This document shows positions 1 to 48,173 of a DNA stretch of 48,173 nucleotides, one piece after another. Under the pieces are notes generated by a model that did no database searches, was not told the origin of the DNA, and saw only the letters and a program-made list of their open reading frames with translations. Each line of letters opens with the position of its first letter. The first letter of the stretch is position 1. The position numbers and the translations under genes were made by a program. The DNA comes from Phycisphaerales bacterium (GTDB taxonomy: Bacteria; Planctomycetota; Phycisphaerae; Phycisphaerales; UBA1924), in NCBI GenBank assembly GCA_020831775.1, contig JAFIFZ010000049.1, positions 1 through 48,173 on the forward strand, given 5' to 3'.

Positions 1-137
1 CCCCGCCTAACCGGTCCCCCGGTCCGGGGTGATGGGTTAGAGGCCGGCGTCCACCGGGCGGCCACGTGTGCCACCGGGGCGGGGAGAGGCGAGCGGGCGA
101 AGGGGGTGTGGGGTTTGACCCGACTCTTCGCTTGGCT

Positions 138-204
138 CAGAGGTCGGCGTCTGGGGTGTGTGGATTGGCGGCGATTTGGTGCGCCGACCTCTGTTGGAGG
201 TCGG
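138..204. repeat. Palindromic repeat (GAGGTCGG type)
   Basis: CAGAGGTCGGCG at 138-149 is perfectly inverted at 182-193 (CGCCGACCTCTG). A second short palindrome lies at 184-204 (CCGACCTC / GAGGTCGG). The same core, CACCGACCTCT paired with AGAGGTCGGTG, recurs at 34784-34872. I see no gene in 1-413: the reading frames there are short, low in complexity and do not look like protein. Confidence 0.6.
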
Positions 205-240
205 GGGCACTGGTGGCGGCTTTGGGTGTTGGGGGCGTTC

Positions 241-361
241 CGCCGCTCCTTCAGAGCGGTTGTTGTTTTTGGACTCTTCCACGGGTTCATCGATCTGCGA
301 CGCTGTGCGTCTTGATCGATTCACCCGTGGCAAAGTTCAGCGCCCGCTTCGCGGGCGGGGG
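241..361. repeat. Dispersed hairpin repeat (CCACGGGT...ACCCGTGG), copy 1
   Basis: A long imperfect hairpin pairs 279-295 with 314-330 (CCACGGGT at one tip, ACCCGTGG at the other, 15 of 17 positions pairing), with an inner GACGC/GCGTC pair. It is preceded by CTTCAGAGCGG and followed by a GCGGGC-rich block. A second copy with the same layout lies at 22973-23082. The outer arms are conserved while the inner stem differs in sequence but keeps pairing, which is typical of mobile palindromic (REP-like) elements. Confidence 0.6.
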
Positions 362-413
362 CTGCGCCCGGGCGCGGGGTGGGGAGTGTACCGAATCGGC
401 CGCCCGCCCGCCG

Positions 414-812
414 TCAATCTCGGGTGTCCCACGGCTTCAAGTCTTGGGCCAATCGTTCTTCCGCCTTCTCCCGTGTCGCAAACAGCGTCCCCATCTCCAG
501 TCGTTCAATATCTGCAACATCGATTAGCTCGTACCCTGGTTCCGGGATCAGAGCGGAAGTATACACATCGATCATGTACTCCTCTGCAATCGTGTCCTCC
601 AGACTCCATTCGTCATTGACTGTCATAAGCAGGAGTGTGTCTGTAAAGTACCGTAAGCCGCGATAGTCAAGGCCTTCGAATGGAGGTGATATCGAGACAA
701 GATGCATCAGTCTGTTCGTCGGGCGTGCGCGAAGCGTGCGCAGGTAGACGCATTCGCGGACGGCGATGGGATTGCCGCAGGAGATGGAAACAAGATAGAA
801 CGGCTGCATCAT
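414..812 (-). CDS. Hypothetical protein (132 aa)
   Basis: A 132-residue protein I do not recognise. The start is the first of two adjacent ATG codons (812 and 809). AAGGAG lies about six bases upstream, so the longer frame reaching 1259 is not needed; its extra part is the antisense of the neighbouring gene. The sequence is soluble and mixed alpha/beta in character, with the hydrophobic N-terminal strand FYLVSIS and an acidic, charged C-terminus. It has no signal peptide or membrane segment. It lies 131 bases downstream of another unknown gene on the same strand, so the two may be co-transcribed. The function is unknown. Confidence 0.6.
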   Translation of the reverse strand: MMQPFYLVSISCGNPIAVRECVYLRTLRARPTNRLMHLVSISPPFEGLDYRGLRYFTDTLLLMTVNDEWSLEDTIAEEYMIDVYTSALIPEPGYELIDVADIERLEMGTLFATREKAEERLAQDLKPWDTRD

Positions 813-943
813 CACCTCTCCTTGTCCTTGCTTGTGAATCGGCGTGTGCTGGACTCTGGAGCAGGGGACATCTTGTGAGCTCCGGCGTTTGAGGTCGCTG
901 CGATCGGGCGCTGGTTGCTCTGCGCCTGCCGCAGGCCGTATTG

Positions 944-1678
944 TCAGTGCCAATTCCCGCTGCCGAAGTGCTCCACTGGCTCGGTTGCCGCGACACACGG
1001 CGCCGACGAACGGATTTCCTCCGGGAGTCTCGCGTAGCAGTCTGCAATGTGCGCCGCGTCGCGGCTTCTGGCGAGAAGCACGGCCTTTCTCCCGTCCCGA
1101 TCGCAGAGGAACATTGAATAGCGTTCTGCGGTGGTGATGCGACTGGAGTCGCCGACAGTCTTCGCGAACATTAGCACGGGGTTGCTGATCCGGTCGGAGC
1201 GAACCGTCAGGATGCCCCAGAAGCGGAAGCGGCCGTCGATGCTGCCATCTGGGTTGCAAAACAGGCGCACCATGCCCGCTGATGGCGCGTAGATGATGAA
1301 AAAGAATGTCATCACCGCCATGTACCCAAGGTATCGCAGCGATGGTCTCGTCAAATTGAACATCTTCGCAAAGAGTGCCTCGGCGGTGAGGTCCCCGTCA
1401 TGAATAAAAAGGCTTGAAAACACGGGCAGGACCAGCAGAGGCAGGTACACCGCTGTCACAAAGACGCTTCCGCTCATCCACGCTCGAGTGGAGACCATGC
1501 TCCCCGACCGCCTCCACCGGAGTTCGTAGGTCCGGAGCGAGCGGGGCACATTGACGACTCGACGCCCGAGCGACACCCGACGCCTTGTGTCCTTCTTGCC
1601 GGGCATGCTCTCGAGCGATGCCCGGATCTGCGCGGGGTCGATCAGGGTGTGTTCCGGCAACGCTCGCCCGGCGGCCAT
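944..1678 (-). CDS. Hypothetical membrane protein (244 aa)
   Basis: A protein with a basic N-terminal cytoplasmic region (about residues 25-60, rich in Arg and Lys) and two predicted membrane segments near residues 71-92 and 117-137. A soluble C-terminal domain of about 105 residues follows, with alternating hydrophobic residues. This layout resembles small bacterial PH-like or membrane-anchored domain proteins, but no motif allows a family call. The ATG at 1678 has a purine-rich GGGGGAGG immediately upstream, closer than ideal; an internal Met at residue 25 is an alternative start. It lies 32 bases downstream of folC on the same strand and may be transcribed with it. Function unknown. Confidence 0.6.
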   Translation of the reverse strand: MAAGRALPEHTLIDPAQIRASLESMPGKKDTRRRVSLGRRVVNVPRSLRTYELRWRRSGSMVSTRAWMSGSVFVTAVYLPLLVLPVFSSLFIHDGDLTAEALFAKMFNLTRPSLRYLGYMAVMTFFFIIYAPSAGMVRLFCNPDGSIDGRFRFWGILTVRSDRISNPVLMFAKTVGDSSRITTAERYSMFLCDRDGRKAVLLARSRDAAHIADCYARLPEEIRSSAPCVAATEPVEHFGSGNWH

Positions 1679-1710
1679 GGCCTCCCCCTTCGGTCTCGGG
1701 CCCCTCGCCC

Positions 1711-3135
1711 TCAGCCCCCGTCCCGCTTCCTCGCCGCCTCCATCAGCAGGGCTTTCGCCTCGCCGACGAGGTAGAACGAGCCGGTGACGACGATCAGGTC
1801 GTCGCGTCCTACGGCTTGTGCCGCGGTGTTCAGGGCTTCTTTCAGCGTCGGCACGGCCTGGGTCATCTTGCCCGCCTGTTGGCCGAAGCGGCGTTGCAGC
1901 TCTTCGGGGTCGCAGGCTCTTGGGTTGCTTGCCGCCTTTGTGAAGATGATTTTGTCGGCGCCGATGGCGACCTTTTCGAGCATGCCGGCCATGTCTTTGT
2001 CGGCGGCGCAGCCGAAGACGCAGACCATCGAGTCGTAGCGCATGTGGGCGCCGATGGCGCGCATCGCGGCCTCGACGCTTTCGGGCGTGTGGGCGCCGTC
2101 GAGGATGATGCGGGGGCGGTCCCAGGCGATTTCGAGGCGCCCGGTGTCGGGCGTGGAGGCGAGGCCGAGGGCGACATCGCGTTCGGGGGCTTCGAAGCCG
2201 CGTTCGCGGAGGGCGTCGAGGGCGGCGAGGGCGAGGCCGCAGTTTGCCGCCTGGTGCTGGCCCTTGAGGGGCACGGGCAGGTGTTCGTACACGCAGCGGG
2301 GCGTGCTGACGGAGACGCGCATATGCGGCCCGAGTTCCGGGCTGGACTCGAACCGTTCTGAATAGTCGATGTCCTGCCCGAGCACGCGGAGTTCGGCGCC
2401 GGTCTCTTCCGCTTTGGCGCGGAAGACTTCCATGACGCTGTCGGGCTGGGGCGTGGTGATGGCGGGGACGCCGCGCTTCATGATGCCGGCTTTTTCGGCC
2501 GCGATCTCTTCGAGGGTGTCGCCGAGGATCTCGGTGTGCTCGCGCTGGATGGGGGTGAGGAGGCAGACCTCCGGCGTGACGATGTTTGTTGAATCGAGCC
2601 TGCCGCCGAGGCCGACTTCGAGGATGGCGATGTCGACGGCTTGCTCAGCGAAGTAGAGCAACGCCGCGGCGGTCATGAGCTCGAAGTAGGTGGCCGGGCC
2701 GAGGTCTTTGGGTAGTTTTTCAGAGGCGGTGATCGCACGGTGCACATGGCGTGCGAACGCGTCCTCGGGGATCATGGCGCCGGAGATGCGGATGCGTTCG
2801 CGCGGCGTCACCAGGTGCGGGCTTGAGAACACGCCCACTGCGTAGCGGCAGGCGCTCAGGCACGAGGCGAGCATCTCGACGGTGCTGCCCTTGCCCTTGC
2901 TCCCTGCGACATGCACGAAACGGCTGTCGCGTTCGGGGTTGCCGAGGGCGGCGGCGAGGGCGCGCATGCGGTCGAGCTTGAAGGCCCGCTCGGGGTCGAT
3001 GCGGCTTGGGCGGGTCTTTTCGAGGTTGATCCGGGCGTTGAGGCGGTCGAGGACGGTGTTGTAGTCCGGCGCGCCGCGTCCGGAGGAGCCGCCCGCGCCG
3101 GGGGATTGCGCTGTTGTTGTGCCGGTTTCGCTCAT
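1711..3135 (-). CDS. folC: Bifunctional folylpolyglutamate/dihydrofolate synthase
   Basis: FolC joins glutamate to dihydropteroate and extends the glutamate tail of folates, using ATP, in the cytoplasm. The P-loop GSKGKGST is at residues 78-85. It is followed by the family segment SSPHLVTPRERIR, the glycine-rich EVGLGGRLDSTN motif and the REHTEILGDTLEEIAAEKAGI block that binds Mg-ATP. The C-terminal ligase domain carries LDGAHTPES. At 474 residues it is slightly longer than usual, because the first 22 or so residues are a low-complexity Gly/Ser/Thr extension. The ATG at 3135 has no strong ribosome-binding site. It is divergent from the LOG-family gene at 3250. Confidence 0.95.
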   Translation of the reverse strand: MSETGTTTAQSPGAGGSSGRGAPDYNTVLDRLNARINLEKTRPSRIDPERAFKLDRMRALAAALGNPERDSRFVHVAGSKGKGSTVEMLASCLSACRYAVGVFSSPHLVTPRERIRISGAMIPEDAFARHVHRAITASEKLPKDLGPATYFELMTAAALLYFAEQAVDIAILEVGLGGRLDSTNIVTPEVCLLTPIQREHTEILGDTLEEIAAEKAGIMKRGVPAITTPQPDSVMEVFRAKAEETGAELRVLGQDIDYSERFESSPELGPHMRVSVSTPRCVYEHLPVPLKGQHQAANCGLALAALDALRERGFEAPERDVALGLASTPDTGRLEIAWDRPRIILDGAHTPESVEAAMRAIGAHMRYDSMVCVFGCAADKDMAGMLEKVAIGADKIIFTKAASNPRACDPEELQRRFGQQAGKMTQAVPTLKEALNTAAQAVGRDDLIVVTGSFYLVGEAKALLMEAARKRDGG

Positions 3136-3177
3136 GCCGCCATGAGTTTAGAGGCACGGGGCGCTGAAACAATCGCT

Positions 3178-3207
3178 TTGTGCAGATCCGCCGGATTGTG
3201 GTATCTT
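3178..3207 (+). promoter_or_regulatory. Possible sigma-70 promoter for LOG-family gene
   Basis: TTGTGC (3178-3183) and TATCTT (3202-3207) are separated by 18 bases and lie about 43 bases before the ATG at 3250. Both hexamers match the consensus only partly. Confidence 0.35.
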
Positions 3208-3249
3208 CCCCTCCCGAACGCCCAGCGACCGAAGCGGAAAGGACCCCAG

Positions 3250-4017
3250 ATGCTTCCCACAGGCCCCGACGCACGAGATTCCTGGCATGTCCTGAAGGTC
3301 ATGGCCGAGTTTGTCCAGTCGATCGAGGTGCTCAGCCACCTGCCGCCGGGGGTCTCGGTGTTCGGCTCCGCCCGCACGCCGGAGGACCGCGAGGACTACC
3401 GGCTCGCCAGGAAGTTCGGCGCCGAGATGGCCAAGCGTGGGCGCACCACCATCACCGGGGGCGGCCCGGGCATCATGGAGGCGGCGAACCGCGGCGCACA
3501 CGAGCACGGCGGGGTGTCGGTGGGCCTGAACATCACGCTGCCGCACGAGCAGTTGCCCAACCCCTATCAGACCCACGAGCTGGAGTTCAACTACTTCTTC
3601 GTCCGCAAGGTGATGTTCCTGCGCTATTCAGAGGTGCTCGTCGCCTTCCCGGGCGGCTTTGGGACGATGGATGAGTTTTTCGAGGTGATGACGCTCATCC
3701 AGACGCTGAAGACGGATCCCTTTCCTGTCGTGCTCGTCGGCACCGATTTCTGGTCGGGGCTGATCGACTGGATGCGCGAGACGATGCTGGAGCGGTACGC
3801 GTGCATCTCGCCCAAGGATCTCGACCTGTTCAAGCTGACAGACGATGTCGATGAGGCGGTCGAGATCGTCGAGAGCTTCTTCGCGGGCGAGCAGATCGCG
3901 CCGGACCTGCCCAGGCCGACCGGGCCTGCCGCGGAGATGACGGCAGAGGGCACGCGCGTGGGCGTGAACCCCCGCTTCCCCGTCAGCCAGCCCGAGCATC
4001 CCGAGCCGGGGATCTGA
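3250..4017 (+). CDS. LOG-family nucleotide hydrolase (TIGR00730-like)
   Basis: A Rossmann-fold protein of the LOG (LONELY GUY) family, formerly annotated as lysine decarboxylase. Characterised members release the base from nucleoside 5'-monophosphates. The two diagnostic motifs are present: GGGPGIMEAANRG (residues 70-82) and PGGFGTMDE (134-142), together with an RK pair (119-120) in the phosphate-binding region. The ATG at 3250 is supported by AAAGGA seven bases upstream; longer frames run back into folC antisense. At 255 residues it is somewhat longer than the typical 180-220, owing to a proline-rich C-terminal tail. The substrate cannot be told from sequence. Confidence 0.88.
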   Translation: MLPTGPDARDSWHVLKVMAEFVQSIEVLSHLPPGVSVFGSARTPEDREDYRLARKFGAEMAKRGRTTITGGGPGIMEAANRGAHEHGGVSVGLNITLPHEQLPNPYQTHELEFNYFFVRKVMFLRYSEVLVAFPGGFGTMDEFFEVMTLIQTLKTDPFPVVLVGTDFWSGLIDWMRETMLERYACISPKDLDLFKLTDDVDEAVEIVESFFAGEQIAPDLPRPTGPAAEMTAEGTRVGVNPRFPVSQPEHPEPGI

Positions 4018-4021
4018 CGCG

Positions 4022-5806
4022 TCAGGCCGCCCGCCTGAGCGGCGCCGCTTCTGCGCCGTTCAACGCGTTGCAGTGCTCGATGAATCGATCGACGCGGAAC
4101 GGCATGCGCAGACGCCGGTACGCCCGGCCCTCCATGAGCGACTGGTCTGGCATGATCGTCTCGGCGGGCGAGAGCACCAGCATGGGCAGCTTGCGGCCGA
4201 TGTCTTCGGCCTCGGCGGTGCGGACGAGGTTTGAGACGGCCGCGCGCTGGCCCGCGTCGGGCAGGTGGACGACCAGCAGGTTCGCATCGCTGGCCTCGCC
4301 GATGCCGGATCGGAGCTCGTTGCATAACAGGTGCACGGGGTCGCCCAGCGGATCTGGCGAGATCACCACAGGGTCGAAGCGGCCGGTCAGCCGCTCGCGC
4401 AGATTGTCCGCACGCGTGCGCCAGACGCCCGCGTCCTCGCCCGAGAGCATCGCCAGCTTCAGCTCAGAAAGCTCGCTGGGCACATGCTCGATGATGCGCG
4501 TCAGCACGCGGTCTGGCACAGTCAGCGCCTCGATGAACGACCTGGTCGAGTAGACCGAGCCCGAGCCGCTGTGGCCGAGCAGCATCGCCGAGGCCAGGCG
4601 GTCGGCCAGGGCCAGCGTCGCCGACTCGACCATTCGCGAGGGGCTCTGGCGGCGGATCGTTCCCATCGAGGCGTGGTGCAGGACGATCGGCTCGGCCAGA
4701 TCCCGCGGCATGCCCCAGGTCCGCAGCAGACGCTCCATCACCTCCGCGTGGTCGTCGAGCAGCATGCGCTTTTCGACCTCGTGCAGCGGCAGGCCCGACC
4801 GCTGGGCGACGCTCTCCACCTCGGCGTACTTCTCGGGGAGTTGCTCGGCCAGCACCAGCCGCCCGACATCGTGCAAGAGCCCGAGCGTGAACGCCGTCTC
4901 TGCGTCGATCGCCTTGTTCTCGGCCGCGAGTTCCGCGGCGATCAGCCCGACGGCCATCGCGTGCTCCCAGAAGCCCGGCAGGGTCATCCCCTCGGGCAGG
5001 GCCGCGTTGGCGAAGCTCTCCATCACGCCGATGTTCATCACCACCTGGCGGACCTGCTCCATGCCCAGGCGGGTGACCGCCCGCTGCACGCTGGAGACCG
5101 GCTCGCCCCGCGCGAACACCGACGAGTTGGCCAGCTTCATGATCTTCAACGCGACGGCGTGGTCGAGCCTGATCGTCTTGACGATCGACTCGGCCGAGAC
5201 GCGGGGGTTGCTCGTGAGCTTGAGGATCTGCGTCACCGTCGGCGACATGGCGCGCAGCTCCCCGCCCCGCTCGATCGCCTCGACCAGATCCGGGCGGGTC
5301 AGCACGGGCTTGAGCGCTCGGAGCGTCTCGGCGGGGTCTGTGTCGGGTGGGAGCTTCTCGACCGGTGGATGCTCGCCGCTCTCTAGCGACGCATTCGTTG
5401 TCGACTCGCCGACAACCTTCGTCGTGCCGACCCGGACCCATTTGGCGGCCTGGAGTTTCGCGTCGAGCTGCGAGAGTGAGAACGCCTGCTTGAGCAGGTA
5501 GCCGCAGGCGCCGAGCTCTGCCGCGCGGAGCACGGTCTGCTTGTCGGCTCGGCGTGTGAGGATCACGGCGGGGATGTGCTCGAGCTGCTCGGACCGGCGC
5601 ATGGCCTCCAGCAACTCCAGCCCGTCGGCGTCGGGCAGGTCGAGGTCCAGCAGCACCACGCCCGGGGGGTGGTGCACCGCCCGGAGCATCGCGTCCTTGA
5701 CGGTCGTGGCCATCTCCGGCCGGAACCCCTGCGAGCGCAGCCAGAACGCCAGCGGCTCTGCGAGCGAGGGGTCCGGCTCAACGAGGAGGACTTGTCTCTG
5801 CTTCAT
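4022..5806 (-). CDS. Response regulator: REC - HDOD - second REC-like domain
   Basis: A 594-residue regulator. The N-terminal receiver domain (about 4-122) has the acidic D12, phospho-acceptor D54 (LLDLDLPDADG), T84 and K106. An HDOD domain follows (about 165-370), with the HD pair in LLHDVGRL. The last 110 or so residues look like a second, degenerate receiver domain. HDOD proteins without a catalytic set usually act through protein contacts in stress, motility or cyclic-di-GMP networks; the output here is unknown. The start at 5806 was chosen because it begins exactly at the receiver domain (MKQRQVLLVE). The frame is open for 93 more codons upstream, but those run through intergenic sequence. 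Confidence 0.85.
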   Translation of the reverse strand: MKQRQVLLVEPDPSLAEPLAFWLRSQGFRPEMATTVKDAMLRAVHHPPGVVLLDLDLPDADGLELLEAMRRSEQLEHIPAVILTRRADKQTVLRAAELGACGYLLKQAFSLSQLDAKLQAAKWVRVGTTKVVGESTTNASLESGEHPPVEKLPPDTDPAETLRALKPVLTRPDLVEAIERGGELRAMSPTVTQILKLTSNPRVSAESIVKTIRLDHAVALKIMKLANSSVFARGEPVSSVQRAVTRLGMEQVRQVVMNIGVMESFANAALPEGMTLPGFWEHAMAVGLIAAELAAENKAIDAETAFTLGLLHDVGRLVLAEQLPEKYAEVESVAQRSGLPLHEVEKRMLLDDHAEVMERLLRTWGMPRDLAEPIVLHHASMGTIRRQSPSRMVESATLALADRLASAMLLGHSGSGSVYSTRSFIEALTVPDRVLTRIIEHVPSELSELKLAMLSGEDAGVWRTRADNLRERLTGRFDPVVISPDPLGDPVHLLCNELRSGIGEASDANLLVVHLPDAGQRAAVSNLVRTAEAEDIGRKLPMLVLSPAETIMPDQSLMEGRAYRRLRMPFRVDRFIEHCNALNGAEAAPLRRAA

Positions 5807-5981
5807 GGAACGGGCCGTTCTCAATCCCTCCGCCGGCTGGCGCGGGGGCAATCCGCTGTATCGGCACAAGGAAGTCGTGAAAACAATTGCGGCCGTCGAG
5901 ACAGCGGCCATGAGCACAGAACTAGGGACATTCACCCACGCGCTGGGCAAATCTGCGACACCGGTAATCGGTGATCTTGTG

Positions 5982-6011
5982 TTGTGACGGACGGCCGGAT
6001 TTGGGTACATT
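5982..6011 (+). promoter_or_regulatory. Possible promoter for the H1-like/SnoaL gene
   Basis: TTGTGA (5982-5987), an 18-base spacer and TACATT (6006-6011) lie about 65 bases before the ATG at 6076, in the divergent gap 5807-6075. Confidence 0.4.
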
Positions 6012-6075
6012 GTGCTCCGCAGCGGGACGGGCCGGGTGGCCCTCCCCAATCCGGTTCCCACTGAGGAGCACGCAG

Positions 6076-6723
6076 ATGGCCACACGCGTCGCGAAGAAGA
6101 AGACCAGGTCCGCGGCCAAGTCCGCCTCGTCGAGGGCGGGCGCCAAACGCACCACCGCGGTCAAGGCCCGCCCAAAGACAGCCAAAAAGACAGCGAGAAA
6201 GACAGCCAGAAAGCCCGCAGGCAAGGCCGCCCCCAGGAAGGCGACCGGCGCCAAGGCTGCGGCACGACCGGCCAGAAAGCCTGCCGCCAAGCACGCGGCG
6301 AAGAGGCCCGCGAGGAAGGTCGACCCCACCGCCCCGCGCCCGATCTCCTCGGGCAAGGGGCCCACGCCCGCCGAGGTCGGCGCCGGCGTCGTCGAGATGC
6401 TCAAGGCAGGCAAGCCCGAGAGCGAGATCTGGGCCAAGTGGTTCAGCCCCAAGCTCGTCTCGATCGAGAACATGCCCACCGGCGGCATGGCGTGGCACGG
6501 CATCAAGGCCGTCAGGGCCAAGGGCGAGGCCTGGATGCAGGAACACGCGGTCCACGGCGTCGAGGTCGAAGGCCCCTATGCCGGGGCCACGGGTTTTGCC
6601 GTCCGCTACACGATGAACATCGAGCACAAGCCCACCGGCAATACCCAGTCGATGACCGAGGTCGGCGTCTACACCGTCAAGAACGGGAAGGTCGTCCTCG
6701 AGGAGTTCATGTACGGGAGCTGA
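6076..6723 (+). CDS. Histone H1-like tail fused to a SnoaL/NTF2-like domain
   Basis: A 215-residue protein in two parts. Residues 1 to about 85 are almost entirely Lys, Ala, Arg, Pro and Thr in repeats such as KKTARKTARKPAGK. This composition is shared by bacterial histone H1-like DNA-binding tails. Residues about 95-215 form a compact domain that resembles the SnoaL/NTF2 fold: an N-terminal helix with WAKWFSP, then strands ending KVVLEEFMYGS. SnoaL-like domains often bind small ligands or dimerise. The ATG at 6076 has GAGGAG about eight bases upstream. The gene is monocistronic, with its own promoter candidate and a strong terminator. A nucleic-acid-associated role is likely from the tail; what the C-terminal domain does is unknown. 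Confidence 0.75.
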   Translation: MATRVAKKKTRSAAKSASSRAGAKRTTAVKARPKTAKKTARKTARKPAGKAAPRKATGAKAAARPARKPAAKHAAKRPARKVDPTAPRPISSGKGPTPAEVGAGVVEMLKAGKPESEIWAKWFSPKLVSIENMPTGGMAWHGIKAVRAKGEAWMQEHAVHGVEVEGPYAGATGFAVRYTMNIEHKPTGNTQSMTEVGVYTVKNGKVVLEEFMYGS

Positions 6724-6747
6724 GGCCGGGCAAGGGCCGCAAAGAGA

Positions 6748-6787
6748 CAACGCCGCGCTCCCAGCAGGAAGCGCGGCGTTGTTTTTT
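6748..6787 (+). terminator. Rho-independent terminator
   Basis: A perfect 12-bp stem pairs CAACGCCGCGCT (6748-6759) with AGCGCGGCGTTG (6770-6781), with a 10-base loop, followed by six T (6782-6787). It lies 25 bases after the stop codon at 6723. Confidence 0.9.
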
Positions 6788-6801
6788 CTCGTTCGGGAAG
6801 C

Positions 6802-7194
6802 TCAGGCCGCGTCGGCGATGTCGTCGTCCTCGTCGTCGAAGCGGTCGGCCCAGCGTTCGGGGCGGACCTCCGAGGGCGCGTTGGGGGGCTCGCGCCAGTC
6901 CTCGGCTCGGGGGAGCTCGATCTCGCTCTTCATGGTCTTGCGGTAGCCCAGGAGGCGGACGACCTCCAGCACATCCGTCCACGAGGGGTACTGCAGCCCG
7001 TTGGCCTTCTTGAACTCGTCGATGGCGACGACGAAGAGGTACTGCTCCTTGGTCAGTCTGCCCTCTTCGGCGGCCCTGGTGTAGTCGCTCAGGCGCCGGC
7101 CGGGGCCGCGACGGCGTTCAAAGCCGTTGGGGGCCTGCCCGTTGGGGTTCTGGCGACGATCGGGTCCGCGGGGGGGGGAATCTTGCTGGGCCAT
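6802..7194 (-). CDS. Conserved-looking hypothetical protein (130 aa)
   Basis: A small soluble protein with a disordered, Pro/Gly/Arg-rich N-terminus (about residues 1-37). A well-ordered helical core follows (about 45-90), including TKEQYLFVVAIDEFKK and a WTDVLEVVRLLGYRKT segment. The end is acidic (DRFDDEDDDIADAA). The core could be a small DNA- or protein-binding helical domain, but I do not recognise the family. The ATG at 7194 is preceded by GGAGCG at a long spacing; an upstream in-frame start at 7233 is possible. It lies just downstream of the acidic protein gene on the same strand. Confidence 0.7.
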   Translation of the reverse strand: MAQQDSPPRGPDRRQNPNGQAPNGFERRRGPGRRLSDYTRAAEEGRLTKEQYLFVVAIDEFKKANGLQYPSWTDVLEVVRLLGYRKTMKSEIELPRAEDWREPPNAPSEVRPERWADRFDDEDDDIADAA

Positions 7195-7268
7195 GGCTGG
7201 ACGCTCCGGTCGACCTCGGTGCGTCCGGCCCACCTCGGGCTCGGACCCGTCCGGCCCAGCCGCGGGCC

Positions 7269-7535
7269 TCAGAGGTCGTCGTCCTCTTCATCGTCCATGT
7301 CGTCGTCGTCGTCGTTCTCGTCTTCATCGTCGAGCAGATCGTCGTCGTACTCCTCGTCATATTCGTCATCGTCGTCACCGGAGGCGAAATCGTCGTCCTC
7401 GTAATCATCCTCATCTTCGTCACGGGCCATGACCGGGCCCGCGTGAACCGGGGCGGTCAGCAGCGCAAGGCCCGCCCCATTCTCGGCCTCGTCCGCCGAC
7501 CACACGCCCCAGGCCTGCAAGGTGATGTTCGACAT
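7269..7535 (-). CDS. Small, extremely acidic C-terminal-tail protein (88 aa)
   Basis: An 88-residue protein. The first 35 or so residues are ordinary sequence (MSNITLQAWGVWSADEAENG...). The remainder is nearly pure Asp/Glu, with runs such as DDDDDMDDEEDDDL. The ATG at 7535 is favoured over an upstream TTG (7559) because GAAGAGGA lies about six bases before it. Acidic tails of this kind occur in proteins that mimic nucleic acid or bind basic proteins. Given the strongly basic H1-like protein encoded nearby, an interaction is conceivable but not shown. The serine-rich frame on the opposite strand is an artefact of the GAT/GAC repeats. Confidence 0.6.
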   Translation of the reverse strand: MSNITLQAWGVWSADEAENGAGLALLTAPVHAGPVMARDEDEDDYEDDDFASGDDDDEYDEEYDDDLLDDEDENDDDDDMDDEEDDDL

Positions 7536-7744
7536 CGCGTCCTCTTCTTCTTCCGTCAATCGCTGTCGTCGCTGGTTCTTCGCCCGGCCCCCCGGCCGGA
7601 CCCGCTGAAGATACGCCTCCCGGATCTCCCGGGGCGGATCGGCGGTACACTACTGCCCGCGCCGGCGTTGTCAATCCCGACCCGCGCTTTCCTGACCCAA
7701 CCGCGTTCGGGTCACCCCGCCCCGGACCGACACCGGCCCTCCCG

Positions 7745-8365
7745 ATGACCGACCAGCACCCCAAGGAAAACCCGGCCCACGACGCCGACCGGGCCTCGGC
7801 CGGATTCGACCCGCTCGCCGGACTCCTCGCCTGGGTCCTCCCGGGGCTCGGGCACTTCGTCGCGGGACGCAAAGCCCGAGGCGTCGGCGTCTTGGTCGGC
7901 GTGCTCGGCCTCTTCCTCGGCGGACTGCTCATCGGGGGCATCACCGTCGTCGACAGCCGTTCTGACCGCACGGAGACCCGCCTCTCCTTCTACGGCATGG
8001 TCTTCGTCGGCCCCGTCGCCATCGGCGTCGACCGCATCCACCAGGCCGCGTTCAAGGGCGTCGACCCGATGCGCCCTTCGCACGCCCCCACGCGCCACGC
8101 CCTTCCCCACGAGACGCTCGACAACGGCACGATCCGCGCCGCCGGGCCGGGCGAGGGCCCTCCCATCAGACGGTCGGTCGGCAAGGTCAACGAGATCGGC
8201 GTGCTCTACTGCCTCATCGCGGGCATGCTTAACTTCATCGCCATCCTCGACGCGCTGCTCCCCCCTGGGAAGTCGTCCGGGCGGGGCGCCAAGTCCAAGG
8301 ACGCGCCGAAGCGATCCAGCGTGCTCGATTCGATCAGGCCGGGCGCAGGGGGGGACGAGCTATGA
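7745..8365 (+). CDS. Membrane protein of unknown function (possible DUF6677)
   Basis: A 206-residue protein with two hydrophobic segments near residues 25-40 and 45-70 (AGLLAWVLPGLGHFVAGRKARG is typical of TM2-like small membrane domains) and a third near 150-172. Pro-, Gly- and charge-rich loops and a basic tail make up the rest. The PGLGHF...GRKARG pattern recalls the DUF6677 family described in planctomycetes, but this is from memory and not tested. Its stop overlaps the start of the next gene (ATGA at 8362-8365), so the two are translationally coupled and probably function together in the membrane. Confidence 0.7.
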   Translation: MTDQHPKENPAHDADRASAGFDPLAGLLAWVLPGLGHFVAGRKARGVGVLVGVLGLFLGGLLIGGITVVDSRSDRTETRLSFYGMVFVGPVAIGVDRIHQAAFKGVDPMRPSHAPTRHALPHETLDNGTIRAAGPGEGPPIRRSVGKVNEIGVLYCLIAGMLNFIAILDALLPPGKSSGRGAKSKDAPKRSSVLDSIRPGAGGDEL

Positions 8366-8640
8366 CTCTTGCGACCCTCTTCGGCCCGATCCTCGCGGCG
8401 TACACCCCGTTTGTCGACCCGCTGAACCTCCACCGCCAGTGGTACCTGCTGCTGCTCCCCCTGGCGCTGCTGACCGCGGTCGCGTACAAGGCCGTTCGCA
8501 CGCGCGACATGCGCCGGTACCCCGTCGAGGTGCTGGTGATGGCCGCCCAGATCCTGCTGGGCATGATCGCGCTGGCGCTGGGATTCCTGCTGTTTGTCGA
8601 GGTGCTGATCCCGCTGCTGGCGCCCACGCCCCGCGTGTAG
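8362..8640 (+). CDS. Small membrane protein (92 aa)
   Basis: Two predicted transmembrane helices, about residues 26-44 (YLLLLPLALLTAVAYKAV) and 58-86, separated by a short basic loop (RTRDMRRYP). The start ATG overlaps the preceding stop by four bases (ATGA), so it is translated from the same message as the membrane protein before it. No family is recognised. The pair is convergent with the ptsH-ptsN-hpf cluster. Confidence 0.7.
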   Translation: MTLATLFGPILAAYTPFVDPLNLHRQWYLLLLPLALLTAVAYKAVRTRDMRRYPVEVLVMAAQILLGMIALALGFLLFVEVLIPLLAPTPRV

Positions 8641-8664
8641 GTCCGGCCCCACCCGGCGGAGCGG

Positions 8665-8934
8665 TCACTCTTCGTCGAAGCCGCGCTCGATCAACGCCTT
8701 GAGCTTGTCGCAGCACTCCTCGGCATCGTCGCCGTCGCAGATGATCTCGAGGCAGGTGCCCTTGGTCGCGGCGAGCATCATGACCTCCATGATCGACTTG
8801 CCGTTGACCTTCTGATCGCTCTTGACGATGGTCACATCGCACTTGTGCCCGCTGGCGAGGTCGACCAACGCCATCGCCGGTCTGGCGTGCAGACCGAGGC
8901 GGTTGACGATGGAGACCTGCACGCTGGTGCGCAT
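8665..8934 (-). CDS. ptsH: HPr-family phosphocarrier protein
   Basis: An 89-residue HPr-like protein. The active-site histidine H16 sits in NRLGLHARPA, and the regulatory serine region is GKSIMEVMML (S47). HPr accepts phosphate from enzyme I on the histidine and passes it to EIIA proteins; the serine is the target of HPr kinase where present. The C-terminus is acidic (ERGFDEE). It lies 65 bases downstream of an EIIA-Ntr-like gene. With no sugar permease nearby, a regulatory (nitrogen-PTS or NPr-like) role is more likely than sugar import. Confidence 0.9.
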   Translation of the reverse strand: MRTSVQVSIVNRLGLHARPAMALVDLASGHKCDVTIVKSDQKVNGKSIMEVMMLAATKGTCLEIICDGDDAEECCDKLKALIERGFDEE

Positions 8935-8999
8935 CGATAGCGTCCTGGCTTCGGGCGGGGGCCGCCCGGCGCGCCCGGGTTCGGGGCCCTGCGAGGGGA

Positions 9000-9476
9000 T
9001 CAGCCCGCGAGCTGCTGGGTGTCGGCCTCGTCGAGCAGCGTGGTGACATCCTCGACGCTGCGTGCCTGGCGGAGGAAGCGCCTGAAGGTCTGCTTGCCGA
9101 GATTGTGGAAGATGACTTCCATCGCCTGGAGGTGATCGTCCGGGCTGTCTTCTGGGCTGACTAAGAGGAAGACGGAGAAGACCGGCTGGCGGTCCAGGGC
9201 GTTGAAGTCGATGCCCTGCTCGCTCAGGCCGATGGCTGCGGCGACGCGGGTCGCCTCCTTGTGGCGTACATGGGGAACGGCCACGCCCTTGCCGAAGCCC
9301 GTCGAGCCCTTCGCCTCCCGCTCCAGCACCCGCTGGACAAGGGTGTCCCTGGCGCCCTCGGGGACGGCGCCGGACTTGACAAGGGCGTCGATCAGCTCGG
9401 AGATCGCGTCGTTACGCTCTCCCGCCTGCAGCTGGGTGACGATGGCTTCGGTGACGACAATTTCGGTCAGCTTCAT
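9000..9476 (-). CDS. ptsN: PTS EIIA domain protein (fructose/nitrogen type)
   Basis: A stand-alone 158-residue EIIA of the fructose/mannitol/Ntr family. The phosphorylated histidine is H69 in the signature GFGKGVAVPHVR. The region VFLLVSPEDSPDDHLQAM matches the family's second conserved block. A single EIIA domain next to hpf and an HPr, without EIIB or EIIC, is the usual arrangement of regulatory PtsN, which in Proteobacteria controls potassium uptake and stress responses through its phosphorylation state. The ATG at 9476 lies 40 bases after the hpf stop. Confidence 0.9.
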   Translation of the reverse strand: MKLTEIVVTEAIVTQLQAGERNDAISELIDALVKSGAVPEGARDTLVQRVLEREAKGSTGFGKGVAVPHVRHKEATRVAAAIGLSEQGIDFNALDRQPVFSVFLLVSPEDSPDDHLQAMEVIFHNLGKQTFRRFLRQARSVEDVTTLLDEADTQQLAG

Positions 9477-9516
9477 CCGCGCGATGCTCCGGCGGGGACC
9501 TCATGACCCGGATGGG

Positions 9517-9825
9517 TCAGCGGTTGCCCGTCTTCAGCTTCTCCTTGAAGTCGGTCAATTGGCGGACCGCCTTTTCCTGCGCGCGGTCGATCCCCGCGTA
9601 CAGGTCCCCGTCCTCGGCCCGGGCGATGAAGCTCGGGTGATGTTCGACATCGACCAAGAACTCCACATCGAACTCCCGTCCGGACTTGTGCTCGGTCGAT
9701 GCGACCGTCACCGTGATCTGCTGGATCTGATCGAAGAAGCGGGTCAGCTTCTCGCACTTCTTCTCCGCGTACTCACGGATCGGGTCGGTGATCTCGATCT
9801 GCCGCCCAACAACATCGATTCGCAT
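9517..9825 (-). CDS. hpf: Ribosome hibernation-promoting factor (short HPF/RaiA type)
   Basis: A 102-residue protein with the beta-alpha-beta-beta-beta-alpha ribosome-binding domain. It starts MRIDVVGRQIEITDPIREYAEKK and contains VEFLVDVEHHPSFIARAEDGDLYAGID. The long-form C-terminal dimerisation domain is absent, so this is the short type. Members bind the 30S subunit and stabilise inactive ribosomes in stationary phase. The ATG at 9825 is supported by GGGAGTGAG just upstream and starts at the first family residue; the frame reaches back to 9870 without homology. A 9-bp GC hairpin lies just upstream at 9844-9865. The cluster hpf-ptsN-ptsH is probably one operon. Confidence 0.9.
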   Translation of the reverse strand: MRIDVVGRQIEITDPIREYAEKKCEKLTRFFDQIQQITVTVASTEHKSGREFDVEFLVDVEHHPSFIARAEDGDLYAGIDRAQEKAVRQLTDFKEKLKTGNR

Positions 9826-9965
9826 ACTCACTCCCGATGTTCTCCCCTCGCCTCGCGGCGGGGGGTTCAAGGCTCATCATAGCGGTCTGCGACGCCGGCG
9901 CGACCCCTCCAGCACCCTCTTCCGCCCGTCCGATGCCGCGCAGAAGCTCCGGCGACGATCACTCG

Positions 9966-11003
9966 CTAATCGTCTTTGCGGGGCTCGGCGTCGTCCGGAG
10001 TTGTATCCTGTTCGGGCAGGGTGCCCGGCTTCGTCCCCGGCATCGCGTCGGGCAGCATCTCGCCCAGCGGCTTCTTCTGCGGCGTCCCCATGCCCGTCAA
10101 CCCCTTCCCGGGCAGGCCCTTGCCCGGCGTATCGCCCATCTGGTTCAGCACGCCGGCGGTGATGATGAACCGGATCGCCTGGTCGATCGTGATCGGCAGG
10201 TCGACCGCCTCGTCCTTGGGGACATTGATCGTGAACCCGGTGAAGGGCGTCGGTGTCGACGGGATGAAGACCGAGACCACTGGCCCGCCCGCTTCCTGGG
10301 CGACAGTCTTCAGCGAGTCCCCCGTCAGCAACCCGACCGTCCAGATCCCCTTGCGCGGGTACTGCACCAGCACAGCCTTGTTGAAGGCCATCGCCCGCTC
10401 GCCCATGATCAGGTCGACCACCTGCTTGACATGCGGGTAGACCTGCTTGAACCCCGGGATCTTCGCCAGCCAGCGTTCCAGCGTGTTGTAGATCTTTCGG
10501 CCCAGCAGGTTCCCAAGGAGCAGGCCGACGAGGTAGATCAGGCCGATCGCGACGATCAGCCCCGCGGCCTCCAGGTACCAATGGCTGTTCCACCAGTTGC
10601 CGAACTGCTCCCGCCGCAGCTCGTTGCGCCCCCGGTCGAACGCCATGGCGTACCCGGGCTCGCCCTCCAGCGGGATGTTTGCGCCCCGCTGGCGCTGGTG
10701 GCGGAGGTAGTTGACGATCTGGGACTCTCGGACGACATACCAGTCGGGCACGCGGATGCGCTGGGTCCCATCGGGCGCCGCCTCGCCCGTGCCGGCGGCC
10801 TTGGGCACCACCTCGATGATGACCAGCCGGATGCCGGCGTTGATCGGCTCGCCGACATTCTGGTAGACGAAGCGGAAGAGGGTCCAGAGGATCCAGAGGG
10901 TCAGGATCGATGGCAGCAGGATCGCCAGCCCGCGCCCGAAGAACTTGCGAAAGTCGCTCGCGAAGCTCTTTTTGTTGGTATTGGTGGTCGTGCCCTCAGA
11001 CAA
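9966..11003 (-). CDS. DUF502 family membrane protein
   Basis: An integral membrane protein with two main hydrophobic regions: near the N-terminus (FFGRGLAILLPSILTLWILW) and mid-protein (WYLEAAGLIVAIGLIYLVGL). The DUF502 hallmarks follow: a GRKIYNTLERWLAKIPGFK-type segment leading to KQVVDLI, then LVQYPRKGIWTVGLLTG, then VFIPSTPTPFTGF. The tail (about 60 residues) is Gly/Pro/Lys-rich and probably disordered. I chose a TTG start at 11003 because GGGAGG lies six bases upstream; a GTG at 11024 adds seven residues. The function of DUF502 is not established. It is upstream of hpf on the same strand with a 140-base gap. Confidence 0.85.
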   Translation of the reverse strand: MSEGTTTNTNKKSFASDFRKFFGRGLAILLPSILTLWILWTLFRFVYQNVGEPINAGIRLVIIEVVPKAAGTGEAAPDGTQRIRVPDWYVVRESQIVNYLRHQRQRGANIPLEGEPGYAMAFDRGRNELRREQFGNWWNSHWYLEAAGLIVAIGLIYLVGLLLGNLLGRKIYNTLERWLAKIPGFKQVYPHVKQVVDLIMGERAMAFNKAVLVQYPRKGIWTVGLLTGDSLKTVAQEAGGPVVSVFIPSTPTPFTGFTINVPKDEAVDLPITIDQAIRFIITAGVLNQMGDTPGKGLPGKGLTGMGTPQKKPLGEMLPDAMPGTKPGTLPEQDTTPDDAEPRKDD

Positions 11004-11118
11004 CCCACGCCTCCCGGTTGACACCGCCGCTGTGCGTCGAGTCTACGGGGCGGGTTGCGCGGCGTCGGCCTTGCCGAACCTCACACGCGACATTCGCACG
11101 CGGGACGCTCAAGGAAAA

Positions 11119-11192
<74 letters not shown>

Positions 11193-11330
11193 GCGATGTC
11201 GCCCGGCCGGAACAGCGTACCGGACAGGCTCACACAATAAGCCGCCACGCCCCCGCTGTCATCCCCTCCGGGGCCGGATCGGGGGCAGAATTCGCTCTGG
11301 GTCCCGTGCGGCCGGATCGCCTCGCCCCGG

Positions 11331-11336
11331 TACAAT
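11331..11336 (+). promoter_or_regulatory. Possible -10 element placing a leaderless start
   Basis: TACAAT lies seven bases before the ATG at 11344, which would place the transcription start at or next to that ATG. No convincing -35 is seen and there is no ribosome-binding site. Confidence 0.35.
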
Positions 11337-11343
11337 CCCCCCG

Positions 11344-11589
11344 ATGCGATGGGCACGACCGAGCTGGGGCTTTGGGCGGGGACGCGGCGCCCAGTACCGC
11401 AAGATGCACTCCGAATGGCTGACGATGGCCTCCCGCGGCGAGCTCCGGGCCCCCCGCATCCCGATCCGCGAGGTGAGCCGAGGCGGGTTCTCGGGCTTTC
11501 TTTCAAGACCCGGGGGGCGGGTGCTTCTGGAGTGGTGGTGGGCCGCAACGCTCGACAGCGTCGAAGATCTGCCGCGCCGACGCCGATAG
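11344..11589 (+). CDS. Small basic hypothetical protein (81 aa), possibly leaderless
   Basis: An 81-residue basic protein rich in Arg and Trp (EWWWAATL near the C-terminus, RRRR at the end). Third codon positions are mostly G or C, as in the real genes around it. No Shine-Dalgarno sequence precedes the ATG, but TACAAT sits at a distance expected for a leaderless message. It lies 72 bases before a membrane-protein gene on the same strand. No family is recognised. It could be a chance frame, hence moderate confidence. Confidence 0.45.
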   Translation: MRWARPSWGFGRGRGAQYRKMHSEWLTMASRGELRAPRIPIREVSRGGFSGFLSRPGGRVLLEWWWAATLDSVEDLPRRRR

Positions 11590-11661
11590 CCTCTATCGGG
11601 ACCGCCTCTTGGGCGAACCCTCGCCCCCGCCCGACCGAACAACCGCTGGAGCTCTCCCCCT

Positions 11662-12540
11662 ATGGCGGAACTGCAAACCACGACCCTGCGCCCCGGATGG
11701 CGGCTGAAGATCAGCATCATCGTCGCCGTCCTCTTCGGGTTCAGCCTTTGGTGCCTGTACGACGCGACGATCGCCTACCCCAATCGGGGGATGGAGTACG
11801 CCGAGTACATGGAGCGGGCCTACCTCGAGACCCGCGCCTCGTCCGTCGGCCGGACGCTCCGCGCTGACGATGTCGGCGTCACCGATCCCAGGGCCGAGCT
11901 TGAACGCCTCCGCGACCGGCGCGACACGGGCGTCACCCTGACCGAGACCGAGGCGGCCCGCAAGGAGTGGCTCCGGTCCCTTGGGGTGGTGGGGCGGCTG
12001 GACCCGGAGCGGACGAGCTACGCGGGTGTTGAGCCGCAGGAACGCCTCAGCGAACTGCAGACCCGGTTCGGGACGAGCAACCCGCCCAAGCGTTTGAGCA
12101 GCTTCGACATCCCGGTGCAGTGGATCATGCTCGCGATCGCGATGGTGCTGGCGATCTACTGCGTCGGGCGGATCGTGATGGTCCGCAGCAAGGTGTACAA
12201 GTGGGATCCGGACCGGCAGCGACTGATCTTCCCCGACGGGCTGGAGTTGACGCCCGACGACCTGGCGGATGTCGACAAGCGGCTTTGGCGCAAGTTTTAT
12301 GTGGATCTGGAGGTCCGCGAGGACCATCCTCAGGCCGGGGGCAAGATCATCCGCGTCGATCTCTACCGGCGGGCGCACATCGAGGACTGGATCCTTGAGA
12401 TGGAGCGCACGCGGTTCCCCGAGCGGGCCGAGGAGGAGGCCGAGGCCGAGGCGATCGCCGCCGAAGACCCCGACGCACCCGACGACCCCGGGCAGAACTA
12501 CGAAGAAGAAGAGTCCCGGGCCGGCGCCGATGCGCGCTGA
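11662..12540 (+). CDS. Hypothetical membrane protein (292 aa)
   Basis: A protein with one hydrophobic helix near the N-terminus (about residues 16-34, ISIIVAVLFGFSLWCLYD) and a second near 153-170 (WIMLAIAMVLAIYCVGRIVM). The charged region between them (about 35-150) is probably helical and extracytoplasmic. The C-terminal soluble domain (about 180-245) holds strands such as YKWDPDRQRLIFPDG and RVDLYRRAHIEDWILEME, resembling a PH-like domain that reads out an on-membrane state. The last 50 residues are strongly acidic. No family is recognised. Similar layouts are common in planctomycete proteins of unknown role. Confidence 0.75.
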   Translation: MAELQTTTLRPGWRLKISIIVAVLFGFSLWCLYDATIAYPNRGMEYAEYMERAYLETRASSVGRTLRADDVGVTDPRAELERLRDRRDTGVTLTETEAARKEWLRSLGVVGRLDPERTSYAGVEPQERLSELQTRFGTSNPPKRLSSFDIPVQWIMLAIAMVLAIYCVGRIVMVRSKVYKWDPDRQRLIFPDGLELTPDDLADVDKRLWRKFYVDLEVREDHPQAGGKIIRVDLYRRAHIEDWILEMERTRFPERAEEEAEAEAIAAEDPDAPDDPGQNYEEEESRAGADAR

Positions 12541-12657
12541 GCCCCGGCGTTCCTGAACGACACCCCCCCGGCGTGCGCCGGGCGGGCGGTATGCTGGGCG
12601 CACGGTCGGATGGATCCGGCCCCCTTCTTAGAGGCCTCCGGAGTGAGCGCAACGCCC

Positions 12658-14115
12658 ATGATCAAAACGCAGGACCGGTCCATGGAAGCTGGTCGGCAGA
12701 GCGTGGCGGAGGATGTGAAGCACTTCGTGATCGACACGAATGTGTTGCTGCACAACCCCGACGCCGTCTTCGTGTTCGAAGAAAACCATGTCGTGATCCC
12801 GTTCCAGGTCATCGAGGAACTGGACACGATGAAGCGTCGCGAGGACGACATCGGGCGCAACGCGCGCCAGGCGATCCGCCACCTCGACGCGCTCCGCCAG
12901 CTGGGGATGCTGACTTCGGGGGTCAACTGGGGCGAGCTGGGCCCGCGTCCCGGCGCCGCCTTCAGCACCGGCCGCGACGGGCAGACGGGCACCGTCCGCA
13001 TCGACCTGGGCGACCACGAGCGCCCGGGCGCGATCTCGGCCGACACGCCCGACAACCGGATCATCGCGGTCGCCCACAGCCTCCACAGCGAGGGCAAGCG
13101 GGCGGTGTTTGTCTCCAAGGACCTCTCGGCGCGGATCAAGAGCGATTCGCTGGGCGTCAAAACCGAGGACTTCGAGAACCAGAAGGTCGACGCCGACCAT
13201 CTCTACTCCGGCTACATCACCCTCACCGCCGACCACGAGCTGGTGACGGAGATGTACGAAGAGAAGATGCTCCCGATCGCGAGCCTTTCGCAGCCGAGCG
13301 TGATCGACGAGCAGGGCAACCCCTTCTCCGGGCGATTGACGCCCAACCAGTTTGTGATCTTCAAGGACACAGGCGGGCTCGGGCGCCGCCTGGCCGACAC
13401 AGACCACATCGTCCCGGTCGCCAAGCACCGCTCTGCGAGGCATGTCTCGGGCATCGCCCCGCGCAACACGCAGCAGACGATGGCGCTGGACCTCCTCTTG
13501 GACGATTCGATCCAACTCGTCACGCTCTTGGGCTCGGCGGGCACGGGCAAGACGCTGCTGGCGATCGCCGCGGGCATGGCCAAGGTCTTCGGCGAGGAGC
13601 GCTACGACAAGCTGCTGGTCGCCCGCCCGATCATGCCGCTGGGGCGCGACATCGGCTACCTGCCGGGCGACAAGGACGAGAAGCTGACGGCGTGGATGCA
13701 GCCGATCTTCGACAACCTGGGCTACCTGCTCTCGACTCGCGGGGCGGGCTCGCAGACCGCCGAGAGCCACTCGACCGAGCAGCGGATCGACAAGCTGATC
13801 GCCGACGGGCGGCTTGTGCTCGAACCGTTGACCTACATCCGCGGGCGTTCGATCCCGCACCAGTTCATGATCGTGGATGAAGCGCAGAACCTGACGCCCC
13901 ACGAGGTCAAGACGATCATCAGCCGCGTGGGCGAGGGGACGAAGCTGATCCTGACCGGCGACATCGGGCAGATCGACAACCCGTACCTCGACGGGTCGTC
14001 GAACGGGCTGTCGTACGCGATCGAGAAGCTGCGGGGCGTGGGCCTTGTCGGGCATGTGACGCTGCAGAAGAGCGAGCGGTCGGAGCTGGCGAGCATCGCG
14101 ATTGAGAAGCTGTAG
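12658..14115 (+). CDS. PIN-PhoH family ATPase (PhoH2 type)
   Basis: A 485-residue protein. The N-terminal PIN nuclease domain (about 20-150) starts FVIDTNVLLHNP, with D26 as the first metal-binding acid. The C-terminal PhoH ATPase (about 265-485) has Walker A GSAGTGKT (292-299) and Walker B FMIVDEAQN (403-411). It also has the family motifs ARPIMPLGRDIGYLPGDKDEK and LTGDIGQID. PIN-PhoH (PhoH2) proteins couple ATP hydrolysis to RNA unwinding and cleavage. The start is uncertain: ATG 12658 is used here, but ATG 12682 has AGGA closer to it. The gene stands alone. Confidence 0.9.
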   Translation: MIKTQDRSMEAGRQSVAEDVKHFVIDTNVLLHNPDAVFVFEENHVVIPFQVIEELDTMKRREDDIGRNARQAIRHLDALRQLGMLTSGVNWGELGPRPGAAFSTGRDGQTGTVRIDLGDHERPGAISADTPDNRIIAVAHSLHSEGKRAVFVSKDLSARIKSDSLGVKTEDFENQKVDADHLYSGYITLTADHELVTEMYEEKMLPIASLSQPSVIDEQGNPFSGRLTPNQFVIFKDTGGLGRRLADTDHIVPVAKHRSARHVSGIAPRNTQQTMALDLLLDDSIQLVTLLGSAGTGKTLLAIAAGMAKVFGEERYDKLLVARPIMPLGRDIGYLPGDKDEKLTAWMQPIFDNLGYLLSTRGAGSQTAESHSTEQRIDKLIADGRLVLEPLTYIRGRSIPHQFMIVDEAQNLTPHEVKTIISRVGEGTKLILTGDIGQIDNPYLDGSSNGLSYAIEKLRGVGLVGHVTLQKSERSELASIAIEKL

Positions 14116-14182
14116 GAGGGGCGCGGGGAGTTGGGCGCGGGGCGCTGGGGTTCGCGTTTGGGAGCCCTTGGCGGTCTTTGGT

Positions 14183-15409
14183 TCAGGGCGCTTCTTCGCC
14201 GTAGAGCCTGAAGACGCGGACGCCGCGTGTGCGGTGGGGGAGTGACCGCTCCCAGATCTGGTCTTCGAATGAATCGCTGGCGATCAGCACGAACGCGCCG
14301 GGCTCGGCCGCCTCTGGTCTTGTGATCGCCAGCCCGCGGAGCTCGCCCGTTGCCTGATCGTCGATGAGGCCGTTGATCGGCAGGCCGAGGTCGCTGGCGT
14401 GGTCGAGGATCCATTCGGCGTGCGAGCCGGCGCCCCAAAGGATGACCGACGCGGCGCCGGCGTTGCGAAGCTCGGCCCCGACCTCGCGCAGGCGGCTTCT
14501 GCGGCAGGCCTCCACCGCCCTCGCCGTCATCGGCGGGACGCGGGCGCTTGCCCAGAGCGACGCGACCATCGCGCCGAGGGTCGGGCCCCGCTCACGGATC
14601 AGCCGATCGATCCCGTCGCGGCTGGCCGGGTCGTCGGTGCGCTCCAGCACTTCTGCAACGGCGTCGATCGGTTCCGCGTCGTCGGTCTTGGTCCGGGGCA
14701 GCGAGGCCCAGGCGCGGGCGAGGACGGTTGCCGCGGCGTGCGCCTGCTCGCGCGAGGTCGAGAGCGCGGTGTTCTCCTCGCGCAAGAAATGTGTATAGAG
14801 GATGTCGGGCACGGCGCCGATGCGGCCCGTCTTGGCGAGCCTCAGCCAGAGGTCGAGGTCCTGGGCCTTGTCGAGGGTTTCGTCGTACCCGCCCGCGTCG
14901 AGGACGCTTTGGCGGCGGAGCAGCATCGAGCCGTGGGCGAGGCAGTTGCCCTGCAGCAGGCGGGCGTGCAAGGGGTTCGGGTCGGTCGGCGGTCGGACGA
15001 TCGCGATCGGCTTGGATTCTGGCTTCGAATCTGGCTTCGAATTCGGCCCGAGCACGCGCCAGGCGCACCCGACGGCGGCGAGGTCGGGGTGGGCGCGCAT
15101 CCACCGCAACTGGGTGTGCAGGCGGTGGGGCTCGCAGAGGTCGTCGTCGTCCATGCGCGCGACAAACTCGGCGTCGGTGGAGCGGAGCGCGAGATTGAGC
15201 GCGCCCGAGAGCCCCGGCGCGTCGCGGAAGAGCACCCGGATCCGGGCGTTGTCTGCGCCCAAGCGTTCTGCGGCCCGCGCCGCTTCCTCGTCCGGCCCGT
15301 TGACGACGAGCAGCAGCTCGGTCTCGACGCCTTGCTGGTTGAGCACGGATGCGACGGCGCGTTCGAGGCTCGGGTGGGCGCGGGAGATGGCCATGGCGAC
15401 GGGGATCAT
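14183..15409 (-). CDS. Family-2 glycosyltransferase with C-terminal Rossmann-like domain
   Basis: A 408-residue enzyme. The N-terminal GT-A domain (about 1-200) begins SRAHPSLERAVASVLNQQ and has the nucleotide-sugar/metal motif ARMDDDDL and the acceptor-side EDLDLWLR-like motif AQDLDLWLRLA. The C-terminal 95 residues form a separate Rossmann-like unit: a glycine motif (VILWGAGSHAEWIL), a core GLIDD and a closing IASDSFEDQIW. The same unit recurs in two other glycosyltransferases of this window. The ATG at 15409 fits the domain start; the longer frame to 15511 overlaps the divergent gene's control region. It is divergent from the GT4-methyltransferase gene across a 131-base gap. Confidence 0.88.
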   Translation of the reverse strand: MIPVAMAISRAHPSLERAVASVLNQQGVETELLLVVNGPDEEAARAAERLGADNARIRVLFRDAPGLSGALNLALRSTDAEFVARMDDDDLCEPHRLHTQLRWMRAHPDLAAVGCAWRVLGPNSKPDSKPESKPIAIVRPPTDPNPLHARLLQGNCLAHGSMLLRRQSVLDAGGYDETLDKAQDLDLWLRLAKTGRIGAVPDILYTHFLREENTALSTSREQAHAAATVLARAWASLPRTKTDDAEPIDAVAEVLERTDDPASRDGIDRLIRERGPTLGAMVASLWASARVPPMTARAVEACRRSRLREVGAELRNAGAASVILWGAGSHAEWILDHASDLGLPINGLIDDQATGELRGLAITRPEAAEPGAFVLIASDSFEDQIWERSLPHRTRGVRVFRLYGEEAP

Positions 15410-15540
15410 CGATCCCGAGCATCGGCCCTCCCCGCCGGGGCCCGAAAATATTGGCCCGGCCCCTCGATCCGGCCGATCCTCGCTTCGATGCGTTGCCGCC
15501 GGAACAACCACTGGGTCAGCCTCGGGGCGGGGGGTGCGTC

Positions 15541-17499
15541 TTGAGCGAACAGACCGCCGACGCGCTGGTGCTCGTCTTCACGCAGGGCGTCTCGCTGAAG
15601 CTGTGGGATCGGACGGGGCTGCTCGGGCGTGAGAGCCTGCTGTACGAGCCGCTGGCGTCCGGCTTCGGGACGGTCGTGTTTGTGACCGACGGGGACCATT
15701 CGGACATCGCGATCGCCGAGAAGCTGCCATTCCGGGCCCTGGTGGTCTGCAACGAGTCGAGGCTGTCCGAGCACGAGCACCACGCCGCCCTGCCCGAGCG
15801 TGTGGCGGGCCTGCTGCGCGGGTCGAAGTCGGCGATCGTCAAAACGAATCAGATGGTGGGGGGCGAGCGGGCGATCGCGATCGCTTCGGCGCTCCGCGAT
15901 TCGGGCGTTCGCACGGGGCTGATCGCCCGGGGCGGGTACCTGCATTCAAGGTTTGTCGCTTCGCAGTTCGGGCCCGAGTCCGCCGAGGCGGTCGAGGCGG
16001 GGGCGTCGGAGGGGGAGCTCTGCCGCGCGGCCGATGTTGTGGTCGCCAGCACCGAGACGATGATCGACGACCTGCGTTGGCGGTACGGGCTCTCGGTGGA
16101 GCGGACGGTCGTGCAGCCGAACTTTGTCGCCGACGCGGACCCGGGCTACGCCGAGGCGGAGCGCGAGCCGGGCGAGATCCTCTACGCCGGGCAGCTCGTC
16201 AGGCGAAAGCGCGTCGACATCCTGATCGATGCGATGTCGTACCTCCCCGATGTGACGCGCAACGGCGCGTTCCTGACGGTGATCGGCGACGGCGAGGAAC
16301 GCGAGAACCTGCAAGAGCACGCCAGACGCCTCGGCGTCGATGTGCGCTTCGAGGGGCGGATCCCGCACCTGGAGCTGATCGAGCGGCTCAAGTGCTGCGC
16401 GATCTACGCGCAGGCGTCGGAGCTGGAGGGTCATCCGAAGACGGTGCTGGAGGCGATGGGCGCGGGGTGCGCCGTGGTCGTCGCCGACACGCCGGGCCAG
16501 CGCGAGGTGGTTGAGCACGGGGTCAACGGGCTGCGGATCGCGCCCGACCCCTTGGTGTTCGCCCGGACCTTCGATGTGCTGCTGAACGATCGCGAGCTGT
16601 GCGTCGGGCTCGGGATGTCCGCGGCCAACGGGGTCTCGGCCCGCTTCGGCCTCGCCCAGACGATCGAGCTTGAGCGACGGATCCACGGGATCGCGCTGGA
16701 GCGAGCCGGCGCGTCGGCGCAAACGCCGCCGGGTGCGGTGCGTTGGGGGGCGGAGTTGCTCAAGTCGCCCGCCGACCAGCAGGTCGAGGCGTGGTCGCGG
16801 AGCCTGTCGGGGTTCGCCCGGAGGCTGGCGCCGAAGGATCGCGCGCGATTCCTGCTCGGGCTGGACGACCCGCTCTACAAGCTCCAGGGGCTTGCGGCGG
16901 TCGAGGCCGACGGCGGCCTGCACCCCAAGCACCGACTCATGCGCTACCACGATTTCTTCACCCAACGCATCGAGCCGGGGCAGCGCGTGCTCGACCTCGG
17001 CTGCGGCGTCGGCGCGCTCGGAGCTTCGATCGCCTCGGCCTGCGGCGCGACGGTTGTCGGCATGGACCTCTCTGAGGAGTCTTTGGAGAAAGCCCGCCGG
17101 CGCGCGGCGCAGGACGACATCGCCGGGCGGCTGACGCTCGTCCATGGCGACATCACCAAAGACCGGGCGGAGGGCTCGTTCGATGTGATCGTGCTTTCCA
17201 ATGTGCTCGAACACCTCGCCGACCGGCCGGGGCTGTTGGCCAGGTACGCCTCGTGGTACGGGCCGAAGAAGTTCCTGATCCGCGTGCCGGCGTTCGATCG
17301 CGAGTGGCGGGTGCCGTGGAAGCGGGAGCTCGGCGTCGAGTGGCGTCTGGACCCGACGCACGAGACCGAGCACACGCGCGAACAGCTCGAAACCGAGCTG
17401 AGCGCCGCGGGGCTGCGGATCACCGAGTTCCTGAGCAACTGGGGCGAGTACTGGCTGGTCGCGGCGCCGGACGCCGCAGAGCAGCGCAGGGCCGGGTAA
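15541..17499 (+). CDS. GT4 glycosyltransferase fused to class I methyltransferase
   Basis: A 652-residue fusion. Residues 1 to about 390 are a GT-B family-4 glycosyltransferase. The donor-side core is ILYAGQLVRRKRVDILIDAM (from about 212) and the E-x7-E region is EGHPKTVLEAMGAGCAVVVAD (from about 295). Residues about 430-650 are an S-adenosylmethionine methyltransferase: motif I VLDLGCGVGALG (483-494), acidic GMDLS and FDVIVLSNVLEHL. The start is a TTG at 15541 with a G-rich GGGGCGGGGGG upstream; there is no ATG before residue 100, and frames further upstream run into the divergent gene. It is the first gene of a five-gene run and probably sets both a sugar and its methylation. Confidence 0.88.
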   Translation: MSEQTADALVLVFTQGVSLKLWDRTGLLGRESLLYEPLASGFGTVVFVTDGDHSDIAIAEKLPFRALVVCNESRLSEHEHHAALPERVAGLLRGSKSAIVKTNQMVGGERAIAIASALRDSGVRTGLIARGGYLHSRFVASQFGPESAEAVEAGASEGELCRAADVVVASTETMIDDLRWRYGLSVERTVVQPNFVADADPGYAEAEREPGEILYAGQLVRRKRVDILIDAMSYLPDVTRNGAFLTVIGDGEERENLQEHARRLGVDVRFEGRIPHLELIERLKCCAIYAQASELEGHPKTVLEAMGAGCAVVVADTPGQREVVEHGVNGLRIAPDPLVFARTFDVLLNDRELCVGLGMSAANGVSARFGLAQTIELERRIHGIALERAGASAQTPPGAVRWGAELLKSPADQQVEAWSRSLSGFARRLAPKDRARFLLGLDDPLYKLQGLAAVEADGGLHPKHRLMRYHDFFTQRIEPGQRVLDLGCGVGALGASIASACGATVVGMDLSEESLEKARRRAAQDDIAGRLTLVHGDITKDRAEGSFDVIVLSNVLEHLADRPGLLARYASWYGPKKFLIRVPAFDREWRVPWKRELGVEWRLDPTHETEHTREQLETELSAAGLRITEFLSNWGEYWLVAAPDAAEQRRAG

Positions 17500-17524
17500 C
17501 GCTGACGACACGGAAGGCCGTCCG

Positions 17525-19366
17525 ATGTGCGGCGTGCTGGCGATCGCCTCCGACCAACCCCTGACCATCGACGACCGATCGCTGTCGCGTGCGCTGGAGC
17601 GTCTCGCCTCGCGCGGGCCCGACGCGCAGGGACGCTGGACCAACAAGGCCGGAACCGTCACGCTGGCGCACACGCGCCTGGCGATCGTGGACCTCTCGGC
17701 CGCCGGCGCGCAGCCCATGCACGATCCGCGCCGCGGGCTCACGCTGGTGTACAACGGGGAGATCTACAACGCCCCGGACCTGCGTCGGAGGCTGGAGCGC
17801 GAGGGCGAACGCTTCGAGGGTTCGAGCGATACCGAGGTGCTGCTCAAGGCTCTGGGCGCGTGGGGGATCGAGCGGACGCTCGACGCTCTGCGCGGCATGT
17901 TCGCGTTTGTGCTGTGGAATGAGCGGGAGCGGACGCTCGACGCCGCGGTTGATCATGCGGGGATGAAGCCTCTGGCCTGGTCGTTTATCGGCGGCGTGCT
18001 GCGGCTCGCCTCCGATTGCGATGCGCTGCGGGCGGTGCTGCCCGAGCGCCCGTCGCCAGACCCGCACAGTCTCTGCCTGCTGCTGACGACCGGGTCGATC
18101 CCCTGGCCCCGGACGGTCTGGGAGGGTGTCTGCAAGCTCGGGCCGGGGCAGCGGCTGTGCTGGTCGCCCGGGCGCGAGCCGAAGGTCGAGCACTGGTGGT
18201 CGCCGCCGACGGAGATCGATCGCTCGATCGAGGACGCCGACGCGTGGTTCGAGTCCGAATGGCCGGGCGTGCTCGCCGAGCACACGCTGGGGGATGTGCC
18301 GATCGGGCTGTTTCTCTCGGGCGGGATCGATTCGGCGTGCGTCGCGGCGGGGCTGGCCGAGGCCGGGCACCGCCTGACCTGCCTGACGCTGGCGCTCGAC
18401 GGCAAGGACGATGAATCGGCGGCGGCGGCCGAGACGGCCCGCGCGCTGGGGCTTTCCCACGAGGTCGTTCCGTTCGCGGCGCCGGATGTGGATGCGGTGC
18501 TGGCGCGGGCGTCGGAGGCGTACGACGAGCCACAGGCGTTCGGGGCGATCCTGACGGCGACGGCGATCGCTCGCGCGGCGAGGGAGCGTGGCAAGGTCTT
18601 CATCGTCGGCGACGGGGGCGACGAGGCGTTCGCGGGGTACCGGTGGCACGAGTACGAGTTCGGCCCCGGCCCCTCGCCCCGTGAAGTGGCCATCCATGGG
18701 CAGAGGGTCGCATCGCCCGACGCAAGCGGCATTGCGCGTGAATGTGCGCTCGTGGCCTTCGCGTTTACCTCGCCCGCGATCGGCTACATGCAGGCGGTCT
18801 TCCCCCGTTTCCATCCGGCCGAAGCCGCGACGATCTTCGAGCCAACCGGCGTTTCGTTCACGGTCCGCGAGTACGCGGCGCAGGCGAACGGGGCCTACAC
18901 ACCGGAACTCCCGCGCCCGAGGCGGTGGCAGCGGCACGACATCCTGAACTTCTGCGCCTCGTCGATCCTGCCCAAGATCGACCGTGCGTCGATGGGTGTG
19001 GGGCTGGAGCTTCGCGCCCCGTTCCTCGACCGGCGGATCCTCGACCGGGCGTTGGCGCTGCCGCTCGGGCCGGACGAGTCTGATTACGGTTGTCCGCCGG
19101 TTGTTTCCAAGGGCGTGCTGCGCCGGTGGATCCGCCCGCGCCTGGGCGATGCGATCCTTTCGCGGCCCAAGCAGGGGTTCAGCCTGCGACTGGGCGACCG
19201 GGACATCTGGCGCAAGCGCCTCGGCATGGTCGAGGAGTCGCCGCTGGGCCGCAGCGGCGTTCTTCACGATCGCTGGCGAAACTTCGTCGCGCCCGATGCG
19301 CCCTTCGCGGAATCTCGGGCGCAGGCGATGTGCTTTCTGGCCGCCTGGTCGCACGGGAGGCTGTAG
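17525..19366 (+). CDS. AsnB-type glutamine amidotransferase (glycan-associated)
   Basis: A 613-residue class II glutamine amidotransferase/asparagine synthetase-like enzyme. The N-terminal glutaminase domain has the nucleophile C2 (MCGVLAI), RGPDAQG, RLAIVDLS, NGEIYN and SSDTEV. The synthetase domain has the PP-loop SGGIDS (265-270) and a GDGGDEAFAGY motif. One change stands out: the usual RDRxGxKPLYY block reads VDHAGMKPLAW. In glycan loci such proteins usually amidate a sugar acid rather than aspartate, and related enzymes accompany exosortase/PEP-CTERM polysaccharide clusters (TIGR03108-like, not tested here). GGAAGG precedes the ATG. The next gene starts one base after its stop. Confidence 0.88.
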   Translation: MCGVLAIASDQPLTIDDRSLSRALERLASRGPDAQGRWTNKAGTVTLAHTRLAIVDLSAAGAQPMHDPRRGLTLVYNGEIYNAPDLRRRLEREGERFEGSSDTEVLLKALGAWGIERTLDALRGMFAFVLWNERERTLDAAVDHAGMKPLAWSFIGGVLRLASDCDALRAVLPERPSPDPHSLCLLLTTGSIPWPRTVWEGVCKLGPGQRLCWSPGREPKVEHWWSPPTEIDRSIEDADAWFESEWPGVLAEHTLGDVPIGLFLSGGIDSACVAAGLAEAGHRLTCLTLALDGKDDESAAAAETARALGLSHEVVPFAAPDVDAVLARASEAYDEPQAFGAILTATAIARAARERGKVFIVGDGGDEAFAGYRWHEYEFGPGPSPREVAIHGQRVASPDASGIARECALVAFAFTSPAIGYMQAVFPRFHPAEAATIFEPTGVSFTVREYAAQANGAYTPELPRPRRWQRHDILNFCASSILPKIDRASMGVGLELRAPFLDRRILDRALALPLGPDESDYGCPPVVSKGVLRRWIRPRLGDAILSRPKQGFSLRLGDRDIWRKRLGMVEESPLGRSGVLHDRWRNFVAPDAPFAESRAQAMCFLAAWSHGRL

Positions 19367-20539
19367 ATGAAGCTCTTTGCTCTGACGCAGGTTCCGTTGG
19401 GCGGCCCTCGCGCCCACGCGATCAATGTCATCAAGACGGCCGGGGGCTTTGCCCGCCTCGGCTTCGAGGTCACGCTGTTGTCTCCCCCGCCCGAGGGCGG
19501 ACGCTCGCCGATCGAGGTGCTCGAAGAACACGCCGAGCCCGGTCTTGACGCCATCTGCTGCGCAACGCCGGAGGCGAGGTCGCCCGACCGCTTCGCCGAC
19601 TGGGCCCGAGAGATCGCGACGAGCAACAACGCGTCGATGGTCTACGCCCGCCACTTCCACGGCGGCATCGCGTGCGCCCGGGCCGGCATCCCGTCGGTGG
19701 TCGAGACGCACGCCTACATCGGCGACACCAACCCGATCCTCGAAGCCACCTTCGGAGCCACGCGCGACCCCGAAACACCCCTGCGGCTGATCTCGACGAT
19801 CTCGCAGCGCCTGCGGGCCCACTACATCGAGCGTGGGGCGGACCCTGATCGTGTCGCGGTGATCCCCGACGGGGTCGATGTCGAGCAGTTTTCAATGCCG
19901 AGCGATCCCGGCCCTTGCCCGCTGCCCGACCTTTCGCCGGGGGCCGACGCGCCGCGGGTGGTGTATTGCGGGCATCTGTACGACTGGAAGGGGATCCCGG
20001 CGATCATCGACGCCGCGCGGCTGCGCCCGGGTCTGGCCTTCCACCTTGTCGGGGGGCTGCCCGAGGACATTGAGCGTGCGAGGTCGAACGCCGAAGGGCT
20101 CGGCAATGTCTCGGTCCCGGGGCGTGTGGCGTACCGGGAGGTGCCGCGGCGTCTCTGGCACGCCGATGTGCTGCTCCTGGTCCCCGGCGCGAGCGAGCCC
20201 AGCAAGGACTGGACGAGCCCGGTCAAGCTCGGGGAGTACCTCGCCAGCGGCGCGCCCATCGTCGCCTCGAACATCCCGGCTCTGCGCGACTGGCTGGGCG
20301 ATGAGCACGCCGACTGGTGCGAGCCGGACGATCCTGCCTCGCTTGCTTCGGCGATCGACAGGGCGCTGGCGACCGGGCGCGACCCCGATCGCGTCCGCGC
20401 AAGAACCGCGCTGGCGAGGCGTCTGTCGTACCCCAGCCGTGCCGCGGCGATGTGCCGGGGGGCGGGGGTCAAGATCCCGCCGGAAGGGGCGCTGTCTTTA
20501 TCAGGCGCGGGCGCTCTATCGCCGATGTCCCGGGTATGA
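19367..20539 (+). CDS. Family-4 glycosyltransferase
   Basis: A 390-residue GT-B enzyme. The N-terminal acceptor domain (about 1-180) starts with FALTQVPLGGPRAHAIN and includes the family-like ARHFHGGI and VETHAY segments. The donor domain follows from about 195, with VVYCGHLYDWKGIPAIID, a VGGLPEDIE segment and a late GEYLASGAPIVASN element holding the conserved Glu. It starts directly after the AsnB-like stop, with GGGAGG upstream, and overlaps the next methyltransferase (ATGA at 20536-20539), so these three genes form one translationally linked unit. The substrate is unknown. Confidence 0.88.
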   Translation: MKLFALTQVPLGGPRAHAINVIKTAGGFARLGFEVTLLSPPPEGGRSPIEVLEEHAEPGLDAICCATPEARSPDRFADWAREIATSNNASMVYARHFHGGIACARAGIPSVVETHAYIGDTNPILEATFGATRDPETPLRLISTISQRLRAHYIERGADPDRVAVIPDGVDVEQFSMPSDPGPCPLPDLSPGADAPRVVYCGHLYDWKGIPAIIDAARLRPGLAFHLVGGLPEDIERARSNAEGLGNVSVPGRVAYREVPRRLWHADVLLLVPGASEPSKDWTSPVKLGEYLASGAPIVASNIPALRDWLGDEHADWCEPDDPASLASAIDRALATGRDPDRVRARTALARRLSYPSRAAAMCRGAGVKIPPEGALSLSGAGALSPMSRV

Positions 20540-21303
20540 CAACGATCGCAACGCCGAAGCCCGCGACGATCACGCTCCAGCCCTCCGAGGCGTTCTGTCT
20601 GCCCACGGGCTACCGCCAGAACGCGACGAACCAGTCCTTCGACCCGCTCCGTGAGAAGGGCTCGTACTGGAACGACGAGCGCGTCGCCATGGCGGGCGTC
20701 TACCAGCACCATGTCTACCGCTGGGCCGCCGAACTCATCGAGCGCCAGGGGCTCGAGAGCGTGTTGGACATCGGCTGCGGCGTCGGCACCAAGCTTCGCG
20801 ACCAAATCGCGCCCGTCTGCGGCAAGATCGAAGGGGCCGACCAGGCGTCGGCCATCGCCAAAGCGAAAGAGCTGGGCGTGCCCGCCGATTTCCGCGAGGT
20901 CGATCTGGAATCGCCCGAGACCGAGCCCTGGGGCAGCTTCGACCTGGTGATCTGTGCCGATGTGCTCGAACACCTTGCCGACCCCGGTCCGGCGCTGCGG
21001 CTGATCGCCGCCTCGCTGACGGAGCGCGGGATGGCCCTGCTCTCGACTCCCGACCGCGACCGCATGCGCGGGCGCGACTGCGACGCGTGCACCAAGCCCG
21101 AGCACATCCGCGAATGGGCTGCGCCGGAGTTCAGGGCGTACCTGACGCGGAGCGGCTTCCGCGTGCTCAGCGATCGGCTAGTGCCGCAGGACACGACGCC
21201 CGTGCGAGCGACCGTGCTTGCGGAGGCTGCGTTCCGGATGGGGCTGAGACCGACCTCGCCGCGCTGTTGCCACGCCGTGCTGTGCGTGCCCGACGACCGG
21301 TGA
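20536..21303 (+). CDS. Class I SAM-dependent methyltransferase
   Basis: A 255-residue methyltransferase. Motif I is VLDIGCGVGTKL, the acidic post-I region is GADQAS and motif IV is FDLVICADVLEHLADP. The N-terminal 50 residues (LPTGYRQNATNQSFDP) are typical of sugar or lipid methyltransferases in glycan loci. The ATG at 20536 overlaps the preceding stop (ATGA), which fixes the start; the frame is open further upstream only as a shadow of the glycosyltransferase. A CDACTKPEH segment near the middle may bind a metal, but this is speculative. Confidence 0.88.
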   Translation: MTTIATPKPATITLQPSEAFCLPTGYRQNATNQSFDPLREKGSYWNDERVAMAGVYQHHVYRWAAELIERQGLESVLDIGCGVGTKLRDQIAPVCGKIEGADQASAIAKAKELGVPADFREVDLESPETEPWGSFDLVICADVLEHLADPGPALRLIAASLTERGMALLSTPDRDRMRGRDCDACTKPEHIREWAAPEFRAYLTRSGFRVLSDRLVPQDTTPVRATVLAEAAFRMGLRPTSPRCCHAVLCVPDDR

Positions 21304-21343
21304 ACGCTGTCACACGAGGACCCGATCCGCCGCGAGAAACACC

Positions 21344-22915
21344 ATGGACACCCCCGCACCACTCCTGATCGCCCTGCCGCAAGGCCTGAATGTCAGCGGC
21401 GTCACGCTCTGGGCCCTCCGACTGGCCCGGGCGATGGCCGAGCGGGGAAGGCCGGCGGGGCTCATTCTGCACCCAGAGCCCGATGGGCAGCGGCCGATCG
21501 CGCGTCGCTTGCCGCGGGGCGTCAAGGTGTTTGATCTGCGCGACCTCCCCCCGATCCAGAAGTGCGGCGGCGACCTCTCGGCGTACATCCCGCGCTACCT
21601 CGACGCCCTGGAAACCATGGCCCGGCGCGGGACCGTCGTCATGAGCCCGAACCTGCACGGGGACTGCTACGGCGTCTGCGCCGCCCTCGCCCAGGCGCGG
21701 CCCGACATCATCCGCGTCGTCGGCTGGCAGCACTCCGACATCGCCTACGACACGCGCATGCTCGCCCATTACGCCCCGATGCTCCACCGCTTCGTCGGCG
21801 TGAGCGATGTGATCGAGCGGTCGCTGAAGAACGAGCTTGGCACGAGGGCGGGCGATGTGCTGAACATCCCCTACGGCGTCGAGACGCCGGAGAAGCCGCA
21901 CACTCGCTCGCCGCTGCGGGGACGCCCGGTGCGCCTGCTGTACACGGGCCGCATCGAGCACGAGCAGAAGCGCGTGCGTGCCCTGATCGCGATGAGCGAC
22001 ACCCTCGCCATGGCGGGGATCGACCACCGACTGACGCTGCTCGGCGACGGGCCGGCGGCCGAAGAGATCGACAAAGCCTGCGAGCACAGGCCCGAGATCC
22101 GTCGCATCAGGCCGGGCGGGCAGGGGACGGTGCGGCGGTACCTCGCCTCGCACGACGCGTTCGTGCTCGCCAGCCGCTACGAGGGGCTGAGCGTCTCGAT
22201 GCTCGAAGCGATGGCGCACGGGTGCGTGCCGATCGTGACGGGCGTGCGATCCGGCGCGGCGCAGGCGATCAGCGACGGGGACAACGGCCTGCTGGCGGGC
22301 GCCGGCGAAGACGACGACGACCAGACCGTCGGGCGCGCGATGGCCGAAGAGGTCAGGCGCATGCTCGACGCCTGCCCGGCAAGGCTCAGCGAGCGGGCGT
22401 GGCTGAGCGCGCGCGAACGGTTCTCGATCGATCTGCACGCCGATCGGGCGTCGAAGCTGTTTGATCGCGTCGCGGGTGAGCCAGCAAGAGCGTGGCCGGC
22501 GGCACGCCCCTGCGCCTTCTCGGCCGGGGCTGGATCGGTCGGCGCCAGCGGCAGCGTGCCCGAGGAAGGGCCGAAGCTGCTCGGCGAGCTCCTGCGCGAG
22601 CTGAAAGGCCAGACCATCGTTCTGCACGGGGCGGGGCGGCACACGATCGAACTCGCGAGCGTGCTTGCCGATGCGCCTGTCGAGATCGCCGCGATCGCCG
22701 ACGACGATCCGAACCGGCACGGGCAGACGCTCCTCGGGTGGCCGATCATCGCGCCTTCAAGGGTGAAGGAGACGGGCGCGGCGGGCGTGGTCATTAGCTC
22801 GTGGATGCACCAGGACGCGATCTACGAGCGATGCTCGCCGGTCTACGCCCACGCGGGGCTGCGCACCTGGCGCGTGTATCCAAAGCGCGACGCGAGCGGG
22901 GTGAGCGCGGCGTAG
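21344..22915 (+). CDS. Family-4 glycosyltransferase with C-terminal Rossmann-like domain
   Basis: A 523-residue protein. Residues 1 to about 370 are a GT-B family-4 glycosyltransferase, with VVGWQHSDIAYD, the donor-site LLYTGRIEHEQKRVRALI and SRYEGLSVSMLEAMAHGCVPIV. A linker of about 45 residues rich in Ala, Gly and Ser leads to a C-terminal Rossmann-like domain (about 415-515). That domain has a glycine motif (IVLHGAGRHTIEL), IADDDPNRHG and VVISSWMHQDAIYERC. The unit resembles those at the ends of two GT2 enzymes here. The start ATG is 40 bases after the methyltransferase stop. It is the last gene of the island. Confidence 0.85.
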   Translation: MDTPAPLLIALPQGLNVSGVTLWALRLARAMAERGRPAGLILHPEPDGQRPIARRLPRGVKVFDLRDLPPIQKCGGDLSAYIPRYLDALETMARRGTVVMSPNLHGDCYGVCAALAQARPDIIRVVGWQHSDIAYDTRMLAHYAPMLHRFVGVSDVIERSLKNELGTRAGDVLNIPYGVETPEKPHTRSPLRGRPVRLLYTGRIEHEQKRVRALIAMSDTLAMAGIDHRLTLLGDGPAAEEIDKACEHRPEIRRIRPGGQGTVRRYLASHDAFVLASRYEGLSVSMLEAMAHGCVPIVTGVRSGAAQAISDGDNGLLAGAGEDDDDQTVGRAMAEEVRRMLDACPARLSERAWLSARERFSIDLHADRASKLFDRVAGEPARAWPAARPCAFSAGAGSVGASGSVPEEGPKLLGELLRELKGQTIVLHGAGRHTIELASVLADAPVEIAAIADDDPNRHGQTLLGWPIIAPSRVKETGAAGVVISSWMHQDAIYERCSPVYAHAGLRTWRVYPKRDASGVSAA

Positions 22916-22972
22916 GTGTTTGCCGCGTTCTGTTGGCACGCGCTCGTCGCAGATCGCGGAACGCGCGGTTCC

Positions 22973-23082
22973 TCCGCCCCCTCAGGGCGGATTCAGGTTT
23001 TGAATCGCTTTCCACGGGTTCCAGCGTGCTGCGCACGCTTCCACCCGTGGCTACAACCTTGCGCCCCTCGCGGGGCTTTCGG
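22973..23082. repeat. Dispersed hairpin repeat (CCACGGGT...ACCCGTGG), copy 2
   Basis: CCACGGGTTCCAGCGTGC (23012-23029) pairs with 23033-23050 across a 3-base loop. Three central positions do not pair. It is flanked by CTCAGGGCGG before and GCGCCCCTCGCGGGGC after. The order of these parts matches copy 1 at 241-361. The remaining bases of the gap 22916-23186 show no gene. Confidence 0.6.
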
Positions 23083-23186
23083 AGTGCGTCGGATGTGTCT
23101 GTCGTCTCGGACGCATCGGACGAGTCGTTCGCGTCGAGCATTCTGTCCGCGAGATTCGCGGTTCTTTTCCTCGAAATCCCGGAGAC

Positions 23187-23837
23187 TCACGCCGCCCGTC
23201 TACGGCCGATCGCTTCGGAGACCGCGTCCCACGGACGCTGCATTTCCTCTTTCGAGATCCGTGCCGCGGGGTGGTACGCCGCGAAAACGCTGAGACTTCC
23301 GGACTCGACCGGCGTCGCGGCGTCCCGTGCGTCCGCCCAACTCGTGCGGAGTTTCAACACGCCGCTCGTGCAGCGCCACGCCTCGTCGCCCATGCACACG
23401 ATCGACTGGAGATTCGGCATGTGCCCGATGACGAACGAGAGCACGCGTTCACCGAACCGCATCGCTTCCTTGCAGTTTGGCAGGGCCCCGCTCATCTTGT
23501 CGTCGTCGCGGCAGAGCGAAGCGAGGGCCGAGCCGTAGAGCAGCCCGCAGGTCTGCGGCGACTCTCCCGTTCGCAGGGGTGCCGCCAGCTTCAGCAGGCG
23601 TCTGTTGGTCACCAGCTTCGGTTCGTGTCGGTACGGACGCGTATCGCCGGCTTCGATGCGATTGCGGATCAGGCGGCTGCAGGCGAAGTCTTTGGCCAGC
23701 AAGAGCACGCGCCCGTTCCAATCCCCGAAGAGATCCTCGGTGCCGTAGAGCCGGGTCTCGCCCGGGCACAGCTCGTACACATTGGTGTACCCGTCGAGGC
23801 GGAAGTCCGAGATCCAGTCCGGCAGTGGCGGTGTCAT
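23187..23837 (-). CDS. Uracil-DNA-glycosylase-superfamily-like protein
   Basis: A 216-residue protein. Two segments look like UDG-superfamily motifs: an N-terminal strand-turn RVLLLAKDFACS, placed where the catalytic motif normally sits, and a C-terminal VFAAYHPAAR, resembling the HPS/HPA DNA-contact motif. Between them, SIVCMGDEAW matches the structural strand seen in the family. Residues TNRRLLKLAAPL and CGLLYGSALASLC follow the usual spacing. The usual GEAPG or GQDPY catalytic box is not recognisable (AKDFA instead), so activity on uracil is doubtful. It may belong to an uncharacterised branch. The ATG at 23837 begins MTPPLPDWI. Confidence 0.55.
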   Translation of the reverse strand: MTPPLPDWISDFRLDGYTNVYELCPGETRLYGTEDLFGDWNGRVLLLAKDFACSRLIRNRIEAGDTRPYRHEPKLVTNRRLLKLAAPLRTGESPQTCGLLYGSALASLCRDDDKMSGALPNCKEAMRFGERVLSFVIGHMPNLQSIVCMGDEAWRCTSGVLKLRTSWADARDAATPVESGSLSVFAAYHPAARISKEEMQRPWDAVSEAIGRRRAA

Positions 23838-23895
23838 CCCCTTGGCATCGGCCAGATGGCTCGCGGAATGGAGACCGGCTTGCCCCCGGATCGGG

Positions 23896-24546
23896 CTACT
23901 TCAGCCCCGTCACGCGTCGGATGATTTTGCCGGTGGTCAGGTCGCGGACGAAGCGGTCGGCGCCGTCGAGCAGTTCTTCGAAGTCTTTGACCTCGGGCGA
24001 GGCGATCAGGTCGGGCTCGGTCTCGCTGCGTTCCAGGCCGAGCGCGCCCGAGCCGGTCACCGTCACGACCCAGCGTCCCTCGCTGAGCGATCGGTAGACG
24101 GCGCGGCCGACGCGGACGCCGGCGCTGTCGAAGTCGATCTCGGCGAGGGCGGGGTCGATCAGCACGCCGTCGCGGGCGGGCGTGTTCTCGTCGAAGACGC
24201 GCCGGATCCAAAGGCGACCGTCGATGACGACATAGTCGATGTACACGGCCGCCGAGGGATCGAAGAAGGGGACCGGAACGTCCTTGATGACGCCCGCAGC
24301 GGTCCGGACGCGGACCGAGAGCTTTGCGCCATCGACGAGCAGTTCGGTGACCGCGGTTCTGCGTACCGCGTCGTTGTAGGAGTCGACCAAGTCCGAGTAC
24401 GCGCCGCCGAGCTCGATGAGCCTGTCGCGGTAGTGGTCGCGTTCGGCGTCGCGTCGTGCCGAGGAGAGCGCGAGCAGAGCGATCCCGGCGCCGGCGGCGC
24501 CGAGGGTGATGAGCATCATGGGCTTGTAGATGGCGGCGCGTCGCAT
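23896..24546 (-). CDS. Membrane-anchored hypothetical protein (216 aa)
   Basis: Residues 9-28 form a single N-terminal membrane helix (MMLITLGAAGAGIALLALSS). A charged helix (about 30-60, ARRDAERDHYRDRLIELGG) follows, then a beta-rich extracytoplasmic domain with strands such as VYIDYVVIDGRLWIRRVF and GRWVVTVTGSGALGLE. No lipobox is present. The family is not recognised. It is divergent from the first PEP-CTERM gene. Confidence 0.7.
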   Translation of the reverse strand: MRRAAIYKPMMLITLGAAGAGIALLALSSARRDAERDHYRDRLIELGGAYSDLVDSYNDAVRRTAVTELLVDGAKLSVRVRTAAGVIKDVPVPFFDPSAAVYIDYVVIDGRLWIRRVFDENTPARDGVLIDPALAEIDFDSAGVRVGRAVYRSLSEGRWVVTVTGSGALGLERSETEPDLIASPEVKDFEELLDGADRFVRDLTTGKIIRRVTGLK

Positions 24547-24732
24547 GGTATTCGGACCCGCTTTCTCTTGCTCGGTCTGATCGAATCGTATCGGCTCGAC
24601 TTATCGGCACGCTCTAGAAGGCGGCAGGTAAGAGTCCTGTTGTGGTGATTCGAGAGAAACGCCCGCTCTGTTCGGTGTTCAGGCCTTCTTAGGGGTGAAT
24701 CGCCGCGTGTTCAGAGGGGAATCGGGCTTGCG

Positions 24733-24760
24733 TTGTCGCGTCGTGGGGGTAGAGTACCCT
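24733..24760 (+). promoter_or_regulatory. Promoter of PEP-CTERM gene 1
   Basis: TTGTCG (24733-24738), 16 bases, TACCCT (24755-24760). The same spacing and similar hexamers precede the two paralogues at 25945 and 27017. The predicted leader is about 104 bases. The rest of the gap 24547-24870 shows no gene. Confidence 0.55.
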
Positions 24761-24870
24761 AGAGAGAATCCTGCTTCATTCTGGTGTGTACCCGCTCGGG
24801 GGAAGTCATGCAGGTGTGACTGGGTTGTGTTTTTCCGGTCTGCGATGGCTGACCAAAGGAGTTGAGAGAG

Positions 24871-25617
24871 ATGAACAAAGTTCTTGCTGCAGTCGCCACA
24901 ACCGGGCTCATGTGCTCGGCCGGCATGGCCAATGTCCTCTGGAACAACGGCCCGCTGGTGACCGATCCGGGCGGGATGCCCGACGGCTCCGACGCCAGCC
25001 GCATCCAGTCGGCCACCGGCAACACCACCCTCGGCGGCAACGCCAATGTCGGCAGCTTCGGCCGCGCCGACAACTTCACGGTCGGCGGGCCCGGCTGGAT
25101 CCTCGACAGCGTCACGGCCTTCGGCTACGAGACCGGCTCGACCACCACCTCCACCATGGACGGCATCTTCGTTCAGATCTGGGACGCCAACCCGACCAGC
25201 GGCGGCAACATTATCTTCGGTGACAAGTCCACCAACCGCTTCGAGTCCACCGATTGGACCGGCGCGTACCGCAACAGCACCAACGGCCCGACCGGCACGA
25301 CCCGTCCGATCATGGAGGTCGTCGGTGACCTCGGCGGCCTCGTTCTCGCTCCCGGTGAGTACTGGATCGAGGTCGGCCTGCGCACCGCGTCGGGCACGAC
25401 CGCCTGGATGCCCCCGGTGACCATCGTCGATCAGGGCGCCACCGGCGACGCGCTCCAGTTCACCGTCAGCTCGGGCGTGTGGACCGACTGGGTGGACGGC
25501 GGCTCGCAGAACGCTCTGGGCATGCCCTTCATCCTGACCGGCCAGGTCGTGCCCGCCCCCGGCGCCGCCGCGACCCTGGCGCTCGCCGGCTTGATCGGCC
25601 TGCGTCGTCGTCGCTAA
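24871..25617 (+). CDS. PEP-CTERM sorting-domain protein, paralogue 1
   Basis: A 248-residue secreted protein. It has an N-terminal signal peptide (MNKVLAAVATTGLMCSAGMA), a beta-rich domain with LDSVTAFGYE and YWIEVGLRTASG segments, and a C-terminal sorting signal. That signal consists of VPAPGAAAT, a hydrophobic run and RRRR. Such tails are recognised by exosortases, which cut the tail and anchor or release the protein at the surface. The ATG at 24871 has AAAGGA ten bases upstream. It is more divergent than the next two genes: it shares their signal, tail and overall pattern but not the DVSMA and DGSPADAGSS segments. Confidence 0.85.
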   Translation: MNKVLAAVATTGLMCSAGMANVLWNNGPLVTDPGGMPDGSDASRIQSATGNTTLGGNANVGSFGRADNFTVGGPGWILDSVTAFGYETGSTTTSTMDGIFVQIWDANPTSGGNIIFGDKSTNRFESTDWTGAYRNSTNGPTGTTRPIMEVVGDLGGLVLAPGEYWIEVGLRTASGTTAWMPPVTIVDQGATGDALQFTVSSGVWTDWVDGGSQNALGMPFILTGQVVPAPGAAATLALAGLIGLRRRR

Positions 25618-25650
25618 TCGCGTCACATCCGATAAGTAAATGCAGAGTCT

Positions 25651-25688
25651 CAGGGGCGGATTTTCGGATCCGCCCCTGTCTTATTTTT
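25651..25688 (+). terminator. Terminator after PEP-CTERM gene 1
   Basis: CAGGGGCGGA (25651-25660) pairs with TCCGCCCCTG (25669-25678), with an 8-base loop, followed by a T-rich tract to 25688. Confidence 0.9.
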
Positions 25689-25798
25689 GAAGCGGTCTCG
25701 GCCATACAGAGGTAGTGAATCAGATGTCCGCGAAACAGGGATCGTGAGTCCGAGAATGTTCCGGATCGTGGATTTTTAACCCTGAGATCGGTTTGCTC

Positions 25799-25826
25799 TT
25801 GCACGCGAGGCTGTGGCCAGTACACT
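25799..25826 (+). promoter_or_regulatory. Promoter of PEP-CTERM gene 2
   Basis: TTGCAC (25799-25804), 16 bases, TACACT (25821-25826), about 112 bases of leader before the ATG at 25945. The layout matches the promoters of paralogues 1 and 3. Confidence 0.55.
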
Positions 25827-25944
25827 CCGGAATAGATCCTGAGGCTGGCGGACGAGTCTGACCCCCTCTGGGGGAAGCCTGATTTCGTGGTAAGGGTCAA
25901 GAGAGAACTCGGCCGCTATGGCGGCCGGAAGGAGAAGATCAGAG

Positions 25945-26685
25945 ATGAACAAGGTTCTTGCAGTCGCCGCCACCACTTCGCTTCTGTGCTCGGCCGGCAT
26001 GGCCAATATCCTGTGGGACAACGGCAGCATCGTCACCCATGTCGGCGCGGGCGCCGGCGGAAACGATGTCAGCATGGCCGGCACGGATGTCACTTCCGCG
26101 GGCGCCAATGCCCGACAGCAGACCACCGGGAATCACTTCCGCATCGCCGATGACTTCGTGGTCAGCGGCACATGGCTCATCGAGTCCATCACCGTCCAGG
26201 GCTATGAGACCAACTCGGCCACCCCGACCTGGACCGGCGCCAGCCTCAATGTCTGGGACGGCAGCCCCGCCGACGCCGGCAGCTCCATCGTCGCCTCTTT
26301 CAGCAACCCGACCGTGACCGACGCCGGCGTGTACCGCGTCTTCAACGGCGCCGCCAACCTCTCCAACACCGCACGTCCGGTCCACAACATCACCTTCGGC
26401 CTGAACGACCTGCAGCTCGGCAGCGGCACCTATTGGATCGACTGGAATGTTGAAGGCGGCGCCAGCGGCTGGGCCCCCCCTGTGATGGAGGCCAACCCCG
26501 GCGACCCCAACGCGCCGACCACCCCCTTCGGCAACGCCCTTCAGCTCGCCGCGGACGGCTGGCAGCTCAAGTCCAGGGACCCCGAAGGCACCGAGACGCC
26601 CTTCATCGTCCGCGGCGTGCCCGCCCCCGGCGCCGCCGCGACCTTCGCCCTCGCCGGCCTGATCGGCCTGCGTCGCCGTCGCTGA
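25945..26685 (+). CDS. PEP-CTERM sorting-domain protein, paralogue 2
   Basis: A 246-residue secreted protein. The signal peptide MNKVLAVAATTSLLCSAGMA is followed by a domain with NILWDNGSIVTHVGAGAGG, RIADDFVVSGTWLIESITV, WDGSPADAGSS and EANPGDPNAPTTPFGNALQL. It ends in VPAPGAAAT...GLRRRR. It is strongly similar along its whole length to the third paralogue, so the two arose by tandem duplication. The ATG at 25945 is preceded by GGAAGGAG. It is flanked by its own promoter and terminator, so it is expressed alone. The role of the globular domain is unknown; the fold is probably beta-sandwich. Confidence 0.85.
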   Translation: MNKVLAVAATTSLLCSAGMANILWDNGSIVTHVGAGAGGNDVSMAGTDVTSAGANARQQTTGNHFRIADDFVVSGTWLIESITVQGYETNSATPTWTGASLNVWDGSPADAGSSIVASFSNPTVTDAGVYRVFNGAANLSNTARPVHNITFGLNDLQLGSGTYWIDWNVEGGASGWAPPVMEANPGDPNAPTTPFGNALQLAADGWQLKSRDPEGTETPFIVRGVPAPGAAATFALAGLIGLRRRR

Positions 26686-26718
26686 TCGCTCGGCTTCCGT
26701 CAACACTGATTTGAATCT

Positions 26719-26756
26719 CAGGGGCGGGCCTTCGGGTCCGCCCCTGTGCTTTTTTT
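26719..26756 (+). terminator. Terminator after PEP-CTERM gene 2 (UUCG loop)
   Basis: A 12-bp stem (26719-26730 with 26735-26746, one G-T pair) closes a TTCG tetraloop and is followed by a run of T ending at 26756. Confidence 0.92.
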
Positions 26757-26870
26757 GTGGACAATCACGGCTCACAGACGCCGAGCCAACAGCGCAGCAA
26801 TGCGCACGCAGATCATGCGATCTGGATTATCTGCGCCCGTTGCGTTTGGTTCACAAGAATCGGTTATCGC

Positions 26871-26898
26871 TTGCGGGCAAGCGATTACGCATTATCCT
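26871..26898 (+). promoter_or_regulatory. Promoter of PEP-CTERM gene 3
   Basis: TTGCGG (26871-26876), 16 bases, TATCCT (26893-26898), about 112 bases of leader before the ATG at 27017. The spacing equals that of the other two promoters. The longer reading frame starting at 26711 covers the terminator and this promoter and is not coding there. Confidence 0.55.
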
Positions 26899-27016
26899 CA
26901 ATGAGATGTGTGCGGCCCGCGGGCGCGATCGGCCGTCCCCGATTGATCATCGAAAGTCAGGCTGTCAGCCAGATACGCAATACTCGGCTGCTCGCGGCCG
27001 GCAGGAGGAGAACACA

Positions 27017-27751
27017 ATGAACAATGTCACCTTTGCGGCCGCGACGACCGGGCTGCTCTGCTCGGTCTGCGGAGCCAATGTCCTGTGGGACAACGGCGGG
27101 ATGGTCACCCATCCGGGCGCCGGCGCGGGCGGGTTCGATGTCAGCATGGCGAGCGACGGCGCCAACGCCGGCGCCAATGTGCTGCAGCAAACCACGGGCG
27201 ATCACTACCGCATCGCCGACGACTTTACCGTCAGCGGAACCTGGCTGATCGACTCGATCACCGTCCACGCGTACATGCCCGGCAGCAACTCCCCGCCCTG
27301 GACCGATGGCGAGCTGCGCATCTGGGACGGCAGCCCCGCCGACGCCGGCAGTTCCGTCGTCGCGACCTTTTCCAACCCCACGGTCGCGCAGACGAACATC
27401 TACCGCGTCTTCCACGGGACCGCGAATCTTTCCAGCACACACCGCCTGATCAACGCAGTCACCTTCGATCTCGCCAACCTCGAACTCACCAGCGGCGGCT
27501 ACTGGATCGACTGGCAGATGGAGGGCGGCGGTGGCGTCGCCGCCTGGGCCAGCCCGGTCATGGAGGCCAACCCCGGCGACCCCAACAACCCCATCACCCC
27601 GAGCGGCAATGCCTTGCAACTCGCTCTTGGCGGATGGCGTCCGTACCTCGACAGCAACGAGACGCCCTTCATCGTCCGCGGCGTGCCCGCCCCCGGCGCC
27701 GCCGCGACCTTCGCGCTCGCCGGCCTGATCGGCCTGCGTCGGCGTCGCTGA
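27017..27751 (+). CDS. PEP-CTERM sorting-domain protein, paralogue 3
   Basis: A 244-residue secreted protein. The signal peptide starts MNNVTFAAATTGLLCSVCGA, and the core carries NVLWDNGGMVTHPGAGAGG, RIADDFTVSGTWLIDSITV, WDGSPADAGSS and EANPGDPNNPITPSGNALQL. The tail is VPAPGAAAT...GLRRRR. It is very close to paralogue 2; differences lie mainly in the loops. AGGAGG eight bases upstream fixes the ATG at 27017. It is followed at once by a terminator and then by the O-antigen-ligase-like gene. Function is unknown; it is a surface or periplasmic cargo protein by its sorting signal. Confidence 0.85.
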   Translation: MNNVTFAAATTGLLCSVCGANVLWDNGGMVTHPGAGAGGFDVSMASDGANAGANVLQQTTGDHYRIADDFTVSGTWLIDSITVHAYMPGSNSPPWTDGELRIWDGSPADAGSSVVATFSNPTVAQTNIYRVFHGTANLSSTHRLINAVTFDLANLELTSGGYWIDWQMEGGGGVAAWASPVMEANPGDPNNPITPSGNALQLALGGWRPYLDSNETPFIVRGVPAPGAAATFALAGLIGLRRRR

Positions 27752-27787
27752 TCGCTCTTACAAGAGTGATCCCACTTCGCTTCTGAC

Positions 27788-27824
27788 CCGGGGCGGGCCA
27801 AACGGCCCGCCTCGGTCTTTTTTT
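27788..27824 (+). terminator. Terminator after PEP-CTERM gene 3
   Basis: CCGGGGCGGGCC (27788-27799) pairs with GGCCCGCCTCGG (27804-27815) across an AAAC loop, with one G-T pair, then TC and seven T (27818-27824). Confidence 0.9.
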
Positions 27825-27891
27825 GCCCGGGTTCGGGCGCATCAGCCTCTGCCGGCGTTGCTTTGCGGCTTGGCGGGCCGATGATCTGCCC

Positions 27892-29271
27892 ATGGCCGCA
27901 GACGCCGGCACAGCCCGCTCACGCTTCAGCACCGACGGCGCGATCGCCCAGCGGGCGTTCGATCATCAGCGGACAGACCGGCCGGGCATGCCCATCCACC
28001 TCGGTGTGGCGCTGCTCGCGTGCGTCGCGGCGAGCGGGCCGATCTCGGTGCTCGAGTTCGTCTTCGCGTTTGCGCTGCTCGCGCCCTTGTCGCGCATCGT
28101 GATGACCTGGCGGCTCTGGACGACGATGTTCCGCCAGCCGGTCTTCCTGGCCGCCCTGGCGTGGACGGCGTGGACGGCCCTTTCGATCCTCTGGTCGCCC
28201 GACCGCGACGCGGGGTGGCGCGAGCTTGGCGCGTTCCGCTGGGCGGGGTGGTTCTTCATCCTCTGGCCGATGATGGAACGCCGCCCGACGCTGGTGATCG
28301 CGTGGGCGGTCGGCTTTGTGCTCGGGCATCTCTCGCAGGCGGGGCATGGGCTTGCGCTCATGATCGGCGAGGACCACGCGCCGGCGTGGCTGCTGTTCGA
28401 TCGCGCGCACGACCGCGTTACCGGTTGGTTCGGGCCTGTCAGCGGCGGGACGGCCATGTGCGCCATCCTCGGCCTGCACCTGCACCAGGCGGCGACACGG
28501 ACCGGACGCGTCCGACTGATTGCCGGCGTGCTCGGCGCCGTGACGCTGGCGGGGATCGTCGCGACCGGCACGCGCGGCGCATGGCTGGCGGCGGGCGGGG
28601 TGGTGCTGATCGCGGGCGTCCTCGCGGCGAGCGCGGCCGCGGGCGCTGGAAGGAAGCGGGGCGCTCTGGCCGCGATCGGCGTGCTGCTTTTCGCGATCGT
28701 CGCCGGCGGGGTGCTGGCCGGCCCCCGCGTCGCCTCGCGCATTGCCGACGCGCGGGCCGAGATCGCCGACGCCTCGCGCGGCGAGATGGACACCAACATC
28801 GGCGCTCGCATCGTCATGGCACAAGAGGCGCTCCGCATGGGCGCTGCACGCCCGATCGGCGGGGTCGGCGTCGGCGGATACCGAGCGACAGCGACAGAGC
28901 GGCTGCGAGAAGAAGGCGTCGCAGAGCCCTACCGCCTCATCCATTCCCACGCCCACTCGACCCCGCTGCATGTCTTTGCGACCACGGGGATTGTCGGGCT
29001 CGCGCTCTGGACGCTGCTGATCGTTCTCGTGTTCCGCGCTCTGCTTCCGCGTCTGCCCGGCGAGAAGAACACCTACGACGCGGGGCTCTGGCTCGCTTTC
29101 GCGGGGCTGCTGATCGCGGGGATGTTCGAGACGCTGCATGTCGGCTCGCGCATCGGCGCACACTTCTGGCTGCTGCTCGCTTTCGCGACCGCGTGGCGTC
29201 CGCAACCGAACCCGCTGCTGCACGGCCGTCCCGGCATCCGCATCCGAAAGCCCGATCGGAGCGCGCAGTGA
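27892..29271 (+). CDS. O-antigen ligase / Wzy_C family membrane protein
   Basis: A 459-residue polytopic membrane protein with about 10-11 predicted helices. It has the family hallmarks TGTRGAWLA near residues 225-233 (usually T-x-S-R-G) and, after a large loop with GVGVGGYRAT, the His-containing IHSHAHSTPLHVF (about 349-361), followed by ATTGIVGLALW. Members transfer a lipid-linked glycan to lipid A core or to protein, or polymerise repeat units. The ATG at 27892 lies after the terminator; the frame reaching back to 27823 starts inside that terminator. Its stop overlaps the start of the next glycosyltransferase (GTGA). Confidence 0.88.
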   Translation: MAADAGTARSRFSTDGAIAQRAFDHQRTDRPGMPIHLGVALLACVAASGPISVLEFVFAFALLAPLSRIVMTWRLWTTMFRQPVFLAALAWTAWTALSILWSPDRDAGWRELGAFRWAGWFFILWPMMERRPTLVIAWAVGFVLGHLSQAGHGLALMIGEDHAPAWLLFDRAHDRVTGWFGPVSGGTAMCAILGLHLHQAATRTGRVRLIAGVLGAVTLAGIVATGTRGAWLAAGGVVLIAGVLAASAAAGAGRKRGALAAIGVLLFAIVAGGVLAGPRVASRIADARAEIADASRGEMDTNIGARIVMAQEALRMGAARPIGGVGVGGYRATATERLREEGVAEPYRLIHSHAHSTPLHVFATTGIVGLALWTLLIVLVFRALLPRLPGEKNTYDAGLWLAFAGLLIAGMFETLHVGSRIGAHFWLLLAFATAWRPQPNPLLHGRPGIRIRKPDRSAQ

Positions 29272-30356
29272 AGATCGCCCTCGCCTGCGAATTCGTCAGA
29301 GACCTGCCCTGGTCGCACTCGCGGTGGGCCCCGGCGATCGCCATCGCACTGGCAGAACGCGGGCACACGATCAGCGTCTACGCCGACGGCGTCGAAACCC
29401 CTGCCGACTTCGACTATGAACGCGTCACGCTTTCTGTCCGCAACCCGCGATGGACGATCAAGAAGCGCAAACCGCTTCGCTACCAGCGTTGGGCGATGCG
29501 TTCGATGGGTTTGATGGATCAAGCCGACACCACGCTCTCGCTGACGCCGCTGGTTCCGGCGGATCTCTGGCTGCCGCTCGGACCGGGCTGCCGCGAGCAG
29601 TTCCGAGCGATTGTCGGCGAACGCTCGCTGATCGTCAGAGCGTTCGAAACGCTCCAGCACCGGTGGCTGCCCGGGGCGATCATCGCCGAACACCGCGCGC
29701 TGCGCCTCGGCGGGCGTCGCGGCATCGACCCCCACGCCGTCACTCCCGCCCCGCCGAGACCGGCCCAAAACCCTGCAGATGAAACAGAACAACCAACGCC
29801 GGACTGGCGCTCGCTCCTGCACATCGCGGCCGATACGCCGCTGCTTGTTTGCTCGATCACCGAAAGCGTGCCCGAGCGCCTGAGCGTCGTGGCCCAGGCG
29901 GTCTCAAAGGCGGATCGCGCTCCGGTGCTCGTGCTGCTCGGCAGCGAGTGGTGCAGCATGCACAAGCTGCTCGACGGCGCAGGGCTCGCCAGAGAGCGCG
30001 TTCGCTGCGTCGGCGTCGCGTCCGACCCCCGGCCTTTGCTGCAATGCGCCGCCGCGGCTCTCGTCGTCCAGCCCCGGGGCCCCGGCGGCACGCAACGCAT
30101 GCTCATGGAAGCCCTCGAATCCGCCCCGCAGGTCGTCGCCGCGGCGGATGCTTCGGGTCAGGCTGAAGGCGTTCACACCGTCGGCGATCCATCGAGCGTC
30201 GCGTCGTGGTGCGCAGCCATCAATGCCGCCACCGACCCCAAAGCCCCACGCCAGCCCCGCACGCCGCGGACACTCGACGACTTCATCGACGACATCGAGC
30301 GGAGGCTCGTCAATACAGAGCGCAGGCTCGTCAGCACAGAGCGCCCAAAGCGATAA
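29268..30356 (+). CDS. GT-B glycosyltransferase-like protein
   Basis: A 362-residue protein. The N-terminus is an acceptor-domain pattern (KIALACEFVRDLPWSHSRW, AIALAERGHTISVYADG). A mid-region insert rich in Pro (about 160-185) follows, then a donor domain with VLVLLGSEWCSMHKLLD, VGVASDPRPLLQCAAAALVV and LMEALESAPQVVAAAD. It lacks an obvious complete E-x7-E motif, so the family is GT-B but the exact class is unsure. The GTG at 29268 overlaps the ligase stop, and GGAG lies seven bases upstream. The C-terminus has an Arg/Glu-rich repeat (RRLVNTERRLVSTER), perhaps a coiled coil. Confidence 0.75.
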   Translation: MKIALACEFVRDLPWSHSRWAPAIAIALAERGHTISVYADGVETPADFDYERVTLSVRNPRWTIKKRKPLRYQRWAMRSMGLMDQADTTLSLTPLVPADLWLPLGPGCREQFRAIVGERSLIVRAFETLQHRWLPGAIIAEHRALRLGGRRGIDPHAVTPAPPRPAQNPADETEQPTPDWRSLLHIAADTPLLVCSITESVPERLSVVAQAVSKADRAPVLVLLGSEWCSMHKLLDGAGLARERVRCVGVASDPRPLLQCAAAALVVQPRGPGGTQRMLMEALESAPQVVAAADASGQAEGVHTVGDPSSVASWCAAINAATDPKAPRQPRTPRTLDDFIDDIERRLVNTERRLVSTERPKR

Positions 30357-30374
30357 GCGGTGATCCCGCCCCCA

Positions 30375-31412
30375 TCACCCCAGATCCATCAGCACCTTGA
30401 TCCCCTCGCCCGAGATCATCGTCGCGAAGGCTTCCTCGAACTTTTCGAGGGGGAACTCGTGGGTGATGATCTCGTCGAGCTCCAGGCGTCCCGAGAGCAG
30501 GAGCTCTTCCATCTGGTACCAGGTCTCCCACATCTTGCGCCCGTTGATCCCCAGCACGGTGCAGCCCTTGAAGATGATGTGCTCGTTGAAGTCGAAGTTC
30601 ACATGCTTTGCCGGCAGGCCCAGCAGCGCCGCGGTGCCGCCGTTGCGCAGGGCTCTGAAGCCCTGATCGAACGCCGCGTCGGCGCCGGACATCTCCAGCA
30701 GCACATCGACGCCCTCACCGCGGCAGGCCTTGCGGATCTCGCCGAGCCACCCGCTCCCTTCGCGGACATCGAACGCCTCGACGGCGCCCAGCTTCTTCGC
30801 CAGCGCCAGCCGCGGCGGGTTGACATCGGTGCAGAAGATGCGTGAGGCGCCCGCCGCCTTCGCCACCGTCACCGCCATCAGCCCGATGATGCCCACGCCA
30901 GAGATCAGCACGCTCTTGGCCGAGACATCCGCCGCCATCACCGTGTGCACCGCGTTGCCGAGCGGGTCGAACGCCGCGGCGATCCGGTCGGGGATCCGAT
31001 CGTGGATCGGCCAGACATTCTCTTCGGGTACCGAGACGAAGTCGGCGAAGATCCCGTCGCGGTCGATTCCGAGGATCTTGGTGTCCCTTGCGATGTGGGC
31101 GTTGCCCGTGCGGCTGTTGTAATCGAGCCCGGCGGTGATGTGCCCCTCGGCGCTGACGCGCTGGCCCTTTGTCACCCGCGTCACCGCCTCGCCGACCGCC
31201 TCGACGACGCCCGAGAACTCGTGCCCGGTCACGATCCCCACGGGGATGCGCCCCGCGGCCCACTCGTCCCACTGCCAGATGTGCCGGTCGGTCCCGCAGA
31301 TGCCGGCCTTGCGGACGCGGATCAGGACATCGCGGGGACCGATCTCGGGCGTCGGGCGGTCGGTGACGAATCGAAGGCCCTCGCCGGCGTGGTGCTTGAC
31401 CAGTGCTCTCAT
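30375..31412 (-). CDS. tdh: L-threonine 3-dehydrogenase-like enzyme lacking structural-zinc cysteines
   Basis: A 345-residue medium-chain dehydrogenase that matches L-threonine 3-dehydrogenase over its length. Threonine is oxidised to 2-amino-3-ketobutyrate with NAD. Catalytic zinc ligands are present: C39 in AGICGTDRH, T41 and H44, then H64-E65 in TGHEFSG. The cofactor fold is ISGVGIIGLMAVTVAKAAGA. The structural-zinc lobe normally has four cysteines in CGHCRNCRGGRTHLC. Here the aligned stretch reads A94, D97, S100 and A108, with no gap, so all four are gone. The neighbouring residues EGHIT, N99, R101, G103 and H106 are conserved. ATG 31412 is used, with AGGGA upstream. It is divergent from gspF. 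Confidence 0.85.
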   Translation of the reverse strand: MRALVKHHAGEGLRFVTDRPTPEIGPRDVLIRVRKAGICGTDRHIWQWDEWAAGRIPVGIVTGHEFSGVVEAVGEAVTRVTKGQRVSAEGHITAGLDYNSRTGNAHIARDTKILGIDRDGIFADFVSVPEENVWPIHDRIPDRIAAAFDPLGNAVHTVMAADVSAKSVLISGVGIIGLMAVTVAKAAGASRIFCTDVNPPRLALAKKLGAVEAFDVREGSGWLGEIRKACRGEGVDVLLEMSGADAAFDQGFRALRNGGTAALLGLPAKHVNFDFNEHIIFKGCTVLGINGRKMWETWYQMEELLLSGRLELDEIITHEFPLEKFEEAFATMISGEGIKVLMDLG

Positions 31413-31635
31413 GGATCGATCCCTGGGGCACGCGGGCAAGCCCGGACGCCCGAGTGCGTTGTGACTCAGTCGGCGGCGGGCCGGAACGCCCGGAAACCGC
31501 CGCGCTCATTGTCAGGCCCCCGCACCGGGGGATCAATCCCGGGGCGCCAACCCGCCCAAAGCCGTCCGGAGACGCTCAGAGCCACCGGGCCCGATGTGAC
31601 CGATACACTCAGCCCGTCGAGCGATCGCCCAAAGC

Positions 31636-32850
31636 ATGTCCAGAGCCGCCCGCCAGACCCCGCCGTTCTTCTATCTTGCCGCGACCGCCAGCGGGAAGCG
31701 GTCGGTGGGTCTGCGCACCGCCCGCAGCGAACGGGCCCTGGCCGACACCCTGCGGCGAGAGCGTCTGATCCTCCTCCGCAGCATCCGCCTGCCCGGCTGG
31801 CTGGCGTCGGAGACGAAGCTCAAGCTCAAGGACCACGCCGAGATCAACGAGCAGCTCGCCCAGCTCGTCGGGCGGGGCGTCCCCCTGGTTGAGGCGCTGG
31901 AGGTCACCGAGCGGACGGTCCGGGCCCAGGCCCAGCCCCGGGTGGGACGGATCAGAGACCTGGTCGCCGCGGGATCGAGCTTCGCCGACGCCTGCCAGCA
32001 GGTCGGCTCGTTCGACACGGTCAACATTGCGGTGTACCGGGCCTCAGAGCGGACGGGCGACCTCGCGGGCGCCTGCGCCCAGCTCTCCAAGACCATCCGG
32101 CGCCAGCTCGCCGTCTCGGGAAAGGCCGGCACCATGATGATCTATCCCGTCATGGTGCTGACCATCGGCGTGCTGATCTCGCTGGGCATGCTGATGTTCA
32201 TCATCCCGATGATCGGCGGGGCGCTGACGAGCCTGGCCGAGCAGTCCGGCAACGATCTGCCCGGCTTCACCCTGCTGATGATGACCGTCGGCCTGACCCT
32301 CCGCGAGCACCTGCTGATCTTCCTGCTCAGCCTCGGCGGGCTGGTGGTCCTCGCTCTGGCGCTGCGCCGACGGATCGCTGCGGCCTCTGGCTGGCTCGCA
32401 CGGCGTCTGCCCCTGCTCAAAGATGTCGTGCTGGCGCAGGAGTCGGCCCGGTTTTTCAGCGTCATGGCCGCGATGACCCGGGCGGGCGTCCCGCTCGCCG
32501 ACGCCCTGAGCGTCAGCGTCAAGGCGGTGCAGCACGAGAAGCTTCGGGCCCAGCTCACGCGGATGCGGAACAAGCTCGTCGAGGGCGGGGTGCTCGTCCG
32601 CCTGATCGACCAGGTGACTGCCCTGCCCTTGGCGACGCGGAAGCTGCTGATCGCCGCCGACCGCTCGGGCGACCTCGAACATGTGTTCGACGGGCTCGCC
32701 GAGGACCTGCAGGCGGATGTCGAGACCAAGTCCGACCGCTTCCTCGCGGCCCTCCAGCCCCTGCTCCTGGTCGCCCTCTTCGCGATGATCGGGGCCCTGG
32801 TGCTCTCGATCATGCTGCCGATGATCCAGGCGACGGGGCAGGTGTTCTGA
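31636..32850 (+). CDS. gspF: Type II secretion inner-membrane protein F
   Basis: A 404-residue GspF/PilC-type protein. It has two repeats of the cytoplasmic domain, the first ending ASERTGDLAGACAQLSK and the second LIAADRSGDLEHVFDGLAED. Three transmembrane helices are visible: about residues 173-195 (YPVMVLTIGVLISLGMLMFII), 225-245 and near the C-terminus (LLLVALFAMIGALVLSIMLP). It serves as the membrane platform that couples the ATPase to pseudopilus assembly. It is the first gene of the secretion run; the ATPase (GspE) and secretin (GspD) are not in the window. A possible -10, TACACT at 31604-31609, precedes it, without a clear -35. Confidence 0.92.
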   Translation: MSRAARQTPPFFYLAATASGKRSVGLRTARSERALADTLRRERLILLRSIRLPGWLASETKLKLKDHAEINEQLAQLVGRGVPLVEALEVTERTVRAQAQPRVGRIRDLVAAGSSFADACQQVGSFDTVNIAVYRASERTGDLAGACAQLSKTIRRQLAVSGKAGTMMIYPVMVLTIGVLISLGMLMFIIPMIGGALTSLAEQSGNDLPGFTLLMMTVGLTLREHLLIFLLSLGGLVVLALALRRRIAAASGWLARRLPLLKDVVLAQESARFFSVMAAMTRAGVPLADALSVSVKAVQHEKLRAQLTRMRNKLVEGGVLVRLIDQVTALPLATRKLLIAADRSGDLEHVFDGLAEDLQADVETKSDRFLAALQPLLLVALFAMIGALVLSIMLPMIQATGQVF

Positions 32851-33112
32851 CGGGGCGCAGGGCGCAGGGGGCTCACCCCCCATTTCTCGGACCCTCCCCT
32901 GCCTTCCCAGCCCGCACGGCCGACACGCTGTGGGGCCCAAAGCCGGCTCGGCGGCTCGGCCTCGGCCCGGGCCGGCGCACACTATCAGTGCAATCCCCGG
33001 CCTTCCGGAGCGTTCTGCCCGGGGGCGTTTTGGCCGGGCGTAAACTTTCCCGGGGCCTGACCCGTAAGACAGAGACCACCGAGCCCGGAGTCCGGGCGGG
33101 AGCGGACAGACC

Positions 33113-33538
33113 ATGAAGACGCAGAACCACCGCCGCCGCGCGATCCGCCATGCCCGTCGCGGCTTCTCGCTGCTGGAGATCATGCTCGTGCTCGCCATCA
33201 TCGGCGTGCTGATGGGCGTGGCGGCGGTCAACCTCCTCGGCCAGAGCGAGCGGGCCCAGGTCCGCGCCACAGAGCAGACGCTCGAAGTCGTGCGCCGGGG
33301 CATTGAGCAGTTCGCCATCGACAACCGCAACACCTATCCCGAGACACTCGAATCGCTCATCTCCGAGCGGATCCTCGAGCCCGGCAGCCTCGAAGACGCG
33401 TGGGGCGAGCCGCTCTACTACTCCCCCCAGCGTGACTCGGCGGGCAATCCCTATGTCCTGATCTCCGCCGGCCCGGACCGCGAGTTCGGCACCGAGGACG
33501 ACATCAACTACTGGGATGTGCGCAGTCGGAGGCGCTGA
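33113..33538 (+). CDS. gspG: Major pseudopilin GspG, copy 1
   Basis: A 141-residue GspG. The basic leader ends RRG|FSLLEIMLVLAI, with cleavage between G17 and F18, and the conserved Glu at position +5. A single hydrophobic helix is followed by the globular head with YYSPQRDSAGNPYVLISAGPD and the calcium-binding GTEDDINYWD end. It forms the pseudopilus fibre. GGGAGC lies before the ATG. The upstream region 32851-33112 shows a possible -10 (TAAACT) also found before copy 2. The gene is nearly duplicated 600 bases downstream. Confidence 0.95.
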   Translation: MKTQNHRRRAIRHARRGFSLLEIMLVLAIIGVLMGVAAVNLLGQSERAQVRATEQTLEVVRRGIEQFAIDNRNTYPETLESLISERILEPGSLEDAWGEPLYYSPQRDSAGNPYVLISAGPDREFGTEDDINYWDVRSRRR

Positions 33539-33725
33539 GGTCGATCGCCCCGGCGCTCGCGCCCTTCTCGCTGGCCTTGCCGGCGTCTCTGCGGGCCTCT
33601 GTCGAACGCGGATTCCGGTGCAATGTCGGCCTTTCTGGGGCGTTGAGCAGGGGGTGTAGACTGTTCATCAGCCCGTCGCGTCAGGCAGGGCGATCGTGCC
33701 CGAACGCGGGCAGGAGCGGACGGCC

Positions 33726-34151
33726 ATGAGATCGCAAACCAACCGCTATCGCAGACTCCGGCACGCCCGCCGCGGCTTCTCGCTGCTGGAGATCATGCTC
33801 GTGCTCGCCATCATCGGCGTGCTGATGGGCGTCGCGGCGGTCAACCTCCTCGGCCAGAGCGAGCGGGCCCAGGTCCGCGCCACAGAGCAGACGCTCCATG
33901 TAGTGAATAACGCCGTCAAGCAGTACGCGATCGACAACCGCAACACCTTTCCAGCGGGGCTGGAACTGCTGATCTCTGAGCGGCTGCTCGAACCGGGCAG
34001 CCTCGAAGACGCGTGGGGCGAGCCGCTGTTTTATTCGCCGAAGTCCGACTCGAACGCCAACCCGTTCGTCCTCATCTCCGCCGGCCCCGACCGGGAACTG
34101 GGCACCGAGGACGACATCAACTATTGGGATACCGCAGATCGCAGGCGTTAA
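33726..34151 (+). CDS. gspG: Major pseudopilin GspG, copy 2
   Basis: A second 141-residue GspG, same length and layout as the first. The ATG at 33726 has AGGAG upstream; an upstream ATG at 33696 is less likely. The leader and helix match copy 1 exactly at the protein level (RRGFSLLEIMLVLAIIGVL...RATEQTL). The head differs: HVVNNAVKQYAIDNRNTFPAGLELL against EVVRRGIEQFAIDNRNTYPETLESL. It ends GTEDDINYWDTADRRR. Two diverging copies could build mixed or alternative fibres. The TAA stop lies within the possible 5' end of the next pseudopilin gene. Confidence 0.93.
   Translation: MRSQTNRYRRLRHARRGFSLLEIMLVLAIIGVLMGVAAVNLLGQSERAQVRATEQTLHVVNNAVKQYAIDNRNTFPAGLELLISERLLEPGSLEDAWGEPLFYSPKSDSNANPFVLISAGPDRELGTEDDINYWDTADRRR
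33771..33896 (+). repeat. 126-base near-identical duplication (partner 33158-33283)
   Basis: The 126 bases encoding the pseudopilin cleavage site, helix and early head are identical to 33158-33283 except for one silent change (GTG/GTC at the Val codon). The flanking coding sequence has diverged. Confidence 0.9.
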
Positions 34152-34743
34152 GGTCCATCGTGTTCGCCGGTCCGCCGGCCGGCCGCGCCAGCAGCGGCGT
34201 GGGCGTGGCTTCACGCTCCTGGAGGTCCTGCTCGCGGTCTTCGCGCTGGTGATGATCACCGGGACGATCGGCGCCGCGTTGCAACTGGTCACCTCCTCGC
34301 AGCAGCGCCAGGAGCAGAACCTCGGCGCCGCCGAGCTCGCCAACCGCCTCACCCTCGTCTACCTCGACAACCCCAACGACCTGCCCCGCCCGGCCGAGCT
34401 CATCCCCTACGAGAACAGGACCTACCGCTATTCGCAGCAGGTCATCGAGATCACGCTGACCGAGAGCGATGCGGTGCAGCGGGTCCGCCGCGGCACCGGC
34501 ACGCAGCAACGCTCGAGGACAGCCGTGCGCCTCAACCGCATGCGACAGGTCACCACGACCGTCTGGCTCAGCGAGGAGTCCGGCGGCGGGCGCGAGGCCG
34601 GCCCCGGCGTGCCCCGCCAGACCGTCATCCGTCTGTACGACCCCCTCGACATCCGGCGGAATCCGGATGCCGCCGACAGAGCCTTCCAGCAACGCCAGGA
34701 AGAGCTCATCCGCGGCATCATGGACCAGATCGGGGACGAGTGA
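34138..34743 (+). CDS. GspI-like minor pseudopilin without a canonical start codon
   Basis: A clear pseudopilin: RRGRG|FTLLEVLLAVFALVM followed by a soluble head that ends at the TGA at 34741-34743. The frame is open upstream to 33973, yet between there and the helix it contains no ATG, GTG or TTG. The first canonical codons (GTG 34249, ATG 34252) lie inside the transmembrane helix. I place the start provisionally at ATC 34138 (GGGA eight bases upstream, basic leader VKVHRVRRSAGRPRQQRR). ATT 34123, a +1 shift from the gspG frame at its TAA stop, or a sequence error are alternatives. Length 201 residues if so. Its stop overlaps the next start (TGATG). Confidence 0.65.
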   Translation: MAGVKVHRVRRSAGRPRQQRRGRGFTLLEVLLAVFALVMITGTIGAALQLVTSSQQRQEQNLGAAELANRLTLVYLDNPNDLPRPAELIPYENRTYRYSQQVIEITLTESDAVQRVRRGTGTQQRSRTAVRLNRMRQVTTTVWLSEESGGGREAGPGVPRQTVIRLYDPLDIRRNPDAADRAFQQRQEELIRGIMDQIGDE

Positions 34744-35924
34744 TGGAGCTGAGCAGGGATCAGGGCGCAGGGCGCGACCGTGCCACCGACCTCGGCTCGG
34801 CGAGGTCGGTGCTTCAGACTCGCACCATCGCGGCGATGACGCAACGGCACCGACCTCTGGAAGAGGTCGGTGGCACGGGTTTGCCTCAATCCGCGAGCTG
34901 CGACCTTGCTGTGAAACACTGGCGGGCGAGCCGCCAGTGCCACAGGTCTATGGCCGGGCCGGTATCCCACACCCGTCCCCGCCACACCCGCCGAGGTTTC
35001 TCGCTGCTGGAAACGGTGCTTGCCGCGGCTCTCGGCGTGATCGTCGTCTTCGGCGCCACCGCGATCATCGGCGTGATGGGGCGGACCGACCGCTCGCTTG
35101 AGGTCCGCACCGTTTCGATGATGCAGATGGCCTCGCTCCGTCTGGCGCTGCAGCGGGCGTTCTCGGGGCTGGTGACCACCACCGTCGAAGATGCGCCGGG
35201 CATCGCCGGCACCAACATCGAAGTCACCGACGAAGAGGGCGCCACCACCCGCCGATCGCTCAGCTACGCCGAGCTCGTCGCGATCCGCTCGGAGGTCGAG
35301 GCGATCCCCGAGGTCTGGCAGCGCGAAGTTCCGATCGAGGACCTGCCCCGCCTCATCCTCCGGCAGGACCGCACCCCGAGCTACCTCGGCGGGCCCGTCT
35401 CGCCGACGGGGACGGAGTACATCCAGTCGTTCGAGGTCGTCGTGGAAGAGCCGCCCGCGGGCATGGGCTGGCCGGTCGACCTCGACCCGTTCGAAGCCGC
35501 CGAACTCGAAGAGAGCGTCGCGGGCTACCGCGGCATCTTCGAGCTCCGCCAGGACGACGACGACCTCGGGGGCTGGGCGATGTGGTGGAGGCCCCTCCGC
35601 CCCGACGGCACGCCCTACACCCTCGACACCAACCGCAGACACGGAATCAACGCCATCCGTCTGGCCAGCGGCATCGAGTCGCTCACCTGGGATGTCTTCT
35701 ACCGCAACGAGCGGCTCAGCGCCTACCAGGCCAGCGCTGCCGACGACCTGCCCGCGTATGTCGAGATCGAGGTCCGCGCCCTCTCGGGCCTCTACGCGAG
35801 CTGGATCTTCGAGGTGCAGTGGGCCACCGGCCCCGAGGTCGACATGCCCGACCTCGGCGGCGCCGCGGCTCCGCCCACGGGCGAGGGCGGCCAGGGCGGC
35901 GACGCGGGCGGGGAGGACGGATAA
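34743..35924 (+). CDS. GspJ-like pseudopilin with an extended leader
   Basis: A pseudopilin with RRG|FSLLETVLAAALG and a 300-residue beta-rich head that contains WDVFYRNERLSAYQ, typical of GspJ. From the ATG at 34743 (TGATG overlap, GGGGA seven bases upstream) the protein has 393 residues and an 85-residue leader, far longer than usual. The extra leader is encoded by palindromic repeats (34780-34943). From ATG 34950 the leader is a normal 16 residues (MAGPVSHTRPRHTRRG), but its ribosome site is poor. I think a repeat inserted in frame between start and leader; either start may be used now. Confidence 0.8.
   Translation: MELSRDQGAGRDRATDLGSARSVLQTRTIAAMTQRHRPLEEVGGTGLPQSASCDLAVKHWRASRQCHRSMAGPVSHTRPRHTRRGFSLLETVLAAALGVIVVFGATAIIGVMGRTDRSLEVRTVSMMQMASLRLALQRAFSGLVTTTVEDAPGIAGTNIEVTDEEGATTRRSLSYAELVAIRSEVEAIPEVWQREVPIEDLPRLILRQDRTPSYLGGPVSPTGTEYIQSFEVVVEEPPAGMGWPVDLDPFEAAELEESVAGYRGIFELRQDDDDLGGWAMWWRPLRPDGTPYTLDTNRRHGINAIRLASGIESLTWDVFYRNERLSAYQASAADDLPAYVEIEVRALSGLYASWIFEVQWATGPEVDMPDLGGAAAPPTGEGGQGGDAGGEDG
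34780..34943. repeat. Palindromic repeat cluster inside pseudopilin leader
   Basis: Three hairpins: CACCGACCTCG / CGAGGTCGGTG (34784-34794 with 34801-34811); CACCGACCTCT / AGAGGTCGGTG (34848-34858 with 34862-34872); and CACTGGCGG / CCGCCAGTG (34917-34925 with 34931-34939). The first two share arms with the repeat at 138-204. The cluster keeps the reading frame open. Confidence 0.75.
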
Positions 35925-36734
35925 ATGCGACGCGCCTACGCCCTCATCGTCGTCCTCCTGCTGGTGCTCACCTCCTCGGTGCTCACCGCCACCATGCTCG
36001 ACCGCCTGGGCGCACAGTCCCTCGCCTATGGCCGGACCGTCGACCAGTACCAGCACCACCACGGCAAGGCGAGCCTTGAAGAGGTCGTCGGCGCGTGGCT
36101 CCGCTCCCTGGGCAACCTGAACATCGCCGACATGCTCGTCGACGACGGGCATGTCTTCACGCTCACCCTCGCGGATCGCTCGACGGCGCGCGTCTACCTC
36201 GCCGACGGGCAGGGGACCGTGCTGAGCCGCTTTGTGGGCCTGAGCGCCGAGAACCGTCGCGACGCCCCGCAGATCTATCAAGCTCTGGAAAACCTCGTCG
36301 GCCCGGAGAACGCGCCGAGATTCTCGCGCGAGATCGGGCCGATGGCCGTGGGTGTCCGCGGGGCGACCCGCGAGGCGATCGCCGCGGCCCTTGCCGGCGT
36401 GATCCCCGCCCCCTCGTTTGACCCTCTGGCGGTCGCCGACGCGATCCTGGCCGAGGCGGCCGACGGCTCGATCAGCTCCGGCGACATCACCCGCGTCGCC
36501 CGCGACCGGGGCGTCCCGCAGGAGCAGCTCGCCCTGGTCAACAGGGCGCTCAGCGCCAACACGAATGTCTGGCGGCTGCGGGTAGAGCTTTACTCCCCCT
36601 CGACCCCGCTCGCGGCCCCGCGTCTGACAAACGCCTACGAGGGCTACGCCATGTCCGGGCGCGTCGCGGGAACCGGCACAACCAGATACCAGATCGTGCA
36701 GTTCCGGGCTGTAGAAGACGCCCCCGGACGCTAA
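35925..36734 (+). CDS. GspK-like minor pseudopilin
   Basis: A 269-residue protein that starts MRRAYALIVVLLLVLTSSVL, a short leader plus helix of the GspK type without the +5 glutamate, as is usual for GspK. A long helical domain follows, with QIYQALENLVG and ADAILAEAADGSISSGDITRVARDRG, resembling the GspK saddle region. It starts directly after the preceding stop. It caps the pseudopilus together with the I- and J-like proteins. It is shorter than typical GspK (about 320 residues). Confidence 0.75.
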   Translation: MRRAYALIVVLLLVLTSSVLTATMLDRLGAQSLAYGRTVDQYQHHHGKASLEEVVGAWLRSLGNLNIADMLVDDGHVFTLTLADRSTARVYLADGQGTVLSRFVGLSAENRRDAPQIYQALENLVGPENAPRFSREIGPMAVGVRGATREAIAAALAGVIPAPSFDPLAVADAILAEAADGSISSGDITRVARDRGVPQEQLALVNRALSANTNVWRLRVELYSPSTPLAAPRLTNAYEGYAMSGRVAGTGTTRYQIVQFRAVEDAPGR

Positions 36735-36802
36735 AGTGAAGACCGTCGAAGCCTGCAGCGGCGGGCCTGACAAACAATGAACGAATCAATGGAGACTCGA
36801 CC

Positions 36803-37636
36803 ATGACCGGCAGACCCATGCATCGCACCCAGGCGGTCAGGCTGCTCCGCATCGCGCAGGGCGGAACGGTCGTGGTCGCGCTGGTCGCCTTCTCGGTGCT
36901 GGCGGTCGACCTGCCGGGGACCGGCCGCCCGGCCGAGGCCCCGCCGACCCTGATGCCCGTGACGCTCCCCGACCGCGAGCGGACCACGCAGGAGACCGCC
37001 AAGTTCCGCATCGACGCCAAGGACATCTCCGAGAGCTTCGGGCTCCTGGCCAACGCCCCCCGCCCGACCCCGCCCGCCAGCACCGGCGAGGGTGAAGAAG
37101 AAGAGGTTGCGGCCCGCCCCGAAACACCACCCGCGGGCGAGGAAGAGACAGAGCTCCGCTATATCGCCTCCATCACCGGGGGCGGGGTCGAGGTCGCGAT
37201 CATCCGTGTCGGCGACCGCCAGGTCTGGCTCTCTGCGGGGCGTGAGATCGAGGGCGTCAAGCTCGTCGAGGTCGAGCCCGACAGCGCTCTGGTCGACTTC
37301 CGGGGCCAGACCCAGCGTCTGCGTCCGGGCGATCGGTTCGGGCCAGCGGTCTCGTTTTCCGGCGGCGGCGCCGCAGGCACCGACCAGGCGCGACGCCCGG
37401 CCGGGTCCGCCGCCGCACCGACCGAGGGCGGACGCCCCGGGACGACACGCCGCCCAACGGTCACCGAGCCGCAGAAGGACTCCGACGAAGAGTTGCAGCG
37501 CGAGGCCGAGAGCCGCGGCGTCGACCCCGAAACCCTCCGGCGCGAGCGGGCCCGCCAATCGGCCGAAGAGCTGCGCCGGCGCCAGCAGGAACAGCGTAAT
37601 CGGGCGCGCAGGACGCGCGAAGCAGGATCCAATTGA
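36803..37636 (+). CDS. GspC/PilP-like secretion protein
   Basis: A 277-residue protein with one membrane helix (about residues 20-36, GTVVVALVAFSVLAVDL). A Pro-rich linker (about 37-112) leads to a domain of about 60 residues (LRYIASITGGGVEVAIIRVG, VWLSAGREIEGVKLVEVEPD, QTQRLRPGDRF) resembling the HR domain of GspC and PilP, which contacts the secretin. The C-terminal 90 residues are charged, with a coiled-coil-like REAESRGVDPETLRRERARQ. The name is an inference from domain pattern and context. Its stop overlaps the GspL-like start (TTGA). Confidence 0.65.
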   Translation: MTGRPMHRTQAVRLLRIAQGGTVVVALVAFSVLAVDLPGTGRPAEAPPTLMPVTLPDRERTTQETAKFRIDAKDISESFGLLANAPRPTPPASTGEGEEEEVAARPETPPAGEEETELRYIASITGGGVEVAIIRVGDRQVWLSAGREIEGVKLVEVEPDSALVDFRGQTQRLRPGDRFGPAVSFSGGGAAGTDQARRPAGSAAAPTEGGRPGTTRRPTVTEPQKDSDEELQREAESRGVDPETLRRERARQSAEELRRRQQEQRNRARRTREAGSN

Positions 37637-39276
37637 GCGAGCGTGCGTGCTACATCCAGCGTTCTGACCTCGGCGATCGGTTGGAGTCGGTCCGCCTCGT
37701 CGGCGGATTGCTCGACGAATCGTGGACGCCCCCCGAGGGCGACGCGTTCGAGCACGCCTCCGGCGCCGCCGACTGGATCGCCGATGTGCTCTCGGATCGC
37801 TCGGGCGGGCTCGGCCTGCTCTGCGTTGACACCTGCGGGGGCGTCTGCGCCTGGCTCCGCCCCCCCGGCGACGACCCCGGCGTGACCGAGACGCTCATCC
37901 GACGCTCCGACGGGCGCGTGCTCCTCGGCGCCGATGCCGCCCCCGAGGGCGACGAAGACGACTTCTTCCAGCCCACTTCCGAAAAGTCCCTGCTGCCCGA
38001 TGTCTCGACACCGGGCGGCGCGGGCGTGCAGGTGCTCGCCGACCCCGCCGCGAAGCGTCAGGCCTCGTTCCGCGAGCGGCTGAGCCGCAAGGGCAAGGGC
38101 GAGGCCCAGCCCGCCGACCCCTCGCGCCGCGTCGCGGCGATCGCGCTGCGCGACGCGCAGGTCCGCCTGATCCTCGACCAGCTTGACCGCCGCGGGATCG
38201 AGGTCGGCTCGGTGATCTCCCTTTGGCACGCCTTGGCCGAGGCGTGGGACCCCGCCGGCCCCCTCGGCGTGCGAAAGAAGGCCGAGGAAGACAACGGCGC
38301 CGTCGTCGCCGAGTCGAGCGTGATGACCGCCATCGTGCTGATCGATCCGGCGGGCAGGCTCGTCTGGGTCTGGTCTGAAAAGGGCGACACGGTCGCCGCG
38401 GGCAGCGTCCGCCTCGGCGGCTCCGGCCCCCAGGCGATGCCCGAAGCGTCTGACACCTCGCGCCTCGTCGCCGACTGGCTGAGCTGGTCGGTCCAGCTCG
38501 GACGCGGGCCCGGTCGCGTGCTGGTGATCGTCCACGAGGAAGAGCCCGCGTCGGAGTCCGCCCTGAGCCCCGCCGCCTTCGGCTCGGCCCTGGGCCAGCG
38601 TTGGACCGGGACCTCGGTCGATGTCGCGGTCTTCAAGGATCCGATCGGCGAGACGGTGCGGCGTCTGGCCGACCGCCGATCGGAGATCACCTCGCCCGCC
38701 AACGACCCCCGGCGCTCGCTGGTCGAGCTGGCCAACCGCCCGGGCAAGGCCCACCGGCGCCTGTACCTCTGGGCCGGCGCCGCGATGGGGGCGCTGGCGG
38801 TCGCGCTGGGTCTGTACGCCCAGAAGCTCAACAGCGCCTCGGGCGACCACCGGCGCATCGCCTCCGAGCACCGGCGCCAGTCGATGGAGGTGTACCGCGA
38901 GCACCTGGCCGAGCCCGCCTCGGGCGCGCTGGCGGTGATGCGACTGCGCGAGCAGGTCGAGCAGGCCAGACGGCGCGTGACCGCCCCCAGCGGCCTGCCC
39001 CCGACGATGCCCGTCATGGCCGAGTTCGACGCGCTCGCCTTCCTCCTCGGCATGTACGGGCCCGAGGGGCTGGAGGTCCGCAACATCCAGATCACGCAGA
39101 TCGGCGGCTCCATGACCGTCCTGGTCAACGACCTGCCGATGTTTGACGAGTTCCGCCAGGCGATGCGCGGCATGGGCGGCTCGACCATGAACTGGTCGTT
39201 CGCCACACCCACGCAGCAGGGCGAGAAGGTCTCTCTCTCGATCACCGGGCGCTGGCCCGAGGCGGGGAGCCAATGA
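37633..39276 (+). CDS. GspL-like secretion protein
   Basis: A 547-residue bitopic protein. The N-terminal cytoplasmic part (about 1-370) has the broken actin-like pattern seen in GspL, with charged loops. A membrane helix lies at about 376-398 (LYLWAGAAMGALAVALGLYA). The periplasmic part has a coiled coil (HRRIASEHRRQSMEVYREHL) and a ferredoxin-like end. The start is a TTG at 37633, with AGGA six bases upstream, overlapping the preceding stop. It fits the L position, between a C-like protein and an M-like protein. An N-terminal fusion of PilM and PilN types is the alternative description. Confidence 0.75.
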   Translation: MSERACYIQRSDLGDRLESVRLVGGLLDESWTPPEGDAFEHASGAADWIADVLSDRSGGLGLLCVDTCGGVCAWLRPPGDDPGVTETLIRRSDGRVLLGADAAPEGDEDDFFQPTSEKSLLPDVSTPGGAGVQVLADPAAKRQASFRERLSRKGKGEAQPADPSRRVAAIALRDAQVRLILDQLDRRGIEVGSVISLWHALAEAWDPAGPLGVRKKAEEDNGAVVAESSVMTAIVLIDPAGRLVWVWSEKGDTVAAGSVRLGGSGPQAMPEASDTSRLVADWLSWSVQLGRGPGRVLVIVHEEEPASESALSPAAFGSALGQRWTGTSVDVAVFKDPIGETVRRLADRRSEITSPANDPRRSLVELANRPGKAHRRLYLWAGAAMGALAVALGLYAQKLNSASGDHRRIASEHRRQSMEVYREHLAEPASGALAVMRLREQVEQARRRVTAPSGLPPTMPVMAEFDALAFLLGMYGPEGLEVRNIQITQIGGSMTVLVNDLPMFDEFRQAMRGMGGSTMNWSFATPTQQGEKVSLSITGRWPEAGSQ

Positions 39277-39836
39277 GCGACAATCCACGCCTGAGCGAAG
39301 ACCAGCGTTACGAGATCGCCTCGGGCGCCTCGGCCTCTGAACGGCGCAACCGCCCGACGATGCTGGTGATCGTCCCGGGCCTGCTGCTTGCGCTGGCGCT
39401 CGTGCTGCTGCTGGTCGCGTGGGGCAGAGTCTCCGACGCCGACAACGAACGCCAGCGCCAGCGGAGTTTCCTGCAGCAGTCGCAGCAGCTCTCGGCGGAG
39501 CTGACGGCGCTCCGCGAGTTCGAGGCGGGCGCCGGCCCACAGGGCGATGTGCACGAACCCCGCAGCCTGCTCTCAGAGATCCAGGAGATCGGGCGGAGCG
39601 CGGGGCTCAGCGTCGGCATCGGTCGAGAGAGCCGACAGGACCGCGGCGGGGCGGACATCACCCTCCTGACGATCGAGTACACGATCCAGCACGAAAGCCT
39701 CGAGCGGATCCTGGACTGGGTGCAGCGCTGCACCGACAGGATCGCGGGGCTCCGCGTCAACGAAATCACGGTCACGCCCCAGCAGAACCGCTGGCAGGTG
39801 CGCGTGACCTTCGCAAGATGGGAGCGTCGACAGTGA
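39273..39836 (+). CDS. GspM-like secretion protein
   Basis: A 187-residue protein with one membrane helix (about residues 31-50, LVIVPGLLLALALVLLLVAW). A coiled-coil stretch follows (DADNERQRQRSFLQQSQQLS), then a ferredoxin-like domain (ITLLTIEYTIQHESLERILDW, then RVNEITVTPQQ). This layout is that of GspM/PilO, which pairs with GspL/PilN. The start overlaps the GspL-like stop by ATGA. Confidence 0.75.
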   Translation: MSDNPRLSEDQRYEIASGASASERRNRPTMLVIVPGLLLALALVLLLVAWGRVSDADNERQRQRSFLQQSQQLSAELTALREFEAGAGPQGDVHEPRSLLSEIQEIGRSAGLSVGIGRESRQDRGGADITLLTIEYTIQHESLERILDWVQRCTDRIAGLRVNEITVTPQQNRWQVRVTFARWERRQ

Positions 39837-40486
39837 CACGCCATCGTTTAGCCGCAGCGGGCGCAGGGGCGCTGGCGCTCCTGGTGCTCGGCGCCGGGTG
39901 CACGCAGTCCCCGCGCCAGCCGAGGGTCAACCAGAACGAGCAAAGCCGCCTGCTCGAAGAGCAGGCGCAGTCCCGGCGAGAGGCCGCCCAGAGGCGGGCC
40001 GAGGCCGAGACGAAGTACCGGCGGGGCATGAGCCTCGCCGACCGCGGACGCACGCAGGAAGCGATCGACGAGATCCGCGGCGCACTCGCCCTCTACGGGC
40101 GTATCGAGGGCGGGTACAACAACCTCGGCCTGTTGCTGATGGAGATCGGCGAGTACGGCGCCGCCGCCGAAGCCTTCACCATCGAGAGCCAGCTCGACCC
40201 GACCGACCCGCGCCCGATGCACAACCTCGGCGTCGTGTACATGCGCCGCGGCTGGCCCAAGGACGCCCGGAGCTACTTCGAGCAGTCCATGCAGCGCGAC
40301 CGCAACTACCAGCCGGCGCTGCGCGGGATCGTCGCCGCGGCCGACCTCCTCCGAGACGCCGACGAGGAAACCCTCGCCATCATCCGGCGCGCGATGCTGC
40401 ACGAGACCGACGAGCAGTGGCTGGTGTACATCCAGCGCCAGCGCTACCGCGTCGAGCAGCAGATGCAGGCGTCACGCTCGCTGTGA
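39833..40486 (+). CDS. TPR lipoprotein of the secretion operon
   Basis: A 217-residue lipoprotein. The signal peptide ends in a lipobox, LVLGAGC, so the mature protein begins at the Cys near residue 23. A coiled-coil linker (about 30-62) is followed by tetratricopeptide repeats, including YNNLGLLLMEIGEYGAAAEAF and HNLGVVYMRRGWPKDARSYFE. It may act like the pilotin PilF, but its late place in the operon and the helical linker leave this open. GTG 39833 overlaps the GspM-like stop, and GGAG lies eight bases upstream. It overlaps the convergent GT2 gene by 15 bases at the 3' ends. Confidence 0.8.
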   Translation: MTRHRLAAAGAGALALLVLGAGCTQSPRQPRVNQNEQSRLLEEQAQSRREAAQRRAEAETKYRRGMSLADRGRTQEAIDEIRGALALYGRIEGGYNNLGLLLMEIGEYGAAAEAFTIESQLDPTDPRPMHNLGVVYMRRGWPKDARSYFEQSMQRDRNYQPALRGIVAAADLLRDADEETLAIIRRAMLHETDEQWLVYIQRQRYRVEQQMQASRSL

Positions 40487-41827
40487 CGCCCGGCTCGTCG
40501 AGTTCGCCCGGTTCGCATCATCCGCAGTCTTCGCCTTTGTGTTGTGCTCCGGCGCCGTCAGGTCGCGCAGCAGCACGACCCGGGCCGGGGTTCCGTCCAG
40601 CGACCGCAGGATCGCCTCGGGCGCGTCGGGGGTGACGATCAGCGTGTGGGCGTCGGTGATCTGCGCGCGTGTGAGGCGTTCGCCGCAGGCGATCGCCGAC
40701 GCGTCGGGATTGTCGTCGATCCAGGCGTCGATATGCGCATCGGCGTGGGCGCACGCCTGCGCGAGCTCGCGTCCGCGTTCGCCGACGCCGAAGAGCACGG
40801 GGGTGCGTCCGGCCCGGCGCTCGCGCCGCACCAGCTCGACCGCCCTCGTGAGGTCGATGCCGAATCTTGTCATCGAGAGCAGTTCGGAGGCGTAGGCGGG
40901 CGAGCACGCGCGCACCGCCGCGGCCCAGCGCGCCTCGGCGTTCGGCAGTTCGCTCTGCGGGCATGGGTCGGCCCGGCGCATCGCGTGGGGGAGGGTGGCG
41001 GCGATCACCGAGAGATCCTCGGGCTCCAAGGGCGACAGGCGCTCGATCCACCGGCGAGCCAGCCCCGCGTCGTGCTCGGCGATCGCCCGCGCGATGTGGC
41101 GCAGCGTCCAGTCCCGTTTCAGGCGTGGAGCGTCAATGCTCTCGACGCGCGGTGCGTGGCGATCGATCACGCCGAGTCCCTTGGCGTGCATCCTCTCGAT
41201 CGCGCGGCTCATCGAGCCCGGCCTGAGCCTGTAGGTAAAGAGCGCTGCTTCGACGGGCGGGGCTGCGCGCAGGCCGCGGGTCGTGAGGCGAAGCCAGCAG
41301 TCCCAATCCTCGTGCACGGGGAGTGAAGAGTCGAACAGCGGGCCCGCGCCGAGCGACGACCGGCGCAAGAGCACCGACCCGACCGGCAGCGGGTTGTACG
41401 CGATCAGCCCTGCGGGCGTCAGGTCGTGCGCGCCGGGCGTCCGCGTCCAGCCGAGGTCTTCCAGTTCGGGCCCGACGAATCGCGTGGCGCAGCAGACGGC
41501 GTCCGCCCCGCCGATCCCGTTGCGCATCGCTCGCACGAACGAAGGCTCGACGGTGTCGTCCGCGTCGATGAAGGCGACGAACTCCGTGCGCGTGTGAACG
41601 AAGCCCGCGTTGCGTGCCGTCGCAAGCCCCGCGTTCTGCTGACGCAGCACAATGATTCTCGGGTCGGCGAACGATCGCGCGATCTGCGCTGTTGCGTCGG
41701 TCGAGCCGTCGTCGACGACGATCGCGCTCCAGCCCGGGTCGTCCTGGGCGATGAATGACAGCAGCGTGTCGGCGAGTGTGCTCTGGGCGTTGAAGGCAGG
41801 GACGACGAAGCCGACCGTGCAGTTCAT
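40472..41827 (-). CDS. Family-2 glycosyltransferase with C-terminal Rossmann-like domain
   Basis: A 451-residue protein. The GT-A domain (about 1-220) has FVVPAFNAQSTLADTLLSFI, IVVDDGSTD, ARNAGFVHTRTEFVAFIDADD and HEDWDCWLRL. A helical middle (about 230-340) leads to a Rossmann-like C-terminal unit (about 345-430: PVLFGVGERGRELA, AWIDDNPDA, HTLIVTPDAPEAILRSL), related in layout to those of the genes at 14183 and 21344. ATG 41827 overlaps the upstream methyltransferase stop by ATGA. It belongs to a three-gene minus-strand run. Confidence 0.88.
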   Translation of the reverse strand: MNCTVGFVVPAFNAQSTLADTLLSFIAQDDPGWSAIVVDDGSTDATAQIARSFADPRIIVLRQQNAGLATARNAGFVHTRTEFVAFIDADDTVEPSFVRAMRNGIGGADAVCCATRFVGPELEDLGWTRTPGAHDLTPAGLIAYNPLPVGSVLLRRSSLGAGPLFDSSLPVHEDWDCWLRLTTRGLRAAPPVEAALFTYRLRPGSMSRAIERMHAKGLGVIDRHAPRVESIDAPRLKRDWTLRHIARAIAEHDAGLARRWIERLSPLEPEDLSVIAATLPHAMRRADPCPQSELPNAEARWAAAVRACSPAYASELLSMTRFGIDLTRAVELVRRERRAGRTPVLFGVGERGRELAQACAHADAHIDAWIDDNPDASAIACGERLTRAQITDAHTLIVTPDAPEAILRSLDGTPARVVLLRDLTAPEHNTKAKTADDANRANSTSRASQRA

Positions 41828-42699
41828 CGCCCGCCCTCCGAAGGCGAGCCGGTGAGGACGGCCCGCCCTTGCTCGCCCGGGTCGGTCTCCCAGGGCTTGT
41901 TGATCGATGGCGCCAGCGCGAGGCGAAGCTCGGCGAGTGTGGGCGCGGGGTCGGGCAGTCGGATGAGGCCGATGTTGTCCGCCTCGCCGTTGCCCCGGAT
42001 CTTCTCGAAGGGCCATGTGTCGAACAGGTGCTTGGCGCCGTGGTCGTGCCAGTGGACCTTGGTGTTGTGCGTGCGCTCGTAGCGTTCGGCCGCGGCGGGG
42101 AGGTCGATGTCGTGCAGCACGACCCACGCCCCCGGCGCCAGCGCGGGCAGGAGCGCGAGGATGTCCAGCGTCGGCCAGGGGTGCTGGTGGTTGGCGTCGA
42201 TGAACGCCAGCGGGAAGTTCTCGCCCGCGAGCGTCGCGCCGAGGTCGAGCGAGGTGACGCCCGAGCGGACTTCGACGCCGTGGGCGAGGTCCGGCGCCAT
42301 CTCGAAGACCGCCGAGCCGACGGGCTTGGAGCGGTCGCTGTAGCACATCGGGTGCAGGTCGAACGAGCGGACCGCGGGTCGTGCGTCGTCGTCGGTGAAC
42401 GCGAGTCCCGCGTGGTGCATCGCTCTGAGCAGCACCGAGGTCGACCCCCCCGAGGCGACGCCGAGTTCGAGCACTCGTTCAGGGCGAACGCACGCGACAA
42501 CATCGAACAGGAAGCACGCGTCGATCACGCCGACAGCGCCCGCCGCCCAGCGCGGCGGCTGGTACCACGCGCCGAGTTCTATCAATTCCTCGTGATCGGG
42601 CTTGGCGCCGAAGCGATCGCGGAAACGATCGCTCTCGGGCAGGTATCGCTCGACGCGCTGCACGCGAGCCTTCGCCGCTGTGGAGAGGGCGGTCTTCAC
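41824..42699 (-). CDS. Class I SAM methyltransferase (cephalosporin-hydroxylase-like type)
   Basis: A 291-residue methyltransferase-like protein. Motif I is VLELGVASGGSTSVLLRAM, and AFIDANHQHPWPTLDILALLP and WVVLHDIDLP are hallmarks of the Methyltransf_24/CmcI-like group often found with glycosyltransferases. GTG 42699 overlaps the preceding stop (GTGA), and ATGA links it to the next glycosyltransferase. The frame extends to 42939 only as a shadow. It probably modifies a sugar in the glycan. Confidence 0.8.
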   Translation of the reverse strand: MKTALSTAAKARVQRVERYLPESDRFRDRFGAKPDHEELIELGAWYQPPRWAAGAVGVIDACFLFDVVACVRPERVLELGVASGGSTSVLLRAMHHAGLAFTDDDARPAVRSFDLHPMCYSDRSKPVGSAVFEMAPDLAHGVEVRSGVTSLDLGATLAGENFPLAFIDANHQHPWPTLDILALLPALAPGAWVVLHDIDLPAAAERYERTHNTKVHWHDHGAKHLFDTWPFEKIRGNGEADNIGLIRLPDPAPTLAELRLALAPSINKPWETDPGEQGRAVLTGSPSEGGR

Positions 42700-45206
42700 G
42701 CCGCGAGCTCCTCGGTAGGCGACTTGCTGATCGACGCGCCGGCCCGCAGCTCGGCGCCGATCTTTTCCAGCAGGCGCCGGGCGAAGGCCTCGTGCGTGCA
42801 GTGCTCCAGCGATCTGCGCCGGATGCCGCCGACGGCGTTCGACCGCCACGCGGGTCGCTCGACGGCACGCTCGATCAACGCCTCCAGCGAGGCGTCGTCC
42901 CAGAAGCAGGTTTCGAGCGGATCGCCCAGCAGCCAGCACGGGTCTTCGTCGATCGGGCGGCCGAAGGTGTCGCGGGCGATCGACTCCCGCCGCCGGTCGT
43001 CCATCAGGAAGCCGGCCGGCTCTTCGAGGCCGAGCCGGTCGGCGATCGACTTGAATCGCATCGATTCGGCCGTCTCGGTGTGGCTGAAGAGGTCGGCGTG
43101 CATCGACTCGTCGCGCCCGATCGGCTCGACCTCAATCAGCTTGCGCTGCGCCCGCGTGATCAGGACGCCCAGCCCGTCGCGGAAGAAGCGCACGCCCGGC
43201 AGCCCGCCCGCCAGTGCACACTCGACGACGCGTTGGTGCGACATCGTCGAGGCGCTGATGTGCAGGTGGAGTTTGGCGAGGTGGTAGGAGGCTCGCAAGG
43301 GCTCGCCGTGGTCGAGCACGCCCTTGGCGTAGCCGGCAAGCGTCGGGTGTTCCTCCCACCCGCGACCGTACAGGTGCAGGCGCCAGCCCCGCCGATCGCA
43401 GATCGCTGCGGCCGATTCGAGCGTCCGGTGGCGCATCACGCGGTCGAGCAGGGGCATCGCGGCGTGACGGTAGAGGTACGCCGCGGATTCGGGCGCAACG
43501 CCCAGCCCAAGCCGCTTTTCGATGATCGCGTCGACCGACTGTTTCAGCGCCTTGTGGTGCTTGACGAGGTGCACGCGCGGGGCGAGGTCTTCGGCGGCTT
43601 CCAGGATCTCGTCGATGCAGGCTCCGAGCCTGCTGTCGGCGCTCGATTCGAGCTTCAGCCGCTCGGCCATCGCCCGCGGCGTCTCGCTGTGGTTGGTCGC
43701 GCAGGCTACCTCGCACTCGTGCAAACGGGCGAGCTCGGGTGATGGCGATGTGTCGTGGAACTTGCGCGAGCTCGCGGGCACCGAGGCGGGCAGCGCCCGC
43801 GCCGGATCGTGGCCCCCGCGTTCGATCAGCTCGGGCGTGATGTGCCCGGCGAGGAAGTCCAGCGCGGCGGCGATCGCGCCATCCTCGACCCCGCGTCTGG
43901 ATTCAAATCGGGCCTCGAACAAGTGCGGCATCGCGTCCTGCACCCAGCAGACAAACGGGACCTCGGCCGGGTACACCCCCTGCTGCACGCACCAGCGCGG
44001 GTAGTTGATCACCACGATCAGGTCCGGCTCGAGCGCCTCGACGGCGCGGAGGTGGCCGCGGGCTTCGATCGTCGATCGCTCGTCCGGCTCGATCACGACC
44101 TCGGCCTCGTGCCCGAGCGCCCTGAACGCCTCGGCGAGGTCGTGGCTGGCGTGCTGGATGTAGGTCGAGTATCGCGTCGTGGGGATGAGCACGCGCAGGG
44201 GCTTTGATGAGCCGGGCGAGGTCGCCTCGGCGTACCGGCGCGACCACCACGAGATGTCCCGGCCCGCGTACGAACTGGTCACCCGCTCGCGGAGCGATTG
44301 TTCTTCTTGCTGCTGCCGCGCGATCGCGTTCTGGAGGGCGGCCGCGGCGTCGGGCACCAGCGCCGTCCGCAGCCCCGGCTGACGCAGGAACGGTCCGGCG
44401 ATCGTCAGGTCCAGCCGTGAGGCGAGGCCCTCTTCAAACCGGGCCGAGGCGTCGGCCCCGATGAAGCACTCGACGCGGTCGTGCGCCAGCAGCTCGGCCA
44501 TGTCCGCCTGGGCCAGCCCGTCGAGGGCTTCGGCCGCGTCGGCCTGGAGGATGGTCAGGCGCGGGGCGTACCCGTTGGGACGCTGGGAGGTCGCCTCGGC
44601 GGCGGCGATCAGCAGCCAGGGCGGATCGATCCCCTCGATCGTCATCGGGCGGGGGTACTCGCCGAGGGCGGCGAGGTGCGATTGGGCGAACTCGGCCGCC
44701 ATCGCCCGCCCGTCGAACAGCCCACGCCATTGGCGCAGGTCCGTCTCGCCGGCGGGACGACGGATGTACTGGTTGTCGCCGGTCCGCTGCCAGTCTTCGG
44801 ATCGGAGATTGTCCGCCCAGGCGTCGAAGACGCCTGGGAGAGCCGCTGGCGCGCGCTCACCGAGCGCCCCGAGGTTGGCCCGGGCGGTCCGGATCAGCGT
44901 CCGATGGTCTACCCCGTTATCAGGTAGGTTCGCGACCTGGGTTCTCAACGCCACGACCTCGGGCGCCTCGGCGGCACGCGGGTCGAGCAGATCGAGCTGC
45001 TCCAGCGCCGGGGCCTTCAGCCCCAGATGCGCAAGATTTGCCGAGACCAGGAATCGCACCATCGCGTCGCCAGGCGATTGCGCGAGCACCTGGGCCGCGA
45101 TCGGCAGCCAGACCCACGGGCGCATCTGGCGGCCAAAGGCGACGATCTCGTCGCGGCTGATCGTGCGCGTCGGGGCCACTCCGGTTTGGGTGTTCGTCTG
45201 GCTCAC
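42696..45206 (-). CDS. Large CgeB-like GT-B glycosyltransferase (836 aa)
   Basis: Residues about 1-300 form an N-terminal domain with LRVLIP-independent content: an alpha/beta part with PPWLLIAAAEAT, RLTILQADAAEAL and RVECFIGADASARFE, vaguely like the N-terminal part of Maf/DUF115 motility-glycosylation enzymes. Residues about 336-460 hold the first GT-B half (LRVLIPTTRYSTYIQHASHD, DLIVVINYPRWCVQQGVYP, VCWVQDAMPHLF). Residues about 620-830 hold the second, with LHISASTMSHQRVVECALAGG, the donor-site element of CgeB-like glycosyltransferases. The start is a GTG at 45206 without a clear ribosome site. The longer minus-strand frame is the antisense of the HldE-like gene. It overlaps the methyltransferase by GTGA. 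Confidence 0.75.
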   Translation of the reverse strand: MSQTNTQTGVAPTRTISRDEIVAFGRQMRPWVWLPIAAQVLAQSPGDAMVRFLVSANLAHLGLKAPALEQLDLLDPRAAEAPEVVALRTQVANLPDNGVDHRTLIRTARANLGALGERAPAALPGVFDAWADNLRSEDWQRTGDNQYIRRPAGETDLRQWRGLFDGRAMAAEFAQSHLAALGEYPRPMTIEGIDPPWLLIAAAEATSQRPNGYAPRLTILQADAAEALDGLAQADMAELLAHDRVECFIGADASARFEEGLASRLDLTIAGPFLRQPGLRTALVPDAAAALQNAIARQQQEEQSLRERVTSSYAGRDISWWSRRYAEATSPGSSKPLRVLIPTTRYSTYIQHASHDLAEAFRALGHEAEVVIEPDERSTIEARGHLRAVEALEPDLIVVINYPRWCVQQGVYPAEVPFVCWVQDAMPHLFEARFESRRGVEDGAIAAALDFLAGHITPELIERGGHDPARALPASVPASSRKFHDTSPSPELARLHECEVACATNHSETPRAMAERLKLESSADSRLGACIDEILEAAEDLAPRVHLVKHHKALKQSVDAIIEKRLGLGVAPESAAYLYRHAAMPLLDRVMRHRTLESAAAICDRRGWRLHLYGRGWEEHPTLAGYAKGVLDHGEPLRASYHLAKLHLHISASTMSHQRVVECALAGGLPGVRFFRDGLGVLITRAQRKLIEVEPIGRDESMHADLFSHTETAESMRFKSIADRLGLEEPAGFLMDDRRRESIARDTFGRPIDEDPCWLLGDPLETCFWDDASLEALIERAVERPAWRSNAVGGIRRRSLEHCTHEAFARRLLEKIGAELRAGASISKSPTEELAA

Positions 45207-45293
45207 GGGGGTTTGTATCGGAGTGCCCGGGGATCGTCCGACAGATGAAACGGCGTGCGCACGGACAATTGCGCGCAGCAGACGGAGACTCCG

Positions 45294-46916
45294 ATGGGCC
45301 AGAGCGGCAAGATCCTCGACCGCGCCGAACTGCTCCGCCTCCGCGAACGCCTCAAAGGCGAGGGGCGGACGCTGGTGCAGTGCCACGGGTGCTTCGACCT
45401 CGTTCACCCGGGGCACATCCGCCACCTGCGGTTCGCGCGGGCGCAGGGCGACCTGTTGCTGGTGAGCATCACCGGCGACGGGTTCGTCGGCAAGGGCGAG
45501 GGGCGACCCCTGATCCCGGAAGAACTCCGCGCCGAGAACCTCGCCGAGCTCGACTGTGTCGACCTCGTCCACATCGACCGCAGCCCGACGGCGCTCGACC
45601 TGCTGCGCGACCTGCAGCCGGACATCTACATCAAGGGCAGCGAGTACGAGCACAACAACGACCCCCGTTTCCGGGCGGAGCGTGACGCCGTCGAGGCCTC
45701 GGGCGGGCGCGTGGTTTTCAGTTCGGGGGATGTGGTCTTCAGCTCGACGGCCCTCATCGCCTCGATGGAGCACTCGGTCGATCCTTTCCATAAGCGGCTC
45801 GCCCGCCTGACCCAGCGTCCGGAGCTGGCGATGGCCGACCTGCACGGGCACATCGAGGGCATGCGGGGCAAGCGGCTGCTGGTCGTCGGCGAGGTGATCC
45901 GCGATACCTATGTCTTGTGCGATCAGCCGGAGGTCGCCGGCGAGAGCCCGGTGCTGACGCTCCGCCCGATCGAGCGCCGGGAGTACGACGGGGGCGCGGC
46001 GGTGATTGCAAGGCACGCCGCGGCGATGGGGGCGAGGCCGATCCTCCTCACCGCAATGCCCAGGGACGGGGCGGCCGAAGAGGTCCGCCAGCGCCTGACG
46101 GCCGAAGGCGTCGAGGTGCTCAGCATGCCCGTGGGCGGGACGCTGCCAGAGAAGCAGCGGTTTCTGGCGGGCCAGCAGAAGGTGATGAAGCTCGATCTGG
46201 TCGAGCCGATCGTGCTCGACCAAGCCCGCCAGCGGGCGTTTGTCGAGATGGCCGCCGAGGCGTGCGGGGGGGGCGGGGGCGTCGACGGGGCGATCGTGGC
46301 GGACTTCGGGCTGGGGCTCTTGGGCGAGACGCTGACGCGCGAGCTGGTTCGGCGCATCCGCCCGATGGTGGGGGTGATGGCGGGGGATGTGAGCGGGCGT
46401 CGGTCCAGCCTGCTCTCGATGGAGCGGATGGACATGCTCTTTCCGAGCGAGCGCGAGCTGCGCGAGTCGATGCGGATCTTCGACGAGGGGCTGCCGGCGG
46501 TCGCGTGGAAGCTGCTGGAGCACACCAAGTCCGGATCGGCGATCATCAAGATGGGTCCGGACGGGCTGGTCGCCTTCGACCGCCTGCCCGAGCCGGGTGA
46601 GGGTTGGGAGCGGAAGCTTGGCTCCGAGCACATCCCGGCGCTGGCGACGATCGCGATCGACCCGCTCGGCTGCGGGGACGCGCTGATGACGGCCGCGACG
46701 CTGACGAGGATCGCCGGCGGCTCGCTGCTGGCGGCGGGGTTCATCGGGGCGGTGGCCGCGGCGACGCAGGCGCAGCGACTTGGGAACCTGCCGGTTTCGG
46801 CGACGGACCTCAGGCAGGGGATCGCGCGCGTGCACGCGGCACACCTGGCGTTCGCATCGGCGGAAGTCATCCGGTCGCGCCTGCCGGGCGATCGGGCGGC
46901 CATGAAGGCATCGTGA
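45294..46916 (+). CDS. HldE-like bifunctional enzyme with reversed domain order
   Basis: A 540-residue fusion of a nucleotidyltransferase (about 25-160; GCFDLVHPGH, residues 32-41) and a PfkB-family sugar kinase (about 185-530; the catalytic DPLGCGDA, with D462). HldE of Proteobacteria makes ADP-heptose from heptose 7-phosphate, and has the kinase first and the transferase second. Here the order is swapped. The GCFD box is preceded by QCH rather than TN, and the kinase motif is GCGD instead of GAGD, so the substrate could differ. GGAG eight bases before ATG 45294 fixes the start. It is divergent from the 836-aa glycosyltransferase. Confidence 0.85.
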   Translation: MGQSGKILDRAELLRLRERLKGEGRTLVQCHGCFDLVHPGHIRHLRFARAQGDLLLVSITGDGFVGKGEGRPLIPEELRAENLAELDCVDLVHIDRSPTALDLLRDLQPDIYIKGSEYEHNNDPRFRAERDAVEASGGRVVFSSGDVVFSSTALIASMEHSVDPFHKRLARLTQRPELAMADLHGHIEGMRGKRLLVVGEVIRDTYVLCDQPEVAGESPVLTLRPIERREYDGGAAVIARHAAAMGARPILLTAMPRDGAAEEVRQRLTAEGVEVLSMPVGGTLPEKQRFLAGQQKVMKLDLVEPIVLDQARQRAFVEMAAEACGGGGGVDGAIVADFGLGLLGETLTRELVRRIRPMVGVMAGDVSGRRSSLLSMERMDMLFPSERELRESMRIFDEGLPAVAWKLLEHTKSGSAIIKMGPDGLVAFDRLPEPGEGWERKLGSEHIPALATIAIDPLGCGDALMTAATLTRIAGGSLLAAGFIGAVAAATQAQRLGNLPVSATDLRQGIARVHAAHLAFASAEVIRSRLPGDRAAMKAS

Positions 46917-46929
46917 AGCAGAAGGCGTC

Positions 46930-48036
46930 ATGACCGGCCCGCACCCACGGATCAGCTACATCTTCCCGACGCGCAACCGGCCCGACCGCGTCGCGCAGAC
47001 GCTCGCAGCGATCGGCTTGCTCCCCAGGCACCGGGCGGAGTTGGTCATCGCCGACAACGCGTCGGACGCGCCCGTGCGCGCGCCGGGGTCGCTCGCCAAC
47101 GGGATCCCGGTGACGGTGCTGAGGCTCGGGCGGAACGAGGGGGCGGCGGCGAGGAATGCCGCGGCTGAAGCGAGCGATCCGGCCAGCGACTGGCTCGTGA
47201 TGCTCGATGACGACTCGTACCCGACAGACCTGGGTTTGCTCGATGCGCTGGCGGCGCAGGCGTCCGGGGTGGTCGCGGTCTCGGCGGATATCCGGCTGCC
47301 GCGGATGGGGCGGCGGGAGTCGGGGGGCTTGCCCGAGGTCTTCATCGGTTGCGGCGTCGCGATCCGGCGCGACGCGTTCCTGTACGCGGGCGGGTACGAC
47401 CCGGCCTTCGGCTACTACGCCGAGGAGTACGACCTCGCGGCACGCTTCCTGCTGGCGGGGGGACGCGTCGCCTTCGACCCGCGCTTCAAGGTCGACCACC
47501 ACAAGGTCGAGGCGGGGCGGGACATGGACCTGATCCTCGGGCGACTGGTGCGAAACAACGGGTGGGTGATCCAGCGGTACGCGCCGGACAACGAGCGGCG
47601 GGAACTCCAGCGCGAGAACCGAGGGCGCTACCGGGCGATCGCGCGCAAGGAGCAGGCAATCAAGGGCTTTGGGGCGGGGTTGGTCGAGCTGCGGCGGACG
47701 GTTCGGAGGCAGGTCAGATCGCCGATGCCTCGCGAGGTCTTCGATCGTTTCACCGGGCTCAGCGCGGCGAGAGAAGCGATCGCCGCAGCGGTGCGGGCCG
47801 AGGCGTTCGATGACGCAACAGTCGTCTGCGAAGGCAAAAACGCGTGGGCGGTGCGCCGGGCGATGGCCGAACTGGGCGTGCGCGAGGCTGATGATGCGCC
47901 GGTCGCGATGGTCGGCACGATGTCGCCGGGGCCGATGCTTGATGCGTGGGGGAAGGTGTCGGGGCGGCGCGTGGTGTTGCCTTGGGTCGTGGCGCAGGGG
48001 ATGGTCGGGGGTGTTCACGCGTCGTGTGCAGCGTGA
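46930..48036 (+). CDS. Family-2 glycosyltransferase
   Basis: A 368-residue GT-A enzyme with ISYIFPTRNRPDRVAQTLAA, LGRNEGAAARNAAAEAS, WLVMLDDDSYP and the FGYYAEEYDLAARFLLAGG acceptor motif. The last 90 residues are an extra domain with VVCEGKNAWAVRRAMAELGV and a late VVLPWVV strand, which may be a degenerate relative of the Rossmann-like units on other glycosyltransferases here. ATG 46930 follows the HldE-like stop by 13 bases, so the two are probably one operon. The remaining 137 bases of the window show no gene. Confidence 0.88.
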   Translation: MTGPHPRISYIFPTRNRPDRVAQTLAAIGLLPRHRAELVIADNASDAPVRAPGSLANGIPVTVLRLGRNEGAAARNAAAEASDPASDWLVMLDDDSYPTDLGLLDALAAQASGVVAVSADIRLPRMGRRESGGLPEVFIGCGVAIRRDAFLYAGGYDPAFGYYAEEYDLAARFLLAGGRVAFDPRFKVDHHKVEAGRDMDLILGRLVRNNGWVIQRYAPDNERRELQRENRGRYRAIARKEQAIKGFGAGLVELRRTVRRQVRSPMPREVFDRFTGLSAAREAIAAAVRAEAFDDATVVCEGKNAWAVRRAMAELGVREADDAPVAMVGTMSPGPMLDAWGKVSGRRVVLPWVVAQGMVGGVHASCAA

Positions 48037-48173
48037 GTTCGGTTTGATCTGTGGCACTGGCTCGGTTGTCGGGGACGGTTCTGACCCGACCCAAAGCTTT
48101 GCTAAAGGATAGGCGTCGAGGTGGCGTGCCTGGTTGGCGGTTCGTTATCCCGCGCCGGACCCCCGGGCCACCG

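Follow-up and report, generated by a model that had tools for sequence, protein, structure and literature searches.

We consider it probable that a nest of small repeats entered the leader codons of a minor pseudopilin gene in the ancestor of a genus of Phycisphaerales, was read through and translated there, and later had its central element inverted in one species. The gene lies in a window of 48,173 nucleotides (the whole stretch of DNA that was analysed), which is contig C67 of the source genome G000 (3.55 Mb in 84 contigs). G001 and G002 are the other two genomes of the genus, at the species level, and all three are called the three congeners below; their completeness is 95% (G000), 89% (G001) and 79% (G002).

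Structure of the pseudopilin locus and its repeat block

Model searches and gene order place the affected gene in a type II secretion-like operon with the order GspF-G-G-I-?-K-like (Table 1). Its product displays the GFSLLE segment followed by a hydrophobic stretch, that is, the prepilin motif together with the helix, and matches the N_methyl model PF07963 with an E-value of 0.0045 (17 bits, under the cut-off of 21.2). The GspJ model TIGR01711 has no match to it at E<=5, and the name GspJ is hence given from operon position alone. The tandem GspG-like genes for major pseudopilins share long stretches of 80-89% identity and are likely to be the outcome of a recent duplication or conversion.

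Table 1. Features of the pseudopilin locus, in window coordinates
Feature	Position	Strand	Remarks
GspF-like gene	31636		match below curated cut-off
GspG-like pilin genes (two)	33113-33538 and 33696-34151
GspI-like minor pseudopilin gene	34174..34743	+	TIGR01707 gspI E 2.7e-5, N_methyl E 0.0012, both below cut-off; own start uncertain
TGA of the GspI-like gene	34741-34743		overlaps next ATG, 34743-34745
G-rich heptamer repeat (GGGATCA GGGCGCA GGGCGCG)	34757..34777	+	longer by 21 nt (three heptamers) in G002
102-nt REP doublet, REPIN/BIME type	34778..34879	+	inverted REPs 34780-34812 and 34847-34876 around a spacer
Hairpin arms in the leader	34784-34793/34802-34811, 34848-34857/34863-34872, 34917-34925/34931-34939
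Single REP of the second family (CACTGGCGG...CCGCCAGTGCCACAGG)	34915..34947	+	third hairpin
Alternative ATG in the tail of the second REP (CACAGGTCTATGGCCGGG)	34950..34952	+	TTT in G002
Gly codon of the prepilin cleavage site RR-G/FSLLE	34995..34997	+	cut after Gly
Mature GspJ-position minor pseudopilin with stop	34998..35924	+	named from operon position; 95% identical in two congeners
GspK-like gene	35925		match below curated cut-off

The three hairpins that a first-pass annotation of the window had described in frame between ATG 34743 and the cleavage site were located at the arms given in Table 1, and the relationship it had drawn between these arms and positions 138-204 is also borne out, as a degenerate relative, GCGCCGACCTCTGTTGGAGGTCGGGGGCAC, can be read there by eye. 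Its view of the block as one inserted palindromic repeat holds in part: the repeat character and the many copies are evident, but the block is composite, being a nest of three repeat families (the heptamer, the doublet and the second REP), which rules out a single mobile insert. The doublet comprises inverted REPs with a spacer and is able to form one hairpin. The 231-nt strand at 34730-34960 folds with -125.3 kcal/mol (z -5.1), a stability equalled by 0 of 200 shuffles, and the minimum-energy structure is one long REPIN-like hairpin formed from the paired outer arms rather than two small ones. An Rfam scan of the window found tRNA as the sole RNA family. The heptamer stretch measures 30, 30 and 51 nt between its anchors in G000, G001 and G002, respectively. 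For the second-family REP, many of the at least 70 matches of the block in G000 (see below) align at query positions 171-212. The tail of this REP, CACAGGTCTATGGCCGGG, recurs after an intergenic-looking REP beside another doublet at G002:C372, so that the ATG at 34950 is derived from the repeat and is not the ancestral start.

Phyletic pattern of the block

Comparison with related genomes, which the first-pass annotation had proposed as a way to find loci lacking the block, covered 25 GspI-GspJ-like loci of family relatives outside the genus. The junction between the two genes is readable at 15 of these (L015, L016, L018, L021-L024, L027, L028, L187-L190, L192 and L193) and not at the other 10, and the block is absent at all 15 readable junctions. 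The distance from the upstream stop codon to the cleavage site is 5-104 nt in these relatives, with a median of 28 nt, versus 251-287 nt in the three congeners. At 14 of the 15 junctions the upstream stop and a possible J-like start overlap, and at the remaining one the start lies 2 nt past the stop, giving leaders of 3-35 residues (3-18 in 13 of the 15), as against 85 residues in G000 (counting the Gly), 90 in G001 and 97 in G002. The consistent absence of the block outside the genus indicates that the nest entered the leader and lengthened it to 85-97 residues. Within the genus the block is present in all three genomes, none of which offers an empty pilin site, and both of the other congeners retain its repeat character; one of the observations named beforehand as speaking against an insertion, namely the same block in relatives devoid of such character, was thus not encountered.

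Reading frame and translation of the leader

The frame is open from ATG 34743 to the cleavage site in all three species, and as first noted it would yield a leader of 85 residues in G000, or one of 16 residues if ATG 34950 were used. The open frame alone is weak evidence, since in every congener the leader can be read without a stop in two of its three forward frames. The case made earlier for ATG 34743 survives as regards the TGATG stop/start overlap, which is kept in all three congeners, but less well as regards the ribosome site, whose GGGGA reads GGGGG in G001 and G002. Translation probably starts at ATG 34743.

A less probable alternative, which nevertheless deserves some weight, is that the repeats form an untranslated spacer, with the start lying downstream (ATG 34950 in G000 and G001, GTG or TTG in G002) and the frame being open by chance. 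The number of open frames over the leader fits this proposal, as does the behaviour of the doublet in general, copies of which have a mean of 4.6 of the six frames open versus 3.5 in shuffles (22 related copies, which are not independent). Outside the doublet, the leader has pN/pS values of 0.42 (G000-G001), 0.26 (G000-G002) and 0.75 (G001-G002), and the corresponding values for the mature pilin are 0.14, 0.13 and 0.03; the leader is accordingly weakly constrained relative to the mature pilin, and a codon model did not call it coding (best right-flank score 0.03). Passages of PMC3733652 further warn that a REP found at the amino end of an annotated gene often lies outside the real gene, and the length of 85-97 residues, far above the 3-35 seen in relatives, weighs against a translated long leader.

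Other observations speak against the alternative start. ATG 34950 is not retained in G002 (Table 1), where the next in-frame starts upstream are a GTG and a TTG, 33 and 43 residues before the Gly, respectively, and where it does occur it is situated within the repeat tail, after a hairpin, with what by eye is a weak-looking ribosome site. The overlapping ATG of the ancestor is kept, and the indels of the leader preserve the frame. Length differences among the congeners of 21 and 15 nt in the leader, 51 nt in ftsW and 90 nt in an MnmE-like gene (the latter two are described below) are all multiples of three, for which the chance is about 1/81 when all four are taken together and 1/9 for the two in the leader. 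Only the 21 nt lie upstream of ATG 34950, with a chance of 1/3, and they amount to three heptamers, the smallest frame-keeping change of a heptamer repeat. Prepilin leaders are described, in passages of PMC10191384, as variable in length and located on the cytoplasmic side; a translated leader would be tolerated because it is cytoplasmic and removed by the prepilin peptidase.

Probable inversion of the doublet in one species

In G002 the doublet is reversed between the same flanks, which are themselves uninverted, and the frame is still open. By BLAST, likewise, the doublet and the pilin gene are on opposite strands in G002 and on one and the same strand in G000 and G001. A further record, L132, reads identically and comes from the same assembly and contig as G002, so that the inversion is observed in one MAG assembly. 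At three other sites matched across species by their flanks, namely ftsW, C12/C272 and C52/C256, the orientation is the same, and the inversion hence affects one of four orthologous sites. Since the doublet is poor in stop codons, either of its strands is often readable, and an inversion keeps the length and therefore the frame.

It is unlikely, though to be weighed seriously, that the G002 arrangement reflects replacement by an oppositely oriented copy through ectopic gene conversion rather than inversion in place. Copies do seem to exchange sequence, as gene conversion among them would lead one to expect: identity between the pilin elements of G001 and G000 is 89%, as against about 94% in the flanks, and a 154-nt composite piece occurs at 92% identity elsewhere in G001. 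However, a comparison of 22 copies (5 partial or odd ones of 27 were dropped; 35 of 64 candidates in G002 were scored) showed that the G002 pilin element, once oriented alike, is 96% identical to the orthologous element of G000 and at most 92% identical to the next copies, the G000 pilin copy being the closest among 21 other full copies. No nearer donor is found among the G002 matches listed, and in a small tree the G002 element groups with the G000 pilin copy and the G001 C204 copy (support 0.83).

A regulatory role of the hairpins or of the invertible doublet in pilin expression, exerted either by an RNA structure that tunes translation or by an inversion that switches between two leaders, is very improbable: the fold is very stable and both orientations occur in nature and are read through, but a single orientation is known per species, the element is also found in unrelated genes (ftsW and the MnmE-like gene), its remaining copies are mostly not bordered by coding sequence on both sides, and the leader shows little constraint. 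We give hardly any credence to the specific notion of a reversible coding switch, in which the doublet would flip between its own inverted arms within populations and produce two alternative leaders; as both of its strands are stop-poor, either orientation would give a full-length prepilin, and such a switch, if true, would alter the targeting, processing or level of a secretion pseudopilin.

Copies across genomes and in-frame insertions in other genes

The expectation that other copies would be present in the same genome proved correct, as a search of G000 with 34743-34960 as the query returned at least 70 matches at E<=0.001 (best 40 of 189 candidates scored). The doublet by itself has at least 44, at least 34 and at least 26 whole or half matches in G000, G001 and G002, respectively, with at most the best 35 candidates scored per genome (35 of 64 in G002). 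Outside the genus, among the matches listed, it is detected in 8 of 13 genomes of the same family, in most cases as lone palindromes some 35 nt long, with one match of 99 nt at 72% identity in G011; none of the matches listed falls in the 9 genomes from other families of the order. The heptamer pattern, with up to three mismatches, is found 110, 70 and 88 times in G000, G001 and G002, against 18, 6 and 3 times for a reversed control. Degenerate heptamers of the forms GGGCGCN and CCCCAC(A/G) are frequent in the three congeners, some of them adjoining doublets.

The context of the copies was assessed at 60 places in G000, condensed by hand from 70 match rows by merging those of the same place or the reverse strand (one place has no right flank). 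The same best-scoring open frame occurs on both sides at 3 of the 60 places, and ftsW is the only one at which both flanks score positive as coding in a single open frame. This test of both flanks indicates, indirectly, that the copies are mostly extragenic like other REPs, and in-frame insertions appear to be the few that survived among copies that are otherwise non-coding; frequent intragenic insertion is unsupported, ftsW alone of the 60 places having passed. The pilin copy fails the test because the frame of another gene and the second REP adjoin it, and this site was judged from homology.

In ftsW, the 102-nt doublet (G000:C28:40238-40339; L002, L071) is in frame in all three congeners and codes for 34 residues within the loop that precedes a hydrophobic and probably transmembrane stretch. 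In G001 a further 51 in-frame nt, with the CCCCAC(A/G) heptamer, lie beside it. Among 22 relatives outside the genus, 13 have genes that align in two pieces, with a loop shorter by 25-44 residues, and three (G008, G010 and G025) have genes that align in one piece, with a loop shorter by just 6-21 residues; part of the gene alone was recovered in the other six, and absence of the doublet is indicated in the 13. The ftsW locus of G008 (L076) is devoid of the REP words, and its loop resembles, by eye, another inverted repeat (QWTVDSGQ...PLSTVHCP), suggesting that the FtsW loop may tolerate repeats in general.

The gene for an MnmE-like GTPase carries a REP and a doublet in frame in G001 (L114:2228-3310, C20). 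Its counterpart in G000 (L141, C81) lacks the doublet, has the heptamer repeat instead and is 90 nt shorter, and both matching contigs of G002 end at the insertion site. An in-frame element in a conserved gene that is missing in relatives is thus found at ftsW, the MnmE-like gene and the pilin leader.

Further sites were noted during the survey. The 154-nt composite copy of G001 (L112:3087-3240, C204), which by eye lies downstream of a dnaN-like gene, comprises the doublet and the second REP as if copied together. As a candidate empty site this location is uninformative, since G000 and G001 have repeats there and G002 has other sequence. The flanks of the element at G000:C7:47301-47413 (L046) match DNA of G001:C37 (L116) without an element at that point; the G001:C37 element lies some hundred bases off from the point matching G000:C7:47301, and this is possibly an empty site.

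REP type and the link to RAYT transposases

According to the definition in the part of PMC2817692 drawn on here, REPs carry a GT(A/G)G head that stays unpaired next to the palindrome. In G000 the head is GTGG in the second REP family and GTGC in the REP of the doublet, the latter departing from the definition in its fourth base. The RAYT model NF047646 scores above its cut-off (80 bits) in 12 of 25 genomes searched, and has no match in G000, G001 and G002. In the sister genus, represented by G005, a RAYT gene (C54:277-732, 107.9 bits) has a variant of the doublet's REP on both sides, with head-to-tail REPs of the type CCGTGCCACCGATNTCGGC..GACATCGGTGC on its upstream side and a single copy in reverse orientation on its downstream side, as determined by BLAST and reading. 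A RAYT-like gene of G003 (C116:12837-13313), which at 77.9 bits falls just under the cut-off of 80, has palindromes of the second REP family on both sides, and was the sole positive in an exact 10-mer/9-mer search around RAYT loci (17 scanned of 20 fetched). The presence of such REPs beside RAYT and RAYT-like genes in other genera, taken together with the lack of a RAYT match in the genus, suggests that the repeats are REP/REPIN elements for which no resident RAYT is detected and which may have been mobile once or in trans.

The sole Y1 transposase match of G000 is an IS200-type gene (C83:71243-71587, L072) flanked by CCACGGGT...ACCCGTGG palindromes. It is unsupported as a mobiliser because its flanking palindrome is a different one, and neither REP family is present in the 6.3 kb around it. 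A palindrome similar to CCACGGGT...ACCCGTGG occurs at window positions 281-330 and perhaps represents a further REP-like family.

Relationship to known repeat systems

The doublet closely recalls the REPIN, described in the relevant passages of Bertels and Rainey 2011 (PMC3116915) as an inverted REP doublet that forms a hairpin and is almost always extragenic. As in the accounts given there, it has inverted REPs with a spacer, a length of about 100 nt, many copies and one long hairpin, and REPs related to its own flank a RAYT gene in the sister genus. It differs from the REPIN of those passages in that some copies are in frame inside genes, in the lack of a RAYT match in the host genomes, and in its GTGC head.

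The assumption that an in-frame mobile repeat in a gene is unusual needs to be toned down, as sections of PMC3733652 record in-frame REPs and REP dimers within genes in several species and phyla. The GTAG/CGTC REPs treated in those sections (Di Nocera et al. 2013) resemble the present elements in that REPs or REP dimers lie in genes of known function, but have heads other than the GTGC or GTGG found here; in the present case, moreover, close relatives date the insertion and one copy is inverted in place, unlike what those sections describe. The classic in-frame case, as presented in parts of PMC10969869 and PMC3733652, is that of the Rickettsia palindromic elements, which are likewise palindromes of roughly 100-150 nt that occupy unrelated genes in frame and are tolerated by the proteins. 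They belong to another phylum, however, and most copies in G000 are without coding flanks on both sides, the likeness drawn here being one of behaviour. The Correia element of Neisseria, for which passages of PMC10969869 mention inversion, is similarly a small repeat with inverted ends; in those passages it lies mostly upstream of genes and has promoter action, and no inverted coding segment is described. In the papers listed on REPIN/BIME inversion, a selection that takes in few subscription journals, there is no report of an inverted intragenic doublet or of such a doublet in both orientations at one orthologous site. In-frame REPs are therefore already known (Rickettsia RPEs; Di Nocera 2013), and the in-place inversion is the new twist.

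Evolutionary implications

The scenario that we favour begins with a short leader in the ancestor of the genus, into the codons of which a non-autonomous REP doublet, a second REP and the heptamer repeat would have entered, between the conserved ATG overlapping the upstream stop and the cleavage site of the GspJ-like pseudopilin gene. As the nest contains no in-frame stop and its length is frame-keeping, the pilin gene reads through it, and the extra codons would specify a longer, hydrophilic and Arg-rich leader. Prepilin peptidase would remove this long leader, which would leave the mature pilin unchanged and make the insertion close to neutral. An inversion of the doublet in place would have followed in G002 after the species had split, the simplest routes being template switching or recombination between the doublet's own inverted arms.

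REP-type DNA has in this genus probably turned coding at three unrelated genes, including ftsW. The pilin case is bounded by relatives, with the block absent in other genera and present in three species of one genus, and nature here sets side by side both orientations of one coding repeat at a single orthologous site. Two questions can thereby be tested directly: how far a prepilin leader tolerates changes in its sequence and length, and whether REP doublets can invert in place.
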